Assembly (NCBI GenBank): GCA_025054655.1
Contig: JANWZL010000076.1
Location: forward strand, 1-40,300
Source: Thiobacillaceae bacterium
GTDB lineage: Bacteria > Pseudomonadota > Gammaproteobacteria > Burkholderiales > Thiobacillaceae
Direction of reading: 5' to 3'
DNA length: 40,300 nucleotides
Positions 1 to 40,300 of the stretch are shown here, piece after piece. The notes under the pieces were generated by a model. It ran no database searches and was not told the DNA's origin. It saw only the letters and a program-made list of their open reading frames with translations. The position numbers and the translations under genes were made by a program. How positions within the stretch are numbered: position 1 is the stretch's first letter; every line of letters starts with the position of its first letter.

Positions 1-114
1 GCCGGCAGAAGACCGCTGTAGGCGCGCTGCGGATTGCGGCCGAGCGCCCATGATGTTGACGGCTGCGCACTGTGGGTGTCCCTGCGCGCGCCTACTCACC
101 CTGCCCCCTATCCC

Positions 115-1518
115 ATGTTACCGACCATCGTCCTTGTCGGACGGCCCAATGTGGGCAAGTCCACCCTGTTCAACCGTCTGACGCGCACGCGCGATGCGCT
201 GGTGCACGACCAGCCGGGGCTGACACGCGACCGCCATTACGGGCGTGGGCGCATGGGGGAGAAACCTTATCTGGTGGTGGACACCGGCGGCTTTGAGCCG
301 GTGGCCGACAGCGGCATCCTCGCCGAGATGGCCCGCCAGACCTTGCAGGCCATCGATGAGGCCGACGCCGTGGTGTTCCTGGTCGATGGGCGGGTGGGGC
401 TTACCCCGCAGGACAAGCTGATCGCCGATCGCTTGCGCCGCTGCACTTGTCCTGTCTATGTCGCGGTGAACAAGACCGAGGGCATGCCGCCGGCCACCGC
501 GGTGGCCGAGTTCCACGCCCTGGGGCTGGGCGAGCCGCACGCCATCTCCGGCGCGCATGGCGATGGGGTGCGCGAGCTGATCGATCTCATCCTGCAGGGG
601 CTGCCCGCGGTCGAGGAGCCCGAGCCGGTGGCTGCAGCGCAGCCGCGCATCGCCGTGGTCGGCCGGCCCAACGTGGGCAAGTCCACCCTGGTCAACAGCC
701 TGGTGGGCGAGGAGCGCGTGATCGCCTTCGACCAGCCGGGCACCACGCGCGATGCCATCGAGGTGCCGTTCGAGCGCGAGGGCCGCCGCTACACCCTCAT
801 CGACACCGCCGGCGTGCGCCGCAAAGGGAGGGTGAACGAGACGGTGGAGAAGTTTTCGGTGATCAAGACCCTACAGGCCATCGAGCAGGCCAACGTGGCC
901 ATTCTCATGCTGGATGCGCGCCAGGATATCGCCGAGCAGGACGCGCACCTGGCCGGCTTCATCCTCGAGGCGGGGCGGGCGGTGGTGGTGGCGGTCAACA
1001 AATGGGACGGACTGGACGCCTACCAGCGCGAGCAGGTGAAGAAGGCGCTCGCCCGCCGGCTGGGTTTCCTCTCCTTCGCCCGCGTGCACTACATCTCGGC
1101 CCTCAACGGCAGCGGTCTGGGCGAGCTGATGCGTTCGGTGGACGCGGCCTATGCCGCGGCCATGGCCAAGTTGCCCACGCCCAAGCTGACCAAGGTGTTG
1201 CAGGAGGCGGTGGCCCACCACGCGCCGCCGCGTGCGGGCCTGTTCCGCCCCAAGCCGAAATATGCCCACCAGGGGGGGCAGAACCCGCCTGTCATCGTCA
1301 TCCACGGCACCCACCTGGAAGGCATCGGCGCCGACTACCGGCGCTATCTGGAAAACGCCTTCCGCACCGCCTTCAGATTGGAAGGCACGCCGCTCAGACT
1401 GGAGCTGAAGGCCAACGTCAACCCCTACGAGGGGCGCAAGCCCAAGCCGCTCAGCGAGCGCCAGCTCAAGCGGGCGCAGCGGCAGCGCCGCCGGCGGCGC
1501 AAGTTGTTCGCCGATTGA
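115..1518 (+). CDS. der: Ribosome biogenesis GTPase Der (EngA), tandem G domains
   Basis: Two [10 protein letters not shown]-loops ([25 protein letters not shown] and [17 protein letters not shown]), two DTAG/DTGG motifs, NKTE/NKWD, C-terminal KH-like basic tail; start ATG at 115 (MLPTIVLVG) rather than ORF start 34. Confidence 0.97.
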
Positions 1519-1665
1519 CGCGCACGCCGCCGCACAGACGGCCCTGCAGCCTGTGGCCTGTATGGTGCGTGGCGGGATGCCGGTCTTTTCGCTTCACCCG
1601 CCAGCCCCCCACTGCACTCCACCCGAGGAATGCCCGCCGCGCAAGCCGCTCATGCCGCGGGCTGG

Positions 1666-3135
1666 CTAGTCCGCAAGGACTGAGCGCCTTAGCTCAGACG
1701 CGCGCAGGCTGCGCTCCCACAGCGTGCGCCCATCGGCGTCGTGGCTGCGCAGGACCAGCATGCGCTCCTCGGCCGAGCCGGTGACCTCGATGCTGCAGAA
1801 GTTGCGCTGGGTGACCAGCGTGCCCGGCACCCGCAGCGGGTTGTCGGCTTCCGCCCCGCGCGGGTTGTGCGGCCGCGCTGTGAGCGGCGAGCAGGTCAGT
1901 TCGTACAGGGGATAGAAATCCCTCACCTCGCGCCGCAGCAGTTCGGTGTGGTGGCGGTCGCCCGAGAGGAAGACGACGCCGGGGATGTTCTGGCGCTTGA
2001 GCCAAGCAAGGAAGGCCTCGCGCTCGGCGCTGAAGTTGTGCCAGCCCTCGAACGGATGGCCGTCGTTGAGGAACTGGCTGCCGCCGACGATGAACTTGAA
2101 GGTGGCGCGCGACTGGATGAGGGCCTGTTTGAGCCAGTCGAGCTGCTCAGGGCCGAACATCACCTTGTGCTCCGTCAGCGCAAGCTGCGGGCTGCTCAGA
2201 AAACGCCGGCCGAGCAGGCGCGTGAGCGGGTTCTGGCTCAGGGCCCAGTCGCGCGCCTCGCGCATGAGGTCGATCTCCTCCTTCGCCAGCTGGGTCTTGT
2301 CGGCGCTGCGATAGAAGCGGTTGTCGAGCAGGAAGAAGTCGGCGTCGTGGAAGGAGAAGGCGGTGTAGATGCCGGGCAGCTCGCGCAGCCCGTAGCTCGG
2401 GTTGGCCCAGTAGCGCTGGAACAGGCGCAGGCTCTCGTCCTTGAAGACGAAGCTGCGGTTGGCGTCGTTGGGGCCGTAGTCGTGGTCGTCCCAGACGGCA
2501 TAGTGCGGCATGGCGGCGAGCAGCGGCTGCAGCTCGGGCAGCGAGCGGCTGTGCCGGTAGCGGGCGTTCATGCCCCAGGGCGAGGCGTAGTCGGCCGCGC
2601 GCAGATAGACGTTGTCGCCCAGCCACAGCATCAGGCCGGGGCGCGCAGCCTCGGCGGCATGACGGGCGATGCTTTGGAAGATGTGGTAGCCGCCGCCGCG
2701 GGGCGGGCCGGGCGGATCGAAGGGCGGGTCGTTCACATAGGCGCAGGAGCCGAGATAGAGGGTGAAATCGGCTGCCGAGGGTGAGGCCGGCGGTGTGCTG
2801 AAGGCGTAAGGGCCGCGCACCGACGGCGACTGGCCGTCCAGTCGCAGCCGGTAGCCATAGTGCGTGCCGGGGGCGAGGTCGGTGAGGGTGATGCGCGCCG
2901 TGTGGTCGCTGGCCGCCTCCAGCCGTACCCTGGGGCTCACACGCCGCTGCTGCGGGTTGGCGCTGGGCCAGTACTCGATCTCGACCTCGGCCGACGCCTC
3001 GGCCTGCAGCCAGATGTCGGCCGTGCGTGCGGTCAGGTGCCCCAGCATGGGCCCGGCGGTGAGCCGTTCCGCCCGGGCCGGAACGGCCGACAGGCCCAGG
3101 AGCAGAGCGAAGAGGACGAGTTGGCGGCGCATCAC
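1666..3135 (-). CDS. PhoD-like alkaline phosphatase D family metallophosphatase, secreted
   Basis: N-terminal signal-like MMRRQLVLFALLLGLSAVPARA; YLGSCAY, WLGDNVYLR, WDDHDYGPND, GGSQFLND, FLSGDRHHTEL motifs typical of PhoD family. Confidence 0.9.
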   Translation of the reverse strand: MMRRQLVLFALLLGLSAVPARAERLTAGPMLGHLTARTADIWLQAEASAEVEIEYWPSANPQQRRVSPRVRLEAASDHTARITLTDLAPGTHYGYRLRLDGQSPSVRGPYAFSTPPASPSAADFTLYLGSCAYVNDPPFDPPGPPRGGGYHIFQSIARHAAEAARPGLMLWLGDNVYLRAADYASPWGMNARYRHSRSLPELQPLLAAMPHYAVWDDHDYGPNDANRSFVFKDESLRLFQRYWANPSYGLRELPGIYTAFSFHDADFFLLDNRFYRSADKTQLAKEEIDLMREARDWALSQNPLTRLLGRRFLSSPQLALTEHKVMFGPEQLDWLKQALIQSRATFKFIVGGSQFLNDGHPFEGWHNFSAEREAFLAWLKRQNIPGVVFLSGDRHHTELLRREVRDFYPLYELTCSPLTARPHNPRGAEADNPLRVPGTLVTQRNFCSIEVTGSAEERMLVLRSHDADGRTLWERSLRASELRRSVLAD

Positions 3136-3279
3136 GGGTCACGCTTCGCGTACAGGCAATGATGCGCCCCGTGCAGGCGCGTGTCGATCAAACGGGCGAA
3201 TACAGGCATACACAAAGCTTTTTGCCGCACGCGGGCTTTCATGCTGCAATCTCCCTCATCGACCGCCTCCTCCAATGAT

Positions 3280-4443
3280 ATGCAGATCGGCCCGCGCGAG
3301 ATCACCACCCCCTATCGCCCCATCCCGCTGGAAGTGCCCGAGGGCATGAAGCCCAACGAGTTCTTCAACAGCACCGAGAACCTGAACGACCTGGAGCACA
3401 ACAACGGCCTGCTGCGCAACCCCGAGGGCCTGCTGCTCTATCGCAAGGCGCTGGGGCACAGCAATCTGTTCGACTGCTCCATCATCTACAACACCTCGCG
3501 CACGATCCTCGACCCGCTGGGCCGGCCCGTGCGCCGCACCCAGGTGCCGGAAGCGGTGAAGAACGTCTGGAACCGCATGAACCAGATCATCTTCGCCTAC
3601 ATGCTGGAGACCTTTCCCGACCCCGACCGACACCTCGTGCTGGCCGGCGAGGCGAGCCTGGATGCCACCTGGCCGCTGAGTGCGCCCGGGGTGCCCTCCA
3701 TCCGCATGATCCACAACCACTTCATCGTCTTCGACAAAAGGGAGCTGGCGCAGGCCCCGCTCGCCGACCCCGACAACCCCAACCTCACCGACGGCGGCCA
3801 GCATTCCCTGTTCCAGGCCCACATGCGCGAGGTCTATCGCCGCTTCTTCGACGGGCTGGAACTCAAGATCCTGCGCCCCTGCGAGGCCGGCGCCTGCCGT
3901 ATCGGGCTTACGGGCTACCCGCAAGGGCTGCCCAGCTGGGAGGTGCAGGGGGGGGCCGAGGCGCTCAAGGAGGTCCGTTTCTGGCGCGAATACGACATGA
4001 TCCTCATGGGCTTCCTCGACTTCTACCGCACCTTCTTCGGCCAGGTCTCCACCCGCAACTCGCCCATGCCCAAGGACGTCTACTTCCCGCATCTGGTCGA
4101 AGAGCGGCTGTTGTTCGACAACGATTTCCTCAAGACCGCCAAGATGGTGCGCGACCGCTGCCTGCACGACGCCCGTTACGCGCACGCCATCCGCTGGCAG
4201 CCGGCCTTCAAGCAGCTCGTCTATCGCAACGACCGTGGGCAGCTGATCGTCACCATCAGCCAGAATTCCATCGGCAACGCCATCACCGAACTGCTGGGGG
4301 TGGTGGTGCGCCGCGTGCCGGACGCGGAAGGCTATGCCCGCGCCGAGCCGGCGCTGCTGGAGCACCTGTTCGCGGTGCGCCGACGCCTGGTCGAGGCCGA
4401 CTGCGGCGAGGCCATGGCCACGCCGCAGTGGGGCACCGACTGA
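3280..4443 (+). CDS. Uncharacterised protein (possible HIT/GalT-like IHNHFIVF segment)
   Basis: Long ORF 3181-4443 with coherent protein composition; start uncertain (GTG 3181, ATG 3241 or ATG 3280). No family recognised with confidence. Confidence 0.7.
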   Translation: MQIGPREITTPYRPIPLEVPEGMKPNEFFNSTENLNDLEHNNGLLRNPEGLLLYRKALGHSNLFDCSIIYNTSRTILDPLGRPVRRTQVPEAVKNVWNRMNQIIFAYMLETFPDPDRHLVLAGEASLDATWPLSAPGVPSIRMIHNHFIVFDKRELAQAPLADPDNPNLTDGGQHSLFQAHMREVYRRFFDGLELKILRPCEAGACRIGLTGYPQGLPSWEVQGGAEALKEVRFWREYDMILMGFLDFYRTFFGQVSTRNSPMPKDVYFPHLVEERLLFDNDFLKTAKMVRDRCLHDARYAHAIRWQPAFKQLVYRNDRGQLIVTISQNSIGNAITELLGVVVRRVPDAEGYARAEPALLEHLFAVRRRLVEADCGEAMATPQWGTD

Positions 4444-4552
4444 CCCCACGGGCGGGAACATAGGGGCCGTCGCCGTGTTCAAATGGGGTGTGCCGTTGCA
4501 AATGCGGTAACATACACCCCTTGTATGACCGATACGTTGAAATGGTGAAACG

Positions 4553-4795
4553 ATGAGCAAAGGGCAACAATTACAAGACCCGTTCCTGAATGCGCTCAGG
4601 CAGGAGCAGATCCCGGTCGCCGTCTATCTGGTCAACGGCATCAAGCTGCAGGGCCATATCGACAACTTCGACCAATACGTGGTCCTGCTCAAGAACGCCG
4701 TCACCCAGATGATCTACAAGCACGCCATCTCGACGGTGGTGCCTTCGCGGCCGGTGCAGTACCGTGCGCAGGAGGATACGCCTGCCGCGGATTGA
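4553..4795 (+). CDS. hfq: RNA chaperone Hfq
   Basis: [66 protein letters not shown] is canonical Hfq. Confidence 0.99.
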
Positions 4796-4897
4796 CGGCG
4801 TGCGCCCGCATGTGCGCGCGCCGGCCACGGGCGCAAGGGTGCGGGGCAGCGCGGCCGATCGCCCGTGCATCACGCCTGAGCGGACAGCCCCACACCG

Positions 4898-6055
4898 ATG
4901 ACCGAAGCTGAGCGGGCCGTCTTGGTCGGCATCGATGTGGGTGCGCCCGATCATCGCGCGAGCCTGGAAGAGCTCGCCGCCCTGGCGCACAGCGCCGGCC
5001 TTGCGGTGGTGCGCGTCGTCGAGGGCCGCCGGCAGCGGCCGGATGCCGCCACCTTTGCCGGCGCGGGCAAGGTCGCCGAGATCGCCGCCGCGGTACGCGA
5101 CGAGGCCGCCCGGGTGGTGGTGTTCGACAATGAACTGTCCCCCGTGCAGGAGCGCAACCTGGAACGCGCCCTGCAAGCACACGGGGCCGACTGCCGGGTG
5201 CTGGACCGCACGGCGCTGATCCTGGACATCTTCGCCCAGCGGGCGCGCAGCGACGCCGGCAAGCTGCAGGTGGAGCTGGCACGGCTCAAACACTACGCCA
5301 CCCGGCTCGTGCGTGGCTGGACCCACTTGGAGCGCCAGCGCGGCGGCATCGGTCTGCGCGGCGGCCCCGGCGAGACCCAGCTGGAGATCGACCGGCGCCT
5401 GATCGCCGGCAAGATCAAGACCATCGAGGGCCGGCTGGCCAGGCTCGAACAGGCCCGCGCCATCCAGCGCCGCGCGCGCAACCGCGGTGGGGTGTTCGCC
5501 GTGTCGCTGGTGGGCTACACCAACGCCGGCAAGTCCACCCTGTTCAACCGGCTCACCCGCTCGGGGGTGTATGCCGCCGACCAGCTCTTCGCCACCCTGG
5601 ACACCGTCAGCCGCCGGCTGTGGCTGCCCGAGGCCGGCCCGGTGGTGCTGTCCGACACCGTCGGCTTCATCGAGCGGCTGCCGCACAGCCTGGTGGCGGC
5701 CTTCCACGCCACCCTGGAAGAGGCGGTCGAGGCCGACCTGCTGCTGCACGTGGTGGACGCCGCCCACCCCGAGCGCGAGCGCCAGATCCAGGCAGTCGAG
5801 CGCGTGCTGGCGGAGATCGGGGCGGCAGAGGTGCCGCAGATCAGGGTGATGAATAAGATCGATCTGACGGGGGCGGCGCCCCATGTGACGCGGGACGAGT
5901 GTGGTAACATCGTCGCGGTCCATTTGAGCGCACACACCGGCGCGGGCCTGGACCTGCTCAAACGGGCCCTCGGCGAACGGGCGGCGGCCCATGGCCGGCC
6001 GCGGCGACAAGAAAGGCTCGCAACAGCGGAAGTCACAGCAGATGGCTTGGAATGA
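4898..6055 (+). CDS. hflX: Ribosome-associated GTPase HflX
   Basis: [55 protein letters not shown]; follows hfq as expected. Confidence 0.98.
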   Translation: MTEAERAVLVGIDVGAPDHRASLEELAALAHSAGLAVVRVVEGRRQRPDAATFAGAGKVAEIAAAVRDEAARVVVFDNELSPVQERNLERALQAHGADCRVLDRTALILDIFAQRARSDAGKLQVELARLKHYATRLVRGWTHLERQRGGIGLRGGPGETQLEIDRRLIAGKIKTIEGRLARLEQARAIQRRARNRGGVFAVSLVGYTNAGKSTLFNRLTRSGVYAADQLFATLDTVSRRLWLPEAGPVVLSDTVGFIERLPHSLVAAFHATLEEAVEADLLLHVVDAAHPERERQIQAVERVLAEIGAAEVPQIRVMNKIDLTGAAPHVTRDECGNIVAVHLSAHTGAGLDLLKRALGERAAAHGRPRRQERLATAEVTADGLE

Positions 6056-7226
6056 TCCCCAGTGGGGCAACCGCAACGACGCGGGGCCGCCCGACCTGGA
6101 CGAATTGTGGCGCCGGTTCAACCAGCGCCTGGGCGGCATGTTCGGACGCCGCGGCGGGGGTGGTGCGCAGGGGCCGGGCGAGGGCGAGGGGTTCAGGCTG
6201 CCCGGCGGTGCGGGGCTCATCGCCGCCATCGTGGCGGCCGTCTGGCTCGCCAGCGGTTTCTACATCGTCGAGGCCGGCGAGCGTGGCGTGGTGCTGCGCT
6301 TCGGCAAATACGTGGAGACCACGCTGCCCGGTCTGCGCTGGCACCTGCCCTATCCGTTCGAGTCGGTCGAGGTGGTCAACGTCGATCAGGTGCGCACGGT
6401 GGAGGTGGGCTACCGCAAGGACGTCAAGTCCAAGGTCCTGTCGGAGTCGCTCATGCTCACCGACGACGAGAACATCATCGACCTGCAGCTGTCGGTGCAA
6501 TACCTGATCAAGGACCCGGAGGACTATCTGTTCATGAACCGCGACCCCGACGAGGCGGCGATGCAGGTCGCGGAGACGGCCATCCGCGAGGTGGTGGGCA
6601 AGAGCAAGATGGACTTCGTGCTCTACGAAGGGCGCGCCGAGATCGCCGACCGGGTGACCAAGCTCATGCAGCAGATCCACGACCGCTACCGCACCGGCAT
6701 CCTGATCAGCAAGGTCAACCTGCAGAACGCCCAGCCGCCCGAGCAGGTGCAGGCGGCCTTCGACGACGCGGTCAAGGCCGGGCAGGACCGCGAGCGGCTG
6801 AAGAACGAGGGCCAGGCCTACGCCAACGACGTCATCCCCAAGGCGCGCGGGGTGGCGGCGCGGCTGATCGAGGAGGCCGAGGGCTACAAGCAGCGCGTGA
6901 TCGCCAACGCCGAGGGCGAGGCCGACCGCTTCAAGAAGATCCTGGTCGAATACGGCAAGGCGCCCCAGGTCACGCGCGAGCGCCTCTATCAGGAGGCCAT
7001 GCAGCAGATCCTCGCCAGCACCACCAAGGTGCTCGTCGACGCCAAGGGCGGCGGCAACCTGCTGCTGCTGCCCTTGGACAAGCTCATGCAGATGGCCGGT
7101 GCGCCAGCGGCGCCGGCGCTGGCCGAGGCCGCGCAACCGCCGGCGGACGCCGCGAGCAACCGCAGCGAGGGCCTGTTCCGCTCGCGCGACGCCTTCCGTA
7201 GCCGTGAGCGGGAGGAGCGGCCATGA
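6042..7226 (+). CDS. hflK: FtsH protease modulator HflK (SPFH/band 7)
   Basis: MAWNDPQWGNRN N-terminus, Gly-rich segment, TM, GVVLRFGKYVETTLPGLRWHLPYP; ATG at 6042 overlaps the hflX 3' end. Confidence 0.97.
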   Translation: MAWNDPQWGNRNDAGPPDLDELWRRFNQRLGGMFGRRGGGGAQGPGEGEGFRLPGGAGLIAAIVAAVWLASGFYIVEAGERGVVLRFGKYVETTLPGLRWHLPYPFESVEVVNVDQVRTVEVGYRKDVKSKVLSESLMLTDDENIIDLQLSVQYLIKDPEDYLFMNRDPDEAAMQVAETAIREVVGKSKMDFVLYEGRAEIADRVTKLMQQIHDRYRTGILISKVNLQNAQPPEQVQAAFDDAVKAGQDRERLKNEGQAYANDVIPKARGVAARLIEEAEGYKQRVIANAEGEADRFKKILVEYGKAPQVTRERLYQEAMQQILASTTKVLVDAKGGGNLLLLPLDKLMQMAGAPAAPALAEAAQPPADAASNRSEGLFRSRDAFRSREREERP

Positions 7227-8098
7227 GGAACATCGGCAACTGGGTGGTCGGCGCCCTCGTCCTGCTGATCCTGGCGTCATTGTCGCTGTACACGGTGGAT
7301 CAGCGCCAGGCCGCGCTGGTGTTCCAGCTCGGCGAGATCGTGGCCGTGCGCAAGGAACCCGGCCTGTACGTCAAGGTGCCGCTGCTGCAGACGGTGCGCT
7401 ATTTCGACACGCGCATCCTCACCCTCGACGCCTCCACCCCCGAGCGCTTCATCACCTCGGAGAAGAAGAACGTCCTGGTGGACTATTTCGTCAAGTGGCG
7501 CATCGTCGACGTGCAGAAGTTCTACGTCAGCTTCAAGGGCGACGAGGGCCGCGCCATGAACCGCCTCGCCCAGACCATCAACGACGGCATGCGGGCCGAG
7601 TTCGGCAAGCGCACCGTACACGACGTGGTCTCCGGCGAGCGCGATGAGGTCATGGAGGTCCTGCGCAAGAACGCGGACGTCGACGCGCGCCGCTTCGGCG
7701 TGCAGGTGACCGACGTGCGCATCAAGCGCGTGGACCTGCCGACCGAGGTGAGCGAGGCGGTCTACCGCCGCATGGAGGCCGAGCGCAAGCGGGTGGCCAA
7801 CGAGCTGCGCGCCACCGGCGCGGCCGAAGCCGAGAAGATCCGCGCCGATGCCGACCGTCAGCGCGAGGTGATCATCGCCGAGGCCTATCGCGAGGCCCAG
7901 CGCATCAAGGGCGAGGGCGATGCGCGCGCGGCGGCCATCTACGCCGAGGCGTTCGGCCGCAACCCGGAGTTCTACGCCTTCTGGCGCAGCATGGAGTCTT
8001 ATCGCACCAGCTTCCGCAACAAGAACGACGTGCTGGTGCTGCAGCCGAACTCCGAGTTCTTCCGCTACCTGCGCTCGCCGCGCGGCAGCGGCAAATGA
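7223..8098 (+). CDS. hflC: FtsH protease modulator HflC
   Basis: TVDQRQAALVFQLGEIV..., LTLDASTPERFITSEKKNVLVDYFVKWRI; 4-nt overlap with hflK. Confidence 0.97.
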   Translation: MRNIGNWVVGALVLLILASLSLYTVDQRQAALVFQLGEIVAVRKEPGLYVKVPLLQTVRYFDTRILTLDASTPERFITSEKKNVLVDYFVKWRIVDVQKFYVSFKGDEGRAMNRLAQTINDGMRAEFGKRTVHDVVSGERDEVMEVLRKNADVDARRFGVQVTDVRIKRVDLPTEVSEAVYRRMEAERKRVANELRATGAAEAEKIRADADRQREVIIAEAYREAQRIKGEGDARAAAIYAEAFGRNPEFYAFWRSMESYRTSFRNKNDVLVLQPNSEFFRYLRSPRGSGK

Positions 8099-8116
8099 TG
8101 CCTGTGGCCCGTCGTC

Positions 8117-8304
8117 GTGGGACTGGGTGAGATCATCCTGCCGGCGCTGGCGTTGATGCTCATCATCGAGGGCATCCTCCCGTTCGCCTCGCCCGCAACC
8201 TGGCGTGAGGCCTTCAGCCGCATGATCCGGCTGCGGGACGGCCAGATCCGCTTCATGGGCCTCGCCTCCATGCTGGCTGGCCTACTGCTGCTGTGGCTCG
8301 CGCG

Positions 8305-8308
<4 letters not shown>
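8117..8308 (+). CDS. DUF2065 (YjeT-like) small membrane protein
   Basis: 63 aa: MGLGEIILPALALMLIIEGILPFASPATWREAFSRMIRLRDGQIRFMGLASMLAGLLLLWLAR; typical position between hflC and hisZ. Confidence 0.88.
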
Positions 8309-10778
<2,470 letters not shown>

Positions 10779-10797
10779 GCCGGCCCAGCGGGCAGGG

Positions 10798-10822
10798 GTC
10801 GCGGCTTACGCCGCTCCTACAG
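10798..10822. repeat. REP-like palindromic repeat (CTGTAGGAGCGGCGTAAGCCGCGAC on the - strand)
   Basis: gtcgcggcttacgccgctcctacag: short palindrome GCGGCTTACGCCGC with GTAGGAG-type flank, resembling dispersed REP sequences of gammaproteobacteria. Confidence 0.7.
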
Positions 10823-10948
10823 GTTCGTCGTACAGCCCGGCCGCAGGCAGGACAGTGGCACCGGCGGTCTGCTGCGCGCTACCACGCTCTGCGCTCAGCC
10901 CCTGATCGAGGGCAGCGCATGCGGGACAGCACGGTGGTGGCTACCCGC

Positions 10949-12379
10949 TCAGCGGCCAGAGGTGAGCACCAGCATGCGGTACAGCCAGGCATAGCGCTGG
11001 GCGCTCGCCTCCCAGCTAAAGTCCTTGTGCATGCCGGCCAGCATCATACGCCGCCAGCTATCGGGGTCGCCCCAAAGGGCGAGCGCGCGTTCCATGGCCT
11101 GCCAGAGACCTTCAGCCGAGGGCTCGAGAAAGACGAAGCCGGTGACCCCGTCCTCCACCGTGTCCTTGAGCCCCCCCACGGCATGCACCACCGGCACGGT
11201 GCCGTAGCGTTGGCTGTACATCTGGTTCAGCCCGCAGGGTTCGAAGCGCGAGGGCATGAGGAAGAGGTCGGCGCCGGCCTCCACGCGGTGTGACAGCCCC
11301 TCGTCGTAACCGACGATGGCCGCGATGCGGCCCGGGTGACGAGCGGCCACCGCCTGACAGTCGGCCTCCAGATGGGCCTCGCCCTTGCCCAGGATGACCA
11401 GTTGCCCGCCGGCCGCCACCCACCGGTCGGCCACGGCCAGGATCCAGTCGATGCCTTTTTGATAGGTCAGACGCGAGATCACGCCGGCGAGCGGCGCCTG
11501 CGGCAGGGGGTCGAGGTTCAGGTCCTGCTGTAGGGCCAGTTTGCAGCGGCGCTTGCCGGTGAGCGCGCGGGCCGAGTAGCTGCAGGGCAGGTGCAGGTCG
11601 CTGGAGGGGTTCCAGTCGGCCGTGTCGATGCCGTTGAGGATGCCCGTGAGCCGCTCGCGACGGCCGGCGAGCAGACCCTCCAACCCCATGCCCAGGGGGG
11701 CGCGCTGGATCTCCTCGGCGTAGCTGGGGCTCACCGTACTGATCCAGTCGGCGTAGTACAACCCCGCCTTGAGGAAGGAGAAATTGCCGTAGTACTCCAC
11801 CCCGTCGATGCTGAAGCTTTCGGCCGGCAGACCCAGCGCTGTGACCAGGTCGGGCGGGAAGATGCCCTGATAGGCCAGGTTGTGCACGGTCATCAGGGCA
11901 GGCACGGGCCGGCCGGCGAAGTGCAGGTAGGCCGGCGCGAGCCCCGTCTGCCAGTCGTTGCAGTGCAGCAGGTCGGGCCGCCAGTCCAGCGGCGAGGCCG
12001 GGCTGGAGAGCAGGGCGGCGATGCGGGAGAGGAGGGCGAAGCGCCAGGCGTTGTCGGGGTAGTCGCGCCCATGGGCGTCCTGGTAGGGCCCCCCTTCGCG
12101 CTGGTAGTGATAGGGATAGTCGATGACGTACAGCGGCACGCCGCTGTCCGGCATACGCCCCTGCAGCAGCCGCACCGCGCCAAAGCCGGGCAGGTCGTAC
12201 AGCCATGCCCGCTCCTGCAGGTCGAGGGCGCCGGCGAGGACGGCGCTATAGCCGGGCAACAGCAGGCGGCAGTCCAGACCGATCGCGCACAGCGCCGCCG
12301 GCAGGGCGGCGGAGACGTCGGCCAACCCGCCCGTCTTGACCAGGGGGCGGGCCTCGGGGGTGGCGAATAGGACCTTCAT
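10949..12379 (-). CDS. glgA: Glycogen synthase (ADP-glucose, GT5)
   Basis: MKVLFATPEARPLVKTGGLADVSAALP..., TVHNLAYQGIFP, FEPCGLNQMYSQRYGTVPVVHAVGGLKDTV; ATG at 12379 chosen inside the longer ORF. Confidence 0.96.
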   Translation of the reverse strand: MKVLFATPEARPLVKTGGLADVSAALPAALCAIGLDCRLLLPGYSAVLAGALDLQERAWLYDLPGFGAVRLLQGRMPDSGVPLYVIDYPYHYQREGGPYQDAHGRDYPDNAWRFALLSRIAALLSSPASPLDWRPDLLHCNDWQTGLAPAYLHFAGRPVPALMTVHNLAYQGIFPPDLVTALGLPAESFSIDGVEYYGNFSFLKAGLYYADWISTVSPSYAEEIQRAPLGMGLEGLLAGRRERLTGILNGIDTADWNPSSDLHLPCSYSARALTGKRRCKLALQQDLNLDPLPQAPLAGVISRLTYQKGIDWILAVADRWVAAGGQLVILGKGEAHLEADCQAVAARHPGRIAAIVGYDEGLSHRVEAGADLFLMPSRFEPCGLNQMYSQRYGTVPVVHAVGGLKDTVEDGVTGFVFLEPSAEGLWQAMERALALWGDPDSWRRMMLAGMHKDFSWEASAQRYAWLYRMLVLTSGR

Positions 12380-12540
12380 GGCAGGGGCGTGACGGGTGGC
12401 GCGGACGCGCGGCCTGGGCATGGGCGGGCGGTTGTCGTTCGCATCGGAGCGATTGTGCGGACTATACCATTCCCGCATGACGCTGCCGCAGGCGCGGGGG
12501 TGATTCCGGTAGGCCAGCCTGCCCCTTGGTTGGCGGATAT

Positions 12541-12638
12541 GTAGGGCGGTTTCGCCCGCAGGGCACACCGCCCTGCTGGAGGTTGGGGTGTTGGTGGTGG
12601 TGGTGGCGGTGGCGGCTTACCGCGTGAAGCCGCCCTAC
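12541..12638. repeat. Pair of inverted REP-like hairpins (BIME-like) with GTAGGGCGG/CCGCCCTAC ends
   Basis: Outer GTAGGGCGG (12541-12549) and CCGCCCTAC (12630-12638); inner hairpins AGGGCGG/CCGCCCT (12543-12574) and GGCGGCTT/AAGCCGCC (12611-12634). Confidence 0.7.
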
Positions 12639-12701
12639 CGAGGCCGGCCTGCCGAAGCCGCTTGGCGTGTTGCAAGGGTCCGGCTGGAGCGCGGGCACAA
12701 G

Positions 12702-12724
12702 AAAGGGACGCCGCTGCGTCCCTT
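12702..12724 (-). terminator. Probable intrinsic terminator of the DsrE-like lipoprotein gene
   Basis: On the - strand AAGGGACGC-AGCG-GCGTCCCTTTCTTGTG just downstream of the stop at 12744. Confidence 0.7.
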
Positions 12725-12743
12725 CGGCTGCGTGGCCGGGCCT

Positions 12744-13178
12744 TCAGGGCTTGAGATAGACGAAACCCTCCCTGGCCTGCAGGCGTCCGATCTCCGCCAC
12801 GCCCGAGGGCACGATGCTTGCGTCCATGATCACGGCGGAGTCGTCCAGCTTGCGCCCCTGCAGGGTGTTGCGGCAGACGCGGAATTCCACGCCCTGGTCC
12901 TTCAGGCCCACCACCTGCGGCTGGTAGGGCTCGCCCTTGTCGTCCTTGGCGCCGTTGAGCAGGAAGTCTATGCCCTTGCCATGGGTGACCACCACGATCT
13001 TGGTGCCGGGGCTGGCGGTGATGTGGTTTTGGATGTTGCGCAGGGCGGTGCGCGCCACGGCCGAGTCGTTGATGTGATAGACCACCTTCTCCTGTTTCGG
13101 GTCGGCGGCGGGGCCGGCGGTGGCGCAGCCGGTGATGCCGAGGATCAGGGCGCTGGCCATGAGTGCTTGACGGATCAT
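12744..13178 (-). CDS. DsrE-like family putative lipoprotein
   Basis: Signal peptide with lipobox ITG-C (MIRQALMASALILGITGCATAG); DsrE-like core KVVYHINDS...IVVVTHGKGIDFLL...GVEFRVCRNTLQ...GVAEIGRLQAREGFVYLKP. Confidence 0.85.
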   Translation of the reverse strand: MIRQALMASALILGITGCATAGPAADPKQEKVVYHINDSAVARTALRNIQNHITASPGTKIVVVTHGKGIDFLLNGAKDDKGEPYQPQVVGLKDQGVEFRVCRNTLQGRKLDDSAVIMDASIVPSGVAEIGRLQAREGFVYLKP

Positions 13179-13241
13179 GTCTTTCCTCCTCCAAAGGCTT
13201 GCACGAAAGAATGGCCGTGGGCCAGGTGCGGCCCACGTCGG

Positions 13242-13271
13242 TATAGACGTGGTCGGTGGGCGTTTTATTCC
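13242..13271 (-). promoter_or_regulatory. Predicted ECF-type promoter of the DsrE-like lipoprotein gene
   Basis: - strand GGAATA (13271-13266) - N16 - CGTCTATA (13249-13242); spacing and hexamers identical to the divergent promoter. Confidence 0.8.
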
Positions 13272-13290
13272 ATTTACGCCCGGCGCCAGC

Positions 13291-13320
13291 GGAATATCCT
13301 GACCGTAATCGGCGTCTATA
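13291..13320 (+). promoter_or_regulatory. Predicted ECF-type promoter of the ECF sigma / DsrE-anti-sigma operon
   Basis: GGAATA (13291-13296) - N16 - CGTCTATA (13313-13320), 20 nt before the ATG at 13340, with GGAGGAGG-like SD between. Confidence 0.8.
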
Positions 13321-13339
13321 CGAGCGAGAGGAGGAGGAT

Positions 13340-13888
13340 ATGCGACTGCCCTGGTTGCGGCTGTGGGATGCCTCCCTGCAGCGCGAGCTGGCGGCCCTGC
13401 GCCCGCGGCTCTACCGCCTGGCCTATGCCTGGTGTCACGATCCTCACCTGGCCGACGACCTGGCCCAGGAGGCGCTCACCCGCGCCCTGGCGCACGGCGA
13501 CCAGCTCAAGGATGCTGGCCGGCTGTCGGCCTGGCTGTTCGCCATCCTCAACAACTGCTGGCGCGACCATCTGCGTGCGCGCCGCGACTGCTGCGATGTG
13601 GACACGCTCGACGAGCTGATCGACGAGGCCCAGCCCGGACCGGAGGGCGCGTACGCGTCGCGCCAGGCCGCCGACCGCGTGCGCGCGGCGATCGGCAGCC
13701 TGCCGCTCGCGCAGCGGCAGGTGCTCACCCTGGTGGACCTCGAGGGGTTGAGCTATGCCGAGACGGCAGGCGTGCTCGGGGTCCCGGTCGGCACGGTGAT
13801 GAGCCGGCTGGCGCGTGCGCGCGAAAGCCTGCGCGAGCGCCTGCTACGCCCGCAGGCGCAAGGTGTAGCGCTACGGAGGGTCAAATGA
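13340..13888 (+). CDS. ECF RNA polymerase sigma factor (sigma70 region 2 and 4)
   Basis: LYRLAYAWCHDPHLADDLAQEALTRAL (region 2) and QRQVLTLVDLEGLSYAETAGVLGVPVGTVMSRLARARESLRERL (region 4). Confidence 0.95.
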   Translation: MRLPWLRLWDASLQRELAALRPRLYRLAYAWCHDPHLADDLAQEALTRALAHGDQLKDAGRLSAWLFAILNNCWRDHLRARRDCCDVDTLDELIDEAQPGPEGAYASRQAADRVRAAIGSLPLAQRQVLTLVDLEGLSYAETAGVLGVPVGTVMSRLARARESLRERLLRPQAQGVALRRVK

Positions 13889-14604
13889 ACGCGCCTTATT
13901 CCCGTGAACACCTTGGCGCCTTCGTCGATGGCGAGCTCGACGCTGGCGAGCGCGAGCGGCTGCTGGCCCGCCTGCAGCAGGACCCCGCCGTGCGGGCCGA
14001 GGTGTGCGAGCTGCTGGCCGTGAAGGCGATGGTGAAGGCCTGCTATCAGGACCTGGCCAGCCCGCGTGCGCCTACCCACGCAGCCCGCCGCGGAAGGGGA
14101 TGGGCGCAGGCCCTGGCCGCCGGGGTGTTGTTCGCCGGTGGGCTGGGTCTGGGTTGGCTGATGAACGAGGGCCAGCACCGCCCACCTCCCTCCCTGCAGG
14201 TGGACGGTCTGCCGGCGGGCTTCCAGGCGGTGGCGGCGACCCCCCGGCCCGACGTGCGCAGCCTCATCCTGCACGTGGACAGCGGCGAGCGCGCTGTGCT
14301 GGAACGCGCCCTGGCCCTGGCCGAGTCGCTGCTCGCGCAGGATGGGCGGCGACGGGTGGAGGTCGTCGTGCACAGCGCAGGCCTCGACCTGTTGCGCGCC
14401 GACGTCACCCCTTTCCGCGCGCGTATCGAGCGGCTGGCTCGCATGCACGCCAACCTGAGCTTCGTCGCCTGCGGCAACACCATCGCGCGGCTGACACGCG
14501 AGGGCAAACGGGTCGTCCTGCTGCCGCAGGCGCGCAAGGTCGATTCCGCCGTGGGCAACATCGTGCAGCGGTTGCGGCAGGGCTGGGTGTACATCAAGGT
14601 CTGA
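13885..14604 (+). CDS. Membrane anti-sigma factor with C-terminal DsrE-like domain
   Basis: ATGA overlap with sigma gene; N-term LGAFVDGELDAGERERLLARLQQDPAVRAEV anti-sigma-like; TM WAQALAAGVLFAGGLGLGWLM; C-term RSLILHVDSGE...VEVVVHSAGLDLL...LSFVACGNTIARL...GNIVQRLRQGWVYIKV aligns by eye with the DsrE-like protein at 12744-13178. Confidence 0.85.
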   Translation: MNAPYSREHLGAFVDGELDAGERERLLARLQQDPAVRAEVCELLAVKAMVKACYQDLASPRAPTHAARRGRGWAQALAAGVLFAGGLGLGWLMNEGQHRPPPSLQVDGLPAGFQAVAATPRPDVRSLILHVDSGERAVLERALALAESLLAQDGRRRVEVVVHSAGLDLLRADVTPFRARIERLARMHANLSFVACGNTIARLTREGKRVVLLPQARKVDSAVGNIVQRLRQGWVYIKV

Positions 14605-14639
14605 TCTTCTGCAGCCGAGCCGCGCGGGCGGGCAATTGA

Positions 14640-14778
14640 GCACCTCGAAAAACCTGCTGCGCGGTCGGATGGCGGCGTTGCGCGGTGCTCGGATGCTCGC
14701 CTATCTGCTTGATATGTCTTGCATCCTGCGCTCCGTGCGCCTTGCCCTCCAACCGCTCGCGACGGTTTATCGAGGTGC
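14640..14778. mobile_element. MITE-like element / long imperfect palindrome with 15-bp terminal inverted repeats
   Basis: GCACCTCGAAAAACC (14640-14654) versus GGTTTATCGAGGTGC (14764-14778): inverted, one mismatch; 139 bp, no coding content. Confidence 0.65.
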
Positions 14779-14838
14779 CCAATTTCCATCGACTGCCGGT
14801 ATATTGGCTGCGTGTGCACAAGCGCAGAGGGGTGGACG

Positions 14839-15756
14839 ATGCAGATCGGTCTCTACGGCTTGGGCCGCATGGGCGGCAACATGGCCCGTCGGCTCGCGCG
14901 TGCCGGGGTGCGGGTACATGCCTTCAACCGTAGCGTGGAGGTGGCGCGGGCCATCGCCGCCGAAGAGCCCATGGTCACGGCCTACGACAGCCTGCAAGCC
15001 CTGGTGCAGGGGATGAGCGGCCCGCGCATCCTGTGGCTCATGCTGCCGGCGGGCGAGCCGACACAAAAGGCGGTGGACGAGGTCGCGGCCTGGCTCGCGC
15101 CCGGCGACCTGCTGGTCGATGGGGCCAACGGTTATTACAAGGACGCGCAGCGGCGCGCCGCCGGGTTGGCACAGCGCGGCATCCACTTCGTCGATGTGGG
15201 GGTGTCGGGCGGCATCTGGGGCCTGGAGTATGGCTACTGCCTGATGGCCGGCGGGGCGCCCGAGGCGGTCGCGCGTCTGGCCCCCTATCTGCAGGCCCTC
15301 GCCCCGGCGCCGGACCGCGGCTGGCTGCATGCCGGACCGGTGGGGGCGGGGCATTTCGTCAAGATGATCCACAACGGCATCGAATACGGCATGATGCAGG
15401 CCCTGGCCGAGGGCTTCGCCCTGATGCAGGCCAAGCGCGAGTTTGACCTGGACCTGGCAGCGATCGCCGAAGTGTGGCGGCATGGCTCGGTGGTGCGTTC
15501 CTGGCTGCTCGATCTCACCGCCGAGTTCCTCCAGGCCGATGCCGCGCTGGAGGCGGTCGTCCCCCATGTGGCCGATTCCGGTGAGGGGCGCTGGACGGCA
15601 CAGGAGGCGATCGAGCAGGGCGTGCCGGCGCCGGTGATCACCCTGGCCCTGATGAGCCGCTTCGCCAGCCAGGGCCGGGGTGACTTCGCCCACAAGCTGC
15701 TCGCCATGATGCGCAAGGGCTTCGGCGGGCATGCGGTGGTGAGGGGTGAGGAGTGA
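14839..15756 (+). CDS. gnd: 6-phosphogluconate dehydrogenase, decarboxylating (short form)
   Basis: MQIGLYGLGRMGGNMARRLARAG, DGANGYYKDAQRR, GVSGGIWGLEYGYCLMAGG, VGAGHFVKMIHNGIEYGMMQALAEGF. Confidence 0.95.
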   Translation: MQIGLYGLGRMGGNMARRLARAGVRVHAFNRSVEVARAIAAEEPMVTAYDSLQALVQGMSGPRILWLMLPAGEPTQKAVDEVAAWLAPGDLLVDGANGYYKDAQRRAAGLAQRGIHFVDVGVSGGIWGLEYGYCLMAGGAPEAVARLAPYLQALAPAPDRGWLHAGPVGAGHFVKMIHNGIEYGMMQALAEGFALMQAKREFDLDLAAIAEVWRHGSVVRSWLLDLTAEFLQADAALEAVVPHVADSGEGRWTAQEAIEQGVPAPVITLALMSRFASQGRGDFAHKLLAMMRKGFGGHAVVRGEE

Positions 15757-15765
15757 GGGGGGATC

Positions 15766-17247
15766 ATGATCGATCAGGAGATGCCGCTGCCGCCGTGCAA
15801 CTTCGTCATCTTCGGGGCCACTGGCAACCTCTCCACCACCAAGCTGCTGCCGGCCCTGCTGCGGCTGGAGCAGGCCGGGCGGCTGCCGCAGGCGCTCAAT
15901 TTCATCGCCTTTGCCCGGCGCGACTGGGATGAGGCCGCCTGGCGCAACTACATGCGGGAGGTGTTAAGCGGGCGGGTGCAGGTCGAGACCGAGGTGTTGC
16001 AGCGTTTCGTCGCGCGCTTCGACTACCTGCGCGGTGAGCTGCACGACCCCGAGGCTTACGCGCGGCTCAAAGAGATGCTCTCCAGGCCCAAGCTGGGCGC
16101 CTGCTCCAACATCGTGTTCTATCTGGCCATCAAGCCGCACGACTTCCCGCCGGTGATCAAACACCTCGACGCGGTGGGCCTGTCCAAGCCGCGCGGGCTG
16201 CACCGCATCGTGGTGGAGAAGCCCTTTGGCGAGGACATCGAGTCGGCCAAGGTGCTCAACGAGCTGCTGCACCGCTATTTCGAGGAGGAGCAGATCTTCC
16301 GCATCGACCATTACATGGGCAAGGAGACGGTGCAGAACCTGCTCGTCTTCCGCTTCGCCAACACCCTGATCGAGCCCCTGTGGAACCGCAACTACATCGA
16401 CCACGTGCAGATCACCGTGGCCGAGGAGGGCGGCATCGACCGGCGCGCCGATTACTACGACCAGGCGGGGGCCCTGCGCGACATGCTGCAGAACCATCTC
16501 ATGCAACTGCTCACCCTGGTGGCCATGGAGCCGCCGCCGGCGCTGGAGGCCGACGCCCTGCGCGACGAGAAGGTCAAGGTGCTGCGCTCCATCCGCCCCA
16601 TCCCCAAGGGCGCCGTGCATGCCCACGCCTTCCGCGCCCAGTACAAGGCGGGGGTGGTGCGTGGCGAGCAGGTGCCGGGCTATCAGGACGAGCCGGGCGT
16701 GGCGCCCAACTCCATCACCGAAACCTTCGTGGCGGCCAAGTTCTACATCGACAACTGGCGCTGGCGCGGGGTGCCGTTCTACCTGCGCACCGGCAAACGC
16801 ATGAAGGCGCAGCTGTCCATGATCGCCCTGCGGCTGCGCTATCCGCCGCAGCAGCTGTTCCGCGAGACCCCGCTGGAGACGCTGGAGCCCAATTGGATCG
16901 TGCTGTCCATCCAGCCCTCCGAGTGCATGCACATGGAGCTGCACGCCAAGGCGCCAGGGCTGGGCATGGACACCCGGGTGGTCAAGCTCAACGCCAGCTA
17001 CCGCAGCCCCGACGAACGGCCCATGGAGGCCTACGAGGCGCTGCTGCTGGACGTCATCGAGGGCGACCGCACCCTGTTCATCCGCTTCGACGAGGTGGAA
17101 TGGGCCTGGCGGGTAGTGGACCCGATCCTCACCCACTGGGCCACCGAGCGCGATTTCATCCACACCTACCCGGCCGGCACCTGGGGCCCGCTGGAGGCCA
17201 ACCGCCTGTTCGACCGCGAGGACACCGAGTGGCGTAACCATGTCTGA
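15766..17247 (+). CDS. zwf: Glucose-6-phosphate 1-dehydrogenase
   Basis: [62 protein letters not shown]. Confidence 0.97.
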
Positions 17248-17395
17248 GCGCAGCCGCGGCAGCCGGCCGTCAGAACCGTCGGCGGCGCTGGCTCGTGTGG
17301 CGCGCCCGTGTGGGGCGGAGGCCGCGACAGTGGTCACCGCCTCTGGCGATGCAGGGGTTCGCAGCGCAATCCGGGGCTACCGCGGCAGTGGCGTG

Positions 17396-17422
17396 CCCGG
17401 ATTTCACTTCGCTGCATCCGGG
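17396..17422. repeat. REP-like palindrome CCCGGATTTCACTTCGCTGCATCCGGG at the nadB 3' end
   Basis: Inverted arms CCCGGAT / ATCCGGG; second related half-copy about 17358-17381 (gcagcgcaatccggggctac). Confidence 0.7.
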
Positions 17423-19008
17423 TCCTGGCCCTGTGCGGCCGCGGCAGTCGGTGTGAGGACGGTATCGCGCGCCTCGGCCAGCAGCCCGGGGTAGTCGCGC
17501 GAGTAGTGCAGCCCGCGGCTTTCGTGCCGGGCCTGGGCGCAGCGCACGATGAGGTCGGCGGTGAGGACCAGGTTCCGCAGCTCCAGCAGGTCGTTGCTGA
17601 CGCGGAAGTGGCTGTAGTACTCGTGGATCTCCTCGCTGAGCAGTCGGATGCGGTTGGCGGCGCGCTCCAGTCGTTTGTTGGTGCGCACGATGCCGACGTA
17701 GTCCCACATGAAACGGCGCAGCTCGTGCCAATTGTGGGCGATGACGATCTCCTCGTCGGCATCGGTCACGCGGCTTTCGTCCCAGGCCGGCAGCCGCTGT
17801 TGCGGGGCCGGTTCGGACTGGGTGATGTGGGTGGCGGCGGCGCGCCCATAGACCAGGCACTCCAGCAGGGAGTTGCTGGCCAGCCGGTTGGCGCCGTGCA
17901 GCCCGGTGTGACTGACCTCGCCGATGGCGTAGAGGTGAGGCAGGTCGGTGCGGCCGTGTTCGTCCACCACCACGCCGCCGCAGGTGTAGTGCGCGGCGGG
18001 GGCCACCGGGATCCACTCGGTGGTGATGTCCATGCCCAGTGCCTTGCAACGCGCGTGGATGGTGGGGAAGCGGGCGATGATCTGTTTGGCCGGCAGGTGG
18101 GTGATGTCCAGATAGACGCAGTCCAGGCCGCGTTTCTTCATCTCGAAGTCGATGGCGCGGGCGACGATGTCGCGTGGGGCGAGTTCCGCCCGCTCGTCGT
18201 GCGCGGGCATGAAACGGGTGCCGTCGGGTAGCCTGAGTACCGCGCCCTCGCCACGCATGGCCTCGGTGATGAGGAAGCTCTTGGCCTTGGGGTGATGCAG
18301 ACAGGTGGGGTGGAACTGGATGAATTCCAGGTTGGCCACCCGGCAACCGGCGCGCCAGGCCATGGCGATGCCGTCGCCCGTGGAGGTGTCGGGGTTGGTG
18401 GTGTAGAGGAAGGCCTTACACGCACCGCCGGTGGCGAGCACGGTGTGGCCGGCGGCGATGGTCTCGACCCGGCCGCGGCGGGTGTCGAGCACATAGGCCC
18501 CCAGTACGCCGTCGCCGGCCAAACCCAGCTTGCGTGCGGTGATGAGGTCGATGGCGATGTGCCAGGGCAAAATCTGCACGTTGGGGCAGGCCGCGAGCCG
18601 CTTGAGCAGGGTGTCCTGCACCGCCGCGCCGGTGGCGTCGGCCACGTGGTAGATGCGCCGGTGGCTGTGGCCGCCCTCGCGCGTGAGGTGGTAGTCGCTG
18701 CCCTCGCGGTCGAACGGCACCCCCTGCCAGATGAGCCAGCCCACGGCCCGCGGCGCCTCGGCGATCACCCGGCGCACCGTGTCCTCGTGGCACAGTCCCG
18801 CCCCGGCCTGAAGCGTGTCGCGCACGTGCGCCTCGATGCTATCGTCGGCCTCGTGCACCGCGGCGATACCGCCCTGCGCCCAGTGGCTGGCGCTCTCCGT
18901 GGGCTCCTTCTTGGTGATCATCAGCACCTTGAGCCGTTCGGGCAGCGACAAGGCGAGCGTGGAGGCGGCCAGGCCCGAGCCGATGATGAGGACGTCGCAG
19001 CGCAGCAT
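17404..19008 (-). CDS. nadB: L-aspartate oxidase
   Basis: [123 protein letters not shown]. Confidence 0.97.
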
Positions 19009-19030
19009 GGATGACCTTAAGGCGTTCAGG

Positions 19031-19059
19031 GGAACTTGCGCCCACTTGCCGCGGTCTGT
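19031..19059 (+). promoter_or_regulatory. sigmaE/AlgU-type promoter upstream of rpoE (autoregulation candidate)
   Basis: GGAACTT (19031-19037) - N17 - TCTGT (19055-19059), close to the sigmaE consensus GGAACTT-N16/17-TCTGA. Confidence 0.6.
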
Positions 19060-19157
19060 CTGGCAGCCAGGTGGGTCAGGCCGGTTATACTAGCCCCACA
19101 ACCGATTGGGAAGCCCTGCCCGTCAGGGCAGCCAGGCACGCGAGAGGAAGCTCGGGG

Positions 19158-19757
19158 ATGAGTGAACGGGATGCCGACCTGCTCCTGGTGGAACGGGTGC
19201 GACAGGGCGACAAGCGCGCCTTCGAGCTGCTGGTGGAGAAATACCGGCGCAAGATCGGGCGGCTGCTCGCACGCATGGTGCGCGACCCGGAGGAGGTCCA
19301 GGACATCGCCCAGGAGACCTTCATCAAGGCCTACCGGGCGCTGCCGCAGTTCCGCGGCGATGCGGCCTTTTACACCTGGCTGTATCGCATCGCGGTGAAC
19401 ACGGCGAAGAACTATATGACCGCGCGTAACCGTGAGATGTCCACGGTGAGCGAGGTGGCCGGCGAAGAGGAGGAGGGTGGCGAGGAGCGCTATGCGGCGC
19501 CCGACATCGACACCCCGGAAGGGCATCTGCTGTCCAAGCAGATCGCCTACGCGGTGAACGAAGCGGTCGAGGCCCTGCCGGAAGAGTTGCGCACGGCCAT
19601 CACCCTGCGCGAGATCGAAGGCATGAGTTATGAGGACATTGCGAATTTCATGGGGTGCCCGATCGGCACGGTACGCTCGCGCATCTTCCGCGCGCGCGAG
19701 GCCATCGCCGCCAAGCTGCGCCCCATCTTGGGCACATCCGAGGATCAGCGATGGTGA
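19158..19757 (+). CDS. rpoE: RNA polymerase sigma factor RpoE (AlgU)
   Basis: MSERDADLLLVERVRQGDKRAFELLVEKYRRKIGRLLARMVRDPEEVQDIAQETFIKAYRALPQFRGDAAFYTWLYRIAVNTAKN; followed by rseABC-mucD. Confidence 0.98.
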   Translation: MSERDADLLLVERVRQGDKRAFELLVEKYRRKIGRLLARMVRDPEEVQDIAQETFIKAYRALPQFRGDAAFYTWLYRIAVNTAKNYMTARNREMSTVSEVAGEEEEGGEERYAAPDIDTPEGHLLSKQIAYAVNEAVEALPEELRTAITLREIEGMSYEDIANFMGCPIGTVRSRIFRAREAIAAKLRPILGTSEDQRW

Positions 19758-20284
19758 CGACAGTGCATGAAGAACACGATCGACGGGCCGATGCGGAGCG
19801 GCTGTCTGCTCTGCTGGACGGGGAATTGGATGCGCACGAGACCAGCCTGTGCCTGCGCCGGCTGGGCCATGACGCCGCCCTGTCGCGGCAATGGGCGGAG
19901 TATTGTCTGATCCGTGACGCCCTACGCGGTGAGGCACTGGTCCAACCCGGCCTGTGCCGGCGGGTGCACGCCGCGCTGGCGCAGGAGCCCACCATCCTCG
20001 CACCCATGCGCCGCCGCAGCGAACGCCGGCGCTGGCTGCGCGGCGCCGGTCTGGTCGCAGCGGCCGCGGCGGTGGGGGGGCTGACCTGGATGCTGTGGAC
20101 GGCCGCACCCCAATCCGAGGCCATGTCGCCGCAGACCGAGAGCGCATCGGTCGAGACCATGACCGCGCATCACCCGCTGCAGCCCTATCTGGCCGCCCAT
20201 CAGGACTTCGCCCAAGGCGTGGCGGTGTACCCGCAAGTGAGGCTCACACGGGTCTCCTGGCCGGCAGCGGAGGGCGGCCGGTGA
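19751..20284 (+). CDS. rseA: Anti-sigmaE factor RseA (MucA)
   Basis: AERLSALLDGELDAHETSLCLRRLGHDAALSRQWAEYCLIRDALRG; single TM; position after rpoE. Confidence 0.93.
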   Translation: MVTTVHEEHDRRADAERLSALLDGELDAHETSLCLRRLGHDAALSRQWAEYCLIRDALRGEALVQPGLCRRVHAALAQEPTILAPMRRRSERRRWLRGAGLVAAAAAVGGLTWMLWTAAPQSEAMSPQTESASVETMTAHHPLQPYLAAHQDFAQGVAVYPQVRLTRVSWPAAEGGR

Positions 20285-21240
20285 GCGCGCCAGCGCTGCG
20301 ATCCGTCCTCGCCTTGGTCCTAGGCCTGACCTGTATCGCCGAGGGTGCGGCGAACGAGGCCCTGTCGGCGCAGGAGGCCGGCCAATGGCTGCAGCGGGTG
20401 GCCGACAGCGCACGGCGGCTGACCTACGAGGGCAAGTTCGTCTTCCAGCAGGGCGATGTCCTGCAGACGATGTACGTCGTCAGCCGTGCGAGCGGCGGCC
20501 AGAAACACACCCAGCTCGTCACCCTGGATGGCACGCCGCGCGAGCTCCTCTGCCGCGAGGGCGAGACCCTGATCGTCACGCACGAGGGCGGTGCGCCGCG
20601 CGTGGAGCGGCGGCCGGGCAGCCGCCATTTCCCCGATCTGCTACCGGCCAATGCCGCAGTGCTGGTCAACTGGTACAGCGTACGCTGGGGGGAGAACGAC
20701 CGCGTGGCCGGGCTCGACTGCCGCTGGCTGGAGCTGGCGCCGCGCGATGTCTATCGCTGGCGCCACGAGCTGTGTGTGGAGAAAGACAGCCTGCTGCCGC
20801 TCAAGGCCGTGATGGTGAACGAGGCGGGCCGGCCGCTGCAGCAGTACGCCTTCACCGAGGTGACCATAGGCACCGGCGTGCGCCCGGCCGCCCCGCAGCG
20901 CAGTCTGCCTGCCGTGGAACCGCCGCCGTTGCGGGCGAGCACCGCCGACATGCTCACCCTGCGGCAGCTGCCTCCCGGCTACACACGCATCGCCGCGGTC
21001 AAGCGGCGCCTGCCCAACCGCCCGCAGGAGGTCGAGCATTGGCTTTACAGCGACGGGCTGACCTACATCTCGCTGTTCATCGAGCCTGCCACACGGCCGC
21101 TGGAGCCGTTCAAGGGGGCGAGCCCGCGCGGCATGCTCAACCTGCTCAGCCGCAGGGTGGGTAACTGGCAGGTCACCGTACTGGGCGATGCGCCCTGGCC
21201 GGCGGTGGAGGCGATCGCCCATGCCGTGGCGGAGCGCTAA
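20281..21240 (+). CDS. rseB: Sigma-E factor regulatory protein RseB (MucB)
   Basis: GTG start overlapping rseA stop; AQEAGQWLQRVADSARRLTYEGKFVFQQGDVLQTMYVVSR..., YSDGLTYISLFIEP. Confidence 0.93.
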   Translation: MSAPALRSVLALVLGLTCIAEGAANEALSAQEAGQWLQRVADSARRLTYEGKFVFQQGDVLQTMYVVSRASGGQKHTQLVTLDGTPRELLCREGETLIVTHEGGAPRVERRPGSRHFPDLLPANAAVLVNWYSVRWGENDRVAGLDCRWLELAPRDVYRWRHELCVEKDSLLPLKAVMVNEAGRPLQQYAFTEVTIGTGVRPAAPQRSLPAVEPPPLRASTADMLTLRQLPPGYTRIAAVKRRLPNRPQEVEHWLYSDGLTYISLFIEPATRPLEPFKGASPRGMLNLLSRRVGNWQVTVLGDAPWPAVEAIAHAVAER

Positions 21241-21276
21241 AGGGGTGGTGATCCCGCCTGGATCGGGTGACCACCC

Positions 21277-21732
21277 ATGATCGAGACCACTGCCCGCGTC
21301 GTCCGCTTGGAAGGGAACACCGCCTGGGTGCGGGTGGATTCACCCGCTGGCTGCGGCGCTTGCGGCGGCAGGGGCTGCGGCACCGCGTTGTTCGCCCGCC
21401 TGTTCGACCCGCGGGAACCCGAGTACCCCGTGGCCAATCCCATAGACGCCCGGCCGGGTGACACGGTGGTGGTGGGAGTGGAGGACGGCGAGCTGCTCAA
21501 GGCGGCCCTGGCCGGTTATGTGCTACCCCTCGGCCTGCTCGTGTTGGGCGCCCTGCTCGGCTCGGCGCTGGGTGAGGCGGCGGCCGCGCTGGGTGCGGCC
21601 CTGGGGCTAGTGCTTGCCTGGTGGCTGTTGCGCTTGCGGCCGTTTGCCCGCGCGCCGGTGATCCTGCGCCAGCTGCCCCCGAAACCGGCGGGCACGCACT
21701 GTCTTTCTGGCAATCGACTGGAAGAGAGGTGA
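21277..21732 (+). CDS. rseC: SoxR-reducing/RseC family protein
   Basis: MIETTARVVRLEGNTAWVRVDSPAGCGACGGRGCGTALFARLF Cys motif followed by two TM helices. Confidence 0.92.
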   Translation: MIETTARVVRLEGNTAWVRVDSPAGCGACGGRGCGTALFARLFDPREPEYPVANPIDARPGDTVVVGVEDGELLKAALAGYVLPLGLLVLGALLGSALGEAAAALGAALGLVLAWWLLRLRPFARAPVILRQLPPKPAGTHCLSGNRLEER

Positions 21733-21735
21733 TCC

Positions 21736-23091
21736 ATGAGGTTTGGCTTGATCGGTCTAATCCTAACGTTCTTCGCTGCGGTCGCCACGGCCGCCCAACT
21801 GCCCGACTTCACCGAGCTGGTGGAGCGGCAGGCGCCGGCGGTGGTCAACATCACCACGGTGCAGGACGCCCGACGCCAGCGGCGCGGGCGCATGCCACAG
21901 CCGGACGAGCTGTTCGAATTCTTCCGCCGCTTCGCCCCGCCCGAGGGGGGGGAGCGCTTCACCCCGCCGCGGCGCGGACAGGGCTCGGGTTTCATCATCA
22001 GCGACGACGGCTACATCCTCACCAACACCCACGTGGTGGACGAGGCCGACGAGGTCATCGTGCGGCTGCACGACCGGCGCGAATTCCGCGCCAAGGTGGT
22101 GGGCAAGGACGAGCGTACCGATGTCGCCCTGATCAAGATCGAGGCGCGCGGGCTGCCGCGGGTGACCATCGGCGACCCCGAGCGGCTGAAGGTGGGCGAG
22201 TGGGTGCTGGCGATCGGCGCGCCCTTTGGCTTCGAGAACTCGGTCACCGCCGGCATCGTCTCGGCCAAGGGCAGGAGCCTGCCGTCTGAGAACTACGTGC
22301 CCTTCATCCAGACCGACGTGGCGGTCAATCCGGGCAACTCCGGCGGGCCCTTGTTCAACATGCGCGGCGAGGTGGTGGGCATCAACTCGCAGATCATCTC
22401 GCGCTCCGGCGGCTACATGGGCCTGTCCTTCGCCATCCCGATCGACGTGGCCATGGACGTGGCCGAGCAGTTGAAGACCACCGGCCGCGTGGCGCGCGGG
22501 CGCATCGGCGTCATGATCCAGGAGGTCACCAACGACCTGGCCGAATCCTTCGGGCTGGCCAAGCCGCAGGGGGCGCTGGTGTCGGAGGTGGAGAAGGGCA
22601 GCCCGGCAGAGCGTGCCGGCGTGCAGGTGTCCGACATCATCCTTAGGTACAACGGCCGGCCGGTGGAGCGCTCCATCGACCTGCCGCGCATGGTCGGCGC
22701 CACCCGGCCGGGGACCAAGGCCACGCTCACCGTCTGGCGCAAGGGCCGGACCCTGGACCTCACCGTCACCGTGGGTGAGATGCCGGTCGAAAAGGTCGCC
22801 GGCGCCCGCCCCGAGGCCCAACCCGATCGCGCCGGGCTGATCACCAGCGACCTCACGCCGGAACAGCGGCGCCAGCTCAACATCCAGTCCGGCGTGCTGG
22901 TCGAGGACGTCACCGGTGCGGCCGCCCGCGCTGGCGTGCGGCCGGGAGACGTCATCCTGGCAGTGAACAACCGCGAGGTCTACAGCAGCGAGGAACTGAG
23001 CAAGCTGATCAACGAGACCGGCCGCAAGAGCGTGGCATTGCTCGTCAAGCGGGGCGAGAGCTCCATCTACATCCCGCTGCGGCTGGATTGA
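21736..23091 (+). CDS. mucD: Periplasmic serine protease MucD (DegP/Do family), two PDZ domains
   Basis: GSGFIISDDGYILTNTHVV, TDVALIKI, QTDVAVNPGNSGGPLFNMRGEVVGIN, PDZ repeats. Confidence 0.95.
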   Translation: MRFGLIGLILTFFAAVATAAQLPDFTELVERQAPAVVNITTVQDARRQRRGRMPQPDELFEFFRRFAPPEGGERFTPPRRGQGSGFIISDDGYILTNTHVVDEADEVIVRLHDRREFRAKVVGKDERTDVALIKIEARGLPRVTIGDPERLKVGEWVLAIGAPFGFENSVTAGIVSAKGRSLPSENYVPFIQTDVAVNPGNSGGPLFNMRGEVVGINSQIISRSGGYMGLSFAIPIDVAMDVAEQLKTTGRVARGRIGVMIQEVTNDLAESFGLAKPQGALVSEVEKGSPAERAGVQVSDIILRYNGRPVERSIDLPRMVGATRPGTKATLTVWRKGRTLDLTVTVGEMPVEKVAGARPEAQPDRAGLITSDLTPEQRRQLNIQSGVLVEDVTGAAARAGVRPGDVILAVNNREVYSSEELSKLINETGRKSVALLVKRGESSIYIPLRLD

Positions 23092-23121
23092 GCGCCAGGG
23101 CACGAGCAAGGGGCGAAGCAG

Positions 23122-23150
23122 GGGCGCGGCCCGCGGGTCGCGCCCTTTTT
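23122..23150 (+). terminator. Intrinsic terminator after mucD
   Basis: GGGCGCG-gcccgcgggt-CGCGCCC followed by TTTTTC. Confidence 0.85.
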
Positions 23151-23205
23151 CTTGTAGAATCGAAGGTTTTGATGCACAGCCGCCACAGGCAACGGTCCGG
23201 GTTGC

Positions 23206-24999
23206 ATGCGCCACATCCGCAACTTCTCCATCATCGCCCACATCGATCACGGCAAGTCCACCCTCGCCGACCGCCTGATCGAGCGCTGTGGCGGCCTCGA
23301 TGAGCGCGAGATGGCCGAGCAGGTGCTCGACTCCATGGAGCTGGAGCGCGAGCGCGGCATCACCATCAAGGCGCAGACGGCCGCGCTCAACTACACCGCG
23401 CGCGATGGCCAGACCTATTTGCTCAACCTCATCGACACGCCCGGGCACGTGGACTTCTCCTACGAGGTCAGCCGCTCGCTCGCCGCCTGCGAGGGGGCGC
23501 TGTTGGTGGTCGACGCCTCCCAGGGGGTGGAGGCGCAGACGGTGGCCAACTGCTACACCGCCATCGAGCTGGGGGTGGAGGTGGTGCCGGTGCTCAACAA
23601 GATCGACCTGCCGGCGGCTGACCCGCAGCGTGTGATTCAAGAGATCGAGGACATCATCGGCATCCCCGCCCAGGACGCCATCCGCTGCTCGGCCAAGACC
23701 GGCGAGGGGGTGGACGAGGTGCTGGAGGCCATCGTCGCCCGCATCCCGCCGCCCGAGGGCGACCCACAGGCGCCGCTCAAGGCCCTCGTCACCGACTCCT
23801 GGTTCGACAACTACGTCGGTGTGGTGATGCTGGTGCGGGTGGTGGACGGGGTGCTCAGGCCCAAGGACCGGATCCGGCTGATGGCCACCGGGGCGGAATA
23901 CCTCTGCGAGCAGGTGGGGGTGTTCACGCCCAAGTCGGTGCTGCGTGATGAACTTTCGGCCGGGCAGGTGGGCTTTGTCATCGCCGGCATCAAGGAGCTC
24001 AAGCACGCCCGCGTGGGCGACACCCTCACCTCGGCCACGCGGCCGGCGGATGCCCCCCTGCCGGGCTTCAAGGAGATCAAGCCGCAGGTCTTCGCCGGCC
24101 TCTATCCGGTGGACTCCAGTGAGTACGACAGCCTGCGCGATGCCCTGGAGAAGCTCAAGCTCAACGATGCGAGCCTGTTCTTCGAGCCGGAGACCAGCCA
24201 AGCCCTGGGCTTCGGCTTCCGCTGCGGCTTCCTCGGGCTGCTGCACATGGACATCGTGCAGGAGCGGCTGGAGCGCGAGTTCGGCCAACACCTCATCACC
24301 ACCGCGCCCACGGTGGAATACGAGGTGGTGCTGCGCGACGGCACGGTGCAGCGCATCGAAAACCCCTCGCGGCTGCCCGATCCGGCCAAGATCGCCGAGA
24401 TCCGCGAACCCATCATCACCGCCACCATCTTGGTGCCTCAGGACTATCTGGGCAACGTCATGACCCTGTGCAACCAGAAACGCGGGGTGCAGGTGGACAT
24501 GAAATACCTCGGCGGGCAGGTGATGCTCAAATACGATCTGCCGCTCAACGAGGTGGTGCTCGACTTCTTCGACAAGCTGAAATCCACCTCGCGCGGCTAC
24601 GCCTCGCTCGACTACGAATTCAAGGCCTTCCGTGCCGACGATCTGGTCAAGCTGGACGTGTTGGTCAACGGCGAGCGGGTCGATGCCCTGTCGCTGATCG
24701 TGCACCGCTCCACTGCCCAACAGCGCGGGCGCGAGCTGGTGACCCGGATGCGCGAGCTCATTCCCCGTCAGATGTTCGATGTAGCGGTACAGGCGGCCAT
24801 CGGCAGCCACATCATCGCCCGCGAGACGGTCAAGGCCCTGCGCAAGAACGTGCTCGCCAAGTGTTACGGCGGCGACATCACGCGCAAGAAGAAGTTGTTG
24901 GAGAAACAGAAAGAAGGCAAGAAACGCATGAAACAGGTCGGCAACGTGGAGATCCCGCAAGAGGCCTTCCTCGCCATCCTGCAGGTGGGGGAGAAGTGA
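23206..24999 (+). CDS. lepA: Elongation factor 4 (LepA)
   Basis: [26 protein letters not shown] ... [28 protein letters not shown]. Confidence 0.99.
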
Positions 25000-25880
25000 T
25001 GACGCAGACGGTGACGAAACTGCTGTTCTGGGCCCTGGTGATCCTGGGCCTCATCCTGGTCTATCAGAGCGCCATCAGCTTCGCCCTGTTCCTGTTCCTG
25101 CTGCTCGTACTGACCGGCGCGATCTGGCTCGCCGACCGCCTGTGGTGGCGCAAGCGGCGTGCGCAGGATGAACCCGAGCCGGTGGTGGTCGATTACGCGC
25201 GCAGCTTCTTTCCGGTGATCCTGGTGGTCTTCCTGCTGCGCTCCTTCCTGGTCGAGCCGTTCAAGATCCCTTCCGGCTCCATGCTGCCCACGCTGGAGAT
25301 CGGCGACTTCATCCTGGTCAACAAATACGACTATGGCATCCGTCTGCCCATCGTCAACGTCAAGGTGTTCGAGGTGGGCGAGCCCAAGCGCGGCGACGTG
25401 ATGGTCTTCCGCTTCCCCAAGGACCCGGCGCTCGATTACATCAAGCGTGTGGTGGGGCTGCCGGGGGACGTGGTGGAGTATGTGGACAAGCGGCTCATCG
25501 TCAACGGCCAGCCGGTACGGCTGGAGCCGGCAGGCGAGTACGAATACGTCGGCGGGGGGCTCAACTACATCCGCGCCAAGACCTACTGGGAGACGCTCGA
25601 CGGCCACCGGCACCTGACCATGGTGCAGCCCGACATGCCGCCGGTGATCCTGTTCCAGGTCGAGGGTGCGTTCCCCTACCGTGAGCATTGCACCTACAAT
25701 GAACGGGGTTTCCGCTGCCAGGTGCCGCCCGGGCATTATTTCCTCCTGGGCGACAACCGCGACGCCAGCAACGACTCGCGCTACTGGGGTTTCGTGCCCG
25801 ACCGCAACATCGTCGGGCGCGCGTTTCTGATCTGGATGAACTTCGGCGATCTCAAACGCATCGGCCGGTTCATCGAATGA
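24999..25880 (+). CDS. lepB: Signal peptidase I
   Basis: PFKIPSGSMLPTLEIGDFILVNKYDYGIRLP, FRFPKDPALDYIKRVVGLPGD, GDNRDASNDSRYWGFVP. Confidence 0.97.
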   Translation: MTQTVTKLLFWALVILGLILVYQSAISFALFLFLLLVLTGAIWLADRLWWRKRRAQDEPEPVVVDYARSFFPVILVVFLLRSFLVEPFKIPSGSMLPTLEIGDFILVNKYDYGIRLPIVNVKVFEVGEPKRGDVMVFRFPKDPALDYIKRVVGLPGDVVEYVDKRLIVNGQPVRLEPAGEYEYVGGGLNYIRAKTYWETLDGHRHLTMVQPDMPPVILFQVEGAFPYREHCTYNERGFRCQVPPGHYFLLGDNRDASNDSRYWGFVPDRNIVGRAFLIWMNFGDLKRIGRFIE

Positions 25881-25896
25881 GCGGACAGGAGGGGCT

Positions 25897-26265
25897 ATGC
25901 GACACCTTCAACTGGGCGTGACCTTCGGCGGGCTGCTGCTGTTCGGGTTTCTGCTTGCCTTCGTTGTTTACGCCGGCTCGCGCCTAGTGCCTCCTTTTCT
26001 GGACTACTGGGCGGTGGAGAAGGCCTTGTCCGACCTCTCGCGTGATCCTGATCTCAAGGATATGGGCCTCGCCGGTTATCGCGACGCGTTCGAAAAGCGC
26101 CTGTACATGAGCAACATCACCGATGTGGAGAGTAAGGATTTAAAGATGGTCAAAGGCGATAAGGGTGTGCGGCTGACGGCAGCGTGGACGGTGCGCAAGC
26201 CCTTCATCGGCCCGGTCAACCTGTGTCTGGACTTCGAGGCCACGAGCGACGCGCCGCAGCGATGA
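25897..26265 (+). CDS. DUF4845 domain-containing membrane protein
   Basis: 122 aa, N-terminal TM, characteristic position between lepB and rnc. Confidence 0.85.
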
Positions 26266-26984
26266 TTGAGCGCCCGATCCTCACCCTCACCCGGCACGCC
26301 GAGCCCCAGCACGATGCGCTCGAACAGCGGCTGGACTACCGCTTCCGCCGGGCGAGGTTGCTCGAACAGGCGCTCACCCACCGCAGCTACTCCGCCCAGC
26401 ATAACGAACGGCTGGAGTTCCTGGGCGACGGCGTGCTCAATTGTGCGATCGGCCACCTGCTCTACGAGCGTTTTCCCCAGCTGACCGAGGGGCGGTTGTC
26501 GCGGCTGCGCGCCAATCTGGTCAACCAGCAGTCCCTGTATGAAGTGGCGCAGGCCCTGACGCTGGGCGGGCACCTGCGTCTGGGCGAAGGCGAGGCGAGG
26601 AGCGGCGGCCGCGAACGGCCCTCGATCCTGGCCGATGCGGTGGAGGCCATCATCGGCGCCGTCTTCCTCGATGGCGGCTACGATGCGGCGCAGGCCCTGG
26701 TGCAACGCCTGTTCGCGGCCAAACTCGGTGCCATAGACCCCAGCGCCCACAGCAAGGACGCCAAGACGCGGCTGCAAGAGTGGCTGCAGGCGCGCCGTCG
26801 CGGGCTGCCCGTGTACGCCCTCGTGCACACCAGCGGCCAGGCCCATGCCCAGACCTTCGAGGTGGAGTGCCGCATCGAGGCGATGTCGCTCGTCACCCGT
26901 GGTTGCGGCGCGAGCCGCAAGGCCGCGGAGCAGGCGGCGGCCGAAGCGGCGCTCGCACGGCTGACGGAGGTCGCCGAGGGGTGA
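26262..26984 (+). CDS. rnc: Ribonuclease III
   Basis: [42 protein letters not shown]-terminal dsRBD. Confidence 0.98.
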
Positions 26985-27883
26985 GCGACGAGGCGTTCCG
27001 CTGCGGCTTCATCGCCGTGGTCGGACGACCCAACGTGGGCAAGTCCACCCTGGTCAATGCCTTGGTGGGGGCCAAGGTGAGCATCGTCTCCGCCAAGCCG
27101 CAGACCACACGCCACCGCATCCACGGCATCCGCACCGAGCACGATGCCCAGTACATCTTCGTGGACACCCCCGGTTTCCAGACCCGGCACCGCAACGCCC
27201 TCAACCAGGCGATGAACCGCACGGTGCAAGCGGTGCTGGTCGAGGTGGACGTCATCCTGTTCGTGCTGGAGGCCGGCCGCTTCGGTGCGGCCGACGAGCA
27301 GGTCCTGCGCCTGTTGCCGGCGGACAAACCGGTCCTGTTGGTGGCCAACAAGGTGGACTTGATCAAGGACAAGGACAGCCTGCTGCCTTGGATCAAGGAT
27401 CTCTCCGAGCGGCGCGCCTTCGCCGAGATCGTGCCCATGTCGGCGCTCAAGGCCAGGGACGTCGAGCGCCTGCTGGTGGTGCTCAAGACTTACTTGCCGC
27501 CCTCGCCCCCGTTGTATGACTCCGACCAGTTCACCGACAGGGACGAGCGTTTCCTCGCCGCCGAGATCCTACGCGAGAAGATCTTCCGGCTCACCGGCGA
27601 CGAGGTGCCCTATGGCGTCAATGTCGCGATCGAGCGCTTCAGCGTGGAGGAAAGCGGCCTGAAGCGCATCGAGGCGACGATCTGGGTGGATCGCGCATCC
27701 CACCGCCCCATCCTGCTCGGCGAGCGGGGGCAACGCATGAAGCGCATCGCCACCGAGGCGCGGATGGAGATGGAACGCCTGTTCGGGGCCAAGGTCTTTC
27801 TGCAATGCTGGGTCAAGGTCAAGCACGGCTGGGCGGAGAATGAGGCGTTGCTCAAATCGCTCGGATTCGACGCCAGGGGGTGA
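26981..27883 (+). CDS. era: GTPase Era
   Basis: GTG start overlapping rnc stop; [41 protein letters not shown] domain with [38 protein letters not shown]. Confidence 0.98.
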
Positions 27884-27886
27884 GGG

Positions 27887-28588
27887 GTGAGACGGGTCGA
27901 GCACGAGCCGGCCTACGTCCTGCACAGCCATCCCTGGAAGGAGTCGAGCCTCGTCGTCGATGCCTTCACCCGCGGGCATGGCCGGGTGGGCCTGATCGCG
28001 CGCGGGGCGCGCCGGCCGACGAGCGGCTTGCGCGCACGGCTGCTCGGCTTCCAGCCGTTGTCGCTCAGCTACTCCGGTCGGGGGGCGCTCAAGACGCTGA
28101 TCGCGGCCGAGTGGCAGGGCGGCGGGGCCGATCTGGGCGGCCGCGGCTTGATCTGCGGCTTCTACGTCAACGAGTTGCTGCTCAGACTGCTGCCGCCGGA
28201 GGACGCGCACCCGGCCCTGTTCGACCACTATCAGCAGACGTTGCGCGAGCTGGCCCTGTGCAGCGACGTGGAGCCCGTGCTGCGGCGCTTCGAGTTGGGC
28301 TTGCTGCGGGAGCTGGGCTATGCCCAGACCCTGGATCGCACCGCCGACGGCGTGCCGATCGAGGCCGACCAGCGCTACGCCTACGTCTTCGGCCAGGGGC
28401 TGGTCCCCAACCAGGGGCCAGGGCCCGGCTACAGCGGCAAGGCCCTGCTCGACCTGGCCGCGGGCGACTATACCGACGCGCGCACCCTGGCGGAGGGCAA
28501 ACAGCTGATGCGCACCCTCATCGCCCACTACCTGGGCGATAAGCCGCTCCACACCCGGCAGCTGCTGCTCGATCTGCAAGACCTTTAA
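27887..28588 (+). CDS. recO: DNA repair protein RecO
   Basis: AYVLHSHPWKESSLVVDAFTRGHGRVGLIARGARRPTSGLRA; follows era. Confidence 0.94.
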   Translation: MRRVEHEPAYVLHSHPWKESSLVVDAFTRGHGRVGLIARGARRPTSGLRARLLGFQPLSLSYSGRGALKTLIAAEWQGGGADLGGRGLICGFYVNELLLRLLPPEDAHPALFDHYQQTLRELALCSDVEPVLRRFELGLLRELGYAQTLDRTADGVPIEADQRYAYVFGQGLVPNQGPGPGYSGKALLDLAAGDYTDARTLAEGKQLMRTLIAHYLGDKPLHTRQLLLDLQDL

Positions 28589-28599
28589 CGGAGCTTGCC

Positions 28600-29157
28600 A
28601 TGACCCAACTTGTCAGCATCGGTCTCGTCTCCATCAGCGACCGCGCCACGCGCGGCGAGTATGCAGACCAGGGCATCCCGACGCTCAAGGCCTGGCTCGA
28701 TGCCGCCCTCATCAACCCCATCCGCTACGTGGATCGGCTCATCCCGGACGAGCAGCCCTTGATCGAGGCCACCCTCATCGAGCTGGCCGACCGGGAAGGC
28801 TGCAGCCTGATCCTCACCACCGGCGGCACGGGGCCCGCCCCACGCGACGTCACCCCCGAGGCCACGCTGGCCGTGGCCGACAAGGTCCTGCCCGGCTTCG
28901 GCGAGGCGATGCGTGCGGTGAGCCTCAAATACGTGCCCACCGCCATCCTGTCGCGCCAGGTGGGGGTCACGCGCGGGGCCTGCCTCATCCTCAACCTGCC
29001 CGGCCAGCCCAAGGCCATAAAGGAGACCCTCGACGGGGTGTTCGCCGCGGTGCCCTATTGCATCGATCTGATCGGCGGCCCCTACCTGGAGACGCGGCCC
29101 GAGGTGGTGCAGGCCTTCCGGCCCAAGTCGGCGCAGCGGTCGACCCCAAAGGCATGA
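28600..29157 (+). CDS. mogA: Molybdopterin adenylyltransferase
   Basis: IGLVSISDRATRGEYADQGIP, LTTGGTGPAPRDVTPEAT, LNLPGQPKAIKE. Confidence 0.94.
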   Translation: MTQLVSIGLVSISDRATRGEYADQGIPTLKAWLDAALINPIRYVDRLIPDEQPLIEATLIELADREGCSLILTTGGTGPAPRDVTPEATLAVADKVLPGFGEAMRAVSLKYVPTAILSRQVGVTRGACLILNLPGQPKAIKETLDGVFAAVPYCIDLIGGPYLETRPEVVQAFRPKSAQRSTPKA

Positions 29158-29207
29158 AAGGGCGCAATCGGCGCGGTGGCCCAGGCCGTCTGCTCAGCGA
29201 CGACGTC

Positions 29208-30332
29208 TCAGGCCGGATGGATCGCCCCCAGGATGCGCGGCCCGCGCGCCCCGGTGGCCTCGGGCACATTGCCCGGCAGCCCGCGCAGGGTCTGGCGCGC
29301 CAGCCAGGCCAGGGCGCAGGCCTCCAGGCTGTCCACTGGCAGTCCCAGGGCGTCGGTCAGCCCCAGGCGCACGCCAGGCAGATAATAGGCGAGCCGCTGC
29401 AGCAACTGCTCGTTGTGGGCGCCGCCGCCGGCGACCCACAGCTCGGCGGTGCCCGCACAATGGCTGCGGACGGCGTTGGCGATGACGCGGGCGGTCAGCT
29501 CCAGCAAGGTGGCCAGTACGTCCTCCTCGCGTTCGCGCCCGCTCAGTTCGCGCTGTAGCCACTCTAGGGTGAAGGTCTCGCGGCCGGCCGATTTCGGCGG
29601 CGGCAGGGCGAAATAGGGGTGTACCAGCAGCACCTGCAGTAGCCCCTCCAGCACCCGTCCTTGCGCCGCCAGGCCGCCTGCGGGGTCGTAGTCGCAGCCC
29701 CAGTGCCGCTGCACCCAGGCGTCCATGATCAGGGTACCCGGACCGCAGTCGAAGGCGCGCACGGGTCCTTTCACCGGCAGGTCGATCAGATGCGCGATGC
29801 CGCCCAGTAGGGCCACCGCGCCGTGGCACCGGCGCGGGCGCAGCATGGCGTCGAGAAAAGCGGCGGTGAGCACCGTGCCCTGCCCACCGGCGGCGATGTC
29901 GCGGCTGGGGAAATCGGTGACCACGGTGATGCCGGTGCGCTCGGCCAGCTGCGCCGGTTGATTGAGCTGCAGGCAATAGCCCTGCTGCGGGCGGTTGAGC
30001 AGGGTCGGCCCGTGGCAGCCGAGGGCCTGCACCTGCCGGGCCTGCACGCCGGCCTGCCCGAGCAGCGTCAGGCAGCCCTCGGCAAATAGGCCGCTCATGC
30101 GTAGGCCGAGTTCGAGCACTCGCTCGATCGGGTAGGCGGCGCCCGCTTCGAGGGCGTGGAAATCCCGCCGCAACTGCGGCGGGCAGGCTAGCCACAGGTG
30201 ATGCAGCGCGTCCAGCCCCTGCCTGGCGAAGCGGACCAGGACGGCATCGACGCCGTCCAGGCTAGGGCCCGACATCAGGCCGATGTAATAACCCTCGGCC
30301 GTTGGCGTCGGGGCGGGTTGCAGGGACGACAC
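29208..30332 (-). CDS. anmK: Anhydro-N-acetylmuramic acid kinase
   Basis: YYIGLMSGPSLDGVDAVL, GCHGPTLLNRP, DFPSRDIAAGGQGTVLTAAFLDAML, VAGGGAHNEQLL; GTG start proposed at 30332. Confidence 0.92.
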   Translation of the reverse strand: MSSLQPAPTPTAEGYYIGLMSGPSLDGVDAVLVRFARQGLDALHHLWLACPPQLRRDFHALEAGAAYPIERVLELGLRMSGLFAEGCLTLLGQAGVQARQVQALGCHGPTLLNRPQQGYCLQLNQPAQLAERTGITVVTDFPSRDIAAGGQGTVLTAAFLDAMLRPRRCHGAVALLGGIAHLIDLPVKGPVRAFDCGPGTLIMDAWVQRHWGCDYDPAGGLAAQGRVLEGLLQVLLVHPYFALPPPKSAGRETFTLEWLQRELSGREREEDVLATLLELTARVIANAVRSHCAGTAELWVAGGGAHNEQLLQRLAYYLPGVRLGLTDALGLPVDSLEACALAWLARQTLRGLPGNVPEATGARGPRILGAIHPA

Positions 30333-30354
30333 CTGGAGGAACGTCTGCCGCGGT

Positions 30355-31656
30355 TCAGTCGAACGCGGCCAGGTTGCTGCCCCGCAGCAGTTCGAGCCGG
30401 GCGACGTAGGGCTGGGTCTGCGCCAGGAAGCGGCTGCGCTCGCGTCCCTCCAGGCTGAAGGCGATCGGCAGCTTGAGCGTCTGCGGGTCCCTCTGCACCC
30501 CGGCGACACGGAACTCGTAGTGCAGGTGCGGCCCGGTGGCCAGGCCGGTGGCGCCGACATAGCCGATGATGTCGCCCTGGTTGACGCGACGGCCCTTCTT
30601 CACGCCCGGTGCGAAGCGCGACAAGTGGGCGTAGGCGGTGCTGTAGGGCTTGTGATGGTCGAGCACGACGATGTTGCCATAACCGTTTTGCCAGCCGGCG
30701 AAGGCGACCACGGCGTCGGCCACGGCCCGCACCGGGGTGCCGGTGGGGGCGGCGTAGTCGATGCCGCGATGGGCCCGCCACTGCTGCAGGACGGGGTGGA
30801 AGCGGGCGCTGGTAAAGCCGGAGGAGATGCGCGAGAAAGGCAGCGGCGACTTGAGGAAGGCCCGCTTGAGGCTCTGGCCGTGCGGGGTGAAATAGCCCTC
30901 ACGCCCCTGGCCGTCGCGGTAGTACACGGCGCGGTGGGCCTGGCCTGCGTTGACGAACTCGGCCGACAGCAACCGGCCCGTGCGCACCAGCCGACCGTCG
31001 TGATAATAGGCCTCGTACACCACCGACAGGCGGTCGCCGCGGCGCAGATCGCGATGGAAGTCGATCTCGCCGGAGAATATCTCCGCCAGTTGCGAGGCGA
31101 TGGAGTCGGGGATGTCGGCCGCGTCGGTGGCCGCGAACAGCGAAGAGCGGATCTCGGCCGAACGCATGATGGGCCGCATCTCCAGGCGCACGGCGCGTTC
31201 CTCGGCGACGAATTCGCCCTGCACCCGCTCGATGGTCACCAGGCGCTCGTCGCTGGCGAGATAGCGCAGCAGCAGCAGCCGGCCGCTGGAGGTCACGCGG
31301 GCGAGCATCGAGCGACCGGGTGCAAGCCGTTGCAGGGCGCTGCTCGCGCGCCCGGCGGCGAGGATGCTCGCCTGCTCCTCCTCCGCTACCCCCATGCGCT
31401 GCAGGAGGGAAGCGAGCGTGTCACCGCGGCGGATGCGTTCCTCGCTCCAGTAATCGAAGCTCTCGGCGGTATCAGTAGCCTGCGGCTGCGGCAGGTCGAG
31501 CGGCTGCACCACGGTCTGGGTGGGCACGGGCTCGACGACGGTGCCGGGGTCTATGCCGAAGGCGGCCATCACGCCGAAGAAGGGCAACGCGGCCATTACG
31601 GGCAGCCACAGACGGCGCCGCAGGGTGCTGTGCTGAACCGGGTGGATGCGGTACAT
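30355..31656 (-). CDS. M23 family murein DD-endopeptidase (MepM-like)
   Basis: LysM/OapA-like RRGDTLASLLQRMG; RISSGFTSARFHPVLQQWRAHRGIDYAAPTGTPVRAVADAVV, GNIVVLDHHKPYSTAYAHLSRF, GPHLHYEFRV. Confidence 0.95.
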   Translation of the reverse strand: MYRIHPVQHSTLRRRLWLPVMAALPFFGVMAAFGIDPGTVVEPVPTQTVVQPLDLPQPQATDTAESFDYWSEERIRRGDTLASLLQRMGVAEEEQASILAAGRASSALQRLAPGRSMLARVTSSGRLLLLRYLASDERLVTIERVQGEFVAEERAVRLEMRPIMRSAEIRSSLFAATDAADIPDSIASQLAEIFSGEIDFHRDLRRGDRLSVVYEAYYHDGRLVRTGRLLSAEFVNAGQAHRAVYYRDGQGREGYFTPHGQSLKRAFLKSPLPFSRISSGFTSARFHPVLQQWRAHRGIDYAAPTGTPVRAVADAVVAFAGWQNGYGNIVVLDHHKPYSTAYAHLSRFAPGVKKGRRVNQGDIIGYVGATGLATGPHLHYEFRVAGVQRDPQTLKLPIAFSLEGRERSRFLAQTQPYVARLELLRGSNLAAFD

Positions 31657-31798
31657 GGGCCCTCCCGATGACGTGACAGCAGGGGATGTTATCAGACAAA
31701 ACTATTTTTTGTGAACCCGTCGGCTCACGGCAGGGTTAACGGCGGCCCTGCCGGGAACTAGAGGGTGTGCCCATCGGGCGCAGCCGCCGGCAGCGCAT

Positions 31799-32647
31799 TC
31801 AGGGGTGTACGCGCACCGCCAGACCCAGCGCCTCGATGCGACGCGCGAGGGCGGTGAGCCACGCCGCGGGCAGGGCGGCCAGGCGTGGGGCCTCGGGTTG
31901 CAGCGAGGGGCGCGCCAGCCCGTACAGGAGCACCCCCTTGAGCGGCACGCCCTCGCGCACCGCGCGGGCGAGCAGATCGAGGTAGGCCGCGATCTCGTCC
32001 TCCTCCGGCGGGGCCCCATCGAGGGCGAACATGCAGGTCTGTATCCAGGTCGGGCAGAGCCGGGCGCACAATTCGAGCCGCCGGTAGTGATGCTGCGGAT
32101 CGACGTGGGCGTCGTTGATGCGTTCGATGCCGCTGCGGGTGGCGCGGTCGAGTTTGAACCACACCTCGCCGTTGAGGTCCGCCATGGCGCGCACCCCCGT
32201 CTGCACGCGGGGGCGTTCCATCTGGCTGCCATTGGTGATGAGCACCAGCTTGATGTGGCCCAGCAGGCCGAATTCACCGAGTACCCGGCCGATCAGCGCC
32301 ACCACTTGGGGGAACTCCGGGGCCGTGGTGGGTTCGCCATTGCCGGACAACGCCACGTCGTTCACCCGCCGCATGCCCTCCGGCGCATGCCGCGCCAACC
32401 AGTCGCCGTGCACGACGGCGGCCAGCATGTGCCGCAGCTCGTCCTCCAGCAGGGCGAGGTCTATGGGCGGCGGGCCGCCACGGCTGAGCCCCGGCACCTG
32501 ACAATAGATGCAGCGCCAGTTGCAGGCGTTGTTGGGGTTGAGGTTGACCCCCACCGACACGCCCTGCGCACGCCGGGACAGCACCGGATAGACGTACGTC
32601 ATGCCGGCGATGTCGCGCGCGTGGTCGGTGATGCTAAGCTCAGCCAT
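31799..32647 (-). CDS. Radical SAM protein
   Basis: NACNWRCIYCQVPG CX3CX2C cluster motif; ALSGNGEPTTAPEFPQV; start ATG at 32647. Confidence 0.92.
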   Translation of the reverse strand: MAELSITDHARDIAGMTYVYPVLSRRAQGVSVGVNLNPNNACNWRCIYCQVPGLSRGGPPPIDLALLEDELRHMLAAVVHGDWLARHAPEGMRRVNDVALSGNGEPTTAPEFPQVVALIGRVLGEFGLLGHIKLVLITNGSQMERPRVQTGVRAMADLNGEVWFKLDRATRSGIERINDAHVDPQHHYRRLELCARLCPTWIQTCMFALDGAPPEEDEIAAYLDLLARAVREGVPLKGVLLYGLARPSLQPEAPRLAALPAAWLTALARRIEALGLAVRVHP

Positions 32648-32680
32648 GCCCGCATTGTTGCACATCCTTCGACCAGCCCG

Positions 32681-33739
32681 ATGATGCAGGACTTCGCCGC
32701 GCGCCTGATCGACTGGCAGCGCACGCACGGCCGTCACGACCTGCCTTGGCAAGGCACGCGCGACCCCTATCGCATCTGGGTGGCGGAGATCATGCTGCAG
32801 CAGACCCAGGTGCTCACCGTCATCCCCTATTACACCCGCTTCCTCGCCCGCTTCCCCGACCTGGCGGAACTGGCTCGGGCCCCGCTGGAGGCGGTGCTGG
32901 CCCTATGGAGCGGGCTGGGCTACTACGCCCGCGCGCGCAACCTGCACCGCGCCGCCCGCCTCGTCGTCGAACGGCACGAGGGCCGCTTCCCGCGCCGGTT
33001 CGAGGACATCGTGCGGCTGCCCGGCGTGGGGCGTTCCACCGCCGCGGCCATCGCCGTGTTCGCCTATGGCGAGCGGCGCGCCATCCTCGACGGCAACGTG
33101 CGGCGCGTGCTCGCCCGCGTGTTCGGGGTGGAGGGCTGGCCGGGCCAGGCGGCGGTGGCCGCGCGGCTGTGGGCCTTGGCCGAGGCACTGCTGCCCGAGC
33201 ACGACCTGCCCGCCTACACCCAGGGGCTGATGGACCTGGGCGCCAGCGTGTGCACACGCCGCCGGCCGCGCTGCGCGCACTGCCCGCTGACCGCTTGCAG
33301 CGCCCGGCTGAGCGGTCGCCAGCACGAGCTGCCGGCACCGCGCCCGCGCCGCGATGCACCGCGGCGGGAGGCGGACCTGCTGGTGTTGCTGCATGCCGGG
33401 GCAGTGCTGCTGGAGCGCCGGCCGCCCAGCGGGGTGTGGGGCGGCCTGTGGAGTCTGCCGCAGTGTCCGCAGGGGGTCGATGCGGGCGAGGCCGCGCGCC
33501 GTCTGGGCTGCGAGCCCGCCGCCGTGGAGCCGTTGGCGCGGTTGGAACACGCCTTCACCCATTTCACCCTCAGCATCCGCCCCTGGCTGGTGCACGTGCG
33601 CGCGCCCATCGCCGCCAGCGAGTCGGCCGGGCGGCTGTGGCTGCCGCTCGCGGAGCTGGACGGTGCGGCCCTGCCCGCCCCCGTGCGGCGCCTGCTGCAG
33701 GCGGTGGACGCACGCACGGGACAGGCCGGACAGGAGTGA
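32681..33739 (+). CDS. mutY: A/G-specific adenine glycosylase
   Basis: LPWQGTRDPYRIWVAEIMLQQTQV, LWSGLGYYARARNLH, LPGVGRSTAAAIAVFAYGERRAILDGNVRRVLAR, Cys cluster CTRRRPRCAHCPLTAC, NUDIX-like C-term. Confidence 0.97.
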   Translation: MMQDFAARLIDWQRTHGRHDLPWQGTRDPYRIWVAEIMLQQTQVLTVIPYYTRFLARFPDLAELARAPLEAVLALWSGLGYYARARNLHRAARLVVERHEGRFPRRFEDIVRLPGVGRSTAAAIAVFAYGERRAILDGNVRRVLARVFGVEGWPGQAAVAARLWALAEALLPEHDLPAYTQGLMDLGASVCTRRRPRCAHCPLTACSARLSGRQHELPAPRPRRDAPRREADLLVLLHAGAVLLERRPPSGVWGGLWSLPQCPQGVDAGEAARRLGCEPAAVEPLARLEHAFTHFTLSIRPWLVHVRAPIAASESAGRLWLPLAELDGAALPAPVRRLLQAVDARTGQAGQE

Positions 33740-33741
33740 GC

Positions 33742-34746
33742 ATGCTGATCTGGGCCCAGTTCCTGCTGTGCCTGCTGCTGATCGCCGTGGCGGGCTACCG
33801 GCTGTCGCTCTATGGCGACATGATCGCCGAGAAGCTGGGGCTCACCCGCACCTGGATCGGGGTGATCCTGGTCGCCTCGGTGACCTCGCTGCCCGAGCTG
33901 GTCAGCGGGATCAGCGCGGTGACCGCGGCGCACACCCCGGACATCGCCGTGGGCGACGTGCTGGGCTCCTGTGTCTTCAACCTGGTGCTCATCGTGGTGA
34001 TCGACTTCTTGCAGCGGCAGGAGTCGGTCTACACCCGCGCCCATGTGGGTCACACCCTCACCGCCGCCTTCGGTGTGATCCTGATCGGTTTCGTCGGCCT
34101 GAACCTGCTGCTCGCCCGCGCGGGTCTGGTGCCAAGTCTGGGCCACGTCGGGCTGTATACGCCGGTCATCGTGCTGCTGTATGCGCTGGCCATGCGCGTA
34201 GTGTTCCAGTATGAGCAGATGCGCGGGCTGCCGACCGCGGAAGTGGTCGATGCGCGCTACCAGGCGGTCAGCCTGCGCCGCGCCGCCTGGGGCTATGCCC
34301 TGGCCGCCGCGGTGGTGGTGGCCGCCGGCGTGTGGCTGCCCTTCGTCGCCAAGGCCGTTGCTGCCCAGCACGGCTGGGGCGAGGGCTTCGTTGGCACCCT
34401 GTTTGTCGCCGCGGTCACCTCCGCCCCCGAGGCCGCGGTATCCATCGCCGCCGTGCGCCTGGGGGCGCTCGACCTGGCCCTGGGCAACCTGTTCGGCAGT
34501 AACCTGTTCAACATGGTGATCCTCGCCCTGGACGATCTGGCCTACACCCAAGCGCCGCTGTTCTCGGCGGTCGAGCCGGCGCATGCCGTGTCCGCCCTCT
34601 CCGCCATGGTCATGAGTGGCATCGCCATCGTCGGCCTGTTCTACCGCACGCGGCAGCGGGTGCTGCGCGCGGTGGGCTGGACGAGCCTGTTCCTGCTCGC
34701 CGTGTACCTGGTCAATGCCTATGCGCTCTATCTATACGGCCGCTGA
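33742..34746 (+). CDS. Sodium/calcium exchanger family (NCX/CaCA) membrane protein
   Basis: Two alpha-repeats VASVTSLPELVSGISAV and VAAVTSAPEAAVSIAAV, multiple TM helices. Confidence 0.88.
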   Translation: MLIWAQFLLCLLLIAVAGYRLSLYGDMIAEKLGLTRTWIGVILVASVTSLPELVSGISAVTAAHTPDIAVGDVLGSCVFNLVLIVVIDFLQRQESVYTRAHVGHTLTAAFGVILIGFVGLNLLLARAGLVPSLGHVGLYTPVIVLLYALAMRVVFQYEQMRGLPTAEVVDARYQAVSLRRAAWGYALAAAVVVAAGVWLPFVAKAVAAQHGWGEGFVGTLFVAAVTSAPEAAVSIAAVRLGALDLALGNLFGSNLFNMVILALDDLAYTQAPLFSAVEPAHAVSALSAMVMSGIAIVGLFYRTRQRVLRAVGWTSLFLLAVYLVNAYALYLYGR

Positions 34747-34758
34747 AGGCACGCGGTT

Positions 34759-35136
34759 TCAGTGCAACACGCGCGGCATGGACAGGACGAACTCGGGGAT
34801 TTCGGCCTCGAATCGGTGGCCATCCTCGGCCACCATCTGGTAGCTGCCGCGCATGGTGCCCACCGGGGTGGCGATGGCCGTGCCGCTGGTGTACTCGTAA
34901 CGCTCGCCGGGTCTGAGCAGCGGCTGCTCGCCCACCACTCCCAGGCCGCGCACCTCCTGCACCACCTGGTTGGCGTCGGTGATGATCCAATGGCGCGAGA
35001 TGAGCTGGGCGGCCAGTTCTCCGGTGTTGACGATGGTGATGGTGTAGGCGAAGACGAACCGGCCGGCCGCCTCGTCCGACTCCTCCGGCAGGTACACCGC
35101 CTGCGGCGTGACCTGGATGCGGTATTTGCTGGACAT
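34759..35136 (-). CDS. apaG: ApaG protein (Co2+/Mg2+ efflux protein)
   Basis: [75 protein letters not shown]. Confidence 0.97.
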
Positions 35137-35243
35137 GGGTGTGCGCGATCAAGGCTTGCGCCCATTGCACCCGAAAACGCGCGCCCTGTCCAGTCTGCGC
35201 GCGTGGGGTTAAAATAAAAACTTTGCCGAATCGGGACCCGATC

Positions 35244-35930
35244 ATGCCGCAATACCGCATCGCCCCCTCCATCCTGTCGGCCAACTTCGCCAAGCTGGGC
35301 GAGGAGGTGGACAACGTGCTCGCCGCCGGCGCCGACATCGTGCACTTCGACGTGATGGACAACCACTACGTGCCCAACCTCACCATCGGGCCGCTGGTGT
35401 GCGAGGCCCTGCGCAAGCACGGGGTCACCGCCCCCATCGACGTGCATCTGATGGTCAAGCCGGTCGATCGCATCATCCCCGATTTCGCCAAGGCCGGCGC
35501 CACCTACATCACTTTCCACCCCGAGGCGAGCGAACACATCGACCGCACCATAGGGCTGATCCGCGACAACGGCTGCAAGCCGGGCCTGGTGCTCAACCCG
35601 GCCACGCCGATCGAGGCCCTGGAGTGGGTGCTGGAAAAACTCGACATGGTGCTGCTGATGAGCGTGAACCCCGGCTTCGGTGGGCAGAAGTTCATCCCCT
35701 ACGTGCTGGAGAAGGCACGCCGGGTGCGTCGCATGATCGACGAGCGGGCGCCACACGTGAGCCTGGAGATCGACGGCGGGGTGGGGCCGACCAACATCGC
35801 CGAGGTCGCCCGCGCCGGGGTGGACACCTTCGTCGCTGGCTCGGCCATCTTCGGCGCCGGCAAGGACACCGACCCGCACCGCTACGACAGCGTCATCGCC
35901 GCCATGCGGGCGGAGCTGGCCAAGGTCTGA
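35244..35930 (+). CDS. rpe: Ribulose-phosphate 3-epimerase
   Basis: [71 protein letters not shown]. Confidence 0.98.
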
Positions 35931-36640
35931 TGCCGGGGTCACCCGCCGTGCCTGTCACGCCGGCACAACCGCTGGCCGTCCAGGCCGTGGTCATCGACCT
36001 CGACGGCACCCTGCTCGACACCGCCGCGGATCTGGCCGATGCGGCGGCGGCCATGGCCACCGAGCTGGGCCTGCCGGCGCCTGATCCGGAACGGCTGAAG
36101 ACCTACATCGGCAACGGCGTGTCGCGGCTGGTCAAGCGGGTGCTCACCGGCCAGATGCAGGCCGAGCCGCCAGCGGAGCTATTCGCGCGCGCCCTACCCA
36201 TTTTCGAACGCTACTATGGTCAGTGGGTCTCGCGCAAAAGCCGTCCCTATCCCGGGGTGGTCGAGGGCCTGCAGGCGTTCAGGGCGATGGGGCTGCGCCT
36301 GGCCTGCATCACCAACAAGGCCATGCGCTTCACCGAGCCCCTGCTCAAGGACACGGGGCTGTACGACTACTTCGAGCTGATCCTGGCCGGCGACAGCCTG
36401 CCGGAGAAGAAGCCCTCGCCGCTGCCGCTCAAGCATGCCTGCGCCGTGTTCGGCATCGCCCCACGTGAGCTGCTGCTGATCGGCGACTCGCTCAACGACA
36501 CCCAGGCCGCGCGCGCCGCCGGCTGCCCCGTGTTCTGCGTACCCTATGGTTATAACCGCGGCCGGCCGGTGGAGGAGCTCGAGCCCGACGCGGTGGTGGA
36601 CTCGCTCGCCGAGGTCGCCCGGCGGGTGGTCAGGGCGTGA
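35930..36640 (+). CDS. gph: Phosphoglycolate phosphatase (HAD family)
   Basis: [93 protein letters not shown]. Confidence 0.95.
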
Positions 36641-38100
36641 TGACCGAGGACCAGTTCAACGCCCTGGCCCGCGCGGGCTACAACCGCATCCCGGTGTTCC
36701 GTGTGCTGCCGGCGGACCTGGACACGCCGCTCGCGCTGTACCTGAAGCTGGCCAACCGGCCCTACACCTATCTGCTCGAATCGGTGGTCGGCGGCGAGCG
36801 TTTCGGCCGCTACTCCTTCATCGGCCTGCCGGCGCGCACCGTGCTGCGCGTGCATGGTCATTTCGTCAGCGTGGAGGTCGATGGTGCCGCCGTGGAGCAG
36901 GGTGACCACGCCGATCCGCTCGCCTTCGTGCAGGCCTTCCTCGGCCGCTACAGGGCCGCACCGCTGCCTGGACTGGCGCGTTTCCCCGGCGGCTTGTGCG
37001 GCTATTTCGGCTATGACACCGTGCGTTACATCGAAAAGCGGCTCGCCGGTACGGTCAAGCCCGACCCCATCGCCGCGCCGGACATCCTGCTGCTGCTTAC
37101 CGACGAGTTGGCGGTGGTGGACAACCTGAGCGGGCGGCTCACCCTCATCGTCTATGCCGACCCGCTGCAGCCCGAGGCCTATGCGCGCGCGCAGCTGCGG
37201 CTGCACGAGCTGGCCGCCGCACTCGACCGCCCCGTACACGCCCCGGCGGTGGTGCGCGCCGAGCCGGCGGAGCCGGTGAGCGAGTTCGGCGAGGCGGCGT
37301 TCAAGGCCGCGGTCGAGCGGGCCAAGCGCTACATCTACGACGGCGACATCATGCAGGTGGTGCTCTCGCAGCGCTTGCGCCGACCCTTCCGTGCCCATCC
37401 GCTGGCGCTGTACCGGGCGCTGCGCAGCCTCAACCCTTCGCCCTACATGTTCTATTTCGACCTGGGCAACTTCCACGTGGTGGGTGCCTCGCCCGAGATC
37501 CTGGTGCGGCTGGAGGGCGGCACCGTCACCGTGCGCCCCATCGCCGGCACGCGACCGCGCGGGGCCACGCGCGAGGAGGATCTGCGGCTGGAGGCGGAGC
37601 TGCTGGCCGATCCCAAGGAGCGGGCCGAGCACGTGCAGCTGATGGACCTGGGGCGCAACGACGTCGGCCGGGTGGCCGAGGTGGGCAGCGTGCGGGTGAC
37701 CGAGCACATGGTGGTGGAGCGTTATTCCCACGTCATGCACATCGTCTCCAACGTGGAGGGGCGGCTCAAGGCGGGCCTCACCGCCATGGACGTGCTACGC
37801 GCCACCTTCCCGGCCGGCACGGTGAGCGGTGCGCCCAAGATCCGCGCCATGGAGATCATCGACGAGCTGGAGCCGACCAAGCGCGGCGTCTATGCCGGGG
37901 CCGTGGGCTATCTCGGCTTCAGTGGCGACATGGACCTGGCCATCGCCATCCGCACCGCCGTCATCAAGGACCAGACCTTGTACGTGCAGGCGGGCGCCGG
38001 CATCGTGGCCGACTCCCAGCCCGACAGCGAGTGGCGCGAGACCTGCAACAAGGCCCAGGCCGTCATACGCGCCGCGGAGCTCGCCCTGGGCGGCGACTGA
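36637..38100 (+). CDS. trpE: Anthranilate synthase component I
   Basis: [95 protein letters not shown]. Confidence 0.97.
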
Positions 38101-38244
38101 CCGCCCGCTGAGGCCCAGCTGGCCCAGCCCGGCGTTGCGGCGATGGCGCCCCCCGCCCGAGGCCGCCGCAAGCTTGCCGCAGGCGCGCATTGCGCCAGCA
38201 TCGGGCACAATAGCCCCAGGGAAGCATCAGGCTGGGACCGAATC

Positions 38245-39252
38245 ATGGACGAGCAGGACGCACCACGCCAGCGCGCAGCAGCGCCGGACCCCGGACAGCC
38301 TTTGCGGCTGCCGGTCGGCCGCTACCGCGCACGATTCGAGGCCGAACGACCTGTGCGCATGAGCGAGTTCCCTGGCTCTGCCTGGCGCGGCGCCTTGGGG
38401 CACGCCCTGAAGAGAACGGTGTGCATGACCCGTCTGCCCCGTTGCCGGGAGTGCGCGCTGTACCATTCCTGCGCCTTCCCGTATTTCTACGACACGCCCC
38501 CGCTGCCGGGCTCGATCAAAATGCGCCGCTACCAGACGGCGCCGCATCCCTACGTCCTGTTGCCCGGCGAGGATGGCGCGACGGACTATGCGCTCGACTT
38601 CACCCTGATCGGCCAGGCCAACCGCCACCTCGCCCTGATCATCCATGCGCTCGCCAAGGCAGCCCAGGGCCGTAAGGGTGTGGCCGGAAACATCCTCCAA
38701 TTGCGCGCAGTCGAACAGGAGACCGCACCTCTGGGCAGCAACACCTGGCAGCCCATCTACCGACCGGGAACGTCCCTTGAGGCTCTACCGCTCGCCCGCC
38801 CTGAAATCCCCCCGGCGCCCACATCCTGCCGCATCCGGCTGCTGACCCCCATGCGCGTCAAACGCGAGGGCCGGCGCGTCGGTCCCGTGGAATTCCGCTT
38901 TGCCGACCTGTTCGGGCATTTGCTGCGGCGGGTCTCCATGCTCACGGCCTTCCACACCGACACCCCGCTGGAGACGGATTTCCGCGGCCTGATGGCGCAG
39001 GCCCGGCAGGTGACGGCGCGTAGCGAGCTCGCCTGGGAGGAGAAGCCGCGCTACTCGAACTCACAGAAGGCGGCCATGAAGCTGGGCGGGGTGGTGGGGA
39101 GCATCCACCTCGTGGGTGTGGACCTGGCGCCCTTCTGGCCCTACCTGTGGCTGGGCCAGTTCATCCACGCCGGCAGCGGGGCCACCATGGGCCTGGGTCG
39201 GTACGAGATCGAAGCGGCAAGCTTGCAGGCTCATCCCCTGAGCCCGAGCTGA
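38245..39252 (+). CDS. cas6: CRISPR system precrRNA-processing endoribonuclease RAMP protein Cas6-like
   Basis: FPGSAWRGALGHALKRTVCMTRLPRCRECALYHSCAFPYFYDTP (Cys-rich RAMP N-term) and C-terminal Gly-rich GQFIHAGSGATMGLGRYEI; adjacent CARF gene. Confidence 0.82.
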   Translation: MDEQDAPRQRAAAPDPGQPLRLPVGRYRARFEAERPVRMSEFPGSAWRGALGHALKRTVCMTRLPRCRECALYHSCAFPYFYDTPPLPGSIKMRRYQTAPHPYVLLPGEDGATDYALDFTLIGQANRHLALIIHALAKAAQGRKGVAGNILQLRAVEQETAPLGSNTWQPIYRPGTSLEALPLARPEIPPAPTSCRIRLLTPMRVKREGRRVGPVEFRFADLFGHLLRRVSMLTAFHTDTPLETDFRGLMAQARQVTARSELAWEEKPRYSNSQKAAMKLGGVVGSIHLVGVDLAPFWPYLWLGQFIHAGSGATMGLGRYEIEAASLQAHPLSPS

Positions 39253-39285
39253 CCGAAAATGCGGGGGTGACAGGAGGACGCAGCC

Positions 39286-40300
39286 ATGACACCCGATCAG
39301 CCGCACACCTATCCCCGCCGCATCCTGCTCGCCGTCACCGGGCTGTCGCCGCAGGTGGTGACCGAGACCCTGTACGCCCTCACGCAGCAGACGCCCGCCT
39401 TCGTGCCCACCGAGGTGCGGCTCATCACTACGCGCGAGGGGGCCGAGCGCGCCCGCCACGCCCTGCTGTCGCAGGACCCCGGCTGGTTCGCGCGCTTCTG
39501 CCGCGACTACGGGCTCAGCGGGCTGCGCTTCGACGAGACCTGCATCGAGGTGCTCACCGACGCAGCAGGGGCTGTGCTCGACGACATCCGCACCCCCGCC
39601 GACAACCAGCGTGCCGCCGACGCCATCACCGAGACCGTGCGCGCCCTCACCGCCGACGAACAGGCGGCATTGCATGTGTCGATCGCCGGCGGGCGCAAGA
39701 CCATGGGCTATTACCTCGGCTACGCCCTGTCCCTGTTCGGCCGCCCGCAGGATCGCCTGTCGCACGTGCTGGTCAGCGAGCCGTTCGAATCGAGCTGGGA
39801 CTTTTTCTATCCCACCCCCTATGAGCGCATCATCCAGACCCGTAACGACAAGCTGGCCGACTGCCGCGAGGCGCGCGTCACCCTGGCCGAGATCCCCTTC
39901 GTGCGCCTGCGCGAGGGGCTGCCGCCCAGGTTGCTGCAGGGCGATGCGCGCCTGAGCGAGATCGTCGCCGCCGCCAATCGCGCCTTGCAGTCACCCCGGC
40001 TGGTGATCGACCTGGTCGCCCGTGCGGTGTGGGCTGACGATACCCGCATCGAACTCAGTACGGTCGAACTGGCCATCCTCTACTGGCTCGCCCGCCGAGC
40101 ACGCCGTGGCGAGGCCGGCGTGGATTGGACCACATCCCAGGCGGCGGATGAATTCCTCGACCTGGCGCGACATGTGATCAACCCCTCCAGCGGCGAATAC
40201 GAGCGGGCCAAGGAATCGCTCGACTGGCGTCGCCCGGCGGCAATCAGGCTGGGCGAGTATTTCCAGCCGCACAAGTCGCGCATCAACCGCGCCTTCGCCG
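39286..40300 (+). CDS. CRISPR-associated CARF / ring nuclease (Csm6-like, NE0113 family), truncated by window end
   Basis: Own translation, ORF open to the window edge and absent from the track: MTPDQPHTYPRRILLAVTGLSPQVVTETLYALTQQTPAFVPTEVRLITTREGAERARHALLS...LHVSIAGGRKTMGYYLGYALSLFGRPQDRLSHVLVSEPFESSWDFFYPTPYERI. Confidence 0.85.
   Translation, partial: MTPDQPHTYPRRILLAVTGLSPQVVTETLYALTQQTPAFVPTEVRLITTREGAERARHALLSQDPGWFARFCRDYGLSGLRFDETCIEVLTDAAGAVLDDIRTPADNQRAADAITETVRALTADEQAALHVSIAGGRKTMGYYLGYALSLFGRPQDRLSHVLVSEPFESSWDFFYPTPYERIIQTRNDKLADCREARVTLAEIPFVRLREGLPPRLLQGDARLSEIVAAANRALQSPRLVIDLVARAVWADDTRIELSTVELAILYWLARRARRGEAGVDWTTSQAADEFLDLARHVINPSSGEYERAKESLDWRRPAAIRLGEYFQPHKSRINRAFA

Follow-up and report, generated by a model that had tools for sequence, protein, structure and literature searches.

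Which signal is read by a sigma factor whose anti-sigma partner carries a DsrE-like domain, and which genes answer to it? The question is raised by positions 12744-14604 of the window, the whole 40,300-nucleotide stretch of DNA analysed here, where an ECF sigma gene is overlapped by the membrane anti-sigma gene behind it and a gene for a DsrE lipoprotein lies divergent. Taken together, the present data suggest that this module is probably a three-gene switch by which sulfur-oxidising bacteria sense sulfur compounds outside the cytoplasm.

Gene content of the locus

The sigma gene (13340..13888, + strand) encodes a protein of 182 aa and is preceded by a ribosome-binding site, GGAGGAGG, at 13330..13337 (+). 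Its product matches Pfam Sigma70_r2 (2.5e-14) and Sigma70_r4_2 (8e-18), in agreement with the ECF identity given to it in a preliminary description of this DNA; with sigma2 and sigma4 as its only domains and sigma3 absent, it belongs to the ECF (group IV) sigma factors. An upstream GTG start at 13256 was rejected because it is located before the promoter. The anti-sigma gene (13885..14604, +; 239 aa, assigned from profiles and an AlphaFold model) has a start codon that overlaps the sigma stop codon (ATGA), and the divergent gene (12744..13178, - strand) encodes a DsrE-family lipoprotein of 144 aa, a predicted target of the sigma factor. All three genes had been placed in the preliminary description, and each was confirmed where it had been placed. 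Neighbouring genes were taken from codon-position gene calls; the raw open reading frames of GC-rich DNA are full of shadow frames.

Two further elements lie in the window. Just downstream of the anti-sigma gene is a MITE-like element of about 155 bp (14631-14787) with 24-bp inverted ends that are 88% complementary. The assembly contains 24 further full or partial matches to it, of which seven have 90-97% identity. Beside nadB (17404-19008), at 19158-23091, stands another ECF operon of ordinary appearance, which apparently comprises rpoE, rseA-like, mucB/rseB-like and rseC-like genes and a gene for a mucD-like protease, all named by eye.

The anti-sigma factor and its DsrE partner

The preliminary description held that the anti-sigma factor ends in a DsrE-like domain, and proposed a search against Pfam DsrE (PF02635). 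That search recovered the divergent lipoprotein above the cut-off (E 1.2e-11) but not the anti-sigma factor, in which neither Pfam nor NCBIfam gave a DsrE match and Pfam returned a sub-threshold zf-HC2 hit only; the claim was therefore put to profile and fold tests. An HMM built solely from neighbouring DsrE proteins matched the window's anti-sigma factor at 2.5e-16 and, reciprocally, an HMM built solely from anti-sigma factors matched neighbouring DsrE proteins at up to 8.6e-16, so that family-specific profiles are positive. In the AlphaFold model of the anti-sigma factor (pLDDT 88.9), residues 124-239 (14254..14601, +) align with MTH1491 at Z 16.5, with ST0148 at Z 15.7, with YchN at Z 12.8, with DsrE (2hy5_A) at Z 11.8 and with TusD at Z 11.3. 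Because of the reciprocal profile matches and the fold match at Z 16.5, the C-terminal domain of the anti-sigma factor is a true DsrE homologue, and this part of the preliminary description is borne out.

The remainder of the protein resembles known membrane anti-sigma factors. A cytoplasmic anti-sigma domain of the RslA/MucA type (residues ~1-57; 13885..14055, +) is assigned from the fold match and D15, residues 2-61 aligning with RslA at Z 6.6 and the helical domain also resembling MucA at Z 5.3. The Hx3Cx2C motif of zinc-binding anti-sigma factors (ZAS) is absent from the window's anti-sigma sequence, and Cys41 lies outside the set of residues conserved in 90% of homologues. The helical domain of sigma-binding type and the co-encoded sigma factor, whose gene directly precedes the anti-sigma gene in 76/76 loci, are those of class I (ASDI) proteins. 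A single transmembrane helix (residues 71-97; 14095..14175, +) is predicted from the AF2 helix, hydropathy and charge bias in an N-in/C-out orientation; charge is more positive on the N side of this helix in 70/76 homologues, and the DsrE-like putative sensor domain is therefore placed in the periplasm. C196, H130, D15 and W234 are unchanged in all 76 homologues. C196 (codon 14470..14472, +) is the sole invariant cysteine of the anti-sigma factors, no second conserved cysteine being found in the periplasmic domain across the 76, and it follows the third strand, as does the conserved cysteine of DsrE/DsrF in PF02635; it would be the equivalent of DsrE Cys78.

The divergent protein is likewise of DsrE fold, its AF2 model (pLDDT 89.7) aligning with MTH1491 at Z 20.0 and with DsrF (2hy5_B) at Z 13.7, so that the structure predictions proposed for both DsrE-like domains agree. 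One cysteine is invariant in the DsrE partners (alignment A3, 22 sequences) and aligns with the cysteine of MTH1491 and ST0148; in the window it is Cys102, in the context VCRNTL (codon 12873..12875, -). A lipobox, ITGC, with lipid-anchored Cys18 (13125..13136, -) makes the window's protein a lipoprotein, as had been claimed. However, only the window's genus (L034-L036) and one outlier (L072) have this lipobox; DsrE partners elsewhere bear a plain secretion signal and are usually soluble secreted proteins. A gene for a Porin_O_P-like outer-membrane protein often follows the DsrE gene (L121, L038, L050, L052 and others). Porins of the Porin_O_P type serve in anion uptake, and this protein is possibly an uptake route for a sulfur anion.

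The pairing of two DsrE proteins allows a reading in which the DsrE domain of the anti-sigma factor binds no sulfur itself and instead assembles with the secreted DsrE into mixed oligomers, anti-sigma activity then being set by how much of the secreted protein is present or how much sulfur it carries, in a feedback like that of RseB on RseA; given the paired promoters described below, the circuit would then be a homeostatic loop on the DsrE carrier. The sensor domain and the partner are homologous and each has an invariant cysteine, the PDB structures of DsrE (2hy5) and TusD (2d1p) are hetero-oligomers, and a DsrE gene is found within ~4 kb of the anti-sigma gene in 56/76 loci. However, 20/76 loci have no DsrE gene nearby, although one elsewhere in the genome is possible, and this reading is considered rather unlikely. 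The fold, the topology and the invariant cysteine of the DsrE domain suggest that it may sense a sulfur species directly.

Distribution, promoter and connection to sox genes

The genome search proposed in the preliminary description, for a sigma factor joined to a DsrE-bearing anti-sigma factor, found relatives of the anti-sigma factor in 33/61 near genomes and full-length anti-sigma factors in 67/369 genomes drawn evenly from the class; the arrangement is therefore not due to chance. Among the carriers that bear a name are Thiobacillus thioparus (with the culturable strain DSM 505, L055), Parasulfuritortus cantonensis and strains of Thioalkalivibrio, joined by numerous MAGs listed under Thiobacillus, Sulfuritalea, Hydrogenophilus or Ectothiorhodospiraceae. 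A phylum sample, whose share outside the class is not shown, gave 3 module genomes, all of the window's own order. Several genomes hold 2-4 copies of the module, which counts against a firm assignment of sox control to one copy and suggests that several related signals are read. At least two sigma/DsrE-anti-sigma pairs occur in each of G140, G192, G265, G170 and G287, in tandem on contigs G170:C22 and G287:C26.

A shared promoter motif connects the module with its likely targets. The motif GGAATA-N14/16-CGTC(T/C) was found upstream in 59/76 loci, where shuffled sequence leads one to expect 0.02, and points towards the sigma gene in 44 loci, in the divergent direction in 33 and both ways in 18; the 17/76 loci without the strict motif count against the favoured explanation. 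Each of the two divergent promoters in the window has this motif, one directed at the DsrE lipoprotein gene (GGAATAAAACGCCCACCGACCACGTCT; 13245..13271, -) and one at the sigma operon (GGAATATCCTGACCGTAATCGGCGTCT; 13291..13317, +). With N15/16 spacing, the strict motif has 2 copies in the whole 2.2 Mb assembly, both at the module, and the reversed-pattern control has 1. Conserved next to the sigma gene, this would be an ECF-type GGAA...CGTC promoter read by the module's own sigma factor. The proposal that the module controls itself and its DsrE gene is supported, because the conserved ECF-type promoter occurs twice between them, in opposite orientations, and has no other strict copy in the assembly.

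The sulfur context suspected in the preliminary description is upheld by several observations. Among the 369 class genomes, soxB is carried by 149 overall and by 66 of the 67 with the anti-sigma factor (Fisher p 8.7e-30, related genomes not being independent samples), and 41 of the 42 families with the module have genomes combining it with soxB. When ~6 kb of DNA to either side of soxB was scanned for the promoter, 60 module genomes yielded 28 strict copies and 40 genomes lacking the module yielded none; the reversed-pattern control matched once in each set. Directly before soxB or soxX stand 21 of these 28 promoters, in 17 genomes, where 0.03 would be expected at control density; by genome, this amounts to 17/60 with the module versus 0/40 without (p 6e-5). 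In loci L121 and L122 the sox genes are part of the operon itself, in the order sigma, anti-sigma, soxX, soxY, soxZ, soxA, soxB (families checked in L121, with L122 read as its close counterpart), and in L072 the divergent operon encodes DsrE, DsrE, SoxY, SoxZ, SoxA and SoxX, and genes for ATP sulfurylase and a rhodanese flank the locus on its opposite side. Because of the co-occurrence with soxB, the promoters at soxB and soxX and the operons joining sigma and anti-sigma genes to soxXYZAB, the module is an ECF system of sulfur oxidation whose putative sensor is a DsrE domain.

The preliminary description had called the module self-contained, which holds in the window's lineage only. When a stricter pattern was applied to 40 module genomes, more than 70 sites were recovered, against a handful in the reversed control, and the regulon elsewhere includes sox, sulfur-transport and thioredoxin-like genes, promoter sites preceding DsrE, Sulf_transp (YeeE-type), SoxX and Thioredox_DsbH genes. 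Control of sox by the module promoter is unsupported in the window's own genome, where no strict site was found in the soxB region and the sox operon is cut by a contig end; because that region is without the promoter, output in this lineage seems to go no further than the module and its DsrE gene. Directly downstream of the anti-sigma gene in L055, L059, L079 and L083 is a gene for a large secreted Thioredox_DsbH (DUF255) protein, and in L253 and L254 such a gene stands behind a module promoter elsewhere in the genome. In G192 a type II haloacid dehalogenase with a Tat-like signal (L244:164-946), encoded 20 bp behind a promoter, is a candidate for an unexpected regulon member.

Two further explanations can be weighed against these targets. 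The invariant cysteine might report periplasmic disulfide or oxidative stress, the sox link then reflecting the redox burden of sulfur oxidation and not the sensing of sulfur. Such a thiol-redox or envelope-stress sensor would fit the genes for thioredoxin-like proteins that belong to the regulon or adjoin it (TlpA-like in L060 and L071, Thioredox_DsbH in L253, and beside the module in L055 and L059), and the presence of just one invariant cysteine has been reckoned in its favour. It is nevertheless improbable, as the promoter stands at sox and sulfur-transport genes, a general stress sensor would not readily account for soxB in 66/67 module genomes and the periplasmic domain has no second conserved cysteine. 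Alternatively, the fold may be structural only, a degenerate DsrE-like scaffold for a protease or an unrelated ligand, such as an anion admitted by a co-regulated porin, as the Porin_O_P genes behind DsrE in many loci might allow. However, the invariance of C196 and H130 and the sox link speak against degeneration, and this last explanation is held to be very improbable.

Proposed mechanism and relation to known systems

The favoured model, in which a sigma factor and its anti-sigma factor form a transmembrane switch that responds to sulfur in sulfur-oxidising bacteria, is regarded as likely, though far from certain. ECF sigma factors are sequestered by class I anti-sigma factors, and DsrE proteins carry sulfur on cysteine; sulfur chemistry may be absent in some DsrE-fold proteins, which counts against the model. 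In this scheme the N-terminal domain of the anti-sigma factor would hold the ECF sigma factor at the membrane, while the periplasmic DsrE-like domain would read a sulfur species (sulfane sulfur, thiosulfate or tetrathionate) through Cys196, which that species may reach directly or be handed to by the secreted DsrE partner. Once loaded, the domain would change its conformation or assembly and the sigma factor would be released, either by the conformational change or by proteolysis; the freed sigma factor would then drive transcription of the operon that encodes it and of the divergent DsrE gene; in many relatives its targets would also include sox genes, a gene for sulfur transport and genes for thioredoxin-like proteins. 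The gene architecture, the DsrE homology, the invariant cysteine, the paired promoters and the linkage to sox are observed; sigma binding, use of this promoter by this sigma factor, sulfur as the signal, the cysteine chemistry and the manner of release are all inferred. A precedent for sulfur loading of a DsrE-like domain is provided by archaeal DsrE3A, which reacts with tetrathionate to form Cys-S-thiosulfonate and passes thiosulfate on (PMC4175335). A more specific version, a sulfur relay in which the secreted periplasmic DsrE docks on or loads its anti-sigma homologue, so that filling of the carrier leads to sigma release and sox transcription, is possible but on the doubtful side.

Control of sulfur genes by ECF sigma factors is already known. 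RpoE1 and RpoE4 (ECF26) of S. meliloti, which control sulfur genes in response to sulfite, likewise join a sigma and an anti-sigma factor over sulfur oxidation genes and are autoregulated; however, they are alphaproteobacterial, their target is the sulfite dehydrogenase SorT and their anti-sigma factors are assigned to COG5662 and are not reported to have a DsrE domain (PMC3511301). In Arcobacter butzleri, mutants in the ECF factors sigma2 and sigma7 show raised or lowered sox expression, an effect that may be indirect; these factors belong to a member of the Campylobacterota and have broad regulons, and no DsrE anti-sigma factor has been reported for them (PMC3445524). The ArsR-type repressors SoxR and sHdrR of Hyphomicrobium provide sox control by sulfane sulfur through conserved cysteine, but they are cytoplasmic DNA-binding proteins with two cysteines (PMC12423496, PMC10451225), whereas the putative sensor of the module faces the periplasm, and their sensing needs sulfur import by SoxT (PMC11582611). 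The sulfurtransferases DsrE, DsrF and TusD (PF02635) share fold, sequence homology and conserved cysteine with the sensor domain and its partner, yet those characterised are cytoplasmic sulfur carriers and not part of a membrane anti-sigma factor. The RseA-RseB/sigmaE and MucA-MucB/AlgU systems, conversely, have a single-pass anti-sigma factor whose cytoplasmic sigma-binding domain falls in the same class and whose sensing part lies in the periplasm, but that part is unrelated to DsrE. No description of a DsrE-bearing anti-sigma factor was found in the literature searched, which for the most part excludes subscription papers, and it is this domain on a membrane anti-sigma factor that appears to be new.

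The sensing of extracytoplasmic sulfur by sulfur oxidisers is described as poorly understood (PMC11582611), and the sensors characterised in that field are repressors of the cytoplasm. The module offers a periplasm-facing candidate sulfur sensor with one obvious target residue and a defined promoter, and might serve as a genetic part in thiosulfate biosensors. It is widespread among the Sox-bearing gammaproteobacterial families (in the GTDB sense, which includes the Thiobacillaceae), where it would provide a sigma-based route to the control of sox genes whose regulation is little known.

Follow-up and report, generated by a model that had tools for sequence, protein, structure and literature searches.

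The closest described systems are the sigma/anti-sigma pairs of group ECF26, namely RpoE1-EcfR1, RpoE4-EcfR4 and RpoE6-EcfR6 of S. meliloti and SigE of Starkeya novella (PMC3511301, PMC6180224, PMC6527743). Common to these pairs and the locus described here are a -35 GGAATA/-10 CGTC promoter type, autoregulation (predicted here), the order of a sigma gene followed by that of a membrane anti-sigma factor, and an N-terminal anti-sigma domain. RpoE1, RpoE4 and SigE are likewise tied to the oxidation of reduced sulfur (sorT, sorAB). The target of the ECF26 pairs is a sulfite dehydrogenase, whereas the predicted targets of the present locus are an exported DsrE protein and sox genes; the C-terminal domains of ECF26 anti-sigma factors are said to resemble RsiW, whereas that of the present protein has a DsrE fold. 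The mechanism by which the ECF26 sigmas of S. meliloti are activated is still termed hypothetical (PMC6180224).

In fold and in the position of a conserved Cys, the domain in question is like the MTH1491/ST0148-type DsrE/DsrF-like proteins (1l1s, 2pd2), TusBCD/DsrEFH and DsrE3A. The characterised DsrEFH, TusBCD and DsrE3A proteins are soluble cytoplasmic carriers. Unlike them, the DsrE domain of the fusion is membrane-anchored, predicted to lie outside the cytoplasm, and joined to an anti-sigma domain.

Sensing of external sulfur by the regulators of sulfur oxidation has been called poorly understood (PMC11582611). ECF sigma factors were shown to control sox genes in Arcobacter butzleri, the signal being unknown (PMC3445524); DsrE is not mentioned in that paper (whole-word count 0). 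Sulfane sulfur controls sulfur-oxidation genes through the ArsR-type repressors SoxR and sHdrR (PMC10451225, PMC11582611), and control of such genes by sulfane sulfur is the feature in common with the proposal made here. These repressors are cytoplasmic, and signalling by SoxR needs the membrane protein SoxT1B, whereas the putative sensor of the fusion would itself be outside the membrane. The beta-lactam sensor BlaR1 has an extracytoplasmic domain homologous to the secreted protein which it induces. BlaR1 and the fusion are unrelated proteins, and where a sigma factor would act in the present system, BlaR1 relies on a protease and a repressor. A literature search on DsrE with anti-sigma factors, ECF sigma factors or sox genes returned no account of the fusion; the search excluded the 2021 ECF reclassification paper (NAR gkaa1229), in which an earlier mention is possible.

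We describe an ECF26-type sigma/anti-sigma pair with a DsrE domain in place of the usual extracytoplasmic domain. It is probably a periplasmic reduced-sulfur sensor which induces an exported DsrE protein and, in several lineages, sox genes; its topology, the inhibition of the sigma factor, the signal, the chemistry of Cys196 and the mode of release are inferred. The fusion is a testable candidate for extracytoplasmic sulfur sensing in sulfur-oxidising bacteria, relatives of which hold the same pair inside thiosulfate-oxidation clusters.

Layout of the locus and its promoter-like elements

The window, that is, the whole stretch of 40,300 nucleotides analysed here (contig JANWZL010000076.1 of a Thiobacillaceae bacterium), carries a unit of four elements: a DsrE-family lipoprotein, two divergent promoter-like elements, an ECF sigma factor and an anti-sigma/DsrE fusion. 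Among named organisms, Thiobacillus-type betaproteobacteria are the closest relatives of the source genome. The features are:

12744..13178, minus strand: DsrE-family lipoprotein P0003, 144 aa (Pfam DsrE PF02635, E 1.2e-11; lipobox LGITGC read from the sequence)
13244..13271, minus strand: promoter-like element GGAATA-N16-CGTCTA for the DsrE lipoprotein (shuffles, genome count, kept in relatives)
13291..13318, plus strand: promoter-like element GGAATA-N16-CGTCTA for the sigma/anti-sigma operon (shuffles, genome count, relatives, 97/99 fusion loci)
13340..13888, plus strand: ECF sigma factor P0002, 182 aa, ECF26-like (Sigma70_r2 and Sigma70_r4_2; profile scores)
13885..14604, plus strand: anti-sigma/DsrE fusion P0001, 239 aa (orthologue profile, AlphaFold2, Foldseek)
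13885..14082, plus strand: non-zinc anti-sigma domain, residues 1-66, predicted cytoplasmic (homology with ECF26 anti-sigma N domains)
14089..14175, plus strand: transmembrane helix, residues 69-97 (AlphaFold2 helix; hydropathy maximum)
14260..14601, plus strand: DsrE-like domain, residues 126-239, predicted extracytoplasmic (profile, AlphaFold2, Foldseek)
14470..14472, plus strand: codon of Cys196, candidate sulfur-reactive residue (invariant; aligned with the Cys of 1l1s and 2pd2)

The start of the fusion gene overlaps the stop codon of the sigma gene (ATGA). Orthologues of P0003 were 56-85% identical, with C102 invariant in 16. An Rfam search of the window gave no match. Genes resembling 6-phosphogluconate dehydrogenase and glucose-6-phosphate dehydrogenase are located downstream of the fusion (14840-17247); since such neighbours recur in a minority of related loci, a link to the fusion is doubtful and they are likely unrelated. 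At 19157-21732 the window also encodes a separate sigma of RpoE type; RseA-, RseB- and RseC-like genes accompany it, and a gene for a DegP/MucD-like protease comes next.

Based on profile scores, P0002 is closest to group ECF26. The sigma profile gave 140 bits to RpoE6 (ECF26), while the S. meliloti sigmas of ECF15, ECF29, ECF16 and ECF41 scored 80, 67, 38 and 20, respectively, and the window's own RpoE-type sigma 86. The group assignments were taken from PMC6180224, and affinity was judged against these individual S. meliloti sigmas, not against ECF group HMMs.

The window has two copies of the pattern GGAATA-N16-CGTCTA, one per strand, both in the interval separating the lipoprotein and sigma genes (0 in 100 shuffles), and no further copy was present elsewhere in the 2.2 Mb assembly. 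Both elements agree with the ECF26 consensus -35 GGAATA/-10 CGTC (PMC6180224, PMC6527743), for which a mapped promoter, that of rpoE4, reads GGAATAAGCGAGGCAGCTCGCTCGTCT (PMC6180224) and the form -35 GGAAT/-10 CGTC has also been given (PMC6527743); promoter activity is inferred from sequence alone. The divergent pair is kept in relatives across Burkholderiales families. Searching 41 genomes with the strict pattern returned mostly this locus, and there were few matches for a reversed-pattern control. The sigma gene was directly upstream of the fusion on the same strand in 99 of 99 fusion loci, the element preceding it in 97, and a 16-base spacer was present in 103 of 116 distinct elements. Eighty named DsrE loci included 62 with the sigma gene and 59 with both sigma and fusion. 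The element preceded the divergent DsrE gene in 60 of the 62 loci with the sigma versus 2 of the 18 without it (p 8e-13). An earlier, sequence-only reading of the locus had missed the ECF26-type divergent promoters, together with the conservation in many families and the sox operon linkage described below, which constitute stronger evidence than it had offered.

Elements were also observed upstream of another exported DsrE gene (L069), of a Thioredox_DsbH (DUF255) gene in two species of one genus (L067:3001 and L068:3001, an ECF26-type element, the L068 gene being equated with that of L067 by sequence), of a Cons_hypoth698 (YeiH-like) membrane protein (L072), and of a secreted protein which by eye is SoxB/5'-nucleotidase-like (L070). 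A match at the start of coaD in G009 (L071) and matches in G039, G040 and G045, which have no fitting gene behind them, were set aside as probably due to chance. In L035:2686-4080 (Pfam E 1.7e-10), L037, L042, L045, L046, L048, L057 and L059, the divergent exported DsrE gene(s) are immediately followed by a gene for a Porin_O_P outer-membrane protein, which is likely to be co-transcribed with them.

Structure and predicted topology of the fusion protein

The sequence-only reading had placed a DsrE-like domain at 14251-14604 (residues 123-239) on the strength of a by-eye alignment with the divergent lipoprotein, and had suggested structure modelling as a check. The claim held, with the modelled domain starting at residue 126. 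The by-eye alignment proved real, since BLASTP aligned 123 aa of the fusion and the lipoprotein with 24% identity (E 3e-5). The window protein alone was below the Pfam DsrE (PF02635) cut-off and gave no match; 8 of 29 fusion orthologues matched at E 0.1 or better, the best at 6.7e-6. A profile of these 29 sequences, of which 28 were relatives sharing 34-62% identity with the window protein, matched MTH1491 (1l1s) with E 1.1e-14 and ST0148 (2pd2) with E 1.2e-6 among 177,635 PDB sequences. The AlphaFold2 model had a mean pLDDT of 89, with values of 96-98 across most of the C-terminal domain, the limits of which were at about residues 126-238. Foldseek ranked 1l1s first (E 3.9e-8, TM 0.88 on target), followed by 8uja and 2pd2 and then by DsrEFH and YchN. 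The C-terminal domain is shown computationally, by profile and by AlphaFold2 with Foldseek, to have the DsrE fold and not an unrelated one.

Cys196 was unchanged in 102 of 102 non-redundant fusions. In the model it is located at the end of strand 191-196, before helix 197-205, and in the orthologue profile it is aligned with the Cys of both MTH1491 and ST0148. The other residues which never change are Y236, G166, G90 and D15, and H130 is kept in 93 of the 102. One detail of the by-eye alignment, 'VVVHS' against 'VVVTHGKG', failed as a conserved catalytic feature: H163, the His of 'VVVHS', is His in only 4 of the 102 fusions and Asn in 90, and it was rejected as a catalytic His. The sequence of the outer domain departs from those of enzymatic DsrE proteins, the window copy falling under the Pfam threshold, and this counts against the sensor reading. 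That this domain is the sensor, as had been suggested, remains an inference with which the invariance of Cys196 fits; there are no signal or sigma-binding data.

A single transmembrane helix was identified, with a hydropathy maximum at residues 74-94 and an AlphaFold2 helix at 69-97, which bears out the earlier estimate of about 14101-14163. Lys and Arg are richer on its N-terminal side (3.4 vs 1.8 per 20 aa, mean of 29), and homologous stand-alone DsrE proteins have export signals or a lipobox. Based on the single helix, the charge bias and the exported homologues, the DsrE domain is inferred to be outside the cytoplasm and the anti-sigma domain inside, in support of the orientation proposed before.

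Inspection of the N-terminal segment confirmed that the HX3CX2C zinc motif is absent, as claimed, and the zf-HC2 score was 19.6 bits against a cut-off of 22.2. The zinc anti-sigma (ZAS) class was rejected on these two grounds. The RseA class was rejected as well, since RseA_N gave weak matches in only 3 of 29 orthologues (best 0.044), no RseB-like ORF adjoins the fusion, and a separate RpoE/RseA-type locus is present at 19157-20284. A general envelope-stress switch of the RseA type, working by DegS/RseP proteolysis with the DsrE domain as a mere reporter of folding state, would draw support from the single-pass nature of the anti-sigma factor and from a weak likeness of its N domain to MucA/RseA (6in7, E 0.13). 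Against it stand the separate RpoE/RseA-type pair, and the promoter type and sox linkage, which indicate sulfur metabolism; it is very unlikely.

The profile of the N-terminal segment instead matched anti-sigma factors beside ECF26-like sigmas, those of Microvirga (1.5e-11), Ensifer (4.5e-10) and S. meliloti (EcfR6, 3e-8), in a search which ran on a small sequence set (E range 1e-11 to 4e-7). None of these ECF26-neighbour proteins was matched by the profile of the DsrE-like C-terminal domain. From the two profiles it is inferred that the ECF26 anti-sigma scaffold was retained and its outer domain exchanged for DsrE.

Alternatively, Cys41 in the N domain could respond to a cytoplasmic signal, the DsrE domain being a passive remnant or an enzyme. 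Cys41 is kept in 93 of 102 fusions, and the ECF26 sigmas of S. meliloti appeared to require sulfite made inside cells (PMC3511301). However, Cys41 is lost in 9 sequences and Cys196 in none, the motif HX3CX2C is missing, and the DsrE domain is kept in all lineages found. This explanation is considered unlikely.

Distribution of the fusion and linkage to sox genes

Genome contigs gave no match to the fusion protein as a lone query; the loci of relatives were found with the conserved DsrE lipoprotein as an anchor. In an order-wide search, full-length fusions were present in nearly 50 genomes of many families, and in 11 genomes, drawn from 5 families, no more than 5 kb separated soxB from the fusion. 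Outside the window's family, soxB was found in 30 of 30 genomes with the fusion versus 9 of 21 without it (p 2e-6, not corrected for phylogeny). Within that family soxB occurs with or without the fusion; the co-occurrence is therefore informative at the level of the order only.

In several families the element is followed on one strand by sigma, fusion, soxY, soxZ, (A/X) and soxB (L216, L223, L232, L058/L230). In L058 and L230 the sigma-fusion pair sits between two soxYZ copies. The order in L211 is sigma-fusion-soxA-soxX-soxB. The divergent element is directly upstream of soxYZAB in L221 and L231, and in L218 it precedes an exported DsrE-like gene followed by soxYZ-soxB. In L236:4438-9599, where the sigma locus is on another contig, an ECF26-type element precedes soxYZ-DsrE-soxX-soxB, with DsrE between soxZ and soxX.

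In the window's family, sox linkage was seen only as proximity (L037). The element was absent at the sox operons of the genomes checked in this family (L226, L227, L234, L235), so the regulon visible there is the sigma operon itself plus the exported DsrE gene. No element was seen on the sox contig of the window's own genome (L224), but that contig ends inside the operon; control of sox by this sigma in the window's own genome is unsupported. With the DsrE fold at the outer end of an ECF26-type anti-sigma factor, and with sox linkage in 5 families, there are now a specific domain, residue and promoter open to testing; cultured hosts for such tests include Thiobacillus thioparus and T. denitrificans.

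Proposed mechanism and separate origins of anti-sigma/DsrE fusions

In the proposed mechanism, the N domain would hold the ECF sigma at the membrane in the resting state. Periplasmic reduced sulfur would modify Cys196 of the outer domain and so relieve the inhibition. Candidate signals are tetrathionate, thiosulfate and the sulfane sulfur of a carrier, for instance SoxYZ or the secreted DsrE itself. Two findings are in keeping with this: tetrathionate converts Cys residues of DsrE3A proteins to Cys-S-thiosulfonates (PMC4175335), and RpoE1 and RpoE4 of S. meliloti respond to sulfite-generating compounds (PMC3511301). The lack of induction by added sulfite in that species counts against it. Release of the sigma may occur by proteolysis or by conformational change. 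The freed sigma would transcribe its own operon and the divergent exported DsrE gene from GGAATA-N16-CGTC promoters; in some genomes the Porin_O_P gene after the exported DsrE would join its targets, and in several other families so would the soxYZ(A)(X)B thiosulfate-oxidation operon.

Fusions of a zinc-finger anti-sigma domain, a transmembrane helix and a canonical DsrE domain were identified in 3 genomes of 2 other families (L204:3989-4693, L205:3992-4702, L060:3187-3885). The zf-HC2 matches were at E 3e-8 to 3e-12 with HX3CX2C present, and the DsrE matches at E 6e-9 to 2e-13. Each follows a different ECF sigma and lies beside divergent exported DsrE genes; GGAATAA -35-like elements are present at these loci, and the -10 differs. 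A third type joins an ECF26-like N domain to another DsrE subtype (GVVIQVSEADPAKW...) (L207:342-1001, L208:632-1747, L209:3995-4672), with an ECF26-like element nearby in L208 and L209. Given the zinc type and this further type, the combination of anti-sigma factor and DsrE arose at least twice.

It is possible that chemical sensing is not the role of the outer domain, and that the secreted DsrE protein induced by the sigma docks there to form a hetero-oligomer; anti-sigma activity would then be under feedback from the amount of that protein or from its sulfur load. The outer domain is homologous to, and genetically paired with, the product under its control, and the same pairing with divergent genes for exported DsrE proteins recurs in the zinc-type fusions, which arose separately. 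Proteins of the DsrE family are oligomeric (DsrEFH, YchN), which is a further point in favour. On the other hand, the fusion retains its own invariant Cys196 and Tyr236, and some fusion loci have sox genes but no DsrE gene (L221, L211).

Direct sensing by the outer domain is preferred here. Its bolder form, which could as well prove wrong as right, is that the DsrE fold was recruited at least twice, and probably three times, as an extracytoplasmic anti-sigma sensor, the reactive Cys of which would sense periplasmic reduced sulfur and turn on sox and the exported DsrE gene, the sensor being paralogous to the protein induced.

A DsrE-like hypothetical protein was also observed on a plasmid of Rhizobium tumorigenes (L194:3911-5027), where it adjoins a TlpA-type disulfide reductase.

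Follow-up and report, generated by a model that had tools for sequence, protein, structure and literature searches.

Does the CARF protein encoded at the right end of this contig degrade cyclic oligoadenylates (cOA), as its name in public records suggests, or does it control the transcription of the CRISPR locus to which it belongs? The regulation of type III CRISPR loci in bacteria is largely open; regulators were left for later work in a survey of type III effectors (PMC11229360). The analysed stretch of 40,300 bp, hereafter called the window, is the entire contig C141 (genome G000) of a MAG that consists of 157 contigs and is 84% complete. In our opinion, the protein is fairly likely to be a cOA-responsive regulator, probably an activator, of its own type III-B locus. 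The chief result was obtained in part beyond the gene described in the earlier note, at the predicted promoters at 38168–38211 and 39217–39260.

The CARF gene and the predicted folds of its product

The reading frame beginning with ATG at 39286 is open to 40299 in the window letters, which corresponds to 338 codons with one base over. The window comprises the contig in full, so the truncation is due to the assembly and not to the choice of the window; the frame runs off the contig, and an ORF list requiring a stop codon would omit it. Complete homologues are mostly 369–400 aa in length, so about 35 C-terminal residues are missing; full-length homologues occur, for instance, in Allochromatium vinosum DSM 180 (WP_012972302.1) and in Hydrogenophilus thiooxidans SS56 (L019). 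The features of the gene and its product are the following:

39272–39277, plus strand: Shine-Dalgarno sequence AGGAGG, read directly, preceding the CARF ATG
39286–40300, plus strand: CARF5/NE0113 gene, 338 of about 375 codons, the rest lying beyond the contig end
Residues about 1–232 of the CARF5/NE0113 protein: CARF domain
Residues from about 234: predicted OmpR-type winged helix, its last part missing

The product was matched by PF09623 of Pfam (E=2e-52, 178 bits against a cut-off of 23) and by TIGR02584 of NCBIfam (E=2e-73, 247 bits against a cut-off of 80.7), and the PADLOC model CARF5--CARF covers its residues 11–337 (E=2e-124). At the sequence level, the frame is confirmed as a real gene, far beyond chance. 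The earlier note had read an open frame from 39286 to 40300 and placed its product in the NE0113 family of CARF proteins; both claims were borne out, all the peptides quoted there being present in the translation and both family profiles scoring above their curated cut-offs. No relatives of the protein were found in phage and viral collections, and a phmmer search against the PDB gave no CARF match.

The CARF fold was studied on a model of a 75% identical homologue, and the nearest structures were the CARF domain of Cad1 (Z 15.3) and the Crn1 ring nucleases (Z about 14), the whole range being 13.9–15.3. They differ from the protein considered here in that Crn1 has no winged helix and Cad1 carries a deaminase. 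The C-terminal 136 residues modelled alone gave a pLDDT of 94.7, and in a structure search with them, 97 chains reached a Z of 5 or more. Of the 50 top-scoring chains, almost every one was an OmpR/PhoB-type DNA-binding domain, BaeR ranking first (Z 9.6). This assignment is made at the fold level, sequence profiles being sub-threshold: Pfam searches with winged-helix domains alone gave only sub-threshold HTH matches, a weak signal pointing in the same direction as the fold evidence. An OmpR/PhoB-type winged helix is thus predicted with high confidence at the C-terminus, and HEPN is absent from the protein, its modelled C-terminal domain being this winged helix. The suggestion of a winged helix rather than a HEPN domain at this end of the protein, made earlier from the letters, agrees with the model.

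With the Csm6/Csx1 ribonucleases the protein shares a CARF domain, the type III context and a database name, but it has no HEPN or other effector domain. With response regulators of the OmpR/PhoB type (BaeR, PhoB, RstA) it has in common the fold of the C-terminal DNA-binding domain; those regulators possess a phosphorylated receiver, whereas here a CARF domain is found, together with a longer helical part in the winged helix. The archaeal Csa3, a CARF-wHTH protein, is a cA4-binding regulator of CRISPR genes (PMC8844856, PMC8699464) and shows the same order of a CARF domain followed by a winged helix. However, Csa3 belongs to a different family and to type I-A systems of archaea, in contrast to the bacterial type III-B context and OmpR-type winged helix considered here; the similarity of the CARF domains reaches only Z 9.2, and no Csa3 model was among the NCBIfam matches up to E=1. 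In RtcR, a CARF domain also controls transcription (PMC9650030), but this protein is an NtrC-like sigma-54 activator of RNA repair genes, not of CRISPR genes.

Type III-B surroundings

One cas gene precedes the CARF gene in the window:

38245–39252, plus strand: cas6 (PF10040, E=2e-17; PADLOC Cas6, E=4e-87), directly upstream of the CARF gene

Its start is likely ATG 38245, judging from homology and sequence, and the longest frame begins at 38143. Ordinary housekeeping-like genes occupy 31805–38100, including trpE at 36637–38100 (by Pfam) and, by eye, mutY-, antiporter-, rpe- and gph-like frames, so the cas genes stand at the edge of a chromosomal block.

The remaining genes of the system were found elsewhere. 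On contig C116 of the same MAG, the first gene is cmr3, of which only the 3' end is present; cmr4, cmr5 and cmr6 come next, and beyond cmr6 there are III-D-like cas10 and cas7/cas5 genes. A sister species with a 70% identical protein has the order cas6-CARF-cmr1, after which its contig ends. In a relative with 75% identity, the CARF gene is flanked by cas6 and cas1/cas2-like genes, and the vicinity includes cmr genes and a CRISPR-like repeat array. The genes cmr1, cmr2 and cmr6 were found on the same stretch as the CARF gene in 20 of 80 loci, typically in the order cas6-CARF-(Can2 or Csx1)-cmr1-6. At the family level, all 11 genomes with Cmr4 above the cut-off carry PF09623, which is present in 22 of 117 genomes overall (Fisher p about 1e-9); at the order level, it was found in 8 of 14 genomes with Cmr4. 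It is well supported by these gene neighbourhoods that the CARF gene belongs to a type III-B (Cmr) system, though this system is not visible in the window. The type III system that the earlier note had expected on the right is therefore borne out by the cmr genes of C116 and by the CARF-cmr neighbourhoods in relatives. Comparison of the right end of C141 with the starts of C116 and C44 or their reverse complements gave no overlap of 15–159 bases, and the last 200 bases of C141 have no near-identical copy elsewhere in the MAG.

As to a possible source of cOA, no Cmr2 was recovered in the incomplete MAG; a relative has Cmr2 with the GGDD cyclase motif, and C116 and C44 encode III-D-like Cas10 proteins in which this motif occurs. 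They belong to two III-D-like modules, L098 (G000:C116, 3678–10220) and L099 (G000:C44, 8159–13054), each with a small Cas10 keeping GGDD; the module on C116 directly follows cmr6. The C44 module includes cas6 and a GCAAGCTTGC site between cas6 and cas10.

Other genes accompany these loci. In several relatives, toxin-antitoxin-like genes are inserted between or among cmr3-cmr6 at varied points (L105 7047–8036, L100 18051–18768, L019 17883–18520), RhuM/Fic being recognised by Pfam and nucleotidyltransferase- and VapC-like genes by eye. A DUF2130 (PF09903) gene also lies directly downstream of the CARF gene and before cmr1 in several relatives, in L102 at 8385–9740, with similar genes in L103, L229, L042 and L242; its product is possibly an accessory of the CRISPR system.

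The palindrome and the predicted promoters

The palindrome GCAAGCTTGC was first seen when DNA upstream of the window genes was compared with that of the nearest relatives. It occurs twice in the window (0.08 sites expected), each time with a predicted -10 box:

38168–38177, plus strand: candidate operator 1, GCAAGCTTGC, an exact palindrome upstream of cas6, at the same position in relatives
38206–38211, plus strand: CACAAT, the predicted -10 box for cas6, 28 nt downstream of operator 1
39217–39226, plus strand: candidate operator 2, GCAAGCTTGC, within the 3' coding end of cas6, 69 bp upstream of the CARF start
39255–39260, plus strand: GAAAAT, the predicted -10 box for the CARF gene, 28 nt downstream of operator 2

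The forms of the candidate operator at these predicted promoters include GCAAGCTTGC and ACAAGCTTGT, with the consensus RCAAGCTTGY. The whole MAG (2.2 Mb) contains only five such sites, two of them on C141. The remaining three are the C44 site between cas6 and cas10, a site next to a transposase-like fragment and a site within an ATP-synthase-like gene. Genomes of relatives show a background of a few to a few tens of sites each.

In 88 CARF loci, 185 sites were found in 1.2 Mb. A site lies at most 200 bp upstream of the CARF gene in 52 of 88 cases, of cmr1 in 22 of 36 (many at 59–66 bp), of cas6 in 14 of 52 and of cmr4 in 9 of 30. Altogether, 97 of 206 CARF, cmr1, cas6 and cmr4 genes have a site upstream, compared with 1 of 172 cmr2, cmr3, cmr5, cmr6, Csx1 and Can2 genes (Fisher p=2e-30, a value which is not exact, the loci being related). 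Of 23 cas1 genes, 14 have a site with a -10 box on their own strand, at most 1.6 kb upstream. Sites inside the cas6 coding sequence encode A-S-L in frame 0 (15 of 17), and those inside cmr3 encode K-L-A or K-L-V in frame 1 (27 of 27). The palindrome is therefore conserved as DNA, and an artefact of conserved coding as the source of the motif was rejected, the motif occurring in two different reading frames.

The distance to the -10 box is also conserved. Among 103 non-redundant oriented sites, 71 are followed at 27–29 nt by a TATAAT-like hexamer (at least 4 of 6 positions), the distance from the palindrome being exactly 28 nt in 52; other offset triples gave 4.5 sites with such a hexamer on average and 9 at most, and for the same 103 sites there was no such peak on the opposite strand. 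In the aligned -10 boxes, position -11 is A in 91% and position -7 is T in 93%. A -35 hexamer is almost absent from the aligned promoters of the non-redundant sites, and a scan for canonical promoters found nothing, as expected when there is no -35 box. Both window promoters obey the 28-nt spacing rule exactly. If a conventional start point is assumed, the palindrome is centred near -45, and this placement together with the lack of a -35 box suggests an arrangement of the activator type. Transcription would then be predicted to begin about 40 nt downstream of the palindromes, near 38218 and 39267 in the window. The family, the predicted folds, the operon context and the palindromes with their spacing to -10 boxes are supported by computation.

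The distribution of the candidate operator has its limits. Fourteen of the 88 CARF loci, including those of methanotroph relatives, have no site at all, a relative on an Aeromonas plasmid (41%) has none, and in Vibrio (39%) none lies upstream of csm6; these cases count against a regulatory role. At the cmr3 end of the MAG itself, the site is degenerate (ACATGCTTGC) with the -10 spacing kept, and this counts against such a role as well. In view of the site-less loci and relatives, the candidate operator is limited to one large clade and does not extend to every NE0113 protein. In a later check, nine sites were counted in 44 kb of annotated plasmid sequence from Allochromatium tepidum and A. vinosum (about 60% identity). 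Five of them are followed at exactly 28 nt by a -10 box matching at 4/6 positions, and a 3/6 box stands at 28 nt in another three. These sites are found upstream of an EcsC gene preceding csm6, of csx16 (A. tepidum) and of a gene preceding cas2/cas1. On the two plasmids (L278 7762–17456, L279 6302–11021), the palindrome precedes an EcsC-family gene, csx16 and a radical-SAM cluster, which suggests that these are further regulon members.

Upstream of a divergent CARF gene (L087, 1897–1959) there are two copies of a variant palindrome, ACAAATTTGT, one of them with TAAATT 28 nt downstream. It is possible that ACAAATTTGT is a diverged operator; as proof of covariation between the operator and the recognition helix it was rejected, one locus being too little.

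Probable regulation and the other explanations

A transcriptional regulator is indicated by the operator and promoter elements, which the earlier note did not see. We infer binding of the palindrome by this protein, control of the protein by cOA and an activating effect. The N-terminal CARF domain would form a dimer and bind cOA made by Cas10, and the dimer would bind RCAAGCTTGY, centred at about -45, at promoters with a -10 but no -35 box; transcription of cas6, cmr1, cmr4, the CARF gene itself and often cas1 would start from such promoters. The bound dimer would most likely activate them, in which case cOA triggered by infection would raise the expression of the immune complex in a positive feedback, and a ring-nuclease activity of the CARF domain may serve as a reset. 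Only tentatively, and with somewhat less than even confidence, we propose the full form of this scheme: a cOA-gated positive-feedback switch, in which CARF-winged-helix dimers at -45 turn on crRNA-processing, Cmr, adaptation and sensor genes, and ring-nuclease activity of the CARF domain or of Csx16 acts as a timer.

The position of the palindrome may be compatible with repression too. A dimer at -45 would then block RNA polymerase and be released by cOA, so that the locus is derepressed on infection. The same structural and operator evidence fits this explanation, and autoregulation is common among repressors, but the promoters have no -35 box and the site lies upstream of the -35 position, as in activator-dependent promoters, and we regard a repressor as unlikely.

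It is quite unlikely that the protein is chiefly a ring nuclease which degrades cOA and switches the response off, its winged helix being structural, like the HTH region of Csx1. Such a function would leave a full OmpR-type winged helix and an operator-like palindrome at promoters unexplained. It agrees with the TIGR02584 name and with the label "CRISPR-associated ring nuclease Csm6" given to NE0113 proteins in public records (RefSeq "csm6"); this, which the earlier note also took up, is, however, a database name, and the literature search found no activity experiment on the NE0113 family. The closeness of the fold to Crn1 and Cad1, of which the latter has a CARF domain that cleaves cA4 (PMC12669630), and a GGRKT motif whose residues, including the lysine, are invariant in 50 sequences also speak for cleavage, but 15 of 80 of these loci contain the Csx16 family, a member of which is a confirmed cA4 ring nuclease (PMC12409355).

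The palindrome might instead be bound by another factor of the host or locus, the CARF protein being an effector that merely shares the locus. Binding by the CARF protein is deduced here, and two genomes in which no PF09623 gene was detected have sites upstream of cmr genes, which would count against its regulatory role; as these contigs stop at most about 0.5 kb upstream of cmr1, the usual place of the CARF gene, the gene may have been missed there. This explanation is very unlikely, considering that the protein has a predicted DNA-binding domain and that sites accompany its gene in many lineages, including MAGs assigned to Acidobacteria and Chloroflexi (bin errors are possible). Moreover, no site was found in seven type III-B stretches (84 kb) without an adjacent CARF gene, which include second Cmr systems of genomes with the CARF gene elsewhere. 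Finally, a role in RNA (a hairpin or processing site) or as a mobile repeat, unrelated to transcription control, is extremely improbable: the palindrome is self-complementary and precedes genes in operons, but, being gapless and having an invariant AAGCTT at its centre, it has no room for a hairpin loop, its place upstream of the -10 box would keep it out of transcripts from that promoter, and its flanks are not conserved as in mobile repeats.

Regulation by NE0113 proteins is not a new idea, since the members of this family were predicted in 2014 to regulate transcription and to lack an effector domain (PMC4012209). By sequence, the protein is a full-length member of this family (NE0113/CARF5; PF09623, TIGR02584) and does not differ from it as a protein; added here are the OmpR-type winged-helix assignment, the promoter architecture, the target genes and, as the new element, the candidate palindrome operator. 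No published operator for NE0113 proteins was found in the literature searched, an absence which is not proof; among the matches listed for CARF, promoter and palindrome were Csa3, effectors, RtcR and reviews, and those listed for the palindrome sequence itself were unrelated.

Summarizing the significance of a regulator of this kind, it may be said that, if the operator is right, cOA would control the transcription of the immune system as well as its effector enzymes, and the family annotated as "ring nuclease Csm6" in public genomes would have to be renamed. A direct and inexpensive test is offered by the palindrome with its constant distance from the -10 box, and the type strain Allochromatium vinosum DSM 180 could serve for it as well. 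If the proposed feedback switch is true, the label "csm6 ring nuclease" would hide a widespread family of infection-responsive transcription activators.
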